From Maliibacterium massiliense (GTDB lineage Bacteria; Bacillota; Clostridia; Christensenellales; Maliibacteriaceae), in NCBI RefSeq assembly GCF_900604345.1, contig NZ_LR026983.1:930001-994000 (forward strand): a DNA stretch of 64,000 bases, written 5' to 3'. Below, in pieces: positions 1 through 64,000 of the stretch. The translations under genes and the position numbers were made by a program. Each line of letters opens with the position of its first letter. Position 1 is the first letter of the stretch. The notes under the pieces were generated by a model that saw only the letters and a program-made list of their open reading frames with translations, had not been told where the DNA came from and ran no database searches.

Positions 1-2456
1 GATACGGTGATGTGGGAGCCGGCGGGCGTGTATTTGATCGCATTGTCTACGATGTTGATGATCACCTGCATGATCAAGCGGGCGTCCATCCGCGCCAGCA
101 GCAGGTCGTCGGGGATATCCACCGCGATATGGTGCTCGCTCGCCTTGCGGTCAACGTGGCGCAGCGCCTCTGCCACCACCTCGGCGATAAGCTCACCCTC
201 CATGTGGATCTGCATGGTGCCGTCCTCGATGCGGGTGACCGAGAGCAGGTTTTCCACCAGATTGATCAGCCACATCGCGTCATCGTAGATATCGGTGTAG
301 AGCTGCTGCTTTTTGGCCGCGTCCATGGTATCGGCGTTGCCGATAAGCACGCCCGCGTTGCCCGAGATGCTGGTAAGCGGGGTGCGCAGATCATGCGAGA
401 TGGCGCGCAGCAGGTTGGCGCGCAGCTGTTCCTTCTGCGCCTTGAGCGCGATTTCGTTCTTGGTCTGGTTGAGCTGCACCTTCTCCAGCGCCAGCGCGCA
501 CTCCCCCAGCATGGCAATGAGCAGGTTGGTTTCATAGGTACCCACCGCCCCGTCGTCCATGGCCACGCCCACCACCGCGAACACCTGCGCATTGCCCCGC
601 ACCGCAAGGTAGAGGCACTTGGCACCGGGCAGGGTGCTGGTGGTAGCGCCGGCGTGTTTGTTGTTTTTAAACACCCACTGGGCCACGGCGCGCTCGTCGT
701 CGGCGATGTAGCCGTCGATGCGCTGGAGCGCATCCTCGCGCGGGAACACCTGCGGGGCCGCCAGCGCACCGTCCGCAGCGGGATAGAACACGATGGTCTT
801 ATCCAGCAGGCGGCGCATCTGGTGGGCCGTTGCGTCGATGATGTCCTGCTGCGTCTCTGCGCGCTGGAGCATCTGGCTGGTATCCAGCAGAATCTCCGTG
901 CGGTAGGCCTTGCGGGCGCTGATGCGGGCCTGCTCCTTGATGCGCGTGGTGAGCGTGCCGATCACAAGCGCCACGGCGAACATGATCAAAAACGTCACCG
1001 GATATCCCTTGTCGTACGCGGCCAGGGTAAAGCGTGGCTCGGTAAAGAGGTAATTGAAGGTGAGCACGCTCAAAAGCGAGGCGGCCACGCAGTAGACGCG
1101 GCCCGTGGTCACCAGGGCGCTGATCACCACCCCCAAGATATACACCATGATGATGTTGGCCTCGGAAAAGCCCAAATGCTGGAACCACAGGCCCAGCAGC
1201 GTACTGCCCACCAGCACCAACAGGGTGTTGAAGATGCTCCCAAGGGAAAAGTACTTCTGCACCTCCAGGCGCATGCTGCGCCGGGCACGCCGGTAGGCCG
1301 GCCCCATCTTATCGGGGATGATGTAGATATCCAGGTTGGGTGCAAGCTCGCTCAAGCGCTCGGAGAAGGTGGCCTTGGCCAAGAACAGGCGCCGCTTGGT
1401 GTTGCTGCGGCCCAGCACCACCTTTGATACGCCCGCCGCGCGCGCGTACTCTGCAATCTGCAGGGCCACGTCGTCGCCGAACACGGTGACCACCCTGGCG
1501 CCCAGCTGCTTGGCCAGCTGAATGTTCTCCTGCAGGCGGGCGCGGTCTTTTGCGCAGAGCTGGGCAAACTGCGGCGTCTCCACAAACAGCGCCGTAAACT
1601 GTCCGTGGAAGGCGCCGGCCATGCGCGCTGCGGTGCGGATGACCTTGGCGCTGGAGGGCGCGGGCGACAGGCAGATGAGGATGTGCTCCTCGGTAAAGTA
1701 GTCCGCCCTGGCCGAGAGCTGCTTTTTGCGCTCAAAGATGCGGTTGACGCGGTCCGCGGTGCGCCGCAGCGCGATCTCGCGCAGCGCCACCAGGTTTTCC
1801 ATGCTGAAGAAGTGGTGCAGCGCGTGCTTGGCCTGATGCGCGCGGTATACCTTGCCCTGGTTGAAGCGCGCGATGAGCTCCTCGGGCTCGATATCCACCA
1901 GCTCCACCTGCTCGGCGCTGTCAAACACCTCGTCGGGGATGCGCTCGCGCACGGCCACACCCGTGATGGAGGCGATGATATCGTTGAGGCTCTCGATGTG
2001 CTGGACGTTGACGGTGGTGTAGACGTCGATGCCCGCCCTGCGCAGCTCCTCAATATCCTTGTAGCGCTTGGTATGGCGGCAGCCCTCGGCGTTGGTGTGC
2101 GCAAGCTCATCCACCAGCATGATCTGCGGGTGGCGTGCCAGCGCCGCGTCCAGGTCAAATTCGCGCAGCGTGATATTCTTATGGCGCAACACAAGGTGGG
2201 GCAGCTGCTCCAAGCCGTCGAGCAGCGCCAGCGTCTCGGGGCGCGCGTGGGGTTCCACATAGCCCACCACCACGTCCGCCCCCGCGGCCTTGGCGTCGTG
2301 CGCGGCGCGCAGCATGGCATATGTCTTGCCCACACCCGCCGCGTAGCCGAAGAAGATCTTCAGCCTGCCATAGCGCGTGCCGTTGGGCTGGGCGGGCACG
2401 TCAGCCTCCAGCTGTTCCAGCAGCTTATCCGGATCCGGACGTCCGTCGCCACACAT
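1..2456 (-). CDS. kdpD: Sensor histidine kinase KdpD (C-terminus beyond window)
   Basis: Turgor/K+-responsive membrane histidine kinase that controls kdp expression. It starts at an ATG behind AGGGGGTGAG and stays open to the window edge, giving 818 codons. Visible in order: the KdpD N-terminal domain with Walker A GYAAGVGKT at residues 37-45, a universal-stress-like domain, four membrane segments, a GAF-like region, the phospho-acceptor motif ISHDLRTPL, and the start of the ATPase N-box (VDNAIKYTP). The last part of the ATPase domain is cut off at position 1. It is the last visible gene of the kdp operon, 108 nt after the preceding gene. kdpE is not seen and may lie further left. Confidence 0.95.
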   Translation of the reverse strand, partial: MCGDGRPDPDKLLEQLEADVPAQPNGTRYGRLKIFFGYAAGVGKTYAMLRAAHDAKAAGADVVVGYVEPHARPETLALLDGLEQLPHLVLRHKNITLREFDLDAALARHPQIMLVDELAHTNAEGCRHTKRYKDIEELRRAGIDVYTTVNVQHIESLNDIIASITGVAVRERIPDEVFDSAEQVELVDIEPEELIARFNQGKVYRAHQAKHALHHFFSMENLVALREIALRRTADRVNRIFERKKQLSARADYFTEEHILICLSPAPSSAKVIRTAARMAGAFHGQFTALFVETPQFAQLCAKDRARLQENIQLAKQLGARVVTVFGDDVALQIAEYARAAGVSKVVLGRSNTKRRLFLAKATFSERLSELAPNLDIYIIPDKMGPAYRRARRSMRLEVQKYFSLGSIFNTLLVLVGSTLLGLWFQHLGFSEANIIMVYILGVVISALVTTGRVYCVAASLLSVLTFNYLFTEPRFTLAAYDKGYPVTFLIMFAVALVIGTLTTRIKEQARISARKAYRTEILLDTSQMLQRAETQQDIIDATAHQMRRLLDKTIVFYPAADGALAAPQVFPREDALQRIDGYIADDERAVAQWVFKNNKHAGATTSTLPGAKCLYLAVRGNAQVFAVVGVAMDDGAVGTYETNLLIAMLGECALALEKVQLNQTKNEIALKAQKEQLRANLLRAISHDLRTPLTSISGNAGVLIGNADTMDAAKKQQLYTDIYDDAMWLINLVENLLSVTRIEDGTMQIHMEGELIAEVVAEALRHVDRKASEHHIAVDIPDDLLLARMDARLIMQVIINIVDNAIKYTPAGSHITV

Positions 2457-2512
2457 GCGCCTCACCCCCTTTTTACGTCTTTATTCCATCTTAACTCTAT
2501 CGGAGCGCATAT

Positions 2513-2525
2513 TAACACAGTGTTA
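2513..2525. promoter_or_regulatory. 13-bp palindrome upstream of kdpD
   Basis: TAACAC-A-GTGTTA is a perfect inverted repeat in the 108-nt gap before kdpD. One half-site, GTGTTA, also occurs at 8082-8087 just upstream of kdpF. This could be an operator shared by the structural genes and kdpD, but that is inferred from two occurrences only. Confidence 0.3.
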
Positions 2526-2564
2526 GTATTGCCTTACGGCACATAAAGATTGCATTAAAATGCA

Positions 2565-3449
2565 TCATCTACGCGCGGGCGAAGCCGGGTAGAGCATCTT
2601 GAGCAGCAGTTTTTCCGCCGGGCTGCCCGCGGCATAGTCCAGCCGCAGGCGTGCGCCCGCGGCATCATAGATGCGCAGGCCACACGCGTCCTCGCGCAGC
2701 TGGTAACCCTCCTGCTCCAGCGCCATGTAGAGCGCCAGCTCCCAGCGAAACAGGTTGTAGTGTCGCTTGCGCGCGAGCTCCTCCATCACGTAGGCAAATT
2801 CCAGCGGGCTGACGCCGTCGTGCAGGTAGGCGCGCCACAGTTCCTTTTGCTGCGGGATGTGCAGGCTTTTGAGGAAATCCCCCTTCGGCGCCTGTGCGCG
2901 CAGCGCGATGTAGCGGTAAAAGGTATCATCGCTCACCTGCCCCAGCGGTGCAAGCTGCGCCTCCAGCCAGCCGCCGCGCCCGATGGCCAGGTATTCCTGG
3001 CGAAAGTCCATGCTTGAAAGCAGCGCCTTGAGCCCCGCGCAGATAGCCTCATCAGCCCCCCTGATTGTAACACATACGTTGCTCAGCTGCGTAAAATTCC
3101 GTCCGGAAGCATTGTACTTGGTGCAGGCCACCTGCCCCGCGTCCGCGTTGGGCCGACAGGTGAGCACCGCGGATTCGCGTGCCTCTGTAGCGCCGCACAC
3201 GGCAAAATCCGCCAAACGCGACAGGCGCGCCAAAGGCGCGCTGTACGCTTCAAATAGATCGTCGCAGTCAAGCAGCGTGTAGGCGTAAAATGCCCGCACG
3301 ATGCGGCCTCTCTTATCATAATAGACGTCGGGATTGACGGCAAAGGATGTGGACAGCGCGTAGAACAGCCCCACAAGCGTCTGGCTGACGTCGCCCCCGT
3401 CTGTATCCGCAGGATAACACTGCTGCGATGCGATGCGTTTGTTGTACAT
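2565..3449 (-). CDS. Unrecognised soluble protein inside the kdp operon
   Basis: 294 residues with an ATG behind GAAAGGAAC. It lies 26 nt after kdpC and 108 nt before kdpD, on the same strand, so it is very probably co-transcribed with the pump. I do not recognise the family. There is no signal peptide and no membrane segment. The N-terminal half holds several scattered cysteines; the C-terminal half is rich in Leu, Glu, Ala and Tyr and looks helical. Standard operons run kdpFABC-DE, so a gene between kdpC and kdpD is unusual. A role in Kdp regulation or signalling is inferred from position only. Confidence 0.75.
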   Translation of the reverse strand: MYNKRIASQQCYPADTDGGDVSQTLVGLFYALSTSFAVNPDVYYDKRGRIVRAFYAYTLLDCDDLFEAYSAPLARLSRLADFAVCGATEARESAVLTCRPNADAGQVACTKYNASGRNFTQLSNVCVTIRGADEAICAGLKALLSSMDFRQEYLAIGRGGWLEAQLAPLGQVSDDTFYRYIALRAQAPKGDFLKSLHIPQQKELWRAYLHDGVSPLEFAYVMEELARKRHYNLFRWELALYMALEQEGYQLREDACGLRIYDAAGARLRLDYAAGSPAEKLLLKMLYPASPARR

Positions 3450-3475
3450 GGCCCGTTCCTTTCTGGGCGCGGATG

Positions 3476-4081
3476 CTAGGACAGGATGCCCTCCAGCGCC
3501 AGGTTGACCTCAAGCACGTTGACCGTAGGCTCCCCGAAGATGCCGAGGAAGCGGCCTGTGGTATACCTATCCACAATCTGCTGCACCTCCTGCTCGGTTC
3601 TTCCGGTGTTTCTGGCGATGCGGGGAATCTGGTATTGGGCCGCCGCCACCGAGATGTGGGGGTCCAGGCCGCTGCCTGAGCAGGTGACCAGATCCGCCGG
3701 GATGGGGGTATCCCCCTGCTCAGGATGCGCCGCACGGATGGCCGCCACGCGCGCCGCCACCAGCTGCTCGTACTCAGGGCTGGCGGGGCTCAGGTTGGAG
3801 GCCCATGCGTACATGACAGGGTTGCCGTTTTCATCCTTATAGGTCTCTGCATCGATGTTCATGATGCGTCCCCACATATGGTCCTCGTCAGCAAACTGCT
3901 GGCCCAGCAGTGCGCTGCCGTACTTTTTGCCGTCCACCTCAATGATGCTGCCGTTTGCCTGTTTGGGGAAGAACAGCTGGCCGATGCCGGTGCATACGGC
4001 GGTGTACACCAGGCCGCATACCACCAGACTCAGCAGCATAAACAGCGCCGCGCGGGAGAAAACCCCTTTTGTATTTTTCAT
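3476..4081 (-). CDS. kdpC: K+-transporting ATPase subunit C
   Basis: 201 residues, the normal KdpC length. One N-terminal membrane helix (about residues 10-32) is followed by an extracytoplasmic domain that stabilises the KdpFABC complex. The conserved C-terminal half, with GSGLDPHIS and the late VNVLEVN segment, is typical. It sits 30 nt after kdpB and 26 nt before the unknown 294-residue gene. Confidence 0.95.
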   Translation of the reverse strand: MKNTKGVFSRAALFMLLSLVVCGLVYTAVCTGIGQLFFPKQANGSIIEVDGKKYGSALLGQQFADEDHMWGRIMNIDAETYKDENGNPVMYAWASNLSPASPEYEQLVAARVAAIRAAHPEQGDTPIPADLVTCSGSGLDPHISVAAAQYQIPRIARNTGRTEQEVQQIVDRYTTGRFLGIFGEPTVNVLEVNLALEGILS

Positions 4082-4111
4082 TTTGTATGTCCCCCTTCCA
4101 TTGTCGAGCGC

Positions 4112-6184
4112 CTATGCCACAAGGCCGATGGCCACGATAAGCATGTCGATCAGTTTGATACAGATAAAGGGCACCGCGATGCCGCCCAGTCCGTAGACGA
4201 GCAGGTTGCGCGTGAGCAGCTTGCCGGCGGGCACCTCGCGGTATTTCACGCCACGCAGCGCCAGGGGAATCAGCGCGATGATGATCAGGGCGTTGAAGAT
4301 GATCGCCGAGAACACCGCGCTCTGTGCCGAGTGCAGGCCCATGATGTTGAGCGCCGCAAGGCCCGGGTAGAGGCCCATGAACATCGCGGGGATAATGGCG
4401 AAATACTTCGCCAAATCGTTTGCGATGCTGAAGGTAGTCAGGCTGCCTCGGGTCATGAGCAGCTGCTTACCGATGCGTACGATGTCGATTAGCTTGGTGG
4501 GAGAGGAATCCAAATCCACCATATTGCCCGCCTCCTTGGCGGCCTGGGTGCCGGTGTTCATGGCCACGGCTACGTCCGCCTGCGCCAGGGCGGGCGCATC
4601 GTTGGTGCCGTCGCCCGTCATGGCCACCATGTGCCCTTTGGCCTGATAATCGCGAATCAGTTCCAGCTTGCCCTCGGGCGTGGCCTCGGCAAGGAAGTCG
4701 TCCACGCCCGCCTCGGCGGCGATGGCCGCGGCGGTGCGCGGATTATCGCCCGTGATCATGATGGTCTTGATGCCCATCCTGCGCAGGTCGGCAAACTTCT
4801 CTTGCACACCCTGCTTGATGATATCCTTCAGATGGATGACGCCCAGCACCTTGTGGTTTTTTGCCACCACCAGGGGCGTGCCGCCCTGGTCGGATATCCG
4901 CCGCACCACGTCCTCGCACTGCGCGCTGAAGCGCTGGCCGTCCGCTTCCACGTAGGCGCGGATGGCCTCGGCGGCGCCCTTGCGGATCTCGCTTCCCTGA
5001 AAGTCCACGCCGCTCATGCGCGTTTTGGCTGTAAAGGGGATGAACGTCATATGCAAATCATTGACACTGCGGCCGCGCAGGTTGAACTGCTCCTTGGCCA
5101 GCACCACCACGCTGCGCCCCTCGGGCGTCTCGTCGGCAAGGGAAGAGAGCTGCGCCGCGTCGGCCAATTCGCGCGCGTCAGTTCCATCCACCGGTACAAA
5201 GGCGGCCGCCTGGCGGTTGCCCAGTGTGATGGTACCCGTCTTATCCAGCAGCAGCACGTCCACGTCCCCCGCCGCCTCGATGGCGCGGCCGCTCATGGCC
5301 AGCACGTTGGCCTGATTCAAGCGGCTCATGCCCGCAATGCCGATGGCCGAGAGTAGCGCGCCGATGGTGGTGGGCGCAAGGCACACCAGCAGCGCCACCA
5401 GCGTGGTTACGCTGGTGGGGTTGGCCATGCCCGCCTGATCCGCGGAGAACGCCGAGTAGGCGTACAGCGAGACGGTGACCAGCAGGAAGATGATGGAGAA
5501 CGTGACCAGCAGAATCTGCAGCGCCAGCTCGTTAGGCGTCTTTTTGCGGTTGGCGCCCTCCACCATGGCGATCATTTTATCTAAAAAGCTTTCGCCCGCC
5601 TCGCTGGTGATGCGGATCACCAGCCAGTCGGAGATGACGGTGGTGCCGCCCGTGACCGCGCTGCGGTCGCCGCCGCTTTCCCGGATGACGGGGGCGGATT
5701 CACCGGTGATGGCGCTCTCATCCACCGAGGCCGCGCCGTCGATCACCTCGCCGTCGCCGGGGATCTGTTCGCCGGCGCGCACGATCACGATATCGCCTTT
5801 GGCAAGCTTCGCCGAGGGCACGATGGTGATCTCCTCCACACGATCCACTGAAGGGATCTTATGGGCCTCCACGTCCCGCTTGGAGGCGCGCAGCGCGTCG
5901 GCCTGCGCTTTGCCGCGCCCCTCGGCAATGGCCTCGGCAAAATTTGCGAACAGCACCGTGAACCACAGGATGACCGCGATGCCCAGCATGTAGCCGCTGG
6001 GCGCGTCCTTCAGGCCGAAAAAGGAGACGATGTAGAGGATGCTGATGAGTATCGCGGAGATATATACAAGCAGCATCACCGGGTTTTTTGCCTGCGTTTG
6101 GGGCCTGAGCTTGATAAAGGAATCCTTAATCGCGCGCATCACCATGGCCCTATCCACGAAGGCGCTTTTATTGTTGGATGACAT
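4112..6184 (-). CDS. kdpB: K+-transporting P-type ATPase subunit B
   Basis: 690 residues, full length. This is the ATP-hydrolysing P-type subunit of the KdpFABC pump. The phosphorylation motif DKTGTIT, the TGES actuator motif and the hinge motif [16 protein letters not shown] are all intact, with membrane helices at both ends. It follows kdpA by 16 nt. The ATG lies behind GAAAGGAGCATCC. Confidence 0.97.
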
Positions 6185-6200
6185 GGGTGGATGCTCCTTT

Positions 6201-7946
6201 CTAACCGATCATCTGGAAGTGTTCCGCGATGGGCCCCAGCGACAGCGCCGGGAAGAAGCTCAGCGCGCCGATAAGCAGCACGATGAAGATCAGCAGGAAC
6301 ACGAACAGTCCGTTGCAGGTGGAAAGGGTGCCCGCCGTGGTGGCGAGTCGTTTCTTTTTCACCATGCTGCCCGCGATGGCCATGGTGCCGATGATGGGCA
6401 CAAAGCGCACAAACAGCATCACCAGGCCCAGGCTGACGTTGAAAAACGGCGTGTTTGCGTTAAACCCCGCAAACGCGGAGCCGTTGTTGCCGCCCGCTGA
6501 AGAGAACGCGTAGAGCAGTTCGGAGAACCCATGCGCGCCGGCGTTGTTGAGGCTCTCGGCCGTGGTGGGCAGCAGCGCGGCGATGCCGCTGCCGATCAGG
6601 ATAGCCACGGGCGTGGCCAGGCAGACGATGCAGGCCATCTTCATCTCGTAGGGCTCGATCTTCTTGCCCAGGTACTCGGGCGTTCTGCCCACCATGAGCC
6701 CCGCAATGAACACCGCCATGATGGCAAACGCCAGCATGCCGTAGAGGCCGCAGCCCGTGCCGCCGAAGATCACCTCGCCCAGCTGCATCTGCAGCATGGT
6801 GACAAGCCCGCCGATGGGCGTGTAGCTGTCGTGCATGGAGTTGACCGAACCGTTGGACGCGGCTGTGGTATAGGAAGCCCAGGTGGCGGAGGTCGCGATG
6901 CCAAAGCGCGCCTCCTTACCCTCCATGTTGCCGCCCGCCTGCTCGGCTGTGGCCTGGATGTTGACCGCGCCGTTTTGCGCCAGCTGCGGGGTGCCCGCCT
7001 GTTCATTCACGGCGATGACGCCCAAACCGATCACCAGCATGATAAACATGGCAAGGAATATGGCCTTGCCCTGCCGCTTATCCTTAATGTTCCTGCCAAA
7101 GGTAAAGCACAGCGCCGCGGGGATCAGCAGCAGCGAAATCATCTCAAACAGGTTGGAAAACGGCGTGGGGTTCTCCAGCGGATGCGCCGAGTTGGTGCCG
7201 TTGAATCCGCCGCCGTTGGTACCCAGCTGCTTGATGGCGATCTGGCTTGCGCCCGGGCCCATGGGCACGATCTGCTGCGTGACGGATGTCCCGTCCTCCA
7301 GCACGATGGGCTCCACCAGTTCCACCGTCTCATAGGGTTTGAAGTTCTGCACCACGCCCTGGGAAATCAGCACGGTGGTGACGATGAGCGAGAGGGGCAG
7401 CAGGATGTAGAGCACGATGCGGGTCATATCCACCCAGAAGCTGCCCAGCCCTCCGCCCTTGACCTTGACAAAGCCGCGGATCAGCGCGAACAGCACCGCG
7501 ATGCCCGTGGCGGCGGATACAAAGTTCTGCACCGTCAGGCCCATAAACTGCGCAAAGTAGCCCAGCGCTGCCTCGCCGTTGTATGCCTGCCAGTTGGTGT
7601 TGGTGACGAAGCTGGACGCTGTGTTAAACGACAGATGCCAGCTCATGCCATCGTACCCCTGGGGGTTGAAGGGCAGGAACTTCTGCAGCATCAATATCAG
7701 AAACAGCACCACCAGGCCGATGGCGTTGAACCACAGCACGCAGGCCAGGTAGCGCTTCCAGTGCATCTGCTCATCCTCCTGGATGTGCATCAGCCTGTAG
7801 ACGCCATGCTCGCAGGGGCGGAGCAGCTTACTTAAAAACGTCTTCTCCCCGTTCATGACCTTGCCGATGTATCTGCCAAGCGGGATAGCCAGCAGCACCA
7901 AAATGATAAGATACAATGCGTATTGCAATATTGTCTGTGTCGTCAC
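6201..7946 (-). CDS. kdpA: K+-transporting ATPase subunit A
   Basis: 581 residues, multi-pass. This is the K+-selective channel-like subunit of KdpFABC. The selectivity-filter segment [15 protein letters not shown] and other glycine-rich filter segments are visible. The start is GTG and overlaps the kdpF stop in GTGA (7943-7946), so translation is coupled to kdpF. Confidence 0.97.
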
Positions 7947-8032
7947 TGCCTGTCACCTCTCAGTAGCACTGCGCTCAGGTACACGAGCACAGCTACGGCG
8001 ATTACGCCGATGATGCCAATCATAATGTCCAT
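7943..8032 (-). CDS. kdpF: KdpF small subunit
   Basis: 29-residue hydrophobic peptide beginning MDIMIGIIGV and ending LLRGDRQ. A single membrane helix fills most of it, as expected for the KdpF stabilising subunit. The ATG is preceded by a strong AGGAGGGGG site. Its stop overlaps the kdpA GTG. It is first in the operon. Confidence 0.9.
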   Translation of the reverse strand: MDIMIGIIGVIAVAVLVYLSAVLLRGDRQ

Positions 8033-8342
8033 AATGCCCCCTCCTCACGGCAACCAATGTAGCATAAAGGAAATAAAGGGAGTGTTAGGAAATCTTTACG
8101 TCCTGTTAAAATGGCATAAAGCCGCTGCGGCGCACAAAAAAAGCGCCCGTTGCGGCGCATATCGCTCAGGTATGACGGGCGGCATCAAAAATGCCGCGCA
8201 TGTGCGCTTGCGGCGCAAACAGGCCAAATGAACGCAAGCCGCATCGCGCGCCCTGTGCCCGCGCAAGAACAGGACGTATTTCGCCAGCGCTTCCCGCCGG
8301 ATTTTCCCTTTCGCATTCGCGGCGCGCTGGCACAAGGGCGTC
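8033..8342. other. Gene-free stretch upstream of the kdp operon
   Basis: No supportable gene. On the minus strand it holds a GCGCC/GGCGC hairpin followed by seven T (8134-8158) that could attenuate or end read-through into kdp, and a GCGGCAT/ATGCCGC hairpin (8180-8198). The last 70 nt before kdpF are AT-rich and carry TAACAC. I see no good -35 element, which fits a promoter that needs an activator such as KdpE. No c-di-AMP riboswitch consensus was recognised. Confidence 0.4.
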
Positions 8343-8373
8343 AAAAAAGAGGCCCCTTTGCATCAAAGGAGCC
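8343..8373 (-). terminator. Rubrerythrin terminator
   Basis: Ten-pair stem GGCTCCTTTG/CAAAGGGGCC (one T-G wobble), loop ATG, then six T. It lies 23 nt past the rubrerythrin stop. Confidence 0.9.
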
Positions 8374-8395
8374 CCCTGTGGTAAAAAGCAAGCGC

Positions 8396-8932
8396 TTAGT
8401 AGTTCTTCACGCGCAGCTGGAAGTATGCCTGCGGATGGTCGCACACCGGGCATTTCTCAGGCGCTTCCTTGCCCACATGGATGTGGCCGCAGTTGCTGCA
8501 GATCCAGACGACTTCCTCGTCCTTCTCAAATACGGTTTTATCCTCCACGTTTTTCAGCAGCGCAAGATAGCGCTCCTCATGCTCTTTTTCGATGCGGCCC
8601 ACAGCCTCAAAGAGGTAGGCGATGCGGTCAAAGCCCTCTTCCTTGGCGGTTTTGGCAAAGCCCGCGTACATCTCGGTCCACTCGTAATTCTCGCCCGCGG
8701 CGCCGTCCTTTAAGTTGGTCGCCGTATCGGCGATGCCGTCATGCAGCAGCTTAAACCAGATTTCCGCGTGCTCTTTTTCGTTGCCTGCGGTCTCCTCAAA
8801 GAGTTTGGCAATCTGTACATAGCCCTCCTTGCGCGCTTTGGAGGCATAGAAGGTATATTTGTTGCGGGCCTGAGATTCACCGGCAAACGCAGCCAGCAAG
8901 TTCGCTTCGGTTTTTGAGCCTTTCAATTCCAT
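8396..8932 (-). CDS. Rubrerythrin
   Basis: 178 residues. A di-iron four-helix ferritin-like domain carries the usual ESQARNKY and EKEHAE ligand segments. It is followed by a C-terminal rubredoxin domain with CSNCG and CPVC. Such proteins reduce H2O2 in the cytoplasm of anaerobes using reduced rubredoxin. The start is [10 protein letters not shown] behind GAGGG; an upstream in-frame ATG would add a non-homologous tail encoded by the operator region. Monocistronic, with its own promoter, operator and terminator. Confidence 0.96.
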
Positions 8933-8975
8933 TTTACAATCCCTCTTTCTGTAAAAGATATTGCAGTAAGCAAGC

Positions 8976-9011
8976 GATATGATAATAAAAATAGGATTCA
9001 TTATCATTATC
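8976..9011. promoter_or_regulatory. Fur/PerR-like operator of rubrerythrin
   Basis: Interrupted inverted repeat: GATATGATAAT at 8976-8986 and ATTATCATTATC at 9000-9011. The half-site matches the GATAATGATAAT half of the Fur consensus and resembles PerR boxes. It lies just downstream of the -10 hexamer, a repressor position. Peroxide or iron control by a Fur-family protein is inferred. Confidence 0.6.
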
Positions 9012-9019
9012 TCGCTTAC

Positions 9020-9048
9020 ATCCTACCAGCGTTTGGCAGTAAAGTCAA
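9020..9048 (-). promoter_or_regulatory. Sigma-A promoter of rubrerythrin
   Basis: On the minus strand, TTGACT (9043-9048), 17-nt spacer, TAGGAT (9020-9025). Confidence 0.85.
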
Positions 9049-9070
9049 TAGTGAAGTATTAAAATTCTGT

Positions 9071-9607
9071 TTATTCGGACAGATCCTCCAGCAGGCCGTC
9101 CTGCTGGCATTCACGCGCCAGCGCGCGCAGCGCGTCCGAGGCAACGGGCCACGGATAACCCTTGCGCGCCAGCGCCTGGGCGGTCTTTTGCGCACGCACG
9201 CGCGGCGCCTCTTTATCATAGCGCCGCCACAGCTTACGCGCCTGCGCCAGGGCAAGCGCGCGCTCTTTTTCAGGCGGAATCTGGTCCAGGGCCTCGCGCA
9301 GCACATCGTCCGGCACGCCCTTTTGCCCCAGGCTCTGACGCAGGCGCATGCGCGCGCCGTCCCCCCGCTCCAGGCGCCCCCGCACAAACTGCTCAGCGAA
9401 GCGCGCGTCGTCTAAGTACCCCCACGCCTCCAGCTGGGAGAGCACCTGTTGCACAACCTCCTGGCTGTAGCCGCGCTGCGCCAGCGCGCGCTGCATCTCC
9501 TGGCGGGTGCGCCAGCGGTACTCCAGCAGAGAAAGCGCCTTGGCAATGCCCCGCTCGTAGGTACACTCCGCCGGATCCACCGGCTTTTTCCCCCGCGAAA
9601 AGGCCAT
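9071..9607 (-). CDS. recX: Regulatory protein RecX
   Basis: 178 residues of short repeated three-helix RecX units, with motifs such as RQEMQRALAQRGYS and LEAWGYLDDARFAE. RecX modulates RecA filaments. The start overlaps the cyclophilin stop by one base (TAATG), so it is translationally coupled. Last gene of a three-gene operon with the zinc-ribbon protein and the cyclophilin; I see no functional reason for the grouping. Confidence 0.93.
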   Translation of the reverse strand: MAFSRGKKPVDPAECTYERGIAKALSLLEYRWRTRQEMQRALAQRGYSQEVVQQVLSQLEAWGYLDDARFAEQFVRGRLERGDGARMRLRQSLGQKGVPDDVLREALDQIPPEKERALALAQARKLWRRYDKEAPRVRAQKTAQALARKGYPWPVASDALRALARECQQDGLLEDLSE

Positions 9608-10221
9608 TACTTGAGCTTTTCCGGCTCCGGATACACCACGCCGAAGGTATCCACCCGCATCTTCTGGATGACGGGGGGCTCTGCGGGCCGGTCCCGGAAG
9701 TCGGTGGGCAGCTTGGCGATGGCGTACACCGCGTTCATGCCCGAGACCACCTTGCCGAAGGCGGCGTACTGGCCGTCCAGGTGCGGGGCGGGCGCGACCA
9801 TGATGAAAAACTGGGAGCCTGCCGAATCGGGGTGCGCGCTGCGGGCCATGGAGAGCACGCCATCGGTATGCTTGAGGCTGTTGGCAAAGCCGTTTGCCTC
9901 AAACTCGCCGCGGATGCGCCAGCCCGGGCCGCCCATGCCGCTGCCCTCAGGGCATCCGCCCTGGATCATAAAGCCGTCGATCACGCGGTGGAAGATCAGT
10001 CCATCGTAAAAGCCCTGATTGGCCAGATGGATGAAGTTGCACACCGACTCGGGCGCGACGGCGGGATAGAGCTCCATCTCCACACGATCCCCGTTGTCCA
10101 GCTCCATCACCGCAACGGGATTGGGCTGCTGCTGGCTGGCCACGCCGCCGGCCACCTGCGCCGCGCTGCCGCCGCGATTACAGTCGCAGGCGCAGTAGGC
10201 CCTGGTTTCTCTCTGTGTCAT
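9607..10221 (-). CDS. Peptidyl-prolyl cis-trans isomerase, cyclophilin type
   Basis: 204 residues. The cyclophilin domain runs from about residue 35 to the end, with active-site segments FHRVIDGFMIQGG, GSQFFI and the late FGKVVSGM. It catalyses proline isomerisation in protein folding. The N-terminal 34 residues (Cys-, Gly- and Gln-rich, with CACDC) are not typical of the family and do not form a signal peptide, so it is probably cytoplasmic. The GGAG site is about 10 nt before the ATG. It follows the zinc-ribbon gene by 22 nt. Confidence 0.94.
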   Translation of the reverse strand: MTQRETRAYCACDCNRGGSAAQVAGGVASQQQPNPVAVMELDNGDRVEMELYPAVAPESVCNFIHLANQGFYDGLIFHRVIDGFMIQGGCPEGSGMGGPGWRIRGEFEANGFANSLKHTDGVLSMARSAHPDSAGSQFFIMVAPAPHLDGQYAAFGKVVSGMNAVYAIAKLPTDFRDRPAEPPVIQKMRVDTFGVVYPEPEKLK

Positions 10222-10243
10222 GTTCTTGATGCTCCTTTATGCG

Positions 10244-10447
10244 TTAATCGATTTCATCCTCAAAGTCAATGGGTGCAAAGTCACCCTCCTGCGCAATGGT
10301 GGGCTTGATGGGCTTGGGGAGGGGCACCGAATCGTTGCCCATGCAGGCCGCGCAGGTATAGCCGCAGGCCGGACAGGCGCAGTGGCTTTTGAGTCCCTTT
10401 TGCACCTGGCCCATATACGTTCCACAAACCGGGCATCCACACTGCAT
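10244..10447 (-). CDS. Small double zinc-ribbon protein
   Basis: 67 residues. CGCPVC near the N-terminus and CACPAC followed by CAAC make one or two zinc-ribbon knuckles; the C-terminal tail is acidic. Two in-frame ATGs are possible. AGGGG lies about 8 nt before the second (10447) and only 2-3 nt before the first (10453), which decides for 10447. First gene of the operon. Function unknown. Confidence 0.75.
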   Translation of the reverse strand: MQCGCPVCGTYMGQVQKGLKSHCACPACGYTCAACMGNDSVPLPKPIKPTIAQEGDFAPIDFEDEID

Positions 10448-10529
10448 AATCATTCCCCTTTCTCTACGGGTCCATTGCGATGAAAATGTGCCTGTTACCT
10501 GACCTAAGTGTAGTGGATTTCGCATCCTT

Positions 10530-10538
10530 ATTATACCA
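10530..10538 (-). promoter_or_regulatory. Extended -10 promoter for the zinc-ribbon/cyclophilin/recX operon
   Basis: TGG-TATAAT on the minus strand, about 80 nt before the first start. No good -35 is seen. Confidence 0.65.
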
Positions 10539-10562
10539 AAGGGGCAGCCAAAAGTATACGTC

Positions 10563-12236
10563 TCAGGTAAGATGCAGCGGCACGGCGCACGCGCCGGAGT
10601 AATCAAAAATGTAGATATCATCGCCCATGGCCAGATGGCCCGTTGCGCGCGCAAGCGCGTTGCCGGGCAGGCGCGCCAGATGGGGGAAATGATCGGCTAC
10701 CGTGCCCTGGCGGTAGGCCTGGCGCACCCGTCGCAGCACCTGGGCCGCGTCGCGCGCAGGCGGGCACCACGCTGGGGGCGCGCCGTGCCGGTTACGCGCG
10801 TAGTCGTCCAGCGCCAGCGCCCGCAAAAATGCCTCCTTGTCCTGTGCAATATCCCCGCCAAAGCGCGCAAGCACCTCATAAAGGAACGCCTCCCCGCGGC
10901 CTGCGCGGCCGTAGCCCTGGCCGCGCCAGTAGCGCGCAAGCGCGCTGTAGAGCGCGAAGTGGGAGCCGCCAAAGCACGCCCTGCGCAGCAGCGCAAGCGC
11001 GCGCGGGGCGCGCTTCGCGTTGCCGTAGCGCTCGAGCATATCCTCCACATCGTGCAGGTGGGCAAGCTGCGCAAAGGTCAGGGCATCGGTGGCCAGCACC
11101 TCGTAGGGGGCCGTGGCGCTGTAACGGCAGCGCCACGCGCCGGCGCGCGCCCGCAGCGCGCTGCCCTTGAGCAGTTTTAAAAAGCCCAGCTGCAGCACGT
11201 CGCCGCCCAGATCCATCACCGCGTCGAAGGAGCGGGCAAAGGAGGGCATGTCCTCGCCGGGCAGCCCCGCGATCAGATCCAGGTGCAGCGGCACGTTGCC
11301 CGCCTGGGCAAGGGCGCGCACCGCGCGGGAGAGGCGGGCAAAGTCCGTGCGGCGCGCCACCTGCGCAATGGTGCCCGCGTTGGTGCTCTGCACCCCCACC
11401 TCCAGGCGGATACGTCCCCTGGGCGCGGTTTTGAGCAGCGCCACGGTCTGCTCGTCGAGCAGATGGCCCGCCACCTCGCAGTGGAAGGAGGTTTGCCCCT
11501 TTCGGCCGATCAAAAAGGCAAAGAGTTCTCGCGCCCGCGCGGGGTCGGCGTTAAAGGTACGGTCCACCAGTTTGACCTGGCGCACGCCCATGTCGTCCAG
11601 GCGCGCAAGCTCCCGCTTGACGCGCGCGATGGGCAGCGCGCGCACGCCGCTGCCCGCCGAGAGGCAGTATCCGCAGCAAAACGGGCAACCCCGCGATCCC
11701 TCGTAATAAATCATCTGCCCGGGCGAGACGCGCTCTTGGGCGTAGACATCGGGCAGCGCGTTCAAATCATCCACCAGCGCGTAACGCACGCCCGTTGCAT
11801 ACCCCGACCGCGTGCACAGTCCGTCGATCGCGGGCCTGCGCTCCCCCGCCTGCCACGCTCGCACGTAGGCGGGCAGCGTCTGCTCCGCCTCGCCGCAGAG
11901 CACCGCGTCCGCTGCGCACACGCGCGCAAGCACGTCGGGCGCGTCAAAGCTCACCTCCGGTCCGCCCAATAGGATATGCACATCCGGCAGCGCCGCGCGC
12001 AGCATGCCACAGAGCGTCTCCACCAGCGCAATGTTCCAGATGTAGCAGGAAAAGCCCACCAGATCGGGCGCCTCGGCGGCAATATCGCAGAGGATGTCCA
12101 TGGCGGCATCATTGATGCTGCGCTCCAGCAGGCGGCAGGGCAGCTGCTGTGCGCGCATGGCGGCCCGCAGGCTGCGCACCGGGAGCGACGCGTGAATGTA
12201 GTGGGCGTTCAGCGCCACCAGCAGCACGTTTTTCAT
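10563..12236 (-). CDS. B12-binding-domain radical SAM protein (DUF4080 type)
   Basis: 557 residues. The N-terminal cobalamin-binding-like Rossmann domain (about 1-130) contains the GFSCYIWN and LLGGPEVSF segments. The radical SAM core has its 4Fe-4S motif CX3CX2C at C184, C188 and C191, followed by a DUF4080-like C-terminal region. The substrate is not known for this family. The ATG chosen overlaps the mutY stop in ATGA (12233-12236) and has GAGGAG upstream; a longer in-frame start at 12266 would lie inside mutY. No clear terminator follows it. Confidence 0.9.
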   Translation of the reverse strand: MKNVLLVALNAHYIHASLPVRSLRAAMRAQQLPCRLLERSINDAAMDILCDIAAEAPDLVGFSCYIWNIALVETLCGMLRAALPDVHILLGGPEVSFDAPDVLARVCAADAVLCGEAEQTLPAYVRAWQAGERRPAIDGLCTRSGYATGVRYALVDDLNALPDVYAQERVSPGQMIYYEGSRGCPFCCGYCLSAGSGVRALPIARVKRELARLDDMGVRQVKLVDRTFNADPARARELFAFLIGRKGQTSFHCEVAGHLLDEQTVALLKTAPRGRIRLEVGVQSTNAGTIAQVARRTDFARLSRAVRALAQAGNVPLHLDLIAGLPGEDMPSFARSFDAVMDLGGDVLQLGFLKLLKGSALRARAGAWRCRYSATAPYEVLATDALTFAQLAHLHDVEDMLERYGNAKRAPRALALLRRACFGGSHFALYSALARYWRGQGYGRAGRGEAFLYEVLARFGGDIAQDKEAFLRALALDDYARNRHGAPPAWCPPARDAAQVLRRVRQAYRQGTVADHFPHLARLPGNALARATGHLAMGDDIYIFDYSGACAVPLHLT

Positions 12237-13330
12237 ATGTTTTGCATCTCCTCTGCCAGCGCGCACGCCTTTTTATAGGCGGTGGGAAAGGTCAGCCGTG
12301 CGCGCGCGGAGGCGTCCACCCACTGCCCCTGCACAAGCGCAGGTCCATCTGCTATGCGGGCGCCCATGATGTGCATCTGCCATTTGACGTGGGTAAAGAC
12401 GTGCTTATGATCGCCGTAGTCAAACAGTTTGGCGTCCGCGACGCCCTGCGCCTGCAGCCAGGCGCGCGCCGCGCGCTGCGGCGTCTCCCCCGCCGCCAGA
12501 TCGCCGCTGGCAAACTCCCATAGCCCCGCAAGCAGCCCCTGCTCGGGGCGCCTGCGCACCCATACCTCTCCCTTGGCATTGCACAGCACAAGCACCCAGC
12601 GGGCAAGCGTGGGCGTGCTTTTTTTCGGGGCGCGTTTGGGGATGCACGCAAAGTCGCCGCTTGCGCGCGTGCGGCAGTGGGGCGCAAACGGGCATGCATC
12701 GCACGCGGGCGCGTTTCCCACGCAGACCCCCGCGCCGATGTCCATGATGGCCTGGTTGTAATCCCCCGGCCGCGCCTTATCCATACATTCGCACAAAAGC
12801 GCGCGCACGCACGCGCGCACCGCGGGCGCATCGATGCTCTGCTGCACACCGCACACCCGCGCCACCACGCGCAGGGCGTTGCCATCCATGGCGGGGTAGG
12901 GCTTGTTGTAGGCCATCGACAGGATGGCGCCCGCGGTGTAATCCCCGATGCCGGGCAGCTGCATCAGCGCCTCGTAGGTATCGGGCACCTGACCGCCGAA
13001 GCGGTCCCGCATCACGCAGGCCGCCTTGTGCAGGCTGCGCGCCCGCCGGTAATAGCCCAACCCCTCCCACAGCTTGAGCACGTCGTCCAGCGGTGCCGCC
13101 GCAAGCGCGTTTGCGTTTGGATAGGCCTGCATAAAGCGCAGGTAATAGCCCCGCCCCGCCTCCACGCGCGTCTGCTGCAGCAGCATCTCGCTGAGCCACA
13201 CGCCGTAGGCGCCTGCGCCGCGCCAGGGCAGGTCTCGCCTGTGGGCATCGTACCACGCAAGCAGCGCACCCGTAGACTGCGCCATGGGAGCTGCGTCGAT
13301 CTGAATGGAAGCATTGTTTTTTTCGCTCAT
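12233..13330 (-). CDS. mutY: A/G-specific adenine glycosylase
   Basis: 365 residues. Removes adenine mispaired with 8-oxoguanine. Catalytic Glu48 lies in LSEMLLQQTR, the helix-hairpin-helix is LPGIGDYTAGAI, and the catalytic Asp149 is in AMDGN. The 4Fe-4S cluster motif CX6CX2CX5C is at 203-219. A NUDIX-like C-terminal domain with the 8-oxoG-recognition segment HVFTHVKW follows. GAGG is 6 nt before the ATG. Co-transcribed with the radical SAM gene. Confidence 0.97.
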   Translation of the reverse strand: MSEKNNASIQIDAAPMAQSTGALLAWYDAHRRDLPWRGAGAYGVWLSEMLLQQTRVEAGRGYYLRFMQAYPNANALAAAPLDDVLKLWEGLGYYRRARSLHKAACVMRDRFGGQVPDTYEALMQLPGIGDYTAGAILSMAYNKPYPAMDGNALRVVARVCGVQQSIDAPAVRACVRALLCECMDKARPGDYNQAIMDIGAGVCVGNAPACDACPFAPHCRTRASGDFACIPKRAPKKSTPTLARWVLVLCNAKGEVWVRRRPEQGLLAGLWEFASGDLAAGETPQRAARAWLQAQGVADAKLFDYGDHKHVFTHVKWQMHIMGARIADGPALVQGQWVDASARARLTFPTAYKKACALAEEMQNI

Positions 13331-13363
13331 GTTTCGCCTCTTATGTGTTCTGCAGGTACCCTT

Positions 13364-13391
13364 ATTGTAGCATAAAAAAAGAACGTCTCAA
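13364..13391 (-). promoter_or_regulatory. Promoter of mutY, overlapping the upstream terminator
   Basis: TTGAGA (13386-13391), 16-nt spacer, TACAAT (13364-13369) on the minus strand. The -35 lies in the hairpin loop and arm of the upstream terminator, and the T-tract is inside the spacer. Confidence 0.65.
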
Positions 13392-13398
13392 AACGTTC
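13374..13398 (-). terminator. Terminator of the small membrane-protein gene
   Basis: GAACGT/ACGTTC stem with a 6-nt loop, then seven T, on the minus strand. Confidence 0.75.
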
Positions 13399-13494
13399 GT
13401 CGTGTGGCGCAGGGTTGGTTGACGGGACGGCCCGAGCGCCCCTCTGCGCCCGTGGGGCGCGGGGAATGTGTGTGTATGGACGCCGGCGGACGCG

Positions 13495-13698
13495 CTACGG
13501 TTCGCGGGTGAGCGAGGGCACCACCACCACGTTTGCAGGGGTGGTGTGGGCAAACGTATCCACTTTGGGCTGGTAGGTTGCAAAGTACGTCATCACCAGC
13601 ACAGTCAGCGCGACCAGCGCGGTGAGGATAAGCGCCACCTTTTTGCCCTTGCGGCGGGCGCGGCAGCGGCGCGACGGGATGCGCATATCCATCTGCAT
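13495..13698 (-). CDS. Small single-pass membrane protein, unrecognised
   Basis: 67 residues from the preferred ATG at 13698 (GAGG 6 nt upstream). An alternative ATG at 13710 has AAAGG too close. A basic N-terminus (RIPSRRCRARRKGKK) precedes one membrane helix of about 22 residues and a short outer tail. The basic-in arrangement puts the C-terminus outside. It is a single-gene unit with an extended -10 promoter upstream and a terminator downstream, which supports it as real. Function unknown. Confidence 0.65.
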   Translation of the reverse strand: MQMDMRIPSRRCRARRKGKKVALILTALVALTVLVMTYFATYQPKVDTFAHTTPANVVVVPSLTREP

Positions 13699-13735
13699 GG
13701 CAGGCCTCATACCTTTCCAACGATATTTGTTTATC

Positions 13736-13744
13736 AGTATAGCA
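13736..13744 (-). promoter_or_regulatory. Extended -10 promoter of the small membrane-protein gene
   Basis: TGC-TATACT on the minus strand, about 38 nt before the start. No clear -35. Confidence 0.6.
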
Positions 13745-13796
13745 CAGTTTTTCCACATCTGCATGCAAAATACGTACTTTGCATCGACAATTCAAC

Positions 13797-13856
13797 AAAA
13801 AAATACAATAAAGATGCCTATTGGATGGTTTTCCCTCCATCAGGCACCTTTATTGT
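13797..13856 (-). terminator. Strong terminator after the DUF1540 gene
   Basis: Outer 15-pair stem (13805-13819 with 13842-13856, one G-T wobble) enclosing a GATGG/CCATC inner hairpin, then TATTTTTTT on the minus strand. Confidence 0.9.
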
Positions 13857-13874
13857 TCGGCGGCACGCCGCCTG

Positions 13875-14039
13875 TTACTTCAGTTCGAAGGATTTGCAGT
13901 CGGTGCACTGGTCCACGGTGGGGTTCAGCTCATGGGTGCCCACGGTGATGCAGTCCAGAGAGCAGTAGTTCTCCTGCTCGCAGTGATGCGTGCACTGCTG
14001 CACAGTGCAGCGGATGCTTTTGTTTGCCTGGCAAGCCAT
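13875..14039 (-). CDS. DUF1540 cysteine-rich small protein
   Basis: 54 residues with seven cysteines in C..C patterns (RCTVQQC, CEQENYC, CITVGTH, QCTDCK), matching the DUF1540 family, a likely metal-binding small protein common in clostridia, some of them spore-related. A strong AAGGAGG site is 9-10 nt before the ATG. Monocistronic, with a strong terminator. Role unknown. Confidence 0.85.
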   Translation of the reverse strand: MACQANKSIRCTVQQCTHHCEQENYCSLDCITVGTHELNPTVDQCTDCKSFELK

Positions 14040-14132
14040 TGGTTCATTCCTCCTTCCATCTGATGTCCTGCTTTAGGATGCCTCAAAGCGCGCGGTTTTA
14101 TGTCGAGGCCCGATGGTGCTTTTTTGCATAGC

Positions 14133-14173
14133 AAAATCTTCCGCGTGTGGGAGAAACAGCAGCGGAAGATTTT
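14133..14173. terminator. Hairpin after the transketolase operon
   Basis: Perfect 12-pair stem AAAATCTTCCGC/GCGGAAGATTTT. The four-T tail is part of the stem, so terminator strength is uncertain. It works in either orientation. Confidence 0.6.
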
Positions 14174-14210
14174 CCCTATAGGAGGTAAGCATTTTACTGC
14201 GCTTGCTTTT

Positions 14211-15137
14211 TTATTTTTTGATGAGGTCACGCGCAACGCGCGCGACGTTCTGCGCCGTCAGGCCGAAGCGCGCGAAGAGGTCCTCCGCGCTTCCCGAGCG
14301 GCCGAACACATCCGGCAGGCCCACGCGCGCCACGGGCGCGGGGGCTTTTTCCGCAACCGTCTCGCATACCGCGCCGCCTAGGCCGCCCAGCACGCTGTGG
14401 TCCTCTATGGTGACGATACCGCCCGTCTGACGGGCCGCGGCGATCACCGCTTCTTCGTCCAAAGGCTTGATGCTGTACATATCCAGCACGCGTGCCTGCA
14501 CGCCCGCCGCACCGAGCAGCTCCGCCGCCTCCAGCGCCACCGGCACCATATTGCCGCAGGCAAGCAGCGCCACATCGTCGCCCGCGCGCAGGGTCACGCT
14601 GCCCCCGATGGGGAAGGCGCGCGCTGCGTCGTAAAGCTCAGGGCTGGTGCCGCGGCCCATACGGATGTAAAACGGCCCTGGCGTATAGGCGATGCGCCGC
14701 GTCAGATCGCGCGTCATGTTGGGTGTGGAGGGTACGATTACGCCGATGCCCGGTACAGCGCGCATGATGGCGATATCCTCCACCGACTGGTGGGTGCCGC
14801 CGTCCTGCGCGGTCTCCACGCCCGCGTGGGTACCTGCGATCTTGACGTTGAAATGGTTGTAGCACACACCATTTCGCAGCTGGTCGAGCGCACGCATGCT
14901 GGAAAACACCGCAAAGCTGCCGCAAAACGGGATCAAATCGCACGTGGCAAGGCCCGCCGCAACGGATACCATGTTCTGCTCGGCAATGCCGCAGTTGAAG
15001 TAGCGCTCAGGGCACGCTTCCTTAAGAGGTGCGACGTTCATGCAGGAGGCCGCGTCGGCGTCCACCACCACGATGCGCGGATCTTCCTTTGCCAGCGCCA
15101 GGATGGTTTCGCCAAAGACTGTTCTGTTTGCAATCAT
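14211..15137 (-). CDS. Transketolase, C-terminal subunit
   Basis: 308 residues: the pyrimidine-binding and C-terminal domains of transketolase, as in the split transketolases of many Bacillota. Visible features include CGIAEQNM (active-site Glu region), FAVFSSMRALDQ and the HAGVETAQDGGTHQ segment. With the N-terminal subunit it makes a ThDP enzyme moving two-carbon ketol units. The start overlaps the N-subunit stop in ATGA. Last gene of the sgc-like operon. Confidence 0.95.
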   Translation of the reverse strand: MIANRTVFGETILALAKEDPRIVVVDADAASCMNVAPLKEACPERYFNCGIAEQNMVSVAAGLATCDLIPFCGSFAVFSSMRALDQLRNGVCYNHFNVKIAGTHAGVETAQDGGTHQSVEDIAIMRAVPGIGVIVPSTPNMTRDLTRRIAYTPGPFYIRMGRGTSPELYDAARAFPIGGSVTLRAGDDVALLACGNMVPVALEAAELLGAAGVQARVLDMYSIKPLDEEAVIAAARQTGGIVTIEDHSVLGGLGGAVCETVAEKAPAPVARVGLPDVFGRSGSAEDLFARFGLTAQNVARVARDLIKK

Positions 15138-15958
15138 GCCTGCTCGCCTCCTAACTGCCGCATCGCCTCGGCATATTGTTCATCATCCGGAATCGCGCTG
15201 TGCCATTTGGCCAGGCCCTCCATGAAGGAGACGCCCTTGCCCTTGATGGTATCAGCCACGATCATGATTGGCGGACCCACCGGACGATCCTCCAGCGCAT
15301 CGAGCGTGCGCACAATCTGGCGCATGTCGTGCCCGTCGATGCGCACCACCTGCCAGCCGAACGCGCTAAACTTGGCGCATACGTCGCCCATGGGCAGAAT
15401 TTCCTCGTTGGTGCCGCCCATCTGCACCTTGTTGTAATCCAGAATGCCGATCAGGTTGCCCGTCTGGTGTGCAGCCGCCGCCATCAGCGCCTCCCACACC
15501 TGGCCCTCCTGTATCTCGCCGTCGCCTACCATGCAGAAGACCTTGCTGTCCTTCTTCAGGTAGCGCAGGCCCAGCGCCATGCCCAGCGCGGCGGACATGC
15601 CCTGGCCCAGCGGGCCGGAGGACATATCGATGCCTGGCGTTTTGGTTCCGGGCGCGCCCTGCAGATGGCTCTCGATGCAGCGTAGATGGGAAAGCTCTTC
15701 CAGCGGGAAGTAGCCGCGCCGCGCAAGCGCCGCGTAGAGCACGGGGCCCGCGTGGCCCTTGCTGAGTACAAAGCGGTCCCGGTCCTCCCACTGCGGCTGC
15801 TCGGGGCGCAGGCGCAGTTTATCAAAGTAGAGCGCCGCCACGATATCGGCCGCGGACAGGCTGCCGCCGATGTGCCCAGAGCGCACATGGTGCACGCACT
15901 CGATCACATCGCGCCGCAGCTGCCGGGCCATGCCCTGCAAATACGCAATTCTATCCAA
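15134..15958 (-). CDS. Transketolase, N-terminal subunit
   Basis: 274 residues. The ThDP pyrophosphate-binding domain contains GDGEIQEGQVWEA and a later N for Mg2+ (DYNKVQMGG), plus the GHIGGSLS and GHAGPVLYA segments. The start is TTG with AAGGAGG about 11 nt upstream; the next in-frame ATG (15931) has no site. Coupled to the C-subunit. Its presence in a sugar operon points to pentose or pentulose phosphate interconversion. Confidence 0.94.
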   Translation of the reverse strand: MDRIAYLQGMARQLRRDVIECVHHVRSGHIGGSLSAADIVAALYFDKLRLRPEQPQWEDRDRFVLSKGHAGPVLYAALARRGYFPLEELSHLRCIESHLQGAPGTKTPGIDMSSGPLGQGMSAALGMALGLRYLKKDSKVFCMVGDGEIQEGQVWEALMAAAAHQTGNLIGILDYNKVQMGGTNEEILPMGDVCAKFSAFGWQVVRIDGHDMRQIVRTLDALEDRPVGPPIMIVADTIKGKGVSFMEGLAKWHSAIPDDEQYAEAMRQLGGEQA

Positions 15959-16000
15959 CGTCTATGTCGCCTCCTTGTCACTTACCCTTGCCATAAGGAT

Positions 16001-16059
16001 ATTCCGCCCGCGCGGGCCAGCGCAGAGCGCCCGCTCCCCGCTGGCCGCATAGGCGGAAT
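16001..16059. other. Long intercistronic stem-loop
   Basis: ATTCCGCC/GGCGGAAT (16001-16008 with 16052-16059) encloses further GC-rich pairing. It separates the binding-protein gene from transketolase. Such hairpins often protect the upstream mRNA, so that the binding protein is made in excess. No T-tract, so it is not a full terminator. Confidence 0.5.
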
Positions 16060-16076
16060 GTCTGCCGGCTCCGTTC

Positions 16077-17105
16077 TTATTTCATGTACTCTTCCACGTT
16101 GTCCTTATCCACCCATTCAACGGGGTAGAGGATCAGCTGCTCTTCGGGTTTTTTGCCATCGAGGATGCCGAAGACGGTTTCAATGCCCAGTTTTGCCATG
16201 CCGGCGGGGAACTGCGCGGCGGAACCATACTGTTTGCCTTCCTTGATGAAGCCCTTGGCGATATCGCTTGCGTTGACGCCGCCGATGAGGATCTTGCCCT
16301 CATACTTGGTGCCGGACACGGCCGAGATCACGCCCTGGGACGGGGTATCGGAGAAGGTCCACACCGCGTCCATCTCCGTGGGATACGCCTGCATGAAGTT
16401 GGTCATGACTTCCAGCGCTTTATCCACGGTGGCGCAGCCGTCCTCGGTGGCCAGGATTTTGATGTCGGGCCATTTTTTCAGCTCTTCGTCGCGGCCGTCG
16501 GCGCGGGTGCGAGAGTTGGTGTTGGTGCTGTTCTCCAGGCAGATCAGGTTGCCTTTGCCGCCCATGGCCTCGGCCAGCTTCTCCATCTCCAGGCGGCCCG
16601 CCTCGAAGTTATCGGTGACGATGACAGCGTCCGCCTTGGAGGTATCGCTGCAGGGGGAGTCCACGATCACGGTGGGGATGCCCTTGGAGGCCAGCATGTC
16701 CATGGAGGACTGCGAGGCCTTGGGGTCGCTGCAGATCAGGATCACGCCGTCCACCTTCTGGTTGATCAAATCCTCGACGTTGTTCATCTCTTTGAGGGCG
16801 TCGTAGTTGCACTCCAGCATGATCATCTCATCGTCGGTGCCGTTCTCCTTGTTGTGCGCCTCCATCGCCTCCTCCGCGCCGCGGATCAGCTCCACGCAGT
16901 ACGGGGTGGAGAAGGTGGGGATGACAAAGCCGATGGTGCGCTTTTCCTTGGCGCTCTGGGACGGGCTTGCGGAGGCAGAAGCGCTTGCAGAGGCAGAGGC
17001 GCTTGCGGAGGGTTCCTGTTTGGCGGGTGCACAGCCAACCAGCGCCATCACCAGCGTCAGCATTAGCAGCCATGCAAAGAGCATACGAATGTGGTTTTTC
17101 TTCAT
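16077..17105 (-). CDS. Sugar-binding lipoprotein (periplasmic-binding-protein family)
   Basis: 342 residues. A lipoprotein signal with lipobox LVGC is followed by a low-complexity Ser-Ala repeat linker (about 32-50). The type-1 sugar-binding fold starts at KRTIGFVIPTFSTPYC and includes DGVILICSDP and VWTFSDTPSQG. It should present a sugar at the outer membrane face to an ABC permease, but no permease or ATPase gene is next to it. It lies 118 nt before the transketolase pair, separated by a stem-loop. The alternating Ser/Ala codons are a short DNA repeat that may vary in length between strains. Confidence 0.92.
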   Translation of the reverse strand: MKKNHIRMLFAWLLMLTLVMALVGCAPAKQEPSASASASASASASASPSQSAKEKRTIGFVIPTFSTPYCVELIRGAEEAMEAHNKENGTDDEMIMLECNYDALKEMNNVEDLINQKVDGVILICSDPKASQSSMDMLASKGIPTVIVDSPCSDTSKADAVIVTDNFEAGRLEMEKLAEAMGGKGNLICLENSTNTNSRTRADGRDEELKKWPDIKILATEDGCATVDKALEVMTNFMQAYPTEMDAVWTFSDTPSQGVISAVSGTKYEGKILIGGVNASDIAKGFIKEGKQYGSAAQFPAGMAKLGIETVFGILDGKKPEEQLILYPVEWVDKDNVEEYMK

Positions 17106-17162
17106 ACAAACTTTCCTTTCTTTTGTGGGAGTGTCCTACAGGAATGTTTTTGTCTTTGGGAA

Positions 17163-17196
17163 CGTTTCGCTTATTGCGAAATGAATGGCCATTCAT
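17163..17196. promoter_or_regulatory. Two adjacent palindromes upstream of the binding-protein gene
   Basis: TTTCGC-N5-GCGAAA (17165-17181) directly followed by the perfect 16-bp palindrome ATGAATGGCCATTCAT (17181-17196). A CGTTTC box overlaps the first and resembles the TTGAAACG boxes near the DeoR gene. Possible internal operator. Confidence 0.4.
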
Positions 17197-17231
17197 AAAC
17201 GCTCTTGGTTGCATATTTGGTTTCTTTTCGA

Positions 17232-18116
17232 TCAGGCAAGGTTGAGAATCACGTCCAGTGCGCGCGCCGCGCTGTACACCGTGGCCTCGGGCGCATTTTG
17301 GTAGGGTGTCAGCTCCGCGCTGACCCAGCCATCGTAACCCATGGCGCGCACCTGGCGCATCACGGCGGAAAAATCCACGTCGCCCGAGAGCAGATCCACA
17401 AACCCCGAGAGCGTGGCGCTGCCGCGGCGGAAGTCCTTGAAGTGCATCTGGCGGATATGCGGCGCCAGGATACGGATCCAGTGCTCGGGATAGCCGTAGA
17501 GCAGCATGTTGCCGGTATCCAGATACATGCCCACGTCGGGCGAACCAATCTGCTCGATAAACTGCTTGAACTCCAGCGGCGAGGTCAAAAACTTGCTCCA
17601 GATGTTCTCGATGGCAATGGTCACGCCGTGCTCCCTGGCCAGCGGCGCAAGTTCGATGTAGCCCTCCAGCGCGCGGTTGTAGGCATCCTGGTAGTCCACC
17701 ACCTCGGCGCTGACGTCGTAATAGATCACATTGGGGTCTGCAAAGAGGTTGACGCTTTTAAAATCCACCCCCACAAAGCCGGGCAGCGTCAAAATGGTTT
17801 GGACGCCCAATACCTCTGCAATGCGCATCTGCAGACGGATGTTGTCCTTGGCCGCCTGACGGACGGCGGGGTCCTTGCTGGTGAGCGAGCTCTGCCAGCT
17901 CATGCTGCAGGCCAGGCCGTGCAGGGTGATACCGGTATCGCGCGCCACGCGGGCGATCTGTTTCAACGCCGCATCCGTGGATTCGGCGCTCAGCTCCCCG
18001 CGCTGGGTGATGGAAAATTCGATGCCGTCGATCCCCGCGCGCTTGGCAAGCTGCATTTTTTCCGCAATGCTCATATCCCCTGGCAGGGAAAAGCCGGTAA
18101 TGCCTTTTTTGATCAT
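17232..18116 (-). CDS. Sugar-phosphate isomerase/epimerase-like TIM barrel
   Basis: 294 residues of the xylose-isomerase-like TIM-barrel (AP-endonuclease 2) superfamily. Metal-ligand segments visible are IAIENIW, DVGMYLDTGNM, IRQMHFKDF and the late VSAELTPY. Probably isomerises or epimerises a sugar or sugar phosphate made available by the operon. The ATG is behind GGAGG (8 nt). A longer in-frame start would run back into the previous gene. Substrate unknown. Confidence 0.88.
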   Translation of the reverse strand: MIKKGITGFSLPGDMSIAEKMQLAKRAGIDGIEFSITQRGELSAESTDAALKQIARVARDTGITLHGLACSMSWQSSLTSKDPAVRQAAKDNIRLQMRIAEVLGVQTILTLPGFVGVDFKSVNLFADPNVIYYDVSAEVVDYQDAYNRALEGYIELAPLAREHGVTIAIENIWSKFLTSPLEFKQFIEQIGSPDVGMYLDTGNMLLYGYPEHWIRILAPHIRQMHFKDFRRGSATLSGFVDLLSGDVDFSAVMRQVRAMGYDGWVSAELTPYQNAPEATVYSAARALDVILNLA

Positions 18117-18141
18117 GGGCGCGCCTCCTTTTTTACTGGCG

Positions 18142-18945
18142 TCAGCGCAGAACGCGCACCGCGTCCATAAACGCGCGGACCCGCTCCACATCCACGGCGT
18201 TTTCAAACACGCCGTCTTTCTTTAAGGTAGTGGCGACCACCGCGCCGTCTGCGATGGACAGCTGCTGGGCCACGTTATCCTTGTTGCAGCCCGTGTTGCA
18301 CAGCACCACCGCGCCCGGCACCGCCTCCTTGACGCGGGAGAGCACCTGGGTATCGGTGGAGCGCCCCGCCGTCAGGCCGGAGATGCACAGCGCGTCAGGA
18401 CGGTTGTTAAACACGGTGGATCGGGCGATGTCCACCACATCGCGGGCGCCCAGATAGGAGGCCGCCTCGGGCACGATGTTGTAGAGCATACGCACGTTCT
18501 CCGCGCCGATGGCCATCTTGTGGCGCACGGTGGCACCCACGTTGGTGTTCCACAGGCCGAAGTCAGAGGCATACACGCCGGTGATGATCTCGCGGATAAA
18601 GGACGCGTCCACCGCCACGGCCAGATCCAGCGAGGCAATGGGGTCCCACAGGCAGTTGACGCCGTAGGGCACGGTGATCTCCTGCTTCAGCTCACCGATG
18701 ATGCGCGCCATGCACGCAACCGTCTCGGTGCGCACCTGCGTCAGGTAGGGCATAGAAAACTCGTTGGAGAACATCACGCCGTCCACGCCGCCCTCCTGCA
18801 GGGCCATCAGGTCGCGCCGTGCACAGTCGATCACCTTGCGCATGCCGCCGTCCTTATCGTAATAGGGGTCCCCCGGCATGGGCTGCAAATGGCACATGGC
18901 AATAACCGGTTTTTTTACGCCGAAAAGTTCATCAATCCACAACAT
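18142..18945 (-). CDS. BtpA/SgcQ family protein
   Basis: 267 residues. Begins MLWIDELFGVKKPVIAMCHL and contains the family segments LQPMPGDPYYD, GVDGVMFSNEFSMPY, PYGVNCLWDP and GLTAGRSTD. This TIM-barrel-like family includes SgcQ of the enteric sgc cluster and cyanobacterial BtpA. The enzymatic reaction is not established. The ATG is behind AAAGGAAG. Its place between an M42 peptidase and a TIM-barrel isomerase matches the sgc theme. Confidence 0.92.
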   Translation of the reverse strand: MLWIDELFGVKKPVIAMCHLQPMPGDPYYDKDGGMRKVIDCARRDLMALQEGGVDGVMFSNEFSMPYLTQVRTETVACMARIIGELKQEITVPYGVNCLWDPIASLDLAVAVDASFIREIITGVYASDFGLWNTNVGATVRHKMAIGAENVRMLYNIVPEAASYLGARDVVDIARSTVFNNRPDALCISGLTAGRSTDTQVLSRVKEAVPGAVVLCNTGCNKDNVAQQLSIADGAVVATTLKKDGVFENAVDVERVRAFMDAVRVLR

Positions 18946-18987
18946 TGTTTTTTCTTCCTTTCAAGCATTTTTCCTTAGATGTCTTGT

Positions 18988-20100
18988 TTAGAGGGTATAA
19001 CGGTGCATGTCAAACGAAGTGTCAATGCGCGCGCAGGTTGCCGCTACCAGCGCTCCCAGATGCGTGATATCGCCCAGGTTGCACATCTCGATGGGCGAGT
19101 GGGTGTAGCGTGCGGGGAAGCCCATGTCCAGGCAGGCCACGCCGTCGCGCTCCATCTGCACGTAGGCGGAATCGGTGATGATGCCAAGCGAGGCAAAGCG
19201 CTGCAGTGGTATCCCATCCTCCTGCGCCGCCCGCTCGGCCAGTTTGACCAGCCCCTCGTGGGGGATGGTGCCGTTGAGCGTGCCGCGCCCGTGGAAGGAG
19301 TAGAGATTGACGGTGGGGCCGCCACCCAGCCGGTTTTCGTAGCGGCTGGCAAGGTCGGGCGTGTCGCCCGCCAGCACCACGTCCAGGCAGAAGGCGACGT
19401 CCGCCTTGCAGGCCCGCGCGGCAAACGCCGCACCGCGGATGTTGAATTCCTCCCACACCGTGCCCACAAAGTGGACGGTGGCGGCATGGGGTTTTTGCTG
19501 CAACGCCTCGGCGGCCACGATCATGGCCAGCAGGCCGCCGCGGTTGTCCAGCGCGGTGCCGCTGACATGCGCGCCCACCTGGCAGAAGTACGGCTCGTAG
19601 ATGGCGGGGCAGCCCACGTCGATGCCCATGGCGCGCACCTCTTCGGCGCTCTCTGCGCCCACGTCAATGTAGAGCGAGGTGACAAAATCCACCTTGTACT
19701 TTTCCTCCGGCGCGGTGGCGTGGTGCGCCTTGTTACCAATCACTGCGGGCACATACTGCCCGTCTTTGGTGCGGATGCGCAGGCGCAGTGCGGGGAGCAC
19801 TTTTTCCGGGATGCCGCCCAGGCGGTCCACCTGGATGAAACCGTTCGCCTCGATGCGCCGCACGATAAAGCCCAGCGTATCGAGGTGCGCAAACACCATG
19901 ATGGCGGGCGCGTCCGGATCCGTGCCTTTGGCTGTGGCAATCACGTTGCCCATGCGCTCCACGCGCACATCGTCCACATAGGGGCCGATCGCCTCGGCGA
20001 AGACGCGGGCCGCCTCCGCTTCATAACCCGAGGGTGCCGGCGCCAGACAAAGTTTGCGTAAAATCTCTGTGTACTGCATGTTTTTTTCCAAATTTTCCAC
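18988..20100 (-). CDS. M42-family metallopeptidase (SgcX-like)
   Basis: 370 residues. Dinuclear-zinc M42 peptidase fold: AHLDT with the first His/Asp ligands, GTALDNRGG with the bridging Asp, TVWEEFNIRGA with the Glu-Glu pair, and a C-terminal YTHSPIE with the last His. Family members are aminopeptidases; SgcX of the enteric sgc operon is a member, and its role in sugar metabolism is unknown. The start is GTG with GGTGG 6 nt upstream; ATG at 20079 is the alternative. Confidence 0.92.
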   Translation of the reverse strand: MENLEKNMQYTEILRKLCLAPAPSGYEAEAARVFAEAIGPYVDDVRVERMGNVIATAKGTDPDAPAIMVFAHLDTLGFIVRRIEANGFIQVDRLGGIPEKVLPALRLRIRTKDGQYVPAVIGNKAHHATAPEEKYKVDFVTSLYIDVGAESAEEVRAMGIDVGCPAIYEPYFCQVGAHVSGTALDNRGGLLAMIVAAEALQQKPHAATVHFVGTVWEEFNIRGAAFAARACKADVAFCLDVVLAGDTPDLASRYENRLGGGPTVNLYSFHGRGTLNGTIPHEGLVKLAERAAQEDGIPLQRFASLGIITDSAYVQMERDGVACLDMGFPARYTHSPIEMCNLGDITHLGALVAATCARIDTSFDMHRYTL

Positions 20101-20215
20101 GTCTTTCCACCATCCATTCTCGTTTTGGGGTACAGGAAATACAGGTCCGCATTTTTGCGCAACAACAAAGGTCCTGTAAAAGATTGTTTTTCTTTTTTTA
20201 AGCGGTTAGAAAGGA

Positions 20216-20863
20216 CTATCTACATCGACAAGTGGTTTGGGAAAGCTGCTGCAGCTGTGCAAGCGGATTGTCCGCGCCGAACACGCGCCGGCCCAGCACC
20301 GCGCCGCGGGCCCCTGCCTGCGCGAGGCGGTGGAGCGCCGCGTCGTCCAGCGCGCCGTCCGCATAAAGGCCCACGCGTGCAGGCAGCGTGCGCGCCATGT
20401 GCAGCGCCTTATCCAGCGCGGGCGCGTACAGCGCTTCGCCTCTGCCGTCCGGCTCCGCCGTCATAACCAGCACGCCGTCCAGTTCATCCAGGAAAGGCTC
20501 CAGCGCCGAGGCGGAGGTTTTGAAGTTGAGGGCGAGCAGCGCGCGCATGCCACGCGCACGCGCCCCGTGCAGGAACGCCAAGGGATAATCCAGCGCCTCG
20601 ATATGCGCCGATACGCTTGTGACACGCGCCTCAGAGAGCATATCCAGGTAGCGCTCAGGATGCCGCGCCATCAGGTGCACGTCCAGCGCCTTGCCTGCGC
20701 AGGCCCGGCATACGGCGCAAAACGTGCGCGCGCCGAAGGTGATGTTTGGGACGAACACGCCGTCCTCCAGGTCAATGTGCACCGCGGGCCAGTCGCCCAG
20801 CGCCCGGATGCTCGCACCCAACGCCAGCGGATCGGCTGAGGCGATGCTGGGCAGCAATTCCAT
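20216..20863 (-). CDS. Ribulose-phosphate 3-epimerase-like protein (SgcE-like)
   Basis: 215 residues, the usual length. Epimerase-family features are PSIASADPLAL, VHIDLEDGVFVPNITFG with metal-site Asp, LDVHLMARHPERY and the late GLYADGALDD. The standard DGGI near the end is altered to DGAL, so substrate or activity may differ from classic Rpe. GAGGGGAG lies about 10 nt before the ATG. Second gene of the operon, 28 nt after the regulator. In E. coli the paralogue SgcE sits in the sgc operon. Confidence 0.9.
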   Translation of the reverse strand: MELLPSIASADPLALGASIRALGDWPAVHIDLEDGVFVPNITFGARTFCAVCRACAGKALDVHLMARHPERYLDMLSEARVTSVSAHIEALDYPLAFLHGARARGMRALLALNFKTSASALEPFLDELDGVLVMTAEPDGRGEALYAPALDKALHMARTLPARVGLYADGALDDAALHRLAQAGARGAVLGRRVFGADNPLAQLQQLSQTTCRCR

Positions 20864-20891
20864 GGTCTGCCCACTCCCCTCTTTATACCCT

Positions 20892-21656
20892 TTACACGCA
20901 GGAGATGTCCACGCCCGCGTCCAGGTAGGATTGGTAGACCGCCTGGTCCAGCTCCTTGCCCACGATCAGATGGGTGACTTTATCGATGGGACAGAAGCTC
21001 ATAAAGGCGGAGGTTTCGAATTTTTGATGGTCGCAGAGCATGATGGTCTCAGCGGAGGCGTCGATCACCTCCGTCTTGAGGGATACCTCCTCTGCGTTGG
21101 TGATCATGCAGCCGCTTTTGAGATTGATGGCATCGCAGCTGACAAAGGCGGTATCGATCTGCATGGCGGCAAGGTTATCGTGCGCAAACAGGCCTGTGAG
21201 GGTGTAAAACCCGGGCCGCAGCTGGCCACCGAGCACAAATACCTCGATGCCCGAGGCCGTGGACAGGCCCGCCGCCAGCATCACATCGTTGGTGATGACG
21301 CGGATGTTCTGCATCTGGCAGAGCCACTTGTTCATCTCCGTGACCGTGGTGCTGGAGTCCATAAAGATGGTGGAGTTGGGCTTGATAAACTCCGTCGCGG
21401 CCTCGGCGATGCGCCGCTTTTCCTCCTCATTGGTGGCGCGCTTGACGTAATAGGGCTGCTCGTAGCTCTTGCTGTACATGGGCCGTGTGACGCCGCCGCG
21501 CGTAAAATGCACCTTATCCTGGTTGTGCAGCGTCTTTAAATCGCGGTAGATGGTTGCCCGTGATGTGCCGAGCACCTGTTCCAGCTCCGCAATGCTGATG
21601 GACCCTTGCTCCTCCAGGAGTTTCTCAATGGTCTGCAACCGCTCAATCTGCAACAT
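20892..21656 (-). CDS. DeoR-family transcriptional regulator (SgcR-like)
   Basis: 254 residues from MLQIERLQTIEKLL, the usual DeoR N-terminus. An upstream in-frame ATG at 21740 would start before the promoter. The N-terminal winged HTH has SISIAELEQVLGTSRATIYRDLKTL. The C-terminal sugar-phosphate sensor domain has FMDSSTTVTEM and GLFAHDNLAAMQ. Likely repressor of this operon, responding to a phosphorylated sugar. It is the first gene, as sgcR-type regulators often are adjacent. Autoregulation is suggested by a GAAACG box in its promoter spacer. Confidence 0.92.
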   Translation of the reverse strand: MLQIERLQTIEKLLEEQGSISIAELEQVLGTSRATIYRDLKTLHNQDKVHFTRGGVTRPMYSKSYEQPYYVKRATNEEEKRRIAEAATEFIKPNSTIFMDSSTTVTEMNKWLCQMQNIRVITNDVMLAAGLSTASGIEVFVLGGQLRPGFYTLTGLFAHDNLAAMQIDTAFVSCDAINLKSGCMITNAEEVSLKTEVIDASAETIMLCDHQKFETSAFMSFCPIDKVTHLIVGKELDQAVYQSYLDAGVDISCV

Positions 21657-21699
21657 GGTACAAAGCTCTCTTTCATCGCTCGTTTCTTTTTCCAGCATC

Positions 21700-21728
21700 A
21701 GAATAACACGACTTGAAACGATTTGCAA
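21700..21728 (-). promoter_or_regulatory. Promoter of the sgc-like operon with candidate operator
   Basis: TTGCAA (21723-21728), 17-nt spacer, TATTCT (21700-21705) on the minus strand. The spacer contains TTGAAACG (21713-21720), and the same octamer recurs at 21770-21777. Repression by the DeoR protein is inferred. Confidence 0.55.
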
Positions 21729-21908
21729 CATATTTTTCATAGCTTTCTCGATTTTTTCTCATGAGTAGATTGAAACGTCCTCTTTTACAGGAAAAATCGC
21801 ACCGTTTAATGCATATCGAATCAAATTGCATCGCATAACGCATGCTTTTTCTCAAATATTTTCACATTATGCCACATCTTGTTTCACGTTTATCTCAATT
21901 TATGCCAC

Positions 21909-21932
21909 AAAAAAGACGCCGCGCACGGCGTC
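21909..21932 (-). terminator. Terminator of the TetR gene
   Basis: GACGCCG/CGGCGTC stem, 4-nt loop, six T on the minus strand, 9 nt after the stop. Confidence 0.93.
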
Positions 21933-21940
21933 CTGCACGC

Positions 21941-22489
21941 CTACTGCTGCAACTGCAGCAGCAGGCGGAAGATATCTGTCTTGATCAGCCGCTCCATATG
22001 CTGCGTCATATCCTGCGGGGATTCCCGCACCGCGCAGTTGAGCCAACTGCCCAGCAAGCCAATGAAGGCGTACGTGTAGAAATCCACAATAAACGCCTTA
22101 TCCCGGCGCGTCACCGCCGCCTCCAGCGGCACGCTGTCCATCACCTCCTGCAGCATGCCCGACACCAGCGCATAGAGCTTGCGCTCCACCATCTCCCGCC
22201 CGTGCGAGTGGTAGGCCGCCAGGCAAAAGGCGCGGTTTTCCTCCATGTAGCGGAAGATGTACGCAAAATGCTCCTGCCAGGGCAGGCGTGCGTCCCTGAG
22301 CGCATCGATCAGCTCGCGCTGGAAAATCCAGCCCAGCAAATCGTATATATCGGAAAAATGGTAGTAAAACGTCTGCCGGTTTACGCCGCAGTCGCCCACC
22401 AGTTCCTTGATGGTAATCTTCTCCAGCGCCTTTTTCGCCATGCGCTTTTTTAGTGCCGCAGCCAAAAGTGCTTTGGTTGTGGGGGACAT
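21941..22489 (-). CDS. TetR-family regulator (DhaS-like C-terminus)
   Basis: 182 residues. The N-terminal HTH has ITIKELVGDCGVNRQTFYYHFSDIYDLL. The C-terminal region resembles the TetR_C 'DhaS-like' domain (RAFCLAAYHSHG, YTYAFIGLLGSWL). Target and ligand unknown. Monocistronic, with a strong terminator. The divergent neighbour is bofA, so it could act there, but nothing else supports that. Confidence 0.9.
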   Translation of the reverse strand: MSPTTKALLAAALKKRMAKKALEKITIKELVGDCGVNRQTFYYHFSDIYDLLGWIFQRELIDALRDARLPWQEHFAYIFRYMEENRAFCLAAYHSHGREMVERKLYALVSGMLQEVMDSVPLEAAVTRRDKAFIVDFYTYAFIGLLGSWLNCAVRESPQDMTQHMERLIKTDIFRLLLQLQQ

Positions 22490-22643
22490 GCGTGAACCTC
22501 CTTCATACCGCGGTCGCGTTACAACAGATTATATACGATCTCGGCCGCATTTTCCATACGCGCACGCGGGCAAAACAGGTCTGTCCGCACCGAGGCACGC
22601 ATAGGGTATATAAGGAAGTACCACCAAAGGGGGATAAGCGCAC

Positions 22644-22925
22644 GTGGGAGGATTGGCCATTTCCTGGCAGGCAGTGCTCGCCTATGCCGCGGGCCTAGTG
22701 CTGCTTTATTTCATCGGATACCTGCTGCTGACGCCGCTGAAATGGATGCTGCGGCTCATTTACAACGCGCTCATCGGCGGCGTGTTGTTGCTGCTGCTCA
22801 ACTGGATCGGGGGCATCTGGGGGCTGTCTATCACCATCAACCCAGTCACCGCGCTCACCGTGGGCGTGCTGGGCATTCCGGGTGTCATCCTGCTGCTGGT
22901 GCTCAAAATGGTGCTGAGCATCTAG
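22644..22925 (+). CDS. bofA: Pro-sigmaK-processing inhibitor BofA family protein
   Basis: 93 residues, almost all hydrophobic, with three predicted membrane segments. The C-terminal INPVTALTVGVLGIPGVILLLVL is typical of BofA. In spore formers BofA sits in the forespore outer membrane and holds back the SpoIVFB protease until late sporulation. The start is GTG with AAGGGGG about 10 nt upstream. The gene supports an endospore-forming host. Confidence 0.9.
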   Translation: MGGLAISWQAVLAYAAGLVLLYFIGYLLLTPLKWMLRLIYNALIGGVLLLLLNWIGGIWGLSITINPVTALTVGVLGIPGVILLLVLKMVLSI

Positions 22926-22999
22926 GTGCAGGCGGGCGCAATCTGTCGTATAATGGGAAGGGGAACGCCCAAAAGGCAGGACGAAAGAGGAGAGGCGCC

Positions 23000-23575
23000 A
23001 TGCAGGTATCGTGGAAACAGACCCTGGAGGATATCGAATCGTGCCACAGCTGCCCCTTGCGCGACGGCTGCACCCATGTGGTGCCGGGCGAGGGCAACCC
23101 GCGCGCCCGCATCATGTTTGTGGGCGAGGGGCCGGGCGGCGACGAGGACCGGCTGGGGCGGCCCTTTGTGGGCAGGGCTGGGCAGCTGCTTGACCGAATG
23201 CTGGAGGCCATGCCTCTGGCGCGGGCGGAGGTGTACATCGCCAACGTCATCAAATGCCGCCCCCCGCGCAACCGCACGCCGCTGCCCGAGGAGGTGCAGG
23301 CCTGCCTGCCCCATCTGCGCCGGCAGGTGGCGCTGGTGCGGCCGCGCATCATCGTGTGCATGGGCGCCACCGCCGCGCAGGCCATCATCGATCCCAACCT
23401 GCGCATCACGCGCGACCGAGGCATGTGGACATGCCGTAAGAACGTGTGGATGATGCCCACCTTCCACCCCGCGGCCCTGCTGCGCGACGCGGATAAGAAA
23501 AAAGATGTATGGATTGACCTGCAAAATGTGATGCTAAAGTTAAAAGAACTGGATGCGCAAGGGGGAGACGTTTGA
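23000..23575 (+). CDS. Uracil-DNA glycosylase, family 4 (4Fe-4S)
   Basis: 191 residues. All four cluster cysteines of the family are present in the right places: C15, C18, C86 and C102. The catalytic motif is GEGPGGDEDRLGRPFVGRAG (usually GEAPG) and the C-terminal motif is TFHPAALLR. It removes uracil from DNA. The ATG is behind GAGGAGAGG, 75 nt after bofA. Confidence 0.94.
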   Translation: MQVSWKQTLEDIESCHSCPLRDGCTHVVPGEGNPRARIMFVGEGPGGDEDRLGRPFVGRAGQLLDRMLEAMPLARAEVYIANVIKCRPPRNRTPLPEEVQACLPHLRRQVALVRPRIIVCMGATAAQAIIDPNLRITRDRGMWTCRKNVWMMPTFHPAALLRDADKKKDVWIDLQNVMLKLKELDAQGGDV

Positions 23576-23578
23576 TCC

Positions 23579-24211
23579 ATGCCTAAGGACAAGCAGGCGC
23601 GCTATGAGGCGCTCAAGCGGGAATGCGACGCGTTCTTCGCGCAGATATACCAGCCCAACCGGCGGATCATCGTCTTTGGCGAGGGCAACCTGGACGCCGA
23701 TGTGATGCTCATCGGCGAGGCGCCCGGCGAGCAGGAGACGTTGCAGGGCCGGCCCTTTGTGGGCGCGGCGGGCAAAAACTTGGACGCGTTTCTTTCGGGC
23801 GTAGACCTGCCGCGCGAGGCGCTCTACATCGGAAACACCGTCAAATTCCGCCCCACCAAAGCGAGCGAGCGCACCGGAAAGCCGGTCAACCGCCCGCCCA
23901 CGCGGGAGGAAATCCTGCTGTGCAGCCTATTTCTGCAGAAAGAAATTCTGCTGGTGCGCCCACGGGTGATCGCCACGCTGGGCAACATCGCGCTGCGCGC
24001 GGTCTCTGGTGACGGCAAAGCCACCATCGGCCAGGTGCACGGCCAGGCCCTGCCCTGCCATATCGCCATGGAGAAGGCCGCGCACGACTGCGTGCTCTTT
24101 CCCCTGTACCACCCTGCAAGCATCCTCTACAACCGCGCGCTGCAGCAGACCTATCAAGAGGACATGCGCGCGCTGCGCGCCTATCTGCACGCCCCTGGGG
24201 CCGCGCAGTAA
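23579..24211 (+). CDS. Uracil-DNA glycosylase-like paralogue lacking cluster cysteines
   Basis: 210 residues, 3 nt after the family-4 enzyme and clearly related. Motif A is GEAPGEQETLQGRPFVGAAG and the C-terminal motif is LYHPASILYN. But the N-terminal CxxC is absent (one Cys at 16), the central Cys is Phe90, and only C115 matches a fourth ligand. It probably lacks the 4Fe-4S cluster. It could still be a glycosylase or a partner of its neighbour. It may be translationally coupled to it. Confidence 0.85.
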   Translation: MPKDKQARYEALKRECDAFFAQIYQPNRRIIVFGEGNLDADVMLIGEAPGEQETLQGRPFVGAAGKNLDAFLSGVDLPREALYIGNTVKFRPTKASERTGKPVNRPPTREEILLCSLFLQKEILLVRPRVIATLGNIALRAVSGDGKATIGQVHGQALPCHIAMEKAAHDCVLFPLYHPASILYNRALQQTYQEDMRALRAYLHAPGAAQ

Positions 24212-24234
24212 AAAAGCAGGCCTGCAGGGCCTGC
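24210..24234 (-). terminator. Terminator for the CrtO-like gene
   Basis: GCAGGCC/GGCCTGC stem, 5-nt loop, then six T on the minus strand. It overlaps the convergent glycosylase stop codon. Confidence 0.8.
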
Positions 24235-24309
24235 AAAACGCTTATATTGCTGTAAAGAAGGCTCCCCGTCTGCCACAGGGTTTTTGCATCCACCGGCGGC
24301 GCGGGCAGC

Positions 24310-24804
24310 TTATTTTTTTGCCGGATGCGCCAGCCTGTGCAGATGCGCCAGCATGCGCATAAAGCGGGGGCGGTTGTAGCGCTGGATCATGATATAGGGC
24401 ACGTTGCCCAGTATGCCGCAGAGCATCATCGCCGTGCCCCATCCCGGCGTGTTCCACAGATAGAACAACGGCGAAAGCAGGATCAGCATCAGGTGCGTCA
24501 GCTCCGCGCGGCAGGTCTCCACAATAAACGTCTGCAGGTACTCCGGCGAGAGCGAGCGCAGCGACCCCTTGGAAAACCCCAGGTGCAGCAGCTTGGTGGC
24601 GGTGGGCATGACGTCCTTCCACTTGACGATGGCAAAATGCTTCTGGTAGAAGGCGCCCTCCTCTTCAAAGGCGCGCGGCCGGTAGATCCATGCCTGCGGC
24701 TTGAGCCACCGCGAGGGGATAAGCAGTCCCACGATCGTCATAAATAGACCGATTAGCGCGAACATAATGGCGTTTTCCAGCAGATGATCGAAAAAGACTT
24801 TCAT
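24310..24804 (-). CDS. CrtO-like membrane acyltransferase
   Basis: 164 residues with an N-terminal membrane helix and two more near the C-terminus. The segments KWKDVMP, RAELTHLMLIL and GNVPYIMIQRYNRPR match glycosyl-4,4'-diaponeurosporenoate acyltransferase (CrtO) of staphylococci. No carotenoid genes are near, so the substrate here is probably another glycolipid or unknown. The start MKVFFDHLL was chosen because the longer in-frame reading has no family support. Confidence 0.82.
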   Translation of the reverse strand: MKVFFDHLLENAIMFALIGLFMTIVGLLIPSRWLKPQAWIYRPRAFEEEGAFYQKHFAIVKWKDVMPTATKLLHLGFSKGSLRSLSPEYLQTFIVETCRAELTHLMLILLSPLFYLWNTPGWGTAMMLCGILGNVPYIMIQRYNRPRFMRMLAHLHRLAHPAKK

Positions 24805-24920
24805 GCCTACCGTCCCTGAGGGGATATACCCCGCCTGATCGTAACTTTTGTGACAAACTCTTCTTCGATTATAGTGTATTTGCGCGCGTCTGTGAAGGTT
24901 TTTTGTCCGGCAAACGCGCA

Positions 24921-24952
24921 AAGAAAAGGAGGCGCGCTTTTTTTGCGCCTCC
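24921..24952 (-). terminator. Terminator of the DUF421/DUF4363 pair
   Basis: GGAGGCGC/GCGCCTCC stem, 9-nt loop, TTTTCTTT tail on the minus strand. Confidence 0.85.
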
Positions 24953-24990
24953 GCATTGGTTTGCCCGTGCACCGCCGCAGGCGGGAAGGG

Positions 24991-25374
24991 CTAAAGCAGC
25001 CTGCCCCACGCAAGGCGCGTCTGCTCGCTCAAATGGTCGCAGTAGCGCTGCATGCGCGCGATCTCCCCCCGCCAAAATGGCTCGGGCGCGTCCCCCTCCA
25101 CGTACGTTGCGAGCGTGGCGAGGGACAGCTCCGCATTGTCGATATCCCGATGGTCGATAAACAGCTCCCAGTATTCACGGCGCTCCTGCCAGCGCGCGCT
25201 CAATTCCAGCAGGCGGTTGAGCGCTTCCTCGCGCGCGCCCTCCTGCATGGACTTCTCCAGCATACCCAAATCCTGCTGAAAGCCCACCATATCGTTGCGC
25301 AGCGTGGTCTCCAGATACGTCGCGCCGCACAGCAGCGCCAGCACGATTGCCAGCACCCAAAGCATTTTTTTCAT
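24991..25374 (-). CDS. DUF4363 family protein
   Basis: 127 residues. One N-terminal membrane anchor (MLWVLAIVLALLCGATY) and a helical extracytoplasmic domain with WELFIDHRDIDNAELSLATL, the hallmark of DUF4363. It follows a DUF421 gene by 9 nt, a common pairing in clostridia. Function unknown. Confidence 0.9.
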   Translation of the reverse strand: MKKMLWVLAIVLALLCGATYLETTLRNDMVGFQQDLGMLEKSMQEGAREEALNRLLELSARWQERREYWELFIDHRDIDNAELSLATLATYVEGDAPEPFWRGEIARMQRYCDHLSEQTRLAWGRLL

Positions 25375-25383
25375 GCGGTCCTC

Positions 25384-26073
25384 CTATGCATGCGCGCGTT
25401 TGCGCGTGTCCTCCTGAACAAAGATTTTTTTCTGCGCGTCCACCGTCAGCACGTACACCTGCCTGGGATGGGAAAATCCCTTTTCCTTCAATGTCTCCTC
25501 CAGCCAGGCGCGGTCGTGTCCGCTCTTTTGCAGGTTATCGTAGAGCACCTTGCCGTCCTCGATGATGCTGTAGGCCAGGCCCGGATCGGGCGGGTTGATG
25601 TTCATATCGCCCGTGGTGACGGGGCGGGCGTTGGCGTAAGGAAAGACGCTCAGCTGGCCCGATGTCTCCAAGATGGCGGCGTTGATCTGCGACAGGTCGC
25701 TGTAGCCCTGCAGGCGCAGCTGCTCGAGCAAATCCCCGATGGTGTAGCGCAGGCCGGCCAGCTCCTTCTGACGGATCTTGCCGTGCTGGATGACGATGCT
25801 GGGCTTGCCGGAAAACACGCTGCGCAAACGCTGGCTCTTGAGCGAGATAAACGAGATCACCAGCTGCGCAAGCAGCAACGCCAGGATCGGCATAATGCCG
25901 TGGAACAGGGGCACGCCCTCGTCCGCAAGCGGCGTGGCCGCCAAGTCCGCAATCAGCAGCGCCAGCACCAGCTCGTATGGCTGTAGCTGGGATACCTGGC
26001 TTTTGCCCGATACGCGCAGCACCACAATGACCAGCAGGTACAGAATCAGGCTGCGCAAAAAAATAATGAGCAT
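25384..26073 (-). CDS. DUF421 (YetF/YcaP-like) membrane protein
   Basis: 229 residues. Three N-terminal membrane helices (to about residue 80) precede two small cytoplasmic alpha/beta repeats, the first with GKPSIVIQHGKI and the second with NPPDPGLAYSIIEDGKVL. Topology and motifs fit DUF421. Some members are linked to spore or membrane properties in Bacillus, but the function is not settled. Operon with DUF4363. Confidence 0.92.
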   Translation of the reverse strand: MLIIFLRSLILYLLVIVVLRVSGKSQVSQLQPYELVLALLIADLAATPLADEGVPLFHGIMPILALLLAQLVISFISLKSQRLRSVFSGKPSIVIQHGKIRQKELAGLRYTIGDLLEQLRLQGYSDLSQINAAILETSGQLSVFPYANARPVTTGDMNINPPDPGLAYSIIEDGKVLYDNLQKSGHDRAWLEETLKEKGFSHPRQVYVLTVDAQKKIFVQEDTRKRAHA

Positions 26074-26188
26074 ACAAATACCTCCCCTTCAAGCGGCGCG
26101 CCCACGGCGCCGCGCCTCTTGCGTAGATACAATGACTGCATGGTTTATTGTGTACCGTCCAGCAGACCCCTATACAGCAAAAAAGCGC

Positions 26189-26217
26189 TTGCATTTGTAT
26201 GCACGATTTGCTATAAT
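26189..26217 (+). promoter_or_regulatory. Promoter of tRNA-Val
   Basis: TTGCAT, 17-nt spacer ending TGC, consensus TATAAT (26212-26217): an extended -10 promoter 22 nt before the tRNA. Confidence 0.8.
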
Positions 26218-26238
26218 TAATTTCGTTCCGCAGTATAT

Positions 26239-26314
26239 GGTGCTTTAGCTCAGTTGGTAGAGCACTTCGTTCACATCGAAGGGGTCACTGGTTCGAGTCC
26301 AGTAAGCACCACCA
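26239..26314 (+). tRNA. tRNA-Val (CAC anticodon)
   Basis: Full cloverleaf: acceptor GGTGCTT/AAGCACC, D-arm AGCTCAGTTGGTAGAGC, anticodon stem CTTCG/CGAAG with loop TTCACAT, T-arm ACTGG-TTCGAGT-CCAGT, encoded CCA. The anticodon CAC reads GTG. Confidence 0.97.
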
Positions 26315-26333
26315 GCGGCAAGTTGCCGCACCC

Positions 26334-26371
26334 AAGTTCGCAAACCGCTTTTGGTGGTTTGTGAACTTTTT
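26334..26371 (+). terminator. Terminator of tRNA-Val
   Basis: AAGTTCGCAAACC pairs with GGTTTGTGAACTT (13 pairs, one wobble), followed by TTTTTC. Confidence 0.88.
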
Positions 26372-26413
26372 CATTGCTCAAAATAGGGTATTCATATCGT
26401 CAAACCCTGCCAC

Positions 26414-26451
26414 GTCGCCGCAAGCTATATATTGCTTGCGGCGACTTTTTT
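26414..26451 (+). terminator. Second terminator-like hairpin in the repeat region
   Basis: Perfect 12-pair stem GTCGCCGCAAGC/GCTTGCGGCGAC, 8-nt loop, six T. No gene lies between it and the tRNA terminator, so it may end a small RNA. Confidence 0.75.
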
Positions 26452-26746
26452 GAAAAGTCACCGACGCGCTCATTGTGCTGCGTCTCCTTTTCCGCAAAAG
26501 TTTCTCTGCGCCCTTGCTGCTCGCTCGTACATGCGCGCGCAACGCACCGGCTTGCTACCAACTTTTTGCGGGTACGCGCCTGCGGCGCAGGGGCAATAGC
26601 AACACATCCATATCGTTAAACCCTGCCAGTGGGCAGCGCCCACGCTCAAAGTCGCATTTCCCATTGTGAGGATGCGCTTTTTTGTTGCCCCAAATGCAAT
26701 AACCAAAACGCCACGCCTTGCCAGCAGCGCGACGCCGCACCCACTG

Positions 26747-26779
26747 CCGCAATACACTTTGGTGTGTTGCGGTGTTTTT
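26747..26779 (+). terminator. Third terminator-like hairpin in the repeat region
   Basis: CCGCAATACAC/GTGTGTTGCGG stem (one wobble), TTTG loop, TGTTTTT tail. It suggests a plus-strand transcript inside the repeat region. Confidence 0.7.
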
Positions 26780-27220
26780 ATACGCAAGAACAAAGGACTC
26801 ATTTTGTGAAGCCCTGCCGTCAAGCAGTGCCTGCCTCCAAACACCGCGTCTATTGTTGCGGGACGCATTCTTATTTGCCCAAAATGCGCGATGCATGCGG
26901 CAAGTCGCCGCGCCCTCTCTACGGGGATGCGATCTTTTACAGCCCAATACCAGGCCGTATGCATCGTCACACCCAGCTTGCGGCAGGTTGCCGCATCCAA
27001 AGGCAAACGCCGCCGGATGGGGCGCGTTTTTTCGCAGGACAAGCGCCTATATCGCCGCGTTCTGACCAGTGGCAGCGCCCGCGCGCAGCAATAGCGCCCG
27101 CCTTTGCGCAGGCTCCTGCTCCCAGGCGCGCGCAAGCGTATCCTCCCTGCGCGGGTGTAGCGCGCGCCTCGCATGCCTTTGCCACAGCCGGATGTGTACA
27201 GCGCCTGTTTTATGCCCAAC

Positions 27221-27263
27221 AAAAAGACGCGGGCGCGGGGATCATTTGCCCCGCGCCGCGTCT
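27221..27263 (-). terminator. Terminator of the dnaX-to-pilin gene cluster
   Basis: 15-16-pair GC-rich stem (one bulge), AGACGCGG... with ...CCGCGTCT, 8-9-nt loop, TTTTT tail on the minus strand. Confidence 0.85.
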
Positions 27264-27293
27264 CTTATATACACTTTTATACACTTTTGATTG

Positions 27294-28076
27294 CTACGGT
27301 TTTTCAATGATCTGCTGATCGATAAGCGCGGGCTGGTACTCCAGCACCTTGTACGTCTCCCCGTCAAGCGTGTGCTCCACAACCCGCGCCTTGCCGGTAA
27401 AGTAGTTGCCGCTGCCCGAGCCGTATTTAAGCACGGTTACCTCCGTGCCCGCCGCCACGCTGGAGATATCCACATCCGTCCAGTAGAGCACATAGGAATT
27501 GCTCGAGACCGGATACACCTTCCATGTCACCGCGTCGCCGATGCCCAGCTTGCTCTTGAACAGCTGGGTGCGCGTGCCGTTGGGCGAGGTGGAGTCGATG
27601 GACGTATTCGCGCGCAGCACCGCCCGAACCTCCGGATCCTGTTCGATCAGCTGCCTGAGCATAGCCAGCACGTCCATGCCGCCAGGCGTGGCCGCCGCAT
27701 CGCCCGAGAGCACGTTGCCGTGCTTGCTGCAGGTAATGGAAAGCCTTCCCTGTGCATCCACTGCGGCGGTGTAGGTGCCGCCTTTGCAGATGCCGCTGTA
27801 GACGCCCTCGGCCTCCTTGGCTGATCCGGGCAGCTCGGCTACGACCGTATCGAGCACGCCGAAGCACTGCTGCGCGTCCTCCCAGGCCACCTGGTCAAGC
27901 AGCGCGTAGGCGATGTACGCCCGCCCAAGCGCCGTGGCCTGCTGTTTGCAGGCCGCCTCCTCCGCCTTGCGCACATGGGCGGCGTAGGCAGGGACCGCGA
28001 TGGCGGCAAGCAGCACAAGGATGGCGATCACCACAATCAGTTCTATCAGCGTAAAAGCGCGCCTCTGCCTCCGCAC
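27294..28076 (-). CDS. Type IV pilin-like protein
   Basis: 260 residues. The basic leader MRRQRRA is followed by FTLIELIVVIAILVLLAAIA, the class III prepilin N-terminus with the Glu5 that guides pilin assembly. The residue before the cleavage point is Ala where Gly is usual. The rest is an extracellular domain with four or more cysteines. GTG start with GAGAGG 7 nt upstream. No prepilin peptidase or pilus assembly gene is nearby, so it is an orphan minor pilin or pseudopilin. It ends the dnaX-recR-adh cluster. Confidence 0.9.
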   Translation of the reverse strand: MRRQRRAFTLIELIVVIAILVLLAAIAVPAYAAHVRKAEEAACKQQATALGRAYIAYALLDQVAWEDAQQCFGVLDTVVAELPGSAKEAEGVYSGICKGGTYTAAVDAQGRLSITCSKHGNVLSGDAAATPGGMDVLAMLRQLIEQDPEVRAVLRANTSIDSTSPNGTRTQLFKSKLGIGDAVTWKVYPVSSNSYVLYWTDVDISSVAAGTEVTVLKYGSGSGNYFTGKARVVEHTLDGETYKVLEYQPALIDQQIIEKP

Positions 28077-28121
28077 GGCCGCACCTCTCTTTCAAAATGC
28101 CATGGAAAAGCGCCCGCGCCG

Positions 28122-29225
28122 CTACTTTTGCAGCAGGCAGAGCTTAAATACCTCCAGCACGTCGTCGCGCGTCATGGGCACGGGGTTGCGGCGCGTGGCC
28201 ACGCCCGCCGCAACCAGGTCCGCAAAATGCGCCAGGCGCTCGGCCGCAAAGCGGGGTGTCTCGCCCATCATCCGCTGCAGGCAATCGTCCAGCGCCTGCA
28301 CCGAATCCATGCCCAGCCACAGAAGGATGTTTTTGATTTTTTCGGGGCAGGCATCCTGCACATATTTGAGAAACCCGCATATGAGCATGCCGTTTGCCCT
28401 GCCGTGCGGGATATCGCACAGGCTGGTGAGCGCGTAGCCCATGCCGTGCACCGCCACCGTTTTGGCAAAGTCGATGCCAAAGCCACCGTAGAGCGAAGCC
28501 AGCAGCAGGTTCTCCCGATCCACTGCGGAAAACTCGCCCGACAGCAGCGCGGGCACGCACTTGCCGAAGAGCTCTAGCCCCGCGCGCGAAGTCATAGCGC
28601 ACAGCGGGCTGGTGTTTTCAGCCAGATAGCTTTCGATATTGTGGCACAGCGCGTCGATGGCCGTATCCACCGTGACGTTGTAGGGCAATGAGGCGGTGTA
28701 CTTCGCATCCAGCAGCGCGAGGGAGGGGTAGGTCTGCTCCCCGCCGAAGCTGCGCTTGTTGTGCTCCTCTTCCACCGTGAGCACCGAGTAGGGGGTAAGC
28801 TCGCTGCCCGTGCCCGCGGTGGTGGGGATCATCACCATGGCAAGGGGCGCCACCGCGTAGCTGCTGGTGTACAAATCCTGTACGCTGATGGCATTGGTGG
28901 CCATCACCGCAGCCGCCTTGGCGCTGTCCAGCGGGCTGCCCCCGCCGATGCCCACGATGAAATCCGGCGCAAAATCGCGCGTGGCCGCGGCCAATTGTTC
29001 AATGGAGCCCCATGTGGGGTTGGAGATACAGCGGTCGAACACGCCGTAGGTGATGTTTTGGGAGGCGAGCGCCGCCTTGACGTCCGCCAGCGCGCCGTTT
29101 TTGTGCGCGGAGGGGGACGTCACGATAAAGGCGCGCGTGCCGTATGCGCCAAGCAACGCCGCGTGCTTTTTGACGCAGTCCCTGCCTGCGACCACCCGCG
29201 TGGGGATATACATGCCGTATTCCAA
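28122..29225 (-). CDS. Iron-containing alcohol dehydrogenase
   Basis: 367 residues of the type III Fe-ADH family. The NAD(P)-binding segment FIVGIGGGSPLDSAKA and the metal-ligand segments DTAIDALCHNIE, GIDFAKTVAVHGMGYAL and DIPHGRANG are present (His and Asp ligands intact). Probably oxidises or reduces an alcohol/aldehyde or polyol; substrate unknown. The start is TTG, because AAAGGAGG is 9 nt from the TTG but 21 nt from the next ATG (29213). It lies 16 nt after recR. Confidence 0.92.
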   Translation of the reverse strand: MEYGMYIPTRVVAGRDCVKKHAALLGAYGTRAFIVTSPSAHKNGALADVKAALASQNITYGVFDRCISNPTWGSIEQLAAATRDFAPDFIVGIGGGSPLDSAKAAAVMATNAISVQDLYTSSYAVAPLAMVMIPTTAGTGSELTPYSVLTVEEEHNKRSFGGEQTYPSLALLDAKYTASLPYNVTVDTAIDALCHNIESYLAENTSPLCAMTSRAGLELFGKCVPALLSGEFSAVDRENLLLASLYGGFGIDFAKTVAVHGMGYALTSLCDIPHGRANGMLICGFLKYVQDACPEKIKNILLWLGMDSVQALDDCLQRMMGETPRFAAERLAHFADLVAAGVATRRNPVPMTRDDVLEVFKLCLLQK

Positions 29226-29241
29226 GTGAACGAACCTCCTT

Positions 29242-29838
29242 TTACATCTCGCGGCGGCCCGCAATGGCGCGCGCGAGCGTCACCTCGTCCGTGTACTCCA
29301 AATCGCCGCCCACCGGCACCCCGTGCGCGATGCGGGTGACCCGCACCCCGCGCGCTTTGAGCAGGCGCGCGATGTAGTTCGCCGTGGCCTCCCCCTCGAT
29401 ATCCGGGTTGGTGGCAAGCAGCACTTCCTTGATCTTGCCCGCCTCCAGCCGCGCAAGCAGCTCCTTGAGACGGATATCCTCCGGCCCGCGGCCGTCCATG
29501 GGCGAGATGGTCCCGCCCAGCACATGGTAGAGCCCGCGGTAATCGTGCATGCGCTCAATGGCCAGCACGTCGCGCGCGTCGCGCACCACGCACACGATGC
29601 TCTGGTCCCGCCTGGAATCGCTGCACACATCGCAGAGCGGGTGCTGCACATCGGTAAAATTGCCGCAGCACGCGCAGGTGGTCACGGCCTTGCGCGCCTG
29701 GTAGATGGTCGCGGCAAGGCCGCGCACCTCCTCCAGCGGCTGGCCGATGATGTGGAAGGCCAGGCGCTGTGCCGTCTTGTTGCCGATGCCCGGCAGGCGC
29801 GAGAGCTGCGCCACCAGTTGCGCAATGGGTTCGATCAC
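29242..29838 (-). CDS. recR: Recombination protein RecR
   Basis: 198 residues, full length. The N-terminal HhH has [19 protein letters not shown], the zinc finger has cysteines 55, 58, 69 and 72, and the Toprim domain holds [12 protein letters not shown] and [13 protein letters not shown]. Acts with RecF/RecO to load RecA. The gene order dnaX-ybaB-recR is the conserved bacterial one. Confidence 0.97.
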
Positions 29839-29856
29839 AGGCCTCTCTCCTCTTCC

Positions 29857-30216
29857 TTAACGCATGCCCGGGATGTTCATGCCCCCGGTGACGCGGTTCA
29901 TCTCGCTCTGCGTGGTCTGCTCGATCTTTTCCATCACGGCGTTGACCGCCGCTACGACAAGGTCCTGCAGCATCTCCACGTCGTCGGGATCCACCGCCTC
30001 GGGCTTGATCTGGATGGACTGGATCTTGCGGTCACCCGTGGCCTTGGCCGTGACCATGCCGCCGCCCGCGCTCGCCTCAAACTCCTGCGCCTGCAGCTCC
30101 TCCTGCATGCGCGCCATATCCTCCTGCATCTTCTGGGCCTGGCGGATCGCCTGCTGGATGTTGCCCATGCCGCCCATACCGCCCATGCCGCCGCGTCCAA
30201 AGTTGTTTCTTGCCAT
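29857..30216 (-). CDS. ybaB: YbaB/EbfC-family nucleoid-associated protein
   Basis: 119 residues. A Gly/Met-rich N-terminus (GRGGMGGMGGMGN) is followed by the coiled-coil-like QQAIRQAQKMQEDMARMQEEL and the YbaB core (GGGMVTAKATGDRKIQSI, AVNAVMEKIEQTTQSEM). DNA-binding dimer of the nucleoid. Preceded by its own promoter and followed by recR after 18 nt. Confidence 0.95.
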   Translation of the reverse strand: MARNNFGRGGMGGMGGMGNIQQAIRQAQKMQEDMARMQEELQAQEFEASAGGGMVTAKATGDRKIQSIQIKPEAVDPDDVEMLQDLVVAAVNAVMEKIEQTTQSEMNRVTGGMNIPGMR

Positions 30217-30288
30217 TGGTTTTCAATCCTCCATGTCTTTTATGCAAAAGGGGGCCGCTCCCCCCCGCGTGCTGTGCACTTACCTTAT

Positions 30289-30318
30289 AGTATAGCGCCC
30301 GCGCGCACCCGTTGTCTA
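30289..30318 (-). promoter_or_regulatory. Promoter upstream of ybaB-recR
   Basis: TAGACA (30313-30318), 18-nt spacer, TATACT (30289-30294) on the minus strand. It lies between dnaX and ybaB. A G5/C5 hairpin with a short T4 tail follows in the leader and may attenuate. Confidence 0.65.
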
Positions 30319-30329
30319 CGCGAAATACC

Positions 30330-31991
30330 CTAGCGGATGGTGACGTTTTCCGCGCCGAACATGGCGAGCACCTTCTCCTTGATGGCAGCCTCTTCGTCGC
30401 AGGCCGGCGCGCTGGGGGGCGCCTCCACCCTGGCGTTTACGCGCATCGGCCGGTCGTAGCAGGCACTGGCCACCTCCGCGAGCCAGCTGCGGTTGGCGTC
30501 GCGCAGCACCATATCGCAAAAGAGCTTTTTCTCCGGCGCAAAGTAGAGCGTCACCTCCTGCGCGTCCGCGCGCGCATGCACGCCCTGCAGCGCCGAGTAA
30601 AGGGCGATGCGCTCTGCGCGCACCCGCTTCATCACGCGTGCCCACGCGTCGTCGCCCGCGGGCGCGGCCTTCTTTTTCGGCGCCGGCGCATCCTTCTGTG
30701 CGGATGGGGCGGGCGCATCCTCCAGCGCAAAGGGCGGGGCATCCTCCGGCGGCGGCGCTTCCGGCAGGGGGGTATCCGGCGGCGCGCTCCCTTGGACGGC
30801 CGCCGCCCCAGGCGCGGCGGGCGCGCCCTGGGCAATTGCCACGCCCTGGGATACGCGCTGCTCCAGCGTCTCGATGCGCGCAAGCAGCGCTACCGCATCC
30901 TCGCCCTGCCCGCTGCAGATGCCCACAAGCGCCGCCTCCAGCGCGATGCGCCCCTGGGTGGACCACTTGAGGCTCGCCTCCAGCGCAAGCAGCTGCTCCA
31001 GCGCATGCAGCAGCTGGGCGCGCGTGGCGCGCTGGGCCTGCGCGCGGTAAGCCGCGATCGTCTCGTCGTCCTCGGTAAGCATGCTTTCGGGGTGCTCCAT
31101 GCTGGCGCACAGCAGCACGTTGCGCATGTGGTAGGCCAGGTCGCGTGCAAAGACGGCCGCATCCACGCCCTGCGCCATGATGTCCGCCACCAGCTCCAGC
31201 ACCGCACGCGCATCGTGCGCGATGAGCGCGTCGCTCATGGCAAAGAGGCTCTGGCGGCTCCCACCGCCGATCATGCGCACGATGTCCTCGCGCGTGACGG
31301 TACCCTGGCTGTAGGCCATGGCCTGATCGGCCATGGAGAGCGCGTCGCGCATCCCCCCTTCCGCCAGGCGCGCAAGCAACAAGATGGCATCGGGCGCGAA
31401 ATCCGCGCCTGATGCGCGCGTCACCTCCTGCAGATGCGCGGCCACCTGCTCGGGCGCGATGCGCCGGAAGTCAAAGCGCTGGCAGCGGCTGATGATCGTT
31501 GCCGGCAGCCGGTGGGCCTCGGTGGTGGCAAGGATAAACATGGCGTGGGCGGGGGGCTCCTCCAGCGTCTTGAGCAGCGCGTTGAACGCGCCGGTGGAGA
31601 GCATGTGCACCTCGTCGATAATGTACACCTTGTACTTGCCCGAGGTGGGCGGGTACTTGATCTTGTCGCGCAGGTCGCGAATCTCGTCCACCCCGTTGTT
31701 GGAGGCGGCGTCGATCTCGATGATGTCCATGTTGTTTTCCTGCGCCAGCGCCGTGCAGGCCGCGCACGCGCCGCAGGGCTCGCCGCTTTGATTATCCGCG
31801 CAGTTGACCGCGCGCGCCAATATGTGCGCCGTGCTGGTCTTGCCCGTGCCCCGGGGGCCGCACAAAAGATAGGCGTGGGCCACCCGCCCGGAGGCCACCG
31901 CGTGTTTTAAGGTTGTGGTCACCGCCTCCTGGCCCACCACCTCGTCAAAGCGGCGGGGGCGGTACTGGCGGTACAGCGCAAGATAGGCCAT
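30330..31991 (-). CDS. dnaX: DNA polymerase III subunit gamma/tau
   Basis: 553 residues. AAA+ clamp-loader domain: Walker A GPRGTGKT (45-52), zinc-binding cysteines 64, 73, 76 and 79, Walker B IIDEVH (124-129), SRC motif. The Pro/Ala-rich linker is at about 390-450. The C-terminal tau-like domain starts at DDAWARVMKRVRAERIALYSAL. AAGGAG is 9 nt before the chosen ATG (MAYLALYR). A longer in-frame reading upstream is not supported. Confidence 0.97.
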   Translation of the reverse strand: MAYLALYRQYRPRRFDEVVGQEAVTTTLKHAVASGRVAHAYLLCGPRGTGKTSTAHILARAVNCADNQSGEPCGACAACTALAQENNMDIIEIDAASNNGVDEIRDLRDKIKYPPTSGKYKVYIIDEVHMLSTGAFNALLKTLEEPPAHAMFILATTEAHRLPATIISRCQRFDFRRIAPEQVAAHLQEVTRASGADFAPDAILLLARLAEGGMRDALSMADQAMAYSQGTVTREDIVRMIGGGSRQSLFAMSDALIAHDARAVLELVADIMAQGVDAAVFARDLAYHMRNVLLCASMEHPESMLTEDDETIAAYRAQAQRATRAQLLHALEQLLALEASLKWSTQGRIALEAALVGICSGQGEDAVALLARIETLEQRVSQGVAIAQGAPAAPGAAAVQGSAPPDTPLPEAPPPEDAPPFALEDAPAPSAQKDAPAPKKKAAPAGDDAWARVMKRVRAERIALYSALQGVHARADAQEVTLYFAPEKKLFCDMVLRDANRSWLAEVASACYDRPMRVNARVEAPPSAPACDEEAAIKEKVLAMFGAENVTIR

Positions 31992-32106
31992 AGACCATAC
32001 TCCTTCCCAAACAAAAAACCGCGCCACGCCGCCAGGCATCCCATGCGCGTGCCGGAGCGCGTCAGCTTGCGTTTCATACAGGCGCGCATGCGCGTCATAC
32101 GTATGT

Positions 32107-32115
32107 ATTATACCA
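32107..32115 (-). promoter_or_regulatory. Extended -10 promoter of dnaX
   Basis: TGG-TATAAT on the minus strand, about 115 nt before the dnaX start. The -35 is weak. The leader in between is GC-rich and can form hairpins; I looked for the SRP RNA often found here and did not see its conserved core. Confidence 0.65.
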
Positions 32116-32163
32116 AATTTTTGCCCGCTTGCGCAGGGGGGCGCGCATACCAATCGCTTCCCT

Positions 32164-32192
32164 TTTACAAAGCGGGGCGCATCCGCTACAAT
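32164..32192 (+). promoter_or_regulatory. Promoter of murG
   Basis: TTTACA, 17-nt spacer, TACAAT; each hexamer is one base from consensus. 48 nt before the start. Confidence 0.85.
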
Positions 32193-32240
32193 AGACATGC
32201 AAGAGACATGCAAGTATTTTGCAAGGTGGAGGAATCGATC

Positions 32241-33317
32241 GTGAAACGCATCGTACTGACCGGCGGCGGCACCGCCGGACATATCGCGCCCAACCTGGCC
32301 CTGCTGCCCGCGCTGCGCCGCGACGGCTGGGAAATCCATTATATCGGCGCCAAGGACAGTTTGGAGGAAAAACTCATCGCCCAGGAGCAGGACGTGACCT
32401 TTCACAGCGTGCAGGTAGGTAAATTGCGCCGCTACCGCAGCATCCGCAACTTAAGCGACCCCTTCCGCGTGGTGGCGGGCACCTTCCAGGCCGCGCACCT
32501 GCTGCGCAAGCTCAAACCGCTGGTGGTCTTTGCCAAGGGGGGATTTGTATCCGTGCCCGTGGTGGCGGGCGCGCGCCTGGCGGGCGTGCCCTCGGTACTA
32601 CACGAGTCGGATTTTTCCCCGGGGCTTGCCAACCGCATGTGCATCCCCCTAAGCCGCCACATCTGCACCGCGTTCCCCGAGACGGCCAAGACGCTGGGCG
32701 ATAAGGCCGTCTACACCGGGCTGCCCGTGCGCCCTGCGTTGCTTGCGGGAGACGCAAAGCGGGGGCTGTTCATGTGCGGTTTTTCAGGCAAACGGCCGGT
32801 GCTGCTGATGATGGGCGGCTCGCAGGGGGCCGCCGCCATCAACCAGGCGCTGCGCGCAGCGCTCGACAAGATCACCGACCGCTTTGACGTGGTGCACCTG
32901 TGCGGGGAGGGCAATCTCGACCCCACGCTGGCCAACCGGCGGGGCTATTTCCAGATGGCGTACGCCACAGACGAGCTTGCAGACCTCTTTGCCATCACCG
33001 ATGTGGTGCTTTCCCGCGCGGGCGCGGGGGCCATCTTTGAGTTCTTGGCGCTGCAGGTGCCGGCGCTGCTGATCCCCCTGCCCACGAACGCCTCGCGCGG
33101 CGACCAGATTGAAAACGCCAAATACTTCAGCGACAAGGGCTTTCTCGCCATGCTGCCGCAGGCTGAGATGACGCCCGAGACGCTCACGCAGGCGATTTTT
33201 GACGTGTACGCCCGCCGCAGCGCCTACAGCTTGCGCATCAAGCAGGCGGATATGTCCGGCGCCACCGAGCGCGTGCTGCGCGTAATCTACGACGCGGCCA
33301 AGCCGGAGCGCAAATGA
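32241..33317 (+). CDS. murG: UDP-GlcNAc:lipid I N-acetylglucosaminyltransferase
   Basis: 358 residues. N-terminal GGGTAGH lipid-phosphate loop, ESDFSPGLANR, then in the C-terminal half MMGGSQGAAAIN and the UDP-GlcNAc site SRAGAGAIFEFLALQVPALLIPLP. Makes lipid II at the inner membrane face. The start is GTG with GGAGG 9 nt upstream; an upstream in-frame ATG precedes the promoter. It stands alone with its own promoter and terminator, outside a dcw cluster, as with second MurG copies in some clostridia. Confidence 0.95.
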   Translation: MKRIVLTGGGTAGHIAPNLALLPALRRDGWEIHYIGAKDSLEEKLIAQEQDVTFHSVQVGKLRRYRSIRNLSDPFRVVAGTFQAAHLLRKLKPLVVFAKGGFVSVPVVAGARLAGVPSVLHESDFSPGLANRMCIPLSRHICTAFPETAKTLGDKAVYTGLPVRPALLAGDAKRGLFMCGFSGKRPVLLMMGGSQGAAAINQALRAALDKITDRFDVVHLCGEGNLDPTLANRRGYFQMAYATDELADLFAITDVVLSRAGAGAIFEFLALQVPALLIPLPTNASRGDQIENAKYFSDKGFLAMLPQAEMTPETLTQAIFDVYARRSAYSLRIKQADMSGATERVLRVIYDAAKPERK

Positions 33318-33330
33318 TCTTTTGCCCGAT

Positions 33331-33356
33331 ACAGCCCGCTATGCGGGCTGTTTTTT
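33331..33356 (+). terminator. murG terminator
   Basis: ACAGCCCGC/GCGGGCTGT stem, TAT loop, six T. The convergent DUF2809 stop codon lies in this hairpin. Confidence 0.93.
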
Positions 33357-33740
33357 ATGCGCGCAATGGCGACGCAAAAGCAGGTCAATGCCAAATGCCA
33401 GCGCCACGCCCGCGCTGTAGCAGGCAAGATCGCTCCACAAAAAACCCTGCCCCAGCACCATGTGCCCCAGCGGATGGGCACGCAGTGCGTCGATCCAGGG
33501 GGCGTGGTAGAGCTGGCTTATCTCGATGGCATAGCACAGGCAGAGCGCGCACGCGGCATGGCGCGCGGGCGCGCGATCAAGCAGCAGGCCACAGAACGCG
33601 TACACCATCATGGCCCAAACCGCATCGGGCGCGTATTCCCCCACAAGCGCGGGCAGGCGCGACCGATAGAAGCGCAGCAGCAGCCCGCACGCGATCAGCG
33701 CCAGCGCGCACGCGCCGTAACACAAACGCCTCCTGCGCAT
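33339..33740 (-). CDS. DUF2809 family membrane protein
   Basis: 133 residues with four membrane helices. The pattern GEYAPDAVWAMMVYAFCGLL and CYAIEISQLYHAPWIDALR with a final GLFxxD-like GQGFLWSDLACYSAGV fits DUF2809. The start MRRRRLCYGAC has AAGGAGG upstream. Function unknown. Its 3' end overlaps the murG terminator. Confidence 0.88.
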   Translation of the reverse strand: MRRRRLCYGACALALIACGLLLRFYRSRLPALVGEYAPDAVWAMMVYAFCGLLLDRAPARHAACALCLCYAIEISQLYHAPWIDALRAHPLGHMVLGQGFLWSDLACYSAGVALAFGIDLLLRRHCAHKKQPA

Positions 33741-33869
33741 CTGGCATCCCTCCTTCGGTATCGTTACGGGTAAGCATTGCACAGTTACACTGCCGATACA
33801 AACAGCCGGTACACTGGGATGCAACACTGTTTACAAGCAATGCAAAACGCTTTTTCAGGAGGTACTGCC

Positions 33870-34103
33870 ATGAAGCGACACGCATGTGCAGCGGCGCTCG
33901 GATTTCTCGCCGCGCTGCCGCTGAGCTACGTTTTCTTATGTTATATACCGCCGCTGCGCATCAAGCTGGCCGCGCCGCCGGACGTCGTCTTTGCCGCGAG
34001 CCTGCGCCACATGGCCGGTTTTAAGCTTTTGCTCGCTGTACTGCTGGCGCTCTGCGTATCCGGGCTGCTCTTTGCCCTGCTTCAGCCACATCAAAAAAGA
34101 TAG
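33870..34103 (+). CDS. Small two-helix membrane protein, unrecognised
   Basis: 77 residues: membrane helix 1 at about 6-27, helix 2 at about 50-70, ending PHQKR. A very strong AGGAGGT site is 6 nt from the ATG, which decides the start. Divergent from DUF2809. Function unknown. Confidence 0.7.
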   Translation: MKRHACAAALGFLAALPLSYVFLCYIPPLRIKLAAPPDVVFAASLRHMAGFKLLLAVLLALCVSGLLFALLQPHQKR

Positions 34104-34117
34104 CGGGCAGCCGCCCG
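34093..34117 (-). terminator. Probable terminator of the DUF1963 gene
   Basis: CGGGC/GCCCG hairpin with a 4-nt loop, then CTATCTTTTTT on the minus strand. It overlaps the end of the convergent small gene. Confidence 0.6.
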
Positions 34118-34142
34118 TGAAAGCCAGATTCCGCCGGCCGGT

Positions 34143-34988
34143 CTATCCGCACTGTTGTATCAGCCACATCCGATCAAACCGGCGGTTTTGCAAATCCTCT
34201 TTGCGCATATAGAAATACAGGCGGCCGCCATCGCCAAACATCAGCGTAAAGTCCCCCTGATCGACCACGTCCAGCTGCAACAGCAGGCGCCAGGTGTCAA
34301 TGGACGTTTCCTGGGCCGCCTGCAAATCCTCCTCTGGGATATCGTCCCAATATCCTCCCAGGTAGTGCCCGCGGGCAATGAGTTCGCACTCCTGCGTCAT
34401 ATTGTTCTGGATAATGTCCGGCCATCCCAGCAGTTTGGAGCACTCCTCAGGCTGTTGATATCCCATCGTCTCGCGCGCCTGCGCAAAGGTCTCATATAAT
34501 TCGTCGGGCAGGTCGCGCAGATACGCGTAATCCTCCCAGTCCGCAACGGAATCCGCCATGCACGCGTTGATCCCCACGCGTGGGAAGCAGCATTCCTCCG
34601 CCAGCGCCTCAGGAAACGCCGCGGGCACGAGCGCCGCCTCATCCGCAAACCAATACACCCTGGCGCATCCCGCGTCTTTGGGATCGAATCCCCATCTCTG
34701 GGATACCGTCTCATAAAAGAAGGACAGCACACCCGTGCGTGGCAATAAGCCCTCTTTATCCAGCGGTGCCATATCCGCACAGTTAAACTGTGCCAGGAAG
34801 CTAAGCGGCCGCCGTAGCATCACGCCGTCCTCCAGCCCCTCCGCCTCAAATGTGGGCCAGACAAAGTCATCGGGCACATCCGGCTGACCGCCAAAGCGCG
34901 TACTGCCGGGTCCTTGGGATGCCTGCCCCTGGATGCGCAGATGTATGGCGTTTCTTTGCAGCGCCTCAAGATCCTGCCTGATATCCAA
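34143..34988 (-). CDS. DUF1963 (YwqG-like) protein
   Basis: 281 residues. Visible DUF1963 signatures: STRFGGQPDVPDDFVWP, PLSFLAQFNCAD, LSFFYE, and near the end DTWRLLLQLDVVDQ and MFGDGGRLYFYM. Cytoplasmic beta-sandwich proteins of unknown role. Single gene. Confidence 0.92.
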   Translation of the reverse strand: MDIRQDLEALQRNAIHLRIQGQASQGPGSTRFGGQPDVPDDFVWPTFEAEGLEDGVMLRRPLSFLAQFNCADMAPLDKEGLLPRTGVLSFFYETVSQRWGFDPKDAGCARVYWFADEAALVPAAFPEALAEECCFPRVGINACMADSVADWEDYAYLRDLPDELYETFAQARETMGYQQPEECSKLLGWPDIIQNNMTQECELIARGHYLGGYWDDIPEEDLQAAQETSIDTWRLLLQLDVVDQGDFTLMFGDGGRLYFYMRKEDLQNRRFDRMWLIQQCG

Positions 34989-35070
34989 CCATAACCCCTC
35001 CTTTGTATAAAAGCTCTGCAGATTGCTTTAAAGCGATTATAGCACAACTGACAGCGCGCGTATCGCCACG

Positions 35071-35107
35071 AAAAAAGCGCGCATCCGGCTTTGGCATACG
35101 CGCTTTT
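35071..35107 (-). terminator. Enolase terminator
   Basis: 12-pair stem AAAAGCGCGTAT/ATGCGCGCTTTT (one wobble) ending in six T on the minus strand. Confidence 0.85.
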
Positions 35108-35133
35108 GTGTTGACCCGATCCGCCGTCCGCCT

Positions 35134-36420
35134 TTATTTTCCCCGCAGGATACCGCGCCCCGGATAGATGGCGGCGTCTCCCAGCATCCGCTCGATGGCC
35201 AGCAGGCGGTTGTACTTGCAGGTGCGCTCGCTGCGCGCCGGCGCGCCCGTCTTGATCTGCCCCGCGTTGGTGGCCACCGCGATATCCGCAATGGTGGTGT
35301 CCTCCGTCTCGCCGCTGCGGTGGGAGAGGATGGTGCCGTAGCCGTGGCGCACGGCCACGCGCACGGCCTCCAGCGTCTCGGAGAGGGTGCCGATCTGGTT
35401 GGGTTTGATCAAAATGGCATTGGCGCTGCCCGCCTGGATGCCGCAGCGCAGCCTATCGGTATTGGTGACAAACAGGTCGTCCCCCACCACCTGTATGGCA
35501 TCGCCCAGCTGCCGCGTGGCGTGGGCAAACCCTTCAAAATCATCCTGCGCCAGCGGGTCCTCGATGGAGACGATGGGGTATTTGTCCGCCAGGTACGAAA
35601 AGTACTGCAGCAGCTCTTCCGCGCGCATGCTGCTGCCCTTTTTGGGGAATACGTACCTGTCCTGCTGCAGCCAGTCGCTCGTAGCTGCGTCCAGCGCGAT
35701 GCACACGTCCTGACCTGGGCGCAGACCCGCCTGCTCGATCGCCTCCACGATCAGCTGCAGCGCCTGCTCCTCGTTGTCCACATTGGGCGCGTAACCGCCC
35801 TCGTCGCCCACGGCGGTGGATAGGCCGCGCGCGTGCAACAGTCGGCCCAGCGCGTGGTACACCTCCACGCCCATGCGCAGCGCCTCGCTGAAGCGCGCCG
35901 CCCCCACCGGCATGACCATAAACTCCTGGATATCCACGTTGTTGCCCGCGTGCTCCCCGCCGTTGAAGATGTTCATCATGGGCACGGGCAGCGTCACGCC
36001 GTGCACGCCACCCAGGTAGCGATAGAGCGCAAGGCCGCTGGCCGCCGCAGCCGCGTGGGCGCAGGCCAGCGACACCGCCAGCATCGCGTTGGCGCCCAGG
36101 TTGCTCTTCTGCTCCGTGCCGTCCATGGCGCGCATGCGCGCGTCGATCTCCTGCTGATCGCGCACATCCTGCCCTTTGAGCAGCGCCGCGATGGGATCGG
36201 CGATGTGCCCCGCAGCACGCAACACGCCCTTGCCGCCGTAGGCCTCGCCGCCATCGCGCAGCTCACAGGCCTCAAACTTGCCCGTAGACGCGCCCGAGGG
36301 CACGCTTGCCCAGGCCTCCACGCCGCCCTCCAGCGTGACGCACGCGCGCAGCGTGGGCGTGCCGCGCGAGTCAAGTATCTGCATCCCATAGAGCGATGCT
36401 ATGCGAAAATCCTGTTTCAT
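35134..36420 (-). CDS. eno: Enolase
   Basis: 428 residues, full length. Converts 2-phosphoglycerate to phosphoenolpyruvate. Visible: SGASTGKFEACELRDG, the GDEGGYAPN catalytic Glu region, Mg2+ ligand segments IALDAATSDW and SIEDPLAQDD, catalytic Lys in ILIKPNQIGT, and SHRSGETEDTTIAD. Stands alone, not in a glycolytic operon. The 530 nt upstream hold no gene. Confidence 0.97.
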   Translation of the reverse strand: MKQDFRIASLYGMQILDSRGTPTLRACVTLEGGVEAWASVPSGASTGKFEACELRDGGEAYGGKGVLRAAGHIADPIAALLKGQDVRDQQEIDARMRAMDGTEQKSNLGANAMLAVSLACAHAAAAASGLALYRYLGGVHGVTLPVPMMNIFNGGEHAGNNVDIQEFMVMPVGAARFSEALRMGVEVYHALGRLLHARGLSTAVGDEGGYAPNVDNEEQALQLIVEAIEQAGLRPGQDVCIALDAATSDWLQQDRYVFPKKGSSMRAEELLQYFSYLADKYPIVSIEDPLAQDDFEGFAHATRQLGDAIQVVGDDLFVTNTDRLRCGIQAGSANAILIKPNQIGTLSETLEAVRVAVRHGYGTILSHRSGETEDTTIADIAVATNAGQIKTGAPARSERTCKYNRLLAIERMLGDAAIYPGRGILRGK

Positions 36421-36952
36421 GATGCCACCTCACATATCGTTTGCCGTTAGCCTGCGTATTTTCAGGGAAAAAGATACACGCTTTTCGTATACGTCCCATG
36501 CGCAAACCATGCGCTTCCGGCAGGCGCGGCAATGTATCGTATGATATCGAGCGATAATGCTTTTTATGGCGGCGCGCATGCGCGCCGCCGCTGGATAAAG
36601 GCGCGCCGCGCAAAGGATCTACTTTAACGACTTTGTGGCGCGGGCGCGGTGCTTGCGGCAAAAATCTCTACCGAGCCGCAAGCCCGCCTGCAAGCCGCGC
36701 ATCGGCTGCGGGCCGGAGATTGGGTGCAAGCGTTCCTCCGCCTGGATCACCCAGCGCTATCAGCTCAAAGCGCGCATCGGGGGAGCAGGCGCCGGCGCTG
36801 ATCGATTCTCCACCCCGGCAGATCGCAATTTTTATGCGCAAGGCGCTGGGCGTGTACGCCTAGCAGGGGATAGTGCGCCTATCCCCCGGCGCGCCGGGGG
36901 CAAGCGACTGGGATGAGGCGGGCCGGACAGCGCACCGGAGTGTGCAGCGCGC
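36421..36952. other. Structured gene-free stretch upstream of enolase
   Basis: No credible gene. It contains an exact palindrome GGCGGCGCGC/GCGCGCCGCC (36567-36588), a CTTGCGGC/GCCGCAAG hairpin (about 36651-36681), GGGGATA/TATCCCC (36866-36886) and CCCCCGGC/GCCGGGGG (36883-36900). The last two share bases and cannot form together, as in a switch or attenuator. It could be a long enolase leader or a small RNA. Confidence 0.4.
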
Positions 36953-37002
36953 AAAAAAACGCCCTGCGGATGGACGGGCATCCTGCATGGCGTTCTTTTT
37001 TC
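36953..37002 (-). terminator. Terminator of the metallo-hydrolase gene
   Basis: AACGCC/GGCGTT, TGC/GCA and GGATG/CATCC stacked with small bulges, then seven T on the minus strand. A T-tract on the other side makes it usable in both directions. Confidence 0.75.
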
Positions 37003-37107
37003 TATCCTGCGCGCAAGATGCGCCGCCGCCGCGCCCGCACGCGCCACGGACGGCATCGCGCGCCCTGGCATACCTTGCGCATTGACCCGCAGCGCGCGGA
37101 TTTGGCG

Positions 37108-38022
37108 CTACTTCTCTGTGGATACAGTGATGCGCGCGCCATCAGAGGTAAAGACGATGTCCCCCGATATGGCGCTCTCATAGAGCGCCGCGCCCGCAGC
37201 CTGCAGGCGCTTGTACGCCTTTTTGCCCGGGTGGGTGCTGGAGCCAGGCTCAGTGGTCATCACCGCGTAGGCGGGCGACACCGCGGAGAGAAACGCCTCG
37301 CTGGAGGAACCATTGCTGCCATGGTGCCCCACTTTGAGCACGTCCACGGGGCGCAGCACGCCTGCCTCTAGCATCGCGTTCTCACTCCTTTTGCCCGCGT
37401 CTCCAGTAAGCAGGAAGCGCGTCTGACCACACGTCACCTCCAGCACGATGGAGTAATCGTTCAAATCGTCAAACGTCTCCCCAGGCGCGGGGCACAGCAC
37501 GCGCACCGTGGCGCTGCCCAGCGCAAACGTGTCGCCCGGCGCAGGGCTTTCCACCTGCAGGTTGCTGCGCGCAACGGCGTCGAGCACATCCTCAAACGTC
37601 TTGGTTGTGTGCGCCGCTTTGGGCATCCAGATGCGCCGCACACGCAGGTGGTCCAGCACCGCGTCCAGCGAACCGATGTGGTCCTCGTGCGGGTGGGTGC
37701 CCACTGCCAGCGCAAGCTCGGTGACGCCCTGGGCGTCCAGGTATGCGAGAATCTTCTCCGCGTCCGCATTGTGTCCCGCATCCACCAGCATCGCCTCCCC
37801 GCCGCTCTGAAGCAGCAGGCAGTCCCCCTGGCCCACGTCCAGCACGTGCAGCTTAAGCGATGCCTGCGCAGAGGACGCCTGCTGCGATGCGGAGGTAAAG
37901 GGACGGGGGCTGAGCTGCAGCTCGGTACCCTGGGCCTGGGGCGTCAGCACTGCGGCCGCGGCGGCCACAATGCCGATGAGCACCAGCGTGACCAAAATGC
38001 GTTGCAGGCGTTTTTTCTGCAT
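37108..38022 (-). CDS. Secreted ComEC/Rec2-like metallo-beta-lactamase-fold hydrolase
   Basis: 304 residues. One N-terminal membrane/signal segment (9-27), a Ser/Gln-rich linker, then the fold from LKLHVLDVGQGDCLLL. Metal site THPHEDH at His110, His112, Asp114 and His115; later LLTGDAG and VLKVGHHGS. It resembles the hydrolase domain of ComEC without the channel part. Anchored or exported; probably acts on DNA or nucleotides outside the cell, but the substrate is unproven. Confidence 0.92.
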   Translation of the reverse strand: MQKKRLQRILVTLVLIGIVAAAAAVLTPQAQGTELQLSPRPFTSASQQASSAQASLKLHVLDVGQGDCLLLQSGGEAMLVDAGHNADAEKILAYLDAQGVTELALAVGTHPHEDHIGSLDAVLDHLRVRRIWMPKAAHTTKTFEDVLDAVARSNLQVESPAPGDTFALGSATVRVLCPAPGETFDDLNDYSIVLEVTCGQTRFLLTGDAGKRSENAMLEAGVLRPVDVLKVGHHGSNGSSSEAFLSAVSPAYAVMTTEPGSSTHPGKKAYKRLQAAGAALYESAISGDIVFTSDGARITVSTEK

Positions 38023-38089
38023 AGGTTGCTCCTTCTCTTTTTGCGCGAATCACTTTTGGCAATAGGCGTGGGCTACAAAGGGCGCTCTT

Positions 38090-38570
38090 TCAGCTTGCGC
38101 CTCCCCTTTCATCAAACAGACTGGACGTCCACACCATGTCAAAGGGGCGGTGCCTGCCGTTTTCAAAGAGCATGATGTAACTCTTTGCGGGTGGCTCCTC
38201 GGGAATATCGTACTGGGAGAGCATCTGGAAGGACATGGCCGTCTCGGGCGTGGCTGCAGCGCCCCGCTGCGCATAGTACCCCACCAGCAGGGTGTTGCCG
38301 TCCACCCAGCGCATATCCACCTGCCCGTAGGCGGTCGGCCCCTCCCCCCTCGTCGTGCACGCCGTTGAAAAAGACATAGACGCGCTGCTTGCCCTCGCGG
38401 TAGAGGTACACGCCGTTTTTCTCCTGGCATGCCGCCACAAAGCGTTCCAGCTCCTGCTGGCGCCAAAGCGCCTGCTGGTTGTGCGCGCGCCGCGCGCCGC
38501 AGCCTGCCTGCAGCAGCACCAACCCCAAGCACAGCGCCATTGCCAGCGCGCGCCGTCGTTTTGCCATCAT
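38090..38570 (-). pseudogene. Lipoprotein gene with a frameshift
   Basis: The N-terminal part starts MMAKRRRALAMALCLGL behind GGAGG and has a lipobox-like LQAGC; it reads to YVFFNGVHDEG. The C-terminal part continues in the +1-shifted frame from GEGPTAYGQVDMRWVDG to DERGGAS. The frames meet in a run of six C (38344-38349; G on the coding strand). One base fewer restores a single ORF of about 160 residues. Either a real frameshift, phase variation at the homopolymer, or a sequencing error. The original protein is an unknown small lipoprotein. Confidence 0.7.
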
Positions 38571-38606
38571 TGCCCAGCCTCCGATTGCGTTCCTTGTGCC
38601 ATCCAT

Positions 38607-38615
38607 ATTGTAGCA
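38607..38615 (-). promoter_or_regulatory. Extended -10 promoter of the lipoprotein gene
   Basis: TGC-TACAAT on the minus strand, about 37 nt before the start. Confidence 0.55.
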
Positions 38616-38801
38616 TCTGCCGCCAAACGCGCGCAAGCGCGGGCAAGCGCAGTAAAAGCGCGGGGTGTATGGCTCCGCGCTTTGTCACGGCATGGGCACT
38701 TGCACACGCCGCGCATGTTTCGCGTTTTGCCCCGCACCACGCGCAACGCGCACGCACCACGCCTCAGGGCAGGGGAGTGCGTTGCCGCCGTTTGAGGGCA
38801 C

Positions 38802-38826
38802 AAAAAAAGGGGGACCAAAGTCCCAC
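38802..38826 (-). terminator. Terminator of the micropeptide array
   Basis: GGGAC/GTCCC stem with TTTG loop, CC, then seven T on the minus strand; 22 nt after the last peptide stop. Confidence 0.8.
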
Positions 38827-38847
38827 CTTCTGGCGCGCATTTTTTCG

Positions 38848-38925
38848 TTAGCCGATGGACGCGTTGATGCGCAGCATCGCGATCGAAACGCCCAGCACAA
38901 CGACCGTTGCGATAATACCAGTCAT
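38848..38925 (-). CDS. Hydrophobic micropeptide 4 of the array
   Basis: 25 residues: a short polar start (MTG), a membrane helix about IIATVVVLGVSIAML, and the C-terminus RINASIG. Site GAAGG is 9 nt before the ATG. The Asn-Ala at positions 21-22 with three residues after it matches peptides 1 and 2. Last of the four. Unrecognised family; it lacks a cysteine or acidic tail as in AgrD. Confidence 0.75.
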   Translation of the reverse strand: MTGIIATVVVLGVSIAMLRINASIG

Positions 38926-38976
38926 ATCAGTTCGCCTTCTTTCTATGCGGTTTGTAAGGAACGCGCCTGTGCGGGG

Positions 38977-39066
38977 TTATTGCTCCCGCTTACAGCGCAG
39001 ACGATATCTCTCATTGACCAGGCTGCAGACCAGCACCAGCGTGCAGAACGCGATAGCGGTAACCAT
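38977..39066 (-). CDS. Hydrophobic micropeptide 3 of the array (basic-tailed variant)
   Basis: 29 residues: MVTAIAF start like peptide 2, a helix containing two cysteines (CTLVLVCSLV), then a charged tail NERYRLRCKREQ. Site AGGTAGG is 5-6 nt before the ATG. Most divergent of the four, with a long basic C-terminus that would face the cytoplasm. Confidence 0.72.
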   Translation of the reverse strand: MVTAIAFCTLVLVCSLVNERYRLRCKREQ

Positions 39067-39092
39067 AGGCACCTACCTTGTGCGCACTGCGT

Positions 39093-39170
39093 TTAGTGCA
39101 TGATCGCATTCTTGACAAGAAATGCGGTGGATGCGATAGCCACGACTGCAAATGCAATGGAGGTAATCAT
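39093..39170 (-). CDS. Hydrophobic micropeptide 2 of the array
   Basis: 25 residues: MITS, a helix about IAFAVVAIASTAFLV, tail KNAIMH. Site GAAGG is 8 nt before the ATG. Aligns with peptide 1 over the whole length (AF-x-VV ... NA-[IL]-x-H). Confidence 0.77.
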   Translation of the reverse strand: MITSIAFAVVAIASTAFLVKNAIMH

Positions 39171-39188
39171 ATCATCAACCTTCTTTCT

Positions 39189-39272
39189 TCAGTGGGTCAA
39201 AGCATTTCTGCTGAGCATCGTCATCGAACCCAAAACCACCACAAGAAATGCGAGCGTATGAAACATTGCCAT
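39189..39272 (-). CDS. Hydrophobic micropeptide 1 of the array
   Basis: 27 residues: MAMFHT, a helix about LAFLVVVLGSMTML, tail SRNALTH. Strong AAGGAG site 10 nt before the ATG. First gene of the four-peptide transcript. The spacing between successive peptide ORFs is 18-51 nt, each gap holding a ribosome site. Confidence 0.78.
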   Translation of the reverse strand: MAMFHTLAFLVVVLGSMTMLSRNALTH

Positions 39273-39471
39273 ACCAATTCAACTCCTTCTTCTTCTCCCT
39301 AAGCCCAGCTTCGACACTTCCAATACCTGCCGAAAGCTACTTCCATGGGTATGCAGGCGATGTGCGCTGTGACACAGCGCGCGCCTTTCCGCGGGCAGCG
39401 GCGCCAAACTGCCCTTGGAACGCCATCCGGCCCGTTTGGATCGCTCCTTGCAGACCCTACTGCTTACCACG
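39273..39471 (-). other. Long leader of the micropeptide transcript
   Basis: About 190 nt between promoter and first peptide. GC-rich in the middle with a GCGCTGTG/CACAGCGC hairpin (about 39364-39382). A 29-codon hydrophilic ORF is open here but its nearest ribosome site is too far, so I do not call it. The leader may control translation. Confidence 0.4.
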
Positions 39472-39499
39472 CTTATACGATAGCACCGATTTATTGCAA
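39472..39499 (-). promoter_or_regulatory. Promoter of the micropeptide array
   Basis: TTGCAA (39494-39499), 16-nt spacer, TATAAG (39472-39477) on the minus strand. The weak -35 abuts a direct repeat, as expected for activator-dependent LytTR promoters. Confidence 0.6.
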
Positions 39500-39531
39500 A
39501 ATTGTTACAAATGTTTTAAGAAATCGTTACA
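39499..39531. promoter_or_regulatory. Direct repeats just upstream of the array promoter
   Basis: AAATTGTTACA (39499-39509) and AAATCGTTACA (39521-39531), 22 bp apart start to start with one mismatch. Two direct repeats two helical turns apart upstream of a weak -35 is the classic LytTR-regulator operator layout. The adjacent LytTR gene is the obvious candidate binder. Confidence 0.6.
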
Positions 39532-39532
39532 T

Positions 39533-39586
39533 ATGGGACATTTTATGTATTAACGGGACGCTTTATGTCCTTGTAGCAATGGGACA
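39533..39586. promoter_or_regulatory. ATGGGACA repeat cluster
   Basis: Three octamers, ATGGGACA (39533), ACGGGACG (39553) and ATGGGACA (39579), spaced 20 and 26 bp, reaching up to the LytTR stop codon. A possible second operator set. Confidence 0.45.
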
Positions 39587-39589
39587 GGG

Positions 39590-40333
39590 TCAGTGCATCA
39601 TCGCCTCCAGCTGATCATAGCGATCATGGGTCATCAGCGCGTCCTGCGTGGTGCCCTTGAGCTTGACGATGTACGTCCAGCGCCCGTAGGGATAGATATT
39701 GCTGATGTAATCCAGGTTGATGATATACGATTTGTGCGTGCGGAAAAACCGGTCGTGCGGCAGGCGGTTCTCCAATTCGCTCAAGGTATCGCTGGAGGTG
39801 CACCGACCTCCGCCCACGGTGTAGAACACCGTTTGGCGGTCCTCCCGCTGAATGAGCAGGATGTCGTTTAAGTCCAGCACCGTCACCCCCTCGCGCCCTT
39901 TGAGCATGATCTTCTCCAACGTACGGGGGCGGGGCGTCACAGGCGCCTGCAGCACCGCCTCGTGCTGTTTGTTCCATTCCAGGATGCGCGCAAGGGTGCC
40001 GCGCAGCCGCTCCAGTTCAAACGGCTTGACAAGATAGTCCACCGCGTACACCTCAAAGGCCTCTTTGCGGTAGACCTCATGGGCCGTGATAAACACCACG
40101 GACGTCTTCGGCGCAATATCCTGCACCTGGCGCGCCACCTCGATGCCGGTGATATCCGGCATCTCGACATCCAAAAAGAGCACGTCGGGGCGCTTCTCTT
40201 CAAAAAGGCGCAGCGCCTCGGCGCCATTTTGCGCCTCTGCCAGCAGGGTAAAGCCCTCTGTCTTCTCCAGTACGCGACAGACCAGGCGTCGCATGTCCGC
40301 CTGGTCGTCCGCCACAATGCAACCAATGGCCAC
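39590..40333 (-). CDS. LytTR-family response regulator
   Basis: 247 residues from GTG 40333. AAGGAGG is 8 nt from this GTG but only 2-3 nt from the ATG at 40339, which decides the start. Receiver domain with phospho-acceptor Asp in LFLDVEMPD and conserved Lys in VDYLVKPF. The C-terminal LytTR DNA-binding domain runs from EKIMLKGREGVTVLDLNDI through FFRTHKSYIINLDYISNIYPYGR. Likely partner is the kinase at 42887. Likely target is the repeat-flanked promoter directly downstream. Confidence 0.95.
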   Translation of the reverse strand: MAIGCIVADDQADMRRLVCRVLEKTEGFTLLAEAQNGAEALRLFEEKRPDVLFLDVEMPDITGIEVARQVQDIAPKTSVVFITAHEVYRKEAFEVYAVDYLVKPFELERLRGTLARILEWNKQHEAVLQAPVTPRPRTLEKIMLKGREGVTVLDLNDILLIQREDRQTVFYTVGGGRCTSSDTLSELENRLPHDRFFRTHKSYIINLDYISNIYPYGRWTYIVKLKGTTQDALMTHDRYDQLEAMMH

Positions 40334-40369
40334 GTGCATTTCCTCCTTGGCACGTCCTTTTGTGTATGA

Positions 40370-40996
40370 TTAGCGCCGCCGCGCGCGCCGCGCCTTGGGC
40401 GGCCCTAAAATCTCCGAGAGCACAATGCCCTGCAGCACGCTTTGGCTGTCCCACGCAAGTTCAAATCCAGGGGTCTGCCCCTGCGGCGCGTCGCCGACCG
40501 TTTCACAGGAGACCACGCGCGTGCCGTAGCGCACGGCGTCGCCCTCGCCCGCGTACGCGCCCGCCTGAGGCTGCACCTTTTCAATGTGCAGATGGCCCGG
40601 CGCGCTGCCGTAGGGGTTCTCGCTGCGCGCGCGCGCGTTTGCCTCCTCCCGGCGCCGCACCGCGCGCGGATCCTCTCCCTGCGCGAGGGCCTGGGCGGCC
40701 CTGTGGGCGTCCAGCGCACGCGCGGCAGCCTCCGCCGGCAGCGGTACAGACATCTGGGACGTGGTGCGCGGCTGCAGAACCGGCGCCCGCCGCGGCGCCA
40801 TGGTGGACTGCGCGGGTTGCATCGGCGCGCTCTGCGGCGGGCTGTCCGCCTGGGGCGCGCGCATCATGTCCGCAGCCTGCTGCGCGCTCCTGCGCTGCGC
40901 CTGCTGCGCGCGCTTCTGCGCCTCCGCCTTGGTTTTCTGGCCCTTGATGACACTGTAGATCACAAAGCCCATGATCAGCAGCGCAAAGATATCCAT
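40370..40996 (-). CDS. Single-pass low-complexity membrane protein, unrecognised
   Basis: 208 residues. Membrane helix at 2-18 (IFALLIMGFVIYSVI), a Gln/Ala/Arg-rich helical and disordered middle (20-130), and a compact C-terminus ending GIVLSEILGPPKARRARRR. The SEILGPPKA-type ending is conserved in hypothetical clostridial proteins as far as I recall. Cytoplasmic tail. It lies between floA and the LytTR gene, 36 nt from the latter, so it is probably part of the same system. Confidence 0.75.
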   Translation of the reverse strand: MDIFALLIMGFVIYSVIKGQKTKAEAQKRAQQAQRRSAQQAADMMRAPQADSPPQSAPMQPAQSTMAPRRAPVLQPRTTSQMSVPLPAEAAARALDAHRAAQALAQGEDPRAVRRREEANARARSENPYGSAPGHLHIEKVQPQAGAYAGEGDAVRYGTRVVSCETVGDAPQGQTPGFELAWDSQSVLQGIVLSEILGPPKARRARRR

Positions 40997-41068
40997 GCGC
41001 CATCACCTTCCCTTTTGAAGTGTTCTTTTAAAAGCATCTCTTTACGAAAGCATGCCTTTTGGAAGCAA

Positions 41069-41099
41069 ACGGCCCCGCGCACATGTGCAGAGGGGCCGT
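41069..41099. terminator. Hairpin after floA with weak T-tract
   Basis: ACGGCCCC/GGGGCCGT stem enclosing a GCACATGTGC palindrome, followed on the minus strand by TTTGCTT. Likely a partial terminator that lowers read-through into the next gene. Confidence 0.5.
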
Positions 41100-41142
41100 C
41101 CATGTTCGTCAATCGTCACGGCCCGTTGACCGTCACAATCCG

Positions 41143-42144
41143 TTATTCTTTGCCGGGTTCCTTACTGGAGGGCGCGCCGCCCATGCGGCCGATGGAATCG
41201 CGCATGCCGGTATCCGCCACCACATTCTGCATGTTGTAGTAGTCCATCACGCCCAACTTACCCTCACGCAGCGCGGAGGCCATGGCCCGGGGCACGTCCG
41301 CCTCGGCTTCCACCACTTTGGCGCGCATCTCCTGCACCTGCGCCTTCATCTCCTGCTCGTGCGCGACAGCCATAGCGCGGCGTTCCTCCGCCTTGGCCTG
41401 CGCAATGCGGCGGTCAGCCTCAGCCTGGTCCATCTGCAGCTGCGCGCCGATGTTGCGGCCCACGTCCACGTCCGCGATATCGATGGAGAGAATCTCAAAT
41501 GCCGTGCCCGCGTCCAGGCCCTTGCTCAGCACAGTGCGGCTGATGAGGTCGGGATTCTCCAGCACCTGCTTGTGGGTCTCCGACGAACCCACGGTGGTGA
41601 CGATGCCCTCGCCCACGCGGGCGATGACCGTCTCCTCGCCGGCGCCACCGACCAGACGGTCGATGTTGGCGCGCACGGTCACACGGGCCTTGGCGCGCAG
41701 CTCGATGCCGTCCTTGGCAATAGCCGCCACGGTGGGGGTCTCAATGACCTTGGGGTTAACGCTCATCTGCACCGCCTGCAGCACGTCTCGGCCGGCCAAA
41801 TCGATGGCGGCGGCGCGCTCAAACTCCAGGGGAATATCCGCGCGCTGCGCGGCGATGAGCGCGTTCATGACGCGGTCGACGTTGCCGCCGGCCAGGTAAT
41901 GCGCTTCCAGTTTATCAATGGCCACGGTGATGCCCGCTTTATAGCCCTTGATCATGGGGTTGATGATGCGGGCGGGCACCACGCGGCGGATGCGCATGCC
42001 CACCAGGGTGAAGATGCGCACGCGCACGCCGGCGGCCATGGCGGAAATCCAGAGGCCCACAGGGACGAACGTGAAAAAGATGCACAGCACCACGATCACG
42101 GCCACGGCAATGCCTACGGCAACAAAGATACTAATGGGATCCAT
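41143..42144 (-). CDS. floA: Flotillin-like protein FloA
   Basis: 333 residues, the usual length. An N-terminal membrane segment (about 5-30) is followed by the SPFH-like domain ([41 protein letters not shown]) and a C-terminal Glu/Ala-rich helical region ([20 protein letters not shown]). Scaffolds membrane microdomains. Directly follows nfeD, as in the Bacillus yqeZ-yqfAB operon linked to membrane-stress protection. Confidence 0.96.
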
Positions 42145-42237
42145 AGATGGAACACTCCTCTCAAGTGCGATGACGATAGGATGATTGCGTATTTCAACCG
42201 CCGCGCCTCCTTGGCGCGGCGGATTGATGCATGTGCT

Positions 42238-42735
42238 TTAGGGCTTGATGGGGCGCACCACAATGCGGCTGCCCTCCACCCGTATGACGCGCACGGGGGT
42301 GTTCGCCTCTACAAAGGCGCTTTCCGCCAGCACATCCAGGCGCACGCCGTCAAAATCCGCGGTGCCCGCCGGACGCAGCGGGGTGAGCACCACGCCCTCC
42401 TTATCCAGGAAAAAGTGCAGGTCGCCCGTGGGGTCCACGCTGGACTCGTTGATGGCCGCGCTGAGCACGATGGACGACTTGGACAACTTGCCCTTCTGCG
42501 CCGAATGCAGGATCAGCATCAGCGCGATGCCCAAAATGGCCGCCACCACCAGCAGGATGATAAGCCCCTCTTCCACCGTTTTGGCCTGCACAAAGATGCC
42601 CGCCACGATCAGGATGGAGCCCGAGATGCCCGGCACGCCGAAGCCCGGGATGAACATTTCAATGATGATCAGCGCGATGCCCACAATCAGCATCAGCGCC
42701 GCCGCCCATGAGAAGGCCATAAAATACGCCCACAT
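42238..42735 (-). CDS. NfeD family membrane protein
   Basis: 165 residues from MWAYFMAFSW (GGGGG 8 nt upstream). Membrane helices up to about residue 75 (IALIIIEMFIPGFGVPGISG, LIILLVVAAILGIALML) and a C-terminal OB-fold NfeD domain from about 110 (GKEGVV-like DKEGVVLTPLRPAGTADFDGVRLDV). Short NfeD partner of flotillins, without the protease domain. Confidence 0.93.
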   Translation of the reverse strand: MWAYFMAFSWAAALMLIVGIALIIIEMFIPGFGVPGISGSILIVAGIFVQAKTVEEGLIILLVVAAILGIALMLILHSAQKGKLSKSSIVLSAAINESSVDPTGDLHFFLDKEGVVLTPLRPAGTADFDGVRLDVLAESAFVEANTPVRVIRVEGSRIVVRPIKP

Positions 42736-42886
42736 GGTCAAATCCCCCTTTATCGATATGCGCGCTTTGCAGCGGAAGCCCAGGGATAGGCGTTCCATGA
42801 CCACCGCGCGCCTGGATTAAATGTATTGTACAGCGCGCACCTGCGCGCGCGCCATGGCTGTGCGCCAAAGTATGCACTTTGTCGCC

Positions 42887-43849
42887 TCAACTGACGCTTC
42901 CGTTGTCATTGCTATCGCCGCTGTGATGGACGTTTTCGTCGCCCATCGCGTTATCCGCATCGCCTGGCGCCGCGCCCGCTTTGGGCAGCGCGCCGGAAAA
43001 ACACGTCCAGTCGCCGCGGCGCTCGTAGCGCACCGTGCCGCCGGCGCGCGTCACTTCCTCGTGCACGATGGCCAGGCCCATGCCGCGCCCCTCGCCCCGG
43101 GTGCTGAAGCCAGCGTGGAACATGTGCGCCGCCACCTGTGCGGGCACGGCCGCGCCGTTGTTCTCCACGCAAAAGCGAATGTGCGTTTCGTCCTCGCGCA
43201 GCACCACGCGCATCATGCGCGCTGCGCCCGCGGGCAGCTCCAGCGTGGCGTCCACGGCGTTATCGATCAGGTTGGAGAGCACCCGGCACATCTGCCAGTC
43301 CTCCATGGGCAACGCGTCCATGGGCGATTCGATCACCAAATCAAGCGCAATCCCCTTGTCCTGGCAGGTGATGCTCTTGGCCTGCAGCAGCGCGTTGATG
43401 GCCGGGCTTGCGGTACGCAGCACCCGGCTGACATCGCGGATGTCCTTGTAGACGCGCTTGATATAATCGGACGCCGAAGCGTATTCCCCCATCTCCATCA
43501 GCCCGTAGACCACCTGCAGGTGGTTGAGAAAGTCGTGCCGCTGGGCGCGCAGGGTCCCGTTGAGCTTTTCCGTCATCTCAAAGGAGGTGGCGATAGTCTC
43601 GATGTTGGTCTCCAGCTTGCGGGTGTGCTTGGAGATGCGCAGCGCCATCACCACGTCCACGCCCACCAGCAGCGTCAGCACGGTCACGGCGATATCCCCG
43701 CCGCCCTCAAAAAGCGTCCCGCCGCTGCGGAACGCCCGGTACAGCACGAGCAGCAGCACGGCAAGCTCGAGCACCGAAAGCGCCACCACGGCCCGCGATG
43801 TTTTGTCGGTGTTGACATTGCGTTTGCTCGGAACCACTCTCTGCTTCAT
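42887..43849 (-). CDS. Intramembrane-type sensor histidine kinase (AgrC/CitA-like core)
   Basis: 320 residues from ATG 43849 (GGAG 6 nt upstream; ATG 43852 or GTG 43861 are also possible). Two membrane helices near the N-terminus (about 20-40 and 52-70) joined by only about 14 residues, so no outer sensor domain. A coiled helix leads to the phospho-acceptor RHDFLNHLQVVYGL. The ATPase domain has NLIDNAVDAT and GRGMGLAIV. The acidic tail is rich in Asn/Ser/Asp. The layout resembles kinases that sense changes within the membrane. Followed by nfeD-floA. Confidence 0.93.
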   Translation of the reverse strand: MKQRVVPSKRNVNTDKTSRAVVALSVLELAVLLLVLYRAFRSGGTLFEGGGDIAVTVLTLLVGVDVVMALRISKHTRKLETNIETIATSFEMTEKLNGTLRAQRHDFLNHLQVVYGLMEMGEYASASDYIKRVYKDIRDVSRVLRTASPAINALLQAKSITCQDKGIALDLVIESPMDALPMEDWQMCRVLSNLIDNAVDATLELPAGAARMMRVVLREDETHIRFCVENNGAAVPAQVAAHMFHAGFSTRGEGRGMGLAIVHEEVTRAGGTVRYERRGDWTCFSGALPKAGAAPGDADNAMGDENVHHSGDSNDNGSVS

Positions 43850-43910
43850 CATTTTCTCCACCCAGGTTCGGCGTCATTCATCGCCGGCGCTTCAAAGTTC
43901 TTCTATGGAC

Positions 43911-43919
43911 AGTATAGCA
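43911..43919 (-). promoter_or_regulatory. Extended -10 promoter of the kinase gene
   Basis: TGC-TATACT on the minus strand, about 60 nt before the start; no clear -35. Confidence 0.65.
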
Positions 43920-44084
43920 TGAGTGGCGCGCAGAAAAAAGCGCCGCCGCGCACAATTCATGCCACGCGCAAGATGGTGCCGGCGCTAAGGGCAGCCGTCG
44001 CATGGGCAGGCGGGCATCCCTGCAGGCGCGCGGGCGCACCAGCTTTGCTTGCGCTCTGCCCCGCCATCAGGGCGCGATGGACGC

Positions 44085-44113
44085 AAAAAAGCCGCGGCCC
44101 GTAGCCTGCAGCT
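44085..44113 (-). terminator. Terminator of the spo0E-like gene
   Basis: AGCTGC-A-GGC pairs with GCCGCGGCT (nine pairs, one bulge, one wobble), followed by a six-T tract on the minus strand. Confidence 0.75.
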
Positions 44114-44133
44114 CATGTACGTCCAGTATGCTT

Positions 44134-44331
44134 TTATCGCTCGCCCTGTGGCGGCAGCGCGTTCCAGGCGACCAGCAGCGCATCCACCCGCTGGCTCTGC
44201 GCCAGGATCTGCGGCGTCTGCACGGACGCGCCCGCCCGATGTGCCTCTGCCAGCATCGCGTCAAGCTTGCTGCGCTCACAGCTGAGCGCCTCCCAAAGCG
44301 CCGCGCGCCTGGCTGCCTCGTCTGATTGCAC
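44134..44331 (-). CDS. Spo0E-like aspartyl-phosphate phosphatase
   Basis: 65 residues. Two-helix hairpin with ERSKLDAMLAEAH and the signature SQRVDALLVAW (Spo0E family: SQxLDxLI). These proteins dephosphorylate Spo0A-P and delay sporulation. GTG start with GGGGAG 8 nt upstream. Single gene with promoter and terminator, divergent from an XRE regulator. Confidence 0.82.
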   Translation of the reverse strand: MQSDEAARRAALWEALSCERSKLDAMLAEAHRAGASVQTPQILAQSQRVDALLVAWNALPPQGER

Positions 44332-44367
44332 GCTGTGTTCTCCCCTTTCTCCCCATCTAAAGACGGT

Positions 44368-44396
44368 ATAGTATCAATTAGGATACCATGTTCCAA
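44368..44396 (-). promoter_or_regulatory. Promoter of the spo0E-like gene with internal inverted repeat
   Basis: TTGGAA (44391-44396), 17-nt spacer, TACTAT (44368-44373) on the minus strand. GTATC-N6-GATAC (44371-44386) overlaps the -10 and spacer: a likely repressor site, possibly for the divergent XRE protein. Confidence 0.55.
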
Positions 44397-44509
44397 ACCT
44401 ACTTATCAACCCGTTTATCGGGTGAATAGCAACCTTCATTTTTTGTTATATAAAATTTAACTTTGCTGGTACTCTTAGGATAGGTGCAGCAGCAGTTTGA
44501 GGGTGATTG

Positions 44510-44854
44510 ATGATGCTCAAGAACTTAAAGTCGCTCCGCGCCGAACTGGGCCTGAGCCAACGTGAACTTGCCAACGCTATTGGCACCAGCCAGCAATCCA
44601 TCAACCGTTATGAGAATACGAAGGGCGAGCCGGATATATGCACATTGATTCTGCTTGCCAGGTTCTTCCACACCTCCGTCGACTATCTGGTGGGCAACAG
44701 CACCCAGCGTTACCGGACGGAAAGCGCCGGCTGCAGGGGGCTGGATGCAGAGGACCCTTTGCTCTTCTGTGTGCTGGGCCAGATGTCGCCCAACCAGCGC
44801 GACGCGCTCAAGAAGTTTCTGCTTTTGTTTTTCGCACCTGTGCCAAAGCGCTGA
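44510..44854 (+). CDS. XRE-family transcriptional regulator
   Basis: 114 residues. HTH in the N-terminal half: LKSLRAELGLSQRELANAIGTSQQSINRYENTKGEPD, then LILLARFFHTSVDYLVG. The C-terminal part has LGQMSPNQRDALKKFLLLFF, perhaps for oligomerisation. GAGGG is about 6 nt before the ATG. Divergent from the spo0E-like gene over 178 nt; similar SinR-type proteins control sporulation timing, but that role is inferred. Confidence 0.9.
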   Translation: MMLKNLKSLRAELGLSQRELANAIGTSQQSINRYENTKGEPDICTLILLARFFHTSVDYLVGNSTQRYRTESAGCRGLDAEDPLLFCVLGQMSPNQRDALKKFLLLFFAPVPKR

Positions 44855-44859
44855 TCCTT

Positions 44860-44892
44860 TGTCTTTGAAGGGGAACAGCAAAGACATTTTTT
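44860..44892 (+). terminator. Terminator of the XRE gene
   Basis: TGTCTTTG/CAAAGACA stem, 11-nt loop, six T. Confidence 0.9.
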
Positions 44893-45093
44893 ATTGCACT
44901 TTTTTCAAAATCTTGCCAATAGCTGCACCTAGGCCTGCGAAATTTTGATATTTCTGTCGATCCGGACTGCACAAACGCACCGGAAGGGCGTGGCGTGTCT
45001 TCTTTTTCCCATTTTCGGCTGTAAACTGCAAGATTTTTTGTAAAAGCGGCAAAAACGCGCGCATATCGGCAAACATCCTTTTCGCTATGTAGC

Positions 45094-45122
45094 AAAAAAC
45101 AGGGCGGGATATTTCCCGCCCC
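45094..45122 (-). terminator. Terminator of the 2-oxoacid oxidoreductase operon
   Basis: GGGCGGG/CCCGCCC stem, 6-nt loop, TGTTTTTT tail on the minus strand. The 200 nt between this and the XRE terminator hold no gene. Confidence 0.9.
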
Positions 45123-45146
45123 GTATTTGATCCGCTTGCAAGCTTG

Positions 45147-45680
45147 TCAGACCAGGGTCGCGCCCTTCTCCAGCGCGCGCTTATTGATGGGCACCAGCTT
45201 GGCCTTGCTCTCCCCCAGCACGCCCGGGATGGCCTGTAGCACGCTGTCGATCTTCAGCGCGCCCGTCTTTTGCAGGAACGCGCCCAGCATGATCATGTTG
45301 GCCACGCGGGCGTTGCCCAGCTCCTGGGCAAGCTCGTTGCAGTGCACGTACACCACGTCGATATCCTTGCGCTCGGCCTTGCGGTCGATGAGCGAGGCGT
45401 TGATGTACAGGCCGCCGTCCGCCTCCACGTAGCTTTCAAATTTATCCAGCGAGGGGCGGTTGAGCACCATCACGCTGGTGGCGCGCGATACCACCGGCGC
45501 GCACACGTCCTCATCGGAGATGATGACGCTGCAGTTGGTGGTGCCCCCGCGCATCTCGGGGCCGTAGCTGGGCAACCACGATACGTTTTTATTCTCCATC
45601 ATGCCGGCGTAGGCGAGCATCTGTCCCATGGACTGCACGCCCTGGCCGCCGAAGCCCGCGATAATGATCCGATGTTCCAT
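45147..45680 (-). CDS. 2-oxoacid:ferredoxin oxidoreductase, gamma subunit
   Basis: 177 residues. Starts with the nucleotide-type loop IIIAGFGGQGVQSMGQML, contains WLPSYGPEMRGGTTNCSVIIS, and ends in the usual alpha/beta domain. The start overlaps the beta-subunit stop by one base (TAATG). Part of a CoA-dependent oxidative decarboxylase that reduces ferredoxin. Confidence 0.95.
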   Translation of the reverse strand: MEHRIIIAGFGGQGVQSMGQMLAYAGMMENKNVSWLPSYGPEMRGGTTNCSVIISDEDVCAPVVSRATSVMVLNRPSLDKFESYVEADGGLYINASLIDRKAERKDIDVVYVHCNELAQELGNARVANMIMLGAFLQKTGALKIDSVLQAIPGVLGESKAKLVPINKRALEKGATLV

Positions 45681-46420
45681 TATTCCTGTACCTCCTTCAT
45701 CACGCCAAGCGGGAAGTACTTGGTCATCTCTTCACTGACGAATTTGAGCGCCTCTTTGGGCGACAAACCCCAGTTGGTGGGGCAGGTGGAGAGCACCTCG
45801 ATCATAGAGAAGCCCTTGCGGTCCATCTGGCACTGGAAGGCCTTCTTCATGGCGCGCTTGGCGGCGATGACGTGCTTGACGTCGTGGACGCTCACGCGCT
45901 CGATGTAAGCCGCGCCGTCGATGGTTGCGAGCATCTCGCTGACGCGCAGCGGCATGCCGCAGTGGTTTATATCGCGGCCGTAGGGCGATGTGGTGGTCAC
46001 CTGGCCGGGCAGCGTGGTGGGGGCCATCTGGCCGCCCGTCATGCCGTAGATGGCGTTGTTGATGAAGATGACGGTGATCTTCTCCCCGCGCATGGCGGCG
46101 TGCACGATCTCGGCCGCGCCGATGCTGGCCAGGTCGCCGTCACCCTGGTAGGTGAACACCAGCGCGTCCTTGTTAGCGCGCCGGATGCCCGTGGCAACCG
46201 CGGGCGCGCGGCCGTGGGCCGCCTCCATCATATCGCAGTTAAAGTAATCGTATGCAAACACCGCGCAGCCCACCGGCGCCACGCCGATGGCCTTTTCCTT
46301 CATGCCCATCTCATCGATGCACTCGGCAACCAGCCGGTGGATGATGCCGTGGGTGCAGCCCGGGCAATAATGGAACGGCTTATCCGTGAGCATCTGCGGC
46401 CTTTCAAATACTTTTGCCAT
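45680..46420 (-). CDS. 2-oxoacid:ferredoxin oxidoreductase, beta (ThDP) subunit
   Basis: 246 residues. The cluster-associated CPGCTHG motif is near the N-terminus, the ThDP/Mg2+ motif YQGDGDLASIG lies in the centre, and NNAIYGMTGGQMAPTT follows. Two nt separate it from the alpha subunit. Substrate could be 2-oxoglutarate or branched-chain 2-oxoacids. Confidence 0.95.
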   Translation of the reverse strand: MAKVFERPQMLTDKPFHYCPGCTHGIIHRLVAECIDEMGMKEKAIGVAPVGCAVFAYDYFNCDMMEAAHGRAPAVATGIRRANKDALVFTYQGDGDLASIGAAEIVHAAMRGEKITVIFINNAIYGMTGGQMAPTTLPGQVTTTSPYGRDINHCGMPLRVSEMLATIDGAAYIERVSVHDVKHVIAAKRAMKKAFQCQMDRKGFSMIEVLSTCPTNWGLSPKEALKFVSEEMTKYFPLGVMKEVQE

Positions 46421-46422
46421 GA

Positions 46423-47493
46423 TTATTTACCCTCCTTCAGCTTGCGGATTTCCGCCAAAATCGCCTCGGGGGTGGGCACCATGCCGCCGGTGCGGCCGTA
46501 GAAGGCCACCGGCTTTTTGCCGTTGACGGCCAGGCGCACATCCTCCACCATCTGCCCGCAGCTCATCTCCACAGTCAGCACGTTTTTCACGCTGTCCTGC
46601 GCGGAGACGTCGCTGATAATCTGCGACGGGAAGGGGAACAGGGTAACGGGGCGGATCATGCCCACCTTGATGCCCTCGGCACGCGCCATGTTCATCGCGC
46701 TGCGCACGATGCGCGCCACGGTGCCATAGGCCACCACCAGGATTTCCGCATCCTCGGTGTTCTCCTGCACAAAGCGGGTGTGCTTGGCAGCCAGGTCGGC
46801 ATACTTTTTCTGCAGCTTCTGGTTATGGATCTCCAGCGCCTGGGGATCGATGATCAGCGAGTTGATCACGGCCCGCTCGCGGGACTTGCCGTCCCAGCCC
46901 GTCGCTGCCCAGCGCATGTCCGGCTTTTCGGCCGGCGCTTTGTAGGCGGGCATCTCCACCGGCTCCATCATCTGGCCCAGCATGCCGTCGCCCAGGATCA
47001 TGGCGGGCATGCGGTAAGCCTCCGCCAAATCAAAGGCGTCCATCACAAGCTCGGTGGCCTCCTGCACGCTGGCCGGCGCCAGCACGATCAGGCGGTAGTC
47101 GCCGTGGCCGCCGCCCTTGGTCGCCTGGAAGTAGTCCGACTGCGCGGGCTGGATGCTGCCCAGGCCGGGGCCGCCGCGGATGATATTGACGATCAGGCAG
47201 GGCAGCTCCGCGCAGGCGATGTAGCTGATGCCCTCCTGCTTCAGGCTCACGCCAGGGCTCGAGGAGCTGGTCATGACACGCGCGCCGCAGCCGGCTGCGC
47301 CATAGACCATGTTGATTGCCGCAACTTCGCTTTCGCTCTGCAGATAGCAGCCGTCCACCTGGGGCATGCGACGGGCCATATATTCAGGAATCTCACTTTG
47401 CGGGGTAATGGGGTAACCAAAGTACAACCGGCAACCGGCCTGGATCGCTGCCTCCGCGATGGCCTCATTGCCCTTCATCAGCTTCTTCGCCAT
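46423..47493 (-). CDS. 2-oxoacid:ferredoxin oxidoreductase, alpha subunit (KorA/VorB type)
   Basis: 356 residues from MAKKLMKGNEAIAEAA. The segments GCRLYFGYPITPQSEIPEYM, SSSPGVSLKQEGISY and RGGPGLGSIQPAQSDY are typical of four-subunit enzymes (VorB/KorA). A longer in-frame reading upstream is not supported; a site AGGAAGC precedes this ATG. KorA and VorB cannot be told apart from this sequence alone. Confidence 0.95.
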   Translation of the reverse strand: MAKKLMKGNEAIAEAAIQAGCRLYFGYPITPQSEIPEYMARRMPQVDGCYLQSESEVAAINMVYGAAGCGARVMTSSSSPGVSLKQEGISYIACAELPCLIVNIIRGGPGLGSIQPAQSDYFQATKGGGHGDYRLIVLAPASVQEATELVMDAFDLAEAYRMPAMILGDGMLGQMMEPVEMPAYKAPAEKPDMRWAATGWDGKSRERAVINSLIIDPQALEIHNQKLQKKYADLAAKHTRFVQENTEDAEILVVAYGTVARIVRSAMNMARAEGIKVGMIRPVTLFPFPSQIISDVSAQDSVKNVLTVEMSCGQMVEDVRLAVNGKKPVAFYGRTGGMVPTPEAILAEIRKLKEGK

Positions 47494-47533
47494 AAATGCT
47501 TCCTCCTTATGCGTGGTGTGACGTCTCACCGCC

Positions 47534-47740
47534 TTAGCGTTCAACCTCGATAACGACGTCGGGGCACATGCGCGCGCAGCTGGCACAGCCGGTGCAGCGG
47601 TCTAAATCAGTGCATTCAGCGGGGTGATACCCCTTGGAATTGATTTTTTCCTCTGCCAGTGCCAACAGCTGCAGCGGGCAAGCGTCCACGCATAAGCCAC
47701 AACCTTTGCAAAGCTCCTGATTGATATTCACGCGTGCCAT
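47534..47740 (-). CDS. 2-oxoacid oxidoreductase delta subunit, 2[4Fe-4S] ferredoxin
   Basis: 68 residues. Two clusters: [12 protein letters not shown] and [12 protein letters not shown]. First gene of the oxidoreductase operon (delta-alpha-beta-gamma). AAGGAGGATGG site before MARVNINQE. Confidence 0.95.
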
Positions 47741-47793
47741 CTTACCATCCTCCTTCTTGCATAACCTATACATACAAGATGCTGTATTCAATC

Positions 47794-47823
47794 ATTATAG
47801 GCCCGCCAATTTCCGTGCGTCAA
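47794..47823 (-). promoter_or_regulatory. Promoter of the 2-oxoacid oxidoreductase operon
   Basis: TTGACG (47818-47823), 18-nt spacer, TATAAT (47794-47799) on the minus strand, 54 nt before the ferredoxin start. Confidence 0.88.
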
Positions 47824-47911
47824 GGTTCGTCAGAAAAAGATTTGATTCCATATCTTCCAGCATTTCTCTGGAGAGGGGCGCAGGAAAAGAACACATGTCC
47901 AAAACCATATG

Positions 47912-47941
47912 AAAAAAGCGCCGCAGGTATGCCTGCGGCGC
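47912..47941 (-). terminator. Terminator of the P-loop ATPase transcription unit
   Basis: Perfect ten-pair GCGCCGCAGG/CCTGCGGCGC stem, 4-nt loop, six T on the minus strand. It probably ends the whole cdaA-to-ATPase transcript. Confidence 0.93.
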
Positions 47942-48034
47942 CGGGCGCTTCGTTGCGCGGGATTGAGCTTTAAAAGGGTGCACGTGCGTCCATGGGTCCG
48001 AAAAAGGCCGGCGATACAGGGGGGAACCGCGCAT

Positions 48035-48751
48035 TTATCGGGTGCGCGTGCGCGCATCCATGGGCAGCGGCTCATCCAGCCAGGGCATGCGCATGCGCGG
48101 CGTCAGCGCAAAGAAGCGCGCGCCGTAGCGCGCCTGGAAATCCTCGGGTAGCGCCGCGAGCACCTCCGGCTTTGCGGTGATGTATGAAAGCGGCAGCTTG
48201 CGCCGCGCACCCACCGCGTCCACCACCGCCTGGCCATCGAGGATATCCTGCGGCGTTGTCTCCGCAGCCAGGTTGGTGTTGTTGATCAGACCCGTGGCAA
48301 GCAGACGCGCGCTGATCTCGATTTGCTCCATCAGTTCCAGCACCGCCTGTGCGTCCGCGCTCAAGGGACGGCGGATGTTGATGACGTAATCCATCGCATA
48401 GCCCATGGCCTTGATGCGCGGCGCAAACTGACCCAGCGCCACTGCACCGGCCGGGTCGCCCCCCACGTCCAGTATGGTGTGCAGGCCAGGGGTATCGAAC
48501 ATGGCCGATACCTCCGCCGGCAGCGTCATCATTCCCGCGCTGGAATCTGCCAGCGGTGGCGCAATGACGCGCACGCCCGCCTCCTGCAGCGCGCTTCGCG
48601 CGTGCGCGGAGCGGAAATAGGGATTTACCACGTCCAAGTCCACCAGCGCGGTGGGCCTCTTTTGGGCCGAGGCAAGTGCAAACGCAATGGCAAGCTCGCT
48701 CTTGCCGCTGCCAAAGTTGCCGCATAGGATGTGTATCGGTGTATCCTTCAT
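48035..48751 (-). CDS. MinD/ParA-like P-loop ATPase
   Basis: 238 residues. N-terminal Walker A CGNFGSGKSELAIAFA, DLDVVNPYF and the later ILDVGGDPAGAVALG, as in the SIMIBI class. Similar ATPases stand beside 2-oxoacid oxidoreductase genes in clostridia as far as I recall, but their role is not known. It begins 27 nt after the repeat-protein gene and probably belongs to its operon; a terminator and new promoter separate it from the oxidoreductase genes. Confidence 0.85.
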   Translation of the reverse strand: MKDTPIHILCGNFGSGKSELAIAFALASAQKRPTALVDLDVVNPYFRSAHARSALQEAGVRVIAPPLADSSAGMMTLPAEVSAMFDTPGLHTILDVGGDPAGAVALGQFAPRIKAMGYAMDYVINIRRPLSADAQAVLELMEQIEISARLLATGLINNTNLAAETTPQDILDGQAVVDAVGARRKLPLSYITAKPEVLAALPEDFQARYGARFFALTPRMRMPWLDEPLPMDARTRTR

Positions 48752-48778
48752 AAGCCTCTCGCTTTCCTGTTCCTCTGG

Positions 48779-50656
48779 CTAGGAGGCGTCGCGGTGCGCG
48801 TCGTCATCCTGCTGCTCCGGCGTTTCATCCGGCGCTTTTTTCGCAAACAAACCGCTCGCCCACGCGGCACAGCGCCCCCACAGCGCTTTGCAGCGCGCGC
48901 CCAGCGGCACGCCCCTCGGGGCCGCCGGCTGCGCTTCGCCTGTAAGTTTCTGTCCCTGCTGCGTTTCCTCTTCCGTCTGCGCCGCCTCTGCCGGTTGCGC
49001 GTCCGGTTCCTGCGGCGCGGCCTCTTTTGCCTGCGCTACCTCGGCTGCCTGCGCCCCCTGCGCCTGCTGCGTCTCTTCATCCGCTTGCAAAGGCGCGCGC
49101 GCATCTGTCGGCGCCGCAGTGCCAGCCGGCGCTTTTTTCACAGACAAGCCGCGCGCCCACGCGACACAGCGCCCCCACAGCGATTTGCAGCGCGCGCCCA
49201 GCGACACGCCCTTCGGTGCCGCAGGCTGCGCTTCGCCTGCAAGCTCCTGCCCCCGCTGTGTTTCCTCTTCCGTCTGCGCCGCCTCTGCCGGTTGCGCGTC
49301 CGGTTCCTGCGGCGCTTCCTCTCCTGCCCGCGCCGCGTCTTTCTCCTGCCTCACTTGCCGGCCAGCACGCTTGTCACGTCCTGCGGGGGATGCCGCGGCT
49401 TTCTCCTGCTGCACAGCCGTTGCCTGATCCGCCTCGGGCATGCCTGTCTGTGCCTGCGCGGTTTCATCCGCGTCCGGCGTCCGCATCGCATCCAGGGATA
49501 CCGGATCGCCCTCCGTCTCTTTTTTTACAAACAGGTCGCGCACCCACGCAGCCATGCGCACCCACGCAGCCATGCGCACCCACAGCGCCCTGCAGCGCGC
49601 GGCAAAAGGCACGGCCTCGGTGGCCGCACGCGGCGCTTCGGTTTTCTGCGCGCCCTGCGCCTGCGGCGTCGCTTCATCCGCGTCCTGCAATACGGTCTCT
49701 TCTGCCTGCGCCGCGGCTTTCTCCTGCTGCACAGCCATCGCCTGATCCGCCTGGGGCGTTTTTTGCTTTCGCTCCTGAGGCATAGCCTCTTCTGCCTGCG
49801 CCGCAGCTTCCTCCTGAGGCATAGCATGCGCCTGCGAGGTTGCAGGCATACCCGCAGCCGTTCCCGCATCATCCACAGGCTGCGCCATCGCCGCTGCTAT
49901 GGCGTCTTCCAGGGGATCATGCGGCGCCTGCTTCTTTGCCGCCCGCCGCGCGCAATATGCCATCCACGCCGCGTCACAACGCGCACGCAGAGGCAACTTG
50001 GGCACTGCGGGCATCGCTTCCTGCGGCGCAGATCCGTCGTATGCCGCACCTTCAGCCTGTAGAGCGTTCTCCACGGCCGGCGCCGCTTGCGTACCCTGCG
50101 GCTGCTCCTGCTGCTGCCGCGCTTTGCGCCTCAGCGCACGCGCACCGCGCCCGAGCGCATGCATGCACAAAACCCACGCGCCTGCAACCGTAACGCACGC
50201 CGCCGCCATACGGCCCCTTTCGCGCGGAGCTTCCGCATCGCCCTGCGGCTGCTCCATGCGCGCCTGCACGTACGCTTCCGCAGGCGCCTCGTCATAGGGC
50301 GCTTCCTGCTGCAGCTGTGCTTGCGTCTCAAACGCGTCCGCCTCCACGACTACGGGCGTCTCATGCGCCACACGGTACCAGGATTTTTCGCGCAGCACGC
50401 GCTCCTCGCGCGGCACGTAGCGCACCACCCGCAGGCGGCGCAGCACAGCAACCAAAGCCGTCGCCACAAGCACCGCAAGCAGGATCCATGGCACCCATCG
50501 CAACATGCTCTCCAGCGTCTGCCCCAGCTTGCCGCTCACCAGATCCTGCAGCCATTTTTCGGTTTGCGAAAAGAACCGGTCCCTTGCCTGCTGGCTGCCC
50601 GGCGTATCGTATAGTCCCCACAGCCACTGGAACAATCGGTCAATCCAGGAAAGCAC
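48779..50656 (-). CDS. 625-residue membrane-anchored repeat protein, unrecognised
   Basis: One membrane helix at about 53-71 (WVPWILLAVLVATALVAVL) after a short amphipathic N-terminus, a second hydrophobic stretch near 150-165, then long Gln/Glu/Ala-rich segments. Four to five hydrophobic modules recur in these: PLRARCDAAWMAYCARRAAKK, PFAARCRALWVRMAAWV, SLGARCKSLWGRCVAWARGL and PLGARCKALWGRCAAWASGL. The last two sit in near-identical repeats of about 110 residues. WVRMAA is itself tandemly duplicated. It follows cdaR where glmM is usual. Function unknown; possible cysteine-rich membrane-touching modules on flexible linkers. Confidence 0.8.
   Translation of the reverse strand: MLSWIDRLFQWLWGLYDTPGSQQARDRFFSQTEKWLQDLVSGKLGQTLESMLRWVPWILLAVLVATALVAVLRRLRVVRYVPREERVLREKSWYRVAHETPVVVEADAFETQAQLQQEAPYDEAPAEAYVQARMEQPQGDAEAPRERGRMAAACVTVAGAWVLCMHALGRGARALRRKARQQQEQPQGTQAAPAVENALQAEGAAYDGSAPQEAMPAVPKLPLRARCDAAWMAYCARRAAKKQAPHDPLEDAIAAAMAQPVDDAGTAAGMPATSQAHAMPQEEAAAQAEEAMPQERKQKTPQADQAMAVQQEKAAAQAEETVLQDADEATPQAQGAQKTEAPRAATEAVPFAARCRALWVRMAAWVRMAAWVRDLFVKKETEGDPVSLDAMRTPDADETAQAQTGMPEADQATAVQQEKAAASPAGRDKRAGRQVRQEKDAARAGEEAPQEPDAQPAEAAQTEEETQRGQELAGEAQPAAPKGVSLGARCKSLWGRCVAWARGLSVKKAPAGTAAPTDARAPLQADEETQQAQGAQAAEVAQAKEAAPQEPDAQPAEAAQTEEETQQGQKLTGEAQPAAPRGVPLGARCKALWGRCAAWASGLFAKKAPDETPEQQDDDAHRDAS
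48822..49352. repeat. Near-identical tandem DNA repeats in the repeat-protein gene
   Basis: Two long copies (about 48822-49040 and 49130-49345), each coding a module followed by the linker QEPDAQPAEAAQTEEETQ. An 18-bp tandem duplication lies at about 49543-49580. Such repeats can recombine, so module number may vary between strains. Confidence 0.7.
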
Positions 50657-50706
50657 GTTACATTACCCTCCATGCGCGGCGTCCGTCCAGGCGCGCCCCG
50701 CCGTTG

Positions 50707-51963
50707 TTATCGTATGGTCACCTCGACGCTCTGCGGAATGGTCACCTGCATTGCATCTGCCTGCTCGGGCGTGCGCTCCGGATTCCATCGCCACGCGAGA
50801 GGCAGCGTTGCGCTGCTGCCCGGGCTCATGCCCGATACATCCACATACAGCTGCAGGTTGTTGGCAGTCAGTCCCAGCACCGCGCGGCGCGGCCCCTTGA
50901 CCGTCACGCTCACCGAAGCGATGCGTGCGCGCGACACATTTTCAGCGTTGCTGCCCTCGGGATGCACGCGCACATAGTTGATCGTGCGCTCCTGCTGCAC
51001 CTCGTCGATATGCACCGTCACCTGCACCTGTTCCGCCGCACACCAGGCCACGTCCTCAGGGACGGCAAGGGGCACCGTGATCTGGATATCCTCCGAGGCG
51101 CCCGATACGTCGACAGGCTGCGTGTTCAGATGCGTCAGCGCCTGCAGCACCTCGCTGGTGGCCGCCACCTCCACACTCTGCGGTGCAACCGTGATGCCCG
51201 TAACCTCAAACCCGTATGCTGGCTGCGTGCCCTCCTGCAGCGGCGCCTCCACGCGCACCTCCTGCTTGGCATAGACGCGCAGCGTGGTGCGTATGGTCGG
51301 CGATGACGGGGTGATGGACGTGCTGGCCACGCGGATACCCGCAGCGTCTTCGTAATTGAACGCCAGGGCCGCGTCCACGCCCGTGGTGGCATGCTCGTTG
51401 GGCATGCGCACCAAAACGTGATCCACCCGTTCAATCTGACTGGCCGCCCCGCTGATCTCGATGGTGCTGGGCTTGAGTACAATGTCCCCCTGCCACAGGT
51501 TCTCGGGGGATTTCTCCACCTCCGCGTACACGGGCACATCCTTGGTGGCGCGTTTTTCAATGGTTACGCGGATGGCGTCGGGGTTCACGCGCCGCACGCT
51601 GCCGGATATCGTCGTCGCCTGCAGCGGAATCTCCTGCACCCCCTCCTGGGTGATGTTGGACAAATCCGCAATTACCGTGGTGGTGCCGCTGGTAATATAG
51701 CGCAGCGCCTCGTTGCGGTCACGCACGCTCACACGTACCGCCTCGGCAAACGCATCCTCCCCCTCCAGCAGTGCAAAGCCACGGTTTTTCAGCGTCTCCA
51801 TGCCCATCACGGTAACGGAGACGTCGTTGACCGTCTTATCGCGCAAGGGATTGGTTGCAACCAGCACATAGCTCCACAGCACCGCGGCAAAAAAGAGCGC
51901 CAGCAGTTTGTATCCAATATTTTTGCGCAGCGCGCGCCACGCTTTGCGTAAAAATTTCCTCAT
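50707..51963 (-). CDS. cdaR: CdaA regulator CdaR (YbbR-domain protein)
   Basis: 418 residues from MRKFLRKAWRALRKNIGYK. One N-terminal membrane helix (LLALFFAAVLWSYVLV) and four YbbR repeats outside the membrane. It modulates the diadenylate cyclase CdaA. The ATG overlaps the cdaA stop in ATGA, so the two are coupled. Confidence 0.94.
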   Translation of the reverse strand: MRKFLRKAWRALRKNIGYKLLALFFAAVLWSYVLVATNPLRDKTVNDVSVTVMGMETLKNRGFALLEGEDAFAEAVRVSVRDRNEALRYITSGTTTVIADLSNITQEGVQEIPLQATTISGSVRRVNPDAIRVTIEKRATKDVPVYAEVEKSPENLWQGDIVLKPSTIEISGAASQIERVDHVLVRMPNEHATTGVDAALAFNYEDAAGIRVASTSITPSSPTIRTTLRVYAKQEVRVEAPLQEGTQPAYGFEVTGITVAPQSVEVAATSEVLQALTHLNTQPVDVSGASEDIQITVPLAVPEDVAWCAAEQVQVTVHIDEVQQERTINYVRVHPEGSNAENVSRARIASVSVTVKGPRRAVLGLTANNLQLYVDVSGMSPGSSATLPLAWRWNPERTPEQADAMQVTIPQSVEVTIR

Positions 51964-52808
51964 GAGCGTTTCCTCCGTCGCGACCACGGCGCCGTGCGGC
52001 GGGGTTTTTCGTCGCGCATGCCGAACACGTCTGCGCATATGCTGTGCAGCGTCTTGCTGTCAATATTGTGCTGCAGGCGGCCCTCGCGCGTGGCGGAGAT
52101 AAAGCCCGTCTCCTCTGAGACCACAAAGCTCAGCGCGTCGGATACCTCCGACATGCCGATCGCCGCGCGGTGGCGCGTGCCCAGCGAGGAATCGATATCC
52201 GTGCGCTGCGTCAGGGGAAGTAAGCAGCCGGCGGCCACCACGCGGCTAGCGCGTACCACAATCGCGCCGTCGTGCAGCGGCGTGTTGGGGTAAAAAATAT
52301 TCTCCAATAAATTGGCGCTGAGGTGGGCGTCGACGAGCGTGCCCGATTCGATGACATCGCCCAGCGGCGTGCTGCGCTCGATGACCACGAGCGCGCCTGT
52401 GCGCGAGGCGGACATATCCCGCAGCGCCATCTCCAGCTGCTCGCCCGCATGCTGCAGCTCCATCTGGTCCACGTTCTGCACAAGCGCAGTGGGCGCGTGG
52501 AAAAACTTGCCTCGTCCCAGCTGCTCAAGAATGCGCCGCAGCTCGGGCTGGAACACCACCACCATCAGCACCGCGCCGGCGTTGATCACATAATTAAGCA
52601 GCCAGTTGAGCGTCTGCAGGCGCAGCACCTCGCTCAGCCAGGCGGCAAGCAGCAGGATGGCGAAGCCCTTGAGCACCTGTATGGCGCGCGATTGGCGCGT
52701 GACCATCAGCAGCTGGTAGATGATGATCGCGATAATGAGCATGTCAATAAAATCCCAGATCTGCACCTGCGATATACTGCGCCATATCGAGTCCCACAGC
52801 TGCTGCAA
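51960..52808 (-). CDS. cdaA: Diadenylate cyclase CdaA
   Basis: 282 residues. Three N-terminal membrane helices and the DAC domain with DGA (180-182, in NTPLHDGAIVV) and RHR (212-214, in GTRHRAAIG), both intact. Makes c-di-AMP, which controls K+ uptake and osmotic balance. First gene of cdaA-cdaR-repeat protein-ATPase. Confidence 0.96.
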   Translation of the reverse strand: MQQLWDSIWRSISQVQIWDFIDMLIIAIIIYQLLMVTRQSRAIQVLKGFAILLLAAWLSEVLRLQTLNWLLNYVINAGAVLMVVVFQPELRRILEQLGRGKFFHAPTALVQNVDQMELQHAGEQLEMALRDMSASRTGALVVIERSTPLGDVIESGTLVDAHLSANLLENIFYPNTPLHDGAIVVRASRVVAAGCLLPLTQRTDIDSSLGTRHRAAIGMSEVSDALSFVVSEETGFISATREGRLQHNIDSKTLHSICADVFGMRDEKPRRTAPWSRRRKRS

Positions 52809-52847
52809 TATCTACACTTCCTTTACCGGGGCGTCTCTTTCGTACCC

Positions 52848-52856
52848 ATTATAGCA
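52848..52856 (-). promoter_or_regulatory. Extended -10 promoter of cdaA
   Basis: TGC-TATAAT on the minus strand, 40 nt before the start; weak -35. Confidence 0.75.
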
Positions 52857-52907
52857 CAGCCCTGTCAGCCGTCGCCAGCCGTTGCCCAAAATAGACAAAA
52901 GGCAATG

Positions 52908-52932
52908 AAAAAAACAGCCGAAGCTGTTTTTT
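52908..52932 (-). terminator. Terminator of the 85-residue gene
   Basis: AAAACAGC/GCTGTTTT stem with a TTCG tetraloop and T-tracts on both sides. Confidence 0.9.
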
Positions 52933-52940
52933 GCTATGCG

Positions 52941-53198
52941 TCATGCCATTTGTTCCTTGATCCAGGCCACCAGCGCCTCATCTGCCTGGTAGCTTTTTTC
53001 CAGCAGCGCCGGCTCCGTATGCGCCATGGAGAACGCCTTGCCGCTTTGGGCGAAGCATTGCGCGCGTTCGTCCAGCGCGCGCAGCGCATCGCTGAGCGTC
53101 TCATCCTGCTGCCACGCCTGTAGCCGCCCGTGGCAAAGGGCCGCGTCTGCAGGCGCCGTCTGCATCCGGTCGTGCGCGCGCGCTTTTCCTTTCAGCAA
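52941..53198 (-). CDS. Small helical protein, unrecognised
   Basis: 85 residues. TTG start with AAGGAGG 10 nt upstream. All-helical by eye, no membrane segment; contains LSDALRALDERAQCF and YQADEALVAWIKEQMA. A single gene with its own AT-rich promoter region and terminator, at the edge of the prophage block. Function unknown. Confidence 0.65.
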   Translation of the reverse strand: MLKGKARAHDRMQTAPADAALCHGRLQAWQQDETLSDALRALDERAQCFAQSGKAFSMAHTEPALLEKSYQADEALVAWIKEQMA

Positions 53199-53362
53199 TC
53201 GTCCAATACCTCCTTTCCCGTCACGGGCACGCTGCGCCGCGCGCAGGCGCGTCGAATCATGCCCATTCTTGAAATATTTTAGATTATTTTGTATTATATT
53301 TTGTCATTTTATCTTTCATGAACTATATTAGCATGCAAAGGAACTTCTGACAATCCAAAAAG
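53199..53362. other. AT-rich intergenic stretch at the prophage edge
   Basis: Positions 53270-53340 are strikingly AT-rich for this window. TATAAT on the minus strand with TTCATG 18 nt upstream could serve the 85-residue gene. Possible left boundary of the prophage; no tRNA or clear attachment repeat seen. Confidence 0.35.
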
Positions 53363-53397
53363 CGCAAAAAATCTCGGAATCGATCCGGATTCCGAGA
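53363..53397 (-). terminator. Terminator of the phage structural operon
   Basis: TCTCGGAATC/GATTCCGAGA perfect ten-pair stem, 6-nt loop, six T on the minus strand. Confidence 0.92.
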
Positions 53398-53446
53398 CTT
53401 TTCGCGCAAATGATACATGCTCGCCGCATAAAACGACAGGCAGGTT

Positions 53447-54358
53447 TTAGCGTTTGGAAAGAGCAATGTCGATAAAATCCGCAAAGCTGCCGTTGTCCGA
53501 AGGGGAAAAGGGGGTCTGGCTGGAAACTGCCGCCTGGGCTGCGCCGCCTGGGCTGGGTGACGCGGCCGCAGCTTGGCTGCCGCTCTTTTTGCCGGCGCTC
53601 TTTGTGGCGGATTTTTTGCTGCCGCCGCTTGCTTTGGCCGCGGATTGCGCAAGCCTCTGCTGCGCCAGCGCGTAATCCAAGTTGTATTTCTGCACCTGCA
53701 GGGCGATCTTTTCCTGCTGCTGGCGGATCGCATTGATCTGCTGCTGCATGCGCAGCGCGCGATTGATATCCAGCTGCGCCAGCGCCTCATCGCGCCGCCT
53801 CTGCGCCAAAAGCGCGTCCTCCTGCAGCAGGCCGATCTGCTTCTGATAGTCCTGCAGCAGTGAGGCCACGCCCTCGTCCCGGCGCGCCTGCGCGTTTTCC
53901 TGCATGTTCATCGCGATGCTCGAGCGTGCAAGCCCGCGCGCAAGCGCTTGGTTGGAGGCCTGCTGTGCATTCTGTTCATAGAGCGTGTTGAGCTGTTTCT
54001 TTCCGGACGCCAGTGTCTCTGCCAGCTCCTGTTTGTCGCGCGCAAGCGCGCGCACGGCATCTTCATACTGCCTGTTTGCGCTGGCCACGCTGTTGTTGTA
54101 ATCGGGATCCACAATGGCCCGCGCCTGTTCATAGATGTCCGCATCGCCCAGCTGCCGGTAGCTGTACGGGCCGCTCGTGCCAGCCGTGGGCCCATGATTT
54201 GCAGCGCCCGCACCCTGTACCTGCAGCTGCGTGCCCGTATAAATCAGGTTGGGGTTGGTAATACCGGGGTTGAGCCGCATCAGCTCGGAAACCGTGGTGC
54301 CGTACCGCTTGGCGATGCCCGATAGCGTGTCGCCGCGCGCAACGGTATAACTTGCCAT
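53447..54358 (-). CDS. LysM-coiled-coil protein, last gene of the phage block
   Basis: 303 residues from [21 protein letters not shown]-terminal LysM domain (1-47, peptidoglycan binding), a Tyr/Gly linker, a long coiled coil (about 75-215, many Gln/Ala/Arg), and a Ser/Lys/Ala-rich tail. In a short-tailed phage this could be an injected or internal virion protein helping cross the cell wall. That role is inferred from position and domains. Confidence 0.82.
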
Positions 54359-54407
54359 AGGCGTTTTGCTCCTTTCCCGGCGCGGCTTTCCTGCGCGCCG
54401 TTTGTGT

Positions 54408-55889
54408 CTATGCCCGCACAGCGGGCACGGGGTCGGCGCTCGCATCGGTCGTATACCCGTCCTGCGGACCGATGACCGCGGCGTCTTGAGTAACCTGCAT
54501 CCCGCCTGCGCTCACCGCAAACAGTTTGCCCGCCAGCACGCCGCAGTGCAGCGTAGCGCCCGCCTCGGCCCGCGCGCGCTGCAGAATGTCGCCGCCCGCA
54601 TTACCCTGAAAAAAGCAGTGGGCAAGCAATCCCGCGCACAGCGGCGCACGCCACTTGCGAAACACGCATGCAACTGCATGCAACGCGCTGCATCGCACGT
54701 CAATGGCATCCGCGGCAGCGCTTGTATAATCGTCCGCGCCCACAAAGTGGCAGCCGTCAGCCAGCACGCAGGCGCAGCGCTCCACCAGCAGGCCTGCACC
54801 CTGCGCGGCGCTTGCCATGCCCCCGATGCCCATCTGCTGCAGCGATACCTGCACGCCGCATTGCCTGATCTGCATCTGCCGCACGTAGGGGCGCGCCTGG
54901 CTTGCACCCTGAAAGACAATGCTGCCGCTGCCGCCAAGGCCCTGCACGCGCACCGTCTCGTCGTAGAATATGCCTGGGTATACATGGATCGTAATGGTAT
55001 GCTCCAGCAGATGCGGCAGCCGGTCAAGCACCGTCTGGATGGACGTGCATCCGTTTGTCCAGCTCCCCGTGCCGCTGCCCGCGGCGGTGCCGCCGTGCGC
55101 CGCGTCGCACACGTAATAATCCGCGTCTGCCAGGCTCATCAGCGGCCGTGCCCCTGCGCCCACGCGCAGCTTTTGAAAGTGCGCGTCCACATCGTTGACC
55201 TGCGCGTTTGCGTTGAACAATTCGCCCTGGTAGGGTTTCCACGCCGAGGGCAGCTGCCCCGCCTCCAGCATCAGCTCCGAGACGTGGATGGCGGCACTGC
55301 CCGCCTCGGCCTGCACCGCCAGTACCCCGGATACCGCCTGGTTCTGATGCCAGGCGACGTGCTTGCGCTGCCAAACGTCCGTCAGCTGCGAAAAGGTGGC
55401 AAGTGTCTTCACCGCGCCATTTGCGCCGTCTTGCAGCGTTACAAGCACGCTAGCGCCGGCGCGCGCGCCGCGCAGCTGCAGCGAGAGCACATAATCTCCC
55501 GCGTTCAGCGCCACCTGCTGGCGCAGCGGCTGATCCAGCAGCGCATAGTGGTCGGTCGCCCCTTGCGCGTCCGCCACAATCGTGGGCGCGGGCGCCTCCC
55601 AGCCGTAGGCGTCTGCGGTGGCAAAGGCGCTGTTTTTCAGCAGATTCACCGCGCCCACCTCGCCCAGCGCGTCGCGCACCGCATCACGGTTCTCTACAAT
55701 CAGCGCGCCCAGCTGGGTATCCGATATTTTGCGCTGAATCTCGGTGCGCGTCGCCTCGGAAAGATTGCCTAAATCGATGTTGCCGAACACAACATAAAAG
55801 AGGTTGCGAAACATATTGTTGAGCATATAGAGCGACTGCGGCGAGGTGTCGCGGATTTCATCGCGTTTGAACATCACTTGTGCCATCAT
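54408..55889 (-). CDS. Phage tail spike/fibre-like protein
   Basis: 493 residues. The N-terminal 75 residues look like a virion-attachment part. A jelly-roll carbohydrate-binding-like domain follows (about 80-225, [16 protein letters not shown] ... [13 protein letters not shown]). From about 250 a parallel beta-helix fits, with repeated short strands ([30 protein letters not shown]). Probably binds the host surface. 9 nt after the propeller protein. Confidence 0.75.
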
Positions 55890-55898
55890 CTTTCCCCC

Positions 55899-57308
55899 TT
55901 AACGCTGCAGCGCAAAGTAGCGCACCTGCAGCATCACCAGGTTAAAATCCGCGCCCGCTACGTTCTCGATGCGCAGCTCCAGCAGCCTACCGCGGCCCCA
56001 TATGGGCACCTCCACTGTGCACAGCTGCGCGTGCAGCGGCAGGTAGGTGCAGTGCTCGCGCGCGCCGTCCAGCTTGTAATATACCGCCAGCTTCCCGCCT
56101 TCGGTGCCCGAGAGCGTGGCGCGGATCTTGCGCAGGTCCATCACCAACTCCGGCTCTTGCGCGCCCAGCACGCCACTTTGCCACATGGCTGGAATCGGAA
56201 AACCGTCGAGCGTATCGCCTGTGTCGAACGCATAAATATTGCCCGCGTCGTCACAGGTGTAGAGCGCGCCGTCCATCTCTAGAAAGTCGTTAACCACCAC
56301 GCCCTCGCGTGCGCTCCAAGCCTGCGTGGGAAAGTGGTACATCAGCACCACATTGTTGACGCTTGACGCATCCAGCGGCACCGCCAGGTAGTAGGTCTGG
56401 TTGTAGTAGGTTGCCGCGGCGTCCTTGACATACGCGCTGTTGATACGCTTAAGGTAGCCCTCAATGCGGTGGGAATGCAGCGACTGGGCGTGCACCCCGT
56501 CATAGACCATCACTGCGTCGCCTGATAAAAAGGGCATCACGTTGTCACACATCACAAGGGAGCGGTTGGCAAGCGCTCCGCGCCCGTTAAAGACGGGCGA
56601 TACCTGGTAGTTGCTCGGATCCGTACCCCATATTTTCCAGATGGAGCGCTCCTTGGTCACCAGGATGTCGTCAAAGGCCACCTTCAGGCCGGTATTGCGC
56701 GTGCCGTCCCAGGTGGGCAGCAGGATCAACGCGCCCGCCTCCAGCGTCAGATCCCAGTTTTCCGGGTTGAGATCGTCGCTACACTGCACCGCGATGGGGT
56801 TGTCCGCAGGGATCACCCACACCCGTTCCCTGTGCAGCTGGATGGCCACCGCCTTGGGGGCGGCGCTGATGGGCGATAGCGTCGTGCCGTCCCACTTGCG
56901 CATGGGGCCCTGGCCATTGGTCATGATGAGGATGTCGGTATCGCCCACTTGGTAGCCGATGTAGTCGTAGATGCCGCTCTCGGCCGCGCTTAAGATGGTC
57001 TGGCTGGTGCCGTCCTCTCTGCGCATAAACACGCCGCGGTCGGTCGCATACAGCAGCGTACCCCGCGCAAGGCCTGGGTAAAACTTCATCAGTGTGCGGA
57101 TGGAAGCGTCGGTGTGCAGGATGCGCTGCATCCCGTCTGCACGGCGCAGGCTGCCGTACTGGATGGCGCAGTGGTTCATGCTGCGCGCCCTGCCCAGCGG
57201 TAGATACGCGCTGTCGCTTCCGTTGTCCAGCCCGCCGGAGAAGTCGCCGATGGCGATGCCCGCCATCAGCGCGTCGCGCACGGCTTTGTTGCTTCGTTTG
57301 CGCGCCAT
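55899..57308 (-). CDS. Phage beta-propeller tail protein (P22 gp10-like)
   Basis: 469 residues, the size of P22 gp10 (packaged-DNA stabilisation/tail needle platform). WD-like blades throughout: GTLLYATDRGVFM, DTDILIMTNGQGPMRKWDG, DDILVTKERSIWKIWG, GDAVMVYDGVH, GALYTCDDAGNIYAF. Position after the tail-accessory gene supports the assignment. Confidence 0.75.
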   Translation of the reverse strand: MARKRSNKAVRDALMAGIAIGDFSGGLDNGSDSAYLPLGRARSMNHCAIQYGSLRRADGMQRILHTDASIRTLMKFYPGLARGTLLYATDRGVFMRREDGTSQTILSAAESGIYDYIGYQVGDTDILIMTNGQGPMRKWDGTTLSPISAAPKAVAIQLHRERVWVIPADNPIAVQCSDDLNPENWDLTLEAGALILLPTWDGTRNTGLKVAFDDILVTKERSIWKIWGTDPSNYQVSPVFNGRGALANRSLVMCDNVMPFLSGDAVMVYDGVHAQSLHSHRIEGYLKRINSAYVKDAAATYYNQTYYLAVPLDASSVNNVVLMYHFPTQAWSAREGVVVNDFLEMDGALYTCDDAGNIYAFDTGDTLDGFPIPAMWQSGVLGAQEPELVMDLRKIRATLSGTEGGKLAVYYKLDGAREHCTYLPLHAQLCTVEVPIWGRGRLLELRIENVAGADFNLVMLQVRYFALQR

Positions 57309-57311
57309 AAG

Positions 57312-57908
57312 CTAATACCACCCCCGCTGCGGCAGATGGATACTGATGCGCCTGCCGGTCAGATGCCGGGTGGCCTCCTGCCACTTGTTGTCCCAGAATG
57401 TAGCCAGCGCCACCTGTCCCTCTGAGGCCCAGTACATGCTTGCCGCATAATAACACAGCGCGCTGTGGGAGAGCACGCCCTCGTCGATGGCCGGCTCCTC
57501 AAATTCCGACTCCATGGGCGAGGGAACCACGTCAAAGCGAACGATTACCGGTGTAAAAGGCGGGGCGTACACCGTGATGTTCTGGCTATCAAAGATTTCA
57601 TAGCGCAGCTTGGCACCGTTTGTGCGGGACTGGGCTAAGTCGCTGCCGTCGCAGATGCTGCGGATGCGCGCCAGGTTCGCCTGCAGCTGCGCAATGCCGA
57701 TGTTGCGGTCCTTGTCCGTCTTCAGGTAGGCAATCTGCGTAAAGCTGCACCACTGGCGCGCTACAACGCCGATCGCCTCGTTGATCTCCCGCGCCAGCCG
57801 GTCAAAAAGCGCTTTGGCCTCGCCGGTATAGACGCTGCCCTCCGCCGGCAGCTGCGCGAGCGTCTCGGTGTACTGCGCCGTCAACCGCACCAACTGTTCT
57901 AGATACAT
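57312..57908 (-). CDS. Phage tail-accessory/head-completion protein (P22 gp4-like position)
   Basis: 198 residues from MYLEQLVRLTAQY with AAAGGAGG upstream. Helical N-terminal half (GEAKALFDRLAREINEAIGVVARQW) and beta-rich C-terminal half. Three nt before the propeller gene. Assigned by order; no motif is diagnostic. Confidence 0.6.
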   Translation of the reverse strand: MYLEQLVRLTAQYTETLAQLPAEGSVYTGEAKALFDRLAREINEAIGVVARQWCSFTQIAYLKTDKDRNIGIAQLQANLARIRSICDGSDLAQSRTNGAKLRYEIFDSQNITVYAPPFTPVIVRFDVVPSPMESEFEEPAIDEGVLSHSALCYYAASMYWASEGQVALATFWDNKWQEATRHLTGRRISIHLPQRGWY

Positions 57909-57963
57909 GCGTCTGCCTCCTTTCCATCCGTTTTTTGCAGGTCTCTTTTTTAAAACATAGTGC

Positions 57964-57990
57964 AAAGCGCCGGTCCATCGCCGGCGCTTT
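57964..57990. other. Perfect hairpin within the phage late operon
   Basis: AAAGCGCCGG/CCGGCGCTTT, ten pairs, 7-nt loop; short T3 then TATGTTTT on the minus strand. Processing or partial termination site. Confidence 0.5.
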
Positions 57991-57997
57991 GCCGCCG

Positions 57998-58354
57998 CTA
58001 CGCGTGTCTGCGCAGCCACGCTTCGGTGATGTCCTCCACGTGTGCGCGCCGCGCACCAGCCGCCTGGCGCGCCACGTGCGCATTGTGTGCGTCCAGCTCC
58101 TGCACAACCTGCGCCATGCGCGCTACGCGCGTGCGCCGCGCCAGGGTAAGCGTGCGGGCGTCGAGCGCATCATATGGAATGCGCAGGCAGCAGGTGCGCG
58201 CGCTAAACGCATCCTCAGGGCCTTGCACATGCACCTCGTAGCGTCCTTGGGCGTTGTTGTAGAGCAGCACATAATCCGGATCGATCTCCCGCAGACGCTC
58301 TGCGATAAAGTAAACATCGTGGGTAATGCGCCGGTAATTGTCACACCGCTTCAT
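57998..58354 (-). CDS. Phage protein of unknown function
   Basis: 118 residues. Beta-rich N-terminal half (ITHDVYFIAERLREIDPDYVLLYNN) and a charged helical C-terminus (RRTRVARMAQVVQELDAHNAHVARQ). It lies 15 nt after the coat gene, a place often held by small head-decoration or adaptor proteins. No recognised family. Confidence 0.65.
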   Translation of the reverse strand: MKRCDNYRRITHDVYFIAERLREIDPDYVLLYNNAQGRYEVHVQGPEDAFSARTCCLRIPYDALDARTLTLARRTRVARMAQVVQELDAHNAHVARQAAGARRAHVEDITEAWLRRHA

Positions 58355-58369
58355 GGCCGCGCCTCCCGC

Positions 58370-59548
58370 TTATTTTTCCGTGATGCCCGTCAGGCGCGCC
58401 TGCGCCATGGGCTTGTCGCACATCAGCTCCGCGTACTTCACCAGCGTAGCGGTAAACTTGGGCGTACCGGCCACCTGGCGCAGAATCTTACCGTTGCCAT
58501 CCTCCAGCCAGCGCCAATCGCACAGCTGATGCATGGTAAACTCAGCGGTATCCAGCAGGTACATGCTCCCCGCGGGGCAGAAACGATCGGCATAGATGGG
58601 AATGCCGTTGTAGGAGACGGCCTTAAAGCCGCCCTGCAAGTCCAGCATATCCACATTGCGCCGGGTGGTCGCCATCATGTCCAGATACGCGCGGCGCACG
58701 CCCGCCGGACAGGCGATGAAGTCCACGTGCCCGTCTGCCGTCTCCTCCAGCGCGTCGATCGCGCTCTGGATGGCCAGTTCGCTCAGCGCGCCGGTATCCG
58801 CCTTGGTGTAGGGCACAAGCCACGAGTAATCGCTGCGCTTGAGGCCGTAGATATCCTGGCTGTCGGAAAAAATGGCGCCCAGGCCGGTCAGTTCCAGATT
58901 GTAGGAGCCCTGCACCACCAGCACGTTGTCCGCCGTGGGGGCCAGCGCCGCGCCGCTGATGGTCACCGTTTTGGCAGCCCGGTCAATGGCGGTGATGCGG
59001 CGACCCGCGCCGCCGCTTGCGGGCACACCTGCGCTTGCGCTGGATAGGATATCCACCACCATGCCCTCCATCAGGTTCTGCACCGAGGCTACCTCCAGGG
59101 TGTTTGTCGCGGTCGTGTTGGCCTTGCAGGCGGTCAGCACGCCGGTGCCGTCGCCGTAGAGCATCCGGCTCACATTGAACTTGGACGCCTTGAGCAGGCC
59201 CTCCAGCTCGTCGTTGAGCAGGTTGACAAACGCGCCGGCCGAGTCACGGGAGGCCTGGATCGCCTTGTCCGAAATTTCAATCTGTCCGTAGAGGTTCTTC
59301 AGCGTCGCGGTAAAGGTAGCGTAATTGTTGCCGGCGGGCGTGGGCAGCGCCCCTTCTTCCGTGCCGGCGCCGATGCCGCCGTTGAGGCCGTAGCGCGCCA
59401 ATTTCTTGACGTCTTTGCCGGATACGTAGTTGGAGGACGCCTTGATCTTGTTGTAAAGCGGGTTGGTGTTGATATTCAGCTGGTCGGTCACCACATCCAG
59501 ATACAGGCTTTTCAGGGCGTCTTCCGCAGTCGATAACGTTACAGGCAT
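58370..59548 (-). CDS. Phage major capsid protein
   Basis: 392 residues from MPVTLSTAED (AAAGGAGAG upstream). Coat-like features: N-terminal helix with LYLDVVTDQLN, YGQIEISDKAIQASRDSAGAFVNLLNDELEGLLKA, an Ig- or beta-insert at about 180-240 (LEVASVQNLMEGMVVDI), and SYNGIPIYADRFCPAGSMYLLD. The position after portal and scaffold also supports it. HK97-type fold inferred. Confidence 0.85.
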   Translation of the reverse strand: MPVTLSTAEDALKSLYLDVVTDQLNINTNPLYNKIKASSNYVSGKDVKKLARYGLNGGIGAGTEEGALPTPAGNNYATFTATLKNLYGQIEISDKAIQASRDSAGAFVNLLNDELEGLLKASKFNVSRMLYGDGTGVLTACKANTTATNTLEVASVQNLMEGMVVDILSSASAGVPASGGAGRRITAIDRAAKTVTISGAALAPTADNVLVVQGSYNLELTGLGAIFSDSQDIYGLKRSDYSWLVPYTKADTGALSELAIQSAIDALEETADGHVDFIACPAGVRRAYLDMMATTRRNVDMLDLQGGFKAVSYNGIPIYADRFCPAGSMYLLDTAEFTMHQLCDWRWLEDGNGKILRQVAGTPKFTATLVKYAELMCDKPMAQARLTGITEK

Positions 59549-59585
59549 GTCTCTCTCTCCTTTATTATGTTGTATGGTTTGGGTA

Positions 59586-59605
59586 GCGCCGCCGCAAGGC
59601 GGCGC
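59586..59605. other. Stem-loop upstream of the capsid gene
   Basis: GCGCCGCC/GGCGGCGC with GCAA loop, about 40 nt before the coat start; may stabilise the coat mRNA. Confidence 0.45.
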
Positions 59606-59683
59606 GAAAGGCACAGTCGGGCGCTGCGCACGCGCTGGCCGCATCCCCTGTAGCGCGCTGGACCTGCGCCCGTTCCTTTCCTT

Positions 59684-60163
59684 TTATTTAAACAGCGCGC
59701 GGGCCATGTGACCCGCCTCGCCGATGGATTTTGCCCGCGCGGGCCTCTGCAGCGGAATCCCGCCCCCGCCGCTGCCCATCAGGATGGGCACGCCGCTCTC
59801 CCTGAGCATCTGCAGGTACAGGCGCATCTTCTCATCGGGGTCCATCTCATCGATGCCCGCCTGGCCATCCTGCGCCTTCTGTACCGTCTCGGGCGCCGGC
59901 CCTTCCCGCAGCTGCGGCGCGGCTTCAGGCGGCCGCGCCTGCGGCTGCTGCGCGGCTGCTTCCAAACGCTGCAGGCGCGCCTCCAGCGCGGCGATCAGCT
60001 CCTCGTTTTTTGCAAGCGCCGTCTCAAGATGCGCACATACACGCGCCAGCTGCGTTTCATCCGCAGCGGACGGCTGCGCCTGCGTTTCTCTTACCGCTTC
60101 TTCTTTTTCCGGCTCATTGGATGCGTTTTGGGCCTTCTTTTCCGGTTCCCTGTTCTCCTTCAT
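59684..60163 (-). CDS. Phage scaffold-like protein
   Basis: 159 residues, very acidic and Gln/Ala/Glu-rich. One coiled coil (about 38-72, ARVCAHLETALAKNEELIAALEARLQRLE), a Pro/Gln linker and a C-terminal basic segment. Gene order portal-scaffold-coat and composition fit a capsid scaffold. The start overlaps the portal stop (ATGA). Confidence 0.75.
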   Translation of the reverse strand: MKENREPEKKAQNASNEPEKEEAVRETQAQPSAADETQLARVCAHLETALAKNEELIAALEARLQRLEAAAQQPQARPPEAAPQLREGPAPETVQKAQDGQAGIDEMDPDEKMRLYLQMLRESGVPILMGSGGGGIPLQRPARAKSIGEAGHMARALFK

Positions 60164-62106
60164 GCGTTCTCCTCCTTCTGTACGGATGTTGCGGCCGCCT
60201 GCTGGGCGGCCAGCAAAGACTGGTGGGCCTGGATGTGCTCCTGCACGCGCCGTCGCAGCGCCCTGGACTGCGCCAGCGCCGCTTCTCCCTCGCCCGAGAG
60301 CACAAAGCGGATGTGCTCGTCCAGGTGCAGTTCATGGTTGTCATAGGGCCCTACCTGTACATCGCGCGTCTGCATGTCTGCCTGCTCGCGCGCGGCGCGC
60401 GCCACATGCAGCTCGTCCAGCTGCACGGCCGCCTCCCAGTTGCCAAACTGCAGCATCTCCAGTACCTTGGCGCGCATGCGCCGGTCCATCTTGCCCGTGT
60501 CCGGATCGTTGAACAGGCCGCTTTTTAGCAGATCCAGCACCATCTGCTTGCGCTGGGCGGGGCTCTGGGAAAGCTCGTTTTCCGTATCGGTCACAACGTC
60601 GTCGGAGGTGATGTCGCTCGCCTGCCAGAACACGCGCTCCACCTTGGCCCCCTCGCCCACGATGCGGTCCACCCGCCTGCCGCTGGCCAGCTGCTTGTAA
60701 ATGCGCAGCCACTGGCGCGCTAGATCCATGAGGCTCTTTCGGATATGTTCCGCGGTGAGGGAAAGGCGGGTGTCGTCCTGCTCGCGCAGCACCTCCATCG
60801 CAACGCCGGATACCATGCCCGAGGGTACCTGGGACTGGCGCGCCAGCTCCGATACGCCGGAAATCAAGATAAACTCATTGAGCAGGCGCTCCTCCTCCGC
60901 GGTAAACTCCGCGGGCACGCCGCCGGTGCTGATGATGTGGGGCGGCTGCGCGCCGGGCCGGTAGAGCAGCACCTTGCCGGGCGAGAGTCCCTCCTCCTGC
61001 AGGTCGTCGGCGTCCATAGCGCCGTCCTCCACGGCCAATATGCCCACGGCGGTGCGGTTGAGCATCTCGTGCTTGCGGTTCTTTACCGCGTTGTACGCGC
61101 GCTGGATGGGGATACAGCGCTCGATCACCGACGCGCCGAAAAAGCACCCGGGGTTGTCGATACAGGTCTGGCGTGTGAAAGGATAGCCCACCTTATTGCC
61201 CTCGCCCACCCTGTAGGGCAGCGGCCCGTCGTGCAGCAGCGTCTCGCCCGCCACGATCAGCAGCCGCCCCTGCGGGCAGGCGTCCGTGGGCGCCTCGTAG
61301 CGCTCGATCACCAGCGCGGCGTCGCTGCGCGTGGTGGGGATGATCGAGGTCGCCGCTGCGCTGTACCCCAGTCCGCCCAGCAGCGAGGGGGTGCTGCCCA
61401 GGGTGTATACGTCCACCTCGCCGCCCTGCACGTCCGTTCCCCAGATGTGCTTGATCTCGCGCACGTGATAGGCCCTTGCGTGGATGATGGACTGCTGCCT
61501 GTGCAGCGGCACGCCGTGCAGCGCGTCGGGGAATATCTCGTACGGGGGACACACCGCCACCTCGATATCCCCCGGCTGTGCGCCCGAGCCCAAATGTCCG
61601 TTCCAGATGGTTTTGTAAAACACCGTGCCGCAGATCTCCGACCATACCGTGCCCTCGTTGAGCAGAGCGCTGATATCCACCTTGCGCCCGGCCGCCTGTA
61701 CAATGGCGGTGCACACCTTGGCGGTGCCGATGTCCGAGGCGTCCTCGGTCGCGGGGCGCACTGAGATGCCAGGCTGCACCCGCGAAAGCTTTGCCAGCCG
61801 CGTCTCAACAATGGGTGCGATGTGGTTGAACACCTCGCGCTCCTGCCAGAAATAGCTGCGCTGCACGTCCATGATGCGCCCCGCCGCCACGTTGATGTCG
61901 CAGTACTGGTTGCCCATCAAAAAGTTGGTGTTGAGCTGCCACTGCAACTCCAGCGGCATGCGCGCGCGCCTGCGGCGTTCAAAGTCCTCCAGCACCTCGG
62001 TGACGATTGCCTTCTTCTTCGCCGCCTCCCGCTGCGTGCGCACCTTGCCTGAAAGCGCCGCGTAAAAGGGCGCGAGCGGCGTTTTTTTCTTTTCCTGTCT
62101 TTGCAT
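60160..62106 (-). CDS. Phage portal protein (P22 type)
   Basis: 648 residues from MQRQEKKKTPL with AAAGGAG upstream. Long portal with RMPLELQWQLNTNFLMGNQY, SYFWQEREVFNHIAPIVETRLAKLSRV, KHEMLNRTAVGILAVEDGA and a helical C-terminus (ALAQSRALRRRVQEHIQAHQSLLAA). Length and helical barrel-like end resemble P22 gp1. Confidence 0.88.
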   Translation of the reverse strand: MQRQEKKKTPLAPFYAALSGKVRTQREAAKKKAIVTEVLEDFERRRRARMPLELQWQLNTNFLMGNQYCDINVAAGRIMDVQRSYFWQEREVFNHIAPIVETRLAKLSRVQPGISVRPATEDASDIGTAKVCTAIVQAAGRKVDISALLNEGTVWSEICGTVFYKTIWNGHLGSGAQPGDIEVAVCPPYEIFPDALHGVPLHRQQSIIHARAYHVREIKHIWGTDVQGGEVDVYTLGSTPSLLGGLGYSAAATSIIPTTRSDAALVIERYEAPTDACPQGRLLIVAGETLLHDGPLPYRVGEGNKVGYPFTRQTCIDNPGCFFGASVIERCIPIQRAYNAVKNRKHEMLNRTAVGILAVEDGAMDADDLQEEGLSPGKVLLYRPGAQPPHIISTGGVPAEFTAEEERLLNEFILISGVSELARQSQVPSGMVSGVAMEVLREQDDTRLSLTAEHIRKSLMDLARQWLRIYKQLASGRRVDRIVGEGAKVERVFWQASDITSDDVVTDTENELSQSPAQRKQMVLDLLKSGLFNDPDTGKMDRRMRAKVLEMLQFGNWEAAVQLDELHVARAAREQADMQTRDVQVGPYDNHELHLDEHIRFVLSGEGEAALAQSRALRRRVQEHIQAHQSLLAAQQAAATSVQKEENA

Positions 62107-62110
62107 GGGT

Positions 62111-62296
62111 TCACTCCTTTTCGTACGGCGGTGCCTGGCGCGTGCGCACCCGGATAATGTTGGGAATGCTGCGTGCCCTGCGCCCGTCTGCGGGCGGGAG
62201 CGCGTCCCCGCGCAGGCGTGCCCGCTCCCCGCGGTGGCAGCGTGCCTGCAGGAGCAGCGCCGCAATGCCCGCGATGGCCACAATCCATGTCTGCAA
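62111..62296 (-). CDS. Small membrane protein between terminase and portal
   Basis: 61 residues: N-terminal membrane helix (WIVAIAGIAALLLQ) and a basic tail. TTG start with AGGAGAGG about 8-9 nt upstream. Its stop lies inside the portal ribosome site (AAAGGAGTGA), suggesting coupling. Function unknown; could be a holin-like or membrane-targeting protein. Confidence 0.6.
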   Translation of the reverse strand: MQTWIVAIAGIAALLLQARCHRGERARLRGDALPPADGRRARSIPNIIRVRTRQAPPYEKE

Positions 62297-62316
62297 GTAT
62301 GCGTCCTCTCCTTTCT

Positions 62317-63783
62317 CTAGCGCATGGGCCGGCCCAAGGCTGCCGCCAGGCGCATCTTATCGCGCGCAATCTCACTGGGCTGCGGTTTGGGCGCCCTGGC
62401 GGGCTCTGGCCGGCTCATGATGTAGTAACGCAGATCGTCCATCGCGTGGTCGTCCACCTTGCGCGGCCCCTCCTGCCCCTCGGCAAAGCGGTATTTTTTA
62501 AACTCCTGGATCATCTGCGGGCAGTTGCTGCACACAAAAAGCCGGGGCCTGCCCCGCGGCCAGCGAAGGTGATCGGTGGCGGGGCGCAGTGCGAGGTATT
62601 CCCGCACGCGCTGGATGCCGCTCCACCGGTCGCGCCGCTGGGGCATGACGGCCGAAATGCCGTGGTCCGCAAAGAGCTCCGCCGCCGAGCGCTCGCCTGC
62701 AAGGGTGCGCTGGTGCACAGCCGGATCAAACAGCGCGCGCAGGCGCCGCTGGCTGTCACGGGGCCAGTGCAGCTGCCTGGCGATGGCGTCGATCGCGCGG
62801 GCGTGACGCTCCACCGTCCAGCCGCTCTGGTAGTGCTCGGCCACCACGTAGACGTTGCCGTCGCCGTCGCAGGCGTAAAAGTGGCAGGCGAGCGGGTTGA
62901 CCAGCCCCGGGTCAATGCTGATGCGGTCCTTCCACGCATCGGGCACGTCAAAGGGTTCGATCACGTGGATGTCCTCGTCAAACTCGGGATACACCAGCCC
63001 GCTGCCCGCCATAAAGTGGCCCAGCGCGCGGCTCTCCAACTCGCGTTTGGAGAGTGCGCGGGCCATGCGCTGCTTCTCCGCCTCAGGCAGAAAGGGGTTG
63101 TCGTCCCACTGCATGCGGATGTGCCACATCTCCGGATCGTCGTGCACGTTGAGGTACACCAGCTCGTGCACCCAGGTCAGGCCAAGCAGCGGGGTCATGG
63201 TGCCCCAGATATCGCCCTGCCGGTCGAGCACGCGCATCAGGCACTCCTTGTAGATGTCCTCGGGCGGCTCCTCGTCAAACCACACGTAATCCAAGCTCGC
63301 CCCCTGGAACTTGCCGCGTCCCTGGTCACACGACTTAAAACCGATGCGCGACTTGCCGCCGCAGGCGCTGTACACCTCGATGTAATCGATGACGCCGCCG
63401 GAAGGATCCCCCTTTTTGCCCTGGCGCATCACCACCTGCGCGATCCACTCAGGCGGCAGGTAGTCCATCACCTTGCGCTGGGCCACGTCGCGCTGCACCT
63501 CGTGGGTGAGGGATACCACCCAGCCGTGCGTGGCGCGCGCGATCCTGCGGTAGGGATGAATCCCCCGCGCAAACCAGATCGCCTCCACCGCGCCGCACTC
63601 GGTCTTGCCGCTGCGGTTGCCGCCGAACACCCAGCGGTTACGCTTGCCGCAGCGGTGAAAGGTCAGCTGTTTTTCATGGCGCAGCGCGCCGGTATTGTAG
63701 GCATCGATTCTGCGCATGCGCTGCCTGCGGCGCATCTCGGCCTCCACAGCGCGCAGGCGCGCGAGTTTTGCGCTTTGGCTCAC
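62317..63783 (-). CDS. Phage terminase large subunit
   Basis: 488 residues from GTG 63783, which overlaps the small-subunit stop in GTGA. ATPase: Walker A-like FGGNRSGKTECG, Walker B LDYVWFDEEPPE. Nuclease: SIDPGLVNPLACHFYA with Asp, ALFDPAVHQRT, and VDDHAMDDLRYYI near the end. Packages DNA into the head. Confidence 0.93.
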   Translation of the reverse strand: MSQSAKLARLRAVEAEMRRRQRMRRIDAYNTGALRHEKQLTFHRCGKRNRWVFGGNRSGKTECGAVEAIWFARGIHPYRRIARATHGWVVSLTHEVQRDVAQRKVMDYLPPEWIAQVVMRQGKKGDPSGGVIDYIEVYSACGGKSRIGFKSCDQGRGKFQGASLDYVWFDEEPPEDIYKECLMRVLDRQGDIWGTMTPLLGLTWVHELVYLNVHDDPEMWHIRMQWDDNPFLPEAEKQRMARALSKRELESRALGHFMAGSGLVYPEFDEDIHVIEPFDVPDAWKDRISIDPGLVNPLACHFYACDGDGNVYVVAEHYQSGWTVERHARAIDAIARQLHWPRDSQRRLRALFDPAVHQRTLAGERSAAELFADHGISAVMPQRRDRWSGIQRVREYLALRPATDHLRWPRGRPRLFVCSNCPQMIQEFKKYRFAEGQEGPRKVDDHAMDDLRYYIMSRPEPARAPKPQPSEIARDKMRLAAALGRPMR

Positions 63784-64000
63784 TGCTCCTGCGCCTCCTC
63801 CCCGTCCAGCGCCTGCCGCAGGCGCGTCCGTTCCTGCTGCAGCGCCTCGTCGCTCCAGTGGCAAAGGCTCTCCTGCGCCTCTGCGCACTCCTCCTGCCAG
63901 CGGTCCTTCGCGCGGTTGCTCAGCCACAGCCGCAGCGCGGCCAGGTCGGGCGGGCGCTCCTTCTCCACCACCTTGGTCACCACCATGCGCTGCTCGGTGC
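63780..64000 (-). CDS. Phage terminase small subunit, C-terminal part
   Basis: The visible 73 codons continue past the right edge. The segment TKVVEKERPPDLAALRLWLSN with RAKDRW resembles the C-terminal end of terminase small subunits, where a basic/acidic link precedes an oligomer or portal-binding helix. An in-frame ATG at 63986 exists, but coding continues upstream, so the start is beyond the window. Confidence 0.75.
   Translation of the reverse strand, partial: TEQRMVVTKVVEKERPPDLAALRLWLSNRAKDRWQEECAEAQESLCHWSDEALQQERTRLRQALDGEEAQEQ

Follow-up and report, generated by a model that had tools for sequence, protein, structure and literature searches.

Four very short open reading frames (ORFs) lie in a row on the minus strand of the window, that is, the whole stretch of 64,000 nucleotides analysed here, behind a same-strand operon that encodes a sensor kinase, a flotillin and a LytTR response regulator. 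Their products, P1 to P4, may be LytTR-induced peptides that enter the membrane and there modulate the kinase or the flotillin. We assign this reading, drawn from gene context and analogy, a probability of about 40%. It is favoured by the occurrence of four micro-ORFs beyond what shuffled sequence yields, by the paralogy of P1, P2 and P4, and by the adjacent same-strand regulator. Ordinary gene finders skip genes as short as these, and to our knowledge a micropeptide array beside a signalling system has rarely been described. The literature searched yielded no description of small membrane ORFs in tandem together with kinases or LytTR proteins.

The array spans 39272-38848 and consists of ORFs of 27, 25, 29 and 25 codons, all on the minus strand. 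P1 (39189..39272) is a hydrophobic peptide of 27 residues, MAMFHTLAFLVVVLGSMTMLSRNALTH; P2 (39093..39170) and P4 (38848..38925) are hydrophobic peptides of 25 residues, MITSIAFAVVAIASTAFLVKNAIMH and MTGIIATVVVLGVSIAMLRINASIG. P3 (38977..39066) is a 29-residue peptide with a basic tail, MVTAIAFCTLVLVCSLVNERYRLRCKREQ. All four were obtained both by reading the ORFs and by a micro-ORF scan. Each frame has a Shine-Dalgarno-like site (AAGGAG for P1, AAGG for P2, AGGTG for P3, AAGG for P4), and the starts are spaced by 102, 104 and 141 nt. Translation of P3 could begin at a GTG at 39072, giving 31 residues, or at an ATG at 39066, giving 29; we placed the start at the ATG because it is preceded by AGGTAGGTG and yields MVTAIAF. 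A terminator-like hairpin with a T run (38811..38824, minus strand) follows directly 3' of the array. Since the terminator scan of 38600-39620 calls one site in the real sequence and a mean of 1.3 in shuffles, the argument lies in the position of the hairpin and not in its presence. This layout confirms the preliminary description, which had reported four minus-strand ORFs with their own ribosome sites and one helix each, followed by a terminator. Directly downstream of the array, at 38090-38636 on the minus strand, a small lipoprotein-like gene appears by eye to be split over two frames, by either a true frameshift or a sequencing error.

Each peptide consists mostly of one hydrophobic stretch. 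The hydrophobic cores comprise 17-19 residues with hydrophobic moments of 0.07-0.18, and the largest value over 18 residues is 0.25. Net charge amounts to only +1 to +3, and a basic residue lies C-terminal to the helix in every peptide. The core of P1 contains a histidine, and its insertion score is marginal (+0.8 on an energy scale). P1, P2 and P4 end in NALTH, NAIMH and NASIG, an ending that P3 lacks, while P2 and P3 begin with MITSIAF and MVTAIAF; the Asn-Ala ends and the M-[IV]-T-[SA]-I-A-F starts noted earlier are thus both present. The Asn and Ala codons at the ends of P1, P2 and P4 differ by synonymous changes.

The density of such ORFs exceeds chance expectation. The micro-ORF scan accepted frames of 18-36 codons if their Shine-Dalgarno-like match covered at least 4 nt and some 15-residue stretch averaged 2.0 or higher on the Kyte-Doolittle scale. 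Applied to both strands of the 64-kb window, it returned eight matches, four of which form the array. Another lies directly before KdpA (783 bits in Pfam) and ahead of KdpC; this KdpF-like 29-residue peptide (7943-8032, minus strand) scores 15.5 bits against the NCBIfam KdpF model (cut-off 26.85) and served as an internal positive control of the scan. Twenty stretches of 20 kb from the same genome (400 kb, both strands) contain 27 matches and one chance pair within 200 nt. Dinucleotide shuffling of the 810-nt region on the array strand gave one match in 57 of 2,000 shuffles and two in none, as against four in the real sequence. Codon usage scores best in the true frame for three of the four ORFs (P2 6.8, P3 3.5 and P4 10.4 bits), while P1 reaches 1.0 bits in its true frame versus 1.3 in a shifted one. 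Scored by synonymous choice alone, P1 to P4 receive -4.3, -1.6, 1.2 and 5.1 bits, so part of the codon-usage signal reflects amino-acid make-up.

DNA comparison supports duplication among P1, P2 and P4. The protein alignment of P1 with P2 scores 44, a value reached by none of 2,000 segment shuffles and compared with a maximum of 23 in 210 pairs drawn from 21 other hydrophobic micro-ORF products (20 of the genome's 27 scan matches plus the KdpF-like peptide). None of the five remaining protein pairs among P1-P4 stands out singly. DNA identity was assessed in codon register, with P1 taken from its second Met, against controls in which codons were permuted within core and tail. The observed identity was reached in 1 of 5,000 controls for P1-P2 (0-1 over all codon-permuted controls), in 0 for P1-P4 and in 10 for P2-P4 (7-10), and this near absence of matching controls identifies the three as duplicates. 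The corresponding counts for P3 were 42 against P1 and 54 against P2 (37-61 over all such controls) and 1,607 against P4 (1,607-1,951), and its local DNA similarity to P2 was reached by 3 of 500 shuffles. P3 is therefore a doubtful paralogue of the other three, perhaps an older duplicate.

Selection can be addressed on the same alignments. Over 24 bases at each of the first, second and third codon positions, identical bases number 14, 16 and 8 for P1-P2, 14, 14 and 12 for P1-P4, and 15, 11 and 9 for P2-P4; P1-P2, which is one of several pairs, gives a Fisher p of 0.025. Based on 18-20 synonymous sites, dN/dS is 0.33 for P1-P2, 1.0 for P1-P4 and 0.71 for P2-P4; comparisons with P3 give approximately 0.6 (P1), an undefined value (P2) and approximately 2.1 (P4). 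These values suggest protein-level selection on the P1-P2 pair. The earlier proposal of duplication and selection across all four peptides hence holds in part: duplication stands for P1, P2 and P4 in the codon-permuted controls and is weak for P3, while selection is hinted at for P1-P2, on few synonymous sites.

Relatives of the peptides were sought with a four-row profile of P1-P4 (A1), which has 25 positions and would miss diverged relatives. In its own genome, A1 recovers the array at E 5e-12 to 5e-10 by construction. Among 391 genomes of the class, own genome included, only the array itself was found at E <=0.005. Among 396 genomes of the order, again including its own, 16 others gave one match each at E 0.0067 to 0.049. 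No array appeared in the 300 nt read around 10 of these 16 weak matches; by eye, several run antisense to a conserved gene or within longer frames, and we do not regard them as homologues. A micro-ORF scan of 3 kb at each of nine loci from the peptide profile search revealed no array either. The order and class samples overlap, and the relatives drawn include no other species of the genus of Maliibacterium. Searches of P1-P4 against Pfam, NCBIfam and PHROGs gave nothing above cut-off. A1 against PDB gave a single match (E 1.3, taken as chance), and P2 had no match in plasmids. A distant blastn search of 38600-40400 against plasmids returned one 209-base match at 66.5%, also taken as chance. 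The view that the peptides belong to no described family thus holds for Pfam, NCBIfam, PHROGs and PDB, while the conservation in related genomes proposed earlier as a check was not found in the order and class samples. As far as searched, with one genome and a 25-position profile, the array appears to be a lineage orphan; the missing homologues make it lineage-specific, not unreal.

The operon upstream, on the same strand, is better represented. It comprises genes for a sensor histidine kinase (42887..43861) with SPOB_a and HATPase_c domains, two predicted membrane helices and a very short outside loop; an NfeD-like membrane protein identified by family scan (42238..42804); FloA (41143..42144), the genome's only PF12127 match; a family-less protein of 208 residues, p208 (40370..40996), with an N-terminal hydrophobic helix, a low-complexity middle and a C-terminal GIVLSEIL motif seen by eye; and a LytTR response regulator (39590..40339), assigned by family scan and locus comparison to a FloA-linked subfamily. 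The preliminary description had left unmentioned that the LytTR gene is part of a conserved flotillin operon.

FloA adjoins the regulator in all eight order loci (E <=2.2e-70) and in four of four named-record loci (49-53% identity), three of them from Clostridium genomes and one from the MAG of an uncultured Clostridia bacterium. In a fifth, more distant named locus (34% identity), FloA is not beside the regulator; the named loci are the best five (L034-L038) of 80 kept, and the remaining loci have at most 35% identity. NfeD is present in 11 of the 12 loci and the kinase in 7, once on the opposite strand, where absent genes may sit past the contig end or under the tblastn limit. A p208 counterpart occupies the same place in all 12, recognized by eye in 11 as an open frame whose C-terminal motif loosely resembles GIVLSEIL and in the twelfth by tblastn. 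Two hydrophobic helices joined by a short loop are seen in each of the eight kinases read, subject to uncertain start codons; in one of them, an upstream extension adds a weak stretch.

In the class sample of 391 genomes, with at most six regulator candidates scored per genome, FloA lies within 1.5 kb of the regulator in 19 of 20 loci with E <=4.2e-55 and in none of nine weaker ones (E 7.6e-44 to 7.0e-42). The LytTR subfamily therefore splits into 31 FloA-linked among 32 close loci (L154-L161, L034-L037, L183-L202) and 0 among 10 distant ones, with the qualification that named and other loci may include the same species. The exception is locus L213 (7234-9448, genome G586), where kinase, NfeD and regulator are direct neighbours and 19 kb of sequence contain no match to FloA. 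Gene order differs in L198, where FloA comes after the regulator, and genome G001 has a partial second regulator match (46% over 167 residues). By these comparisons, a kinase-NfeD-FloA-p208-LytTR cassette recurs in many Clostridia. No description of it was found in the literature searched, in which subscription journals were thinly covered.

The array does not travel with this cassette. None was found behind the regulator in seven of the eight order loci (the eighth offers 45 nt only), in the five named loci or in 29 class loci, one of which offers only 336 nt there; single micro-ORF matches occur in 4 of the 29. These loci include all 31 close relatives with readable sequence behind the regulator. 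Hence, the array is no general part of the kinase-FloA-LytTR system.

A gap of 317 nt separates the regulator's stop from P1 and contains candidate control elements, all on the minus strand. Its A+T-rich block (39465-39589) has 36.8% G+C, as compared with 62% in the window. Within this block, a candidate promoter, TTGCAA-16 nt-TATAAG (39472..39499), was recognized by eye and is not called by the promoter scan, whose sole call lies within P1 (39200-39171). Just upstream of the candidate lies a direct repeat, TGTAACGATTT / TGTAACAATTT (39499..39531), of 11 nt with a period of 22 nt, which is a candidate LytTR site. A second direct repeat, ACATAAAGCGTCCC / ACATAAAATGTCCC (39535..39568), has a period of 20 nt and GTCCC ends and sits just behind the regulator's stop codon. 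The available part of PMC6193735 describes LytTR sites as 9-nt direct repeats spaced by 11-13 nt and mostly located about 10 nt before the -35 element. The spacing of the period-22 repeat fits this pattern, whereas its letters fit poorly and its distance to the candidate -35 is about 1 nt. Such a repeat arises in 33 of 5,000 shuffles of the A+T-rich block, and with any letters the kind is not rare, numbering 89 in 400 kb. Its letters have one further near match in the genome, with 3 mismatches, and are absent before the kinase gene and in relatives. LytTR autoregulation was considered as support and rejected: 3 of 20 other regions, taken before kinase genes or behind regulators, carry a repeat with a period of 19-24, and the letters differ in every case.

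The scan calls no terminator between the regulator and P1, which makes read-through from the operon possible as well. A riboswitch-like leader is not supported, since Rfam gives no match at E <=1 over 38000-41000 and shuffled sequences fold as well as the candidate leader does (z 0.30).

How the peptides might act is suggested by the architecture of the kinase. The review PMC8534201 terms kinases without an outside sensor domain intramembrane-sensing and places their control mostly at the membrane helices, with accessory proteins involved for some of them. MgrB, a membrane peptide, is induced by the regulator and represses the kinase PhoQ (PMC2789325). Given an intramembrane-sensing-type kinase, this precedent and single-helix peptides behind the regulator, feedback inside the membrane appears the most likely function of the array. 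The upstream kinase would pair with the operon's LytTR regulator, which would switch on the array either from the period-22 repeat or through read-through transcription. P1-P4 would then be translated, are predicted to cross the membrane once each, and would insert N-outside and C-inside, as the basic residues behind each helix suggest. They would bind the two bare membrane helices of the kinase, or FloA/NfeD, as feedback.

The proposed logic matches that of MgrB in the PhoQ/PhoP system, a very small membrane peptide that is regulator-induced and acts on a kinase. MgrB differs in having 47 residues and broad conservation, as given in the same part of PMC2789325, whereas here four genes of about half that size occur in one genome; no sequence relation between MgrB and P1-P4 is shown, nor do the latter match any Pfam, NCBIfam or PHROGs model above cut-off. 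MgrB function also requires regions outside the membrane (PMC8534201), and P1-P4 are nearly without such regions, which argues against MgrB-type action. The main weakness of membrane feedback as an explanation is that the same kinase system works in relatives that have no array. With low confidence, the scheme can be made more specific: the array would comprise duplicated, diverging internal ligands of a flotillin-linked two-component system, commanded by the regulator, packing on the bare helices of the kinase and setting its output, with the individual copies adjusted to different membrane states.

Related regulatory layouts offer partial parallels. Flotillin/NfeD-type and PSP envelope-stress operons (PMC11237479) share with this locus a Band-7/flotillin protein, a YuaF-type partner and two-component systems; the available sections of that source treat flotillin operons and two-component systems apart and do not mention a FloA-linked LytTR regulator with peptides. 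In the LytTR Regulatory System, as outlined in the accessible part of PMC6193735, a LytTR regulator stands under a membrane inhibitor protein. The LytTR protein here carries a receiver domain and has a kinase gene in its operon, a two-component layout.

Proximity to the genome's only FloA gene, together with the KdpF-like peptide, which shows that single-helix subunits occur in this window, would also suit structural subunits or lipid-ordering partners, for example of a FloA/NfeD microdomain, acting without signalling feedback. KdpF and other single-helix subunits resemble P1-P4 in size and in their one hydrophobic helix, but beside the array only the FloA/NfeD membrane complex is seen, and the peptides number four. 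We consider this role rather unlikely, as the array is missing from the FloA operons of relatives and paralogous copies diverged this far would be unusual for one subunit. A different role, secretion as membrane-active peptides under LytTR control, is suggested by the tandem arrangement, the similar lengths, the separate ribosome sites and the regulator alongside; such peptides would resemble PSM-alpha or multi-peptide leaderless bacteriocins. The PSM-alpha locus is a four-gene tandem that encodes peptides of 20-25 residues. In Staphylococcus aureus, these tandem peptides are under the LytTR regulator AgrA, which directly activates psm genes (PMC4227749, available in part). Phenol-soluble modulins are, however, strongly amphipathic and have a dedicated ABC exporter, whereas P1-P4 are uniformly hydrophobic, with their low moments and small net charge, and the family scan of seven neighbouring proteins finds no exporter gene. 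The lack of a profile match also counts against this role, which we judge unlikely.

Type I toxin-like peptides that an antisense RNA represses would look similar in size, single helix and cationic C-terminus. The loci of Ldr/Ibs/TisB type I toxins are duplicated. These toxins have short hydrophobic helices with cationic ends, and for LdrA a membrane-spanning orientation with the positive C-terminus on the cytosolic side is predicted (PMC8309996). The array differs in being apparently one polycistron with no profile match, and the scan of 38600-39620 finds no plus-strand, and thus no antisense, promoter, although consensus scans miss promoters; the Rfam null result and the leader fold also argue against a toxin locus, which appears improbable. 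We give equally little credence to precursors of C-terminal signal peptides, in which the Asn-Ala-x-x-x ends would be the mature signals. The synonymous codon changes behind NALTH, NAIMH and NASIG favour such a function, as does a match of P4 to a signalling-peptide family, but that match scores 14.9 bits (cut-off 44), spans 13 residues and is most likely chance. The basic residue before the ends argues for a cytoplasmic C-terminus, and P3 lacks the ending. AgrD precursors, moreover, depend on the processing enzyme AgrB, and the genome has no match to PF04647 at E <=0.001; this supports the earlier statement that the peptides are not AgrD-like, with a weak control in that 14 control genomes yield only one sub-threshold match.

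If P1-P4 act on the kinase through feedback inside the membrane, they would represent a compact case of input to a sensor kinase that lacks an outside domain, and would illustrate how tandem duplication can give rise to regulators among the smallest genes. Independent of the array, the FloA-linked kinase/LytTR pair in many Clostridia makes the signal behind flotillin expression testable.

A separate small ORF was observed during locus comparison. Three Clostridium genomes share a conserved hydrophobic ORF of 29 residues (31 from an upstream ATG) with a Shine-Dalgarno-like site, at 13828-13917 in L034, 13820-13909 in L036 and 13765-13854 in L037, on the minus strand in each. By eye, it is flanked by a 74-residue ORF on one side and an isoleucyl-tRNA-synthetase-like gene on the other.
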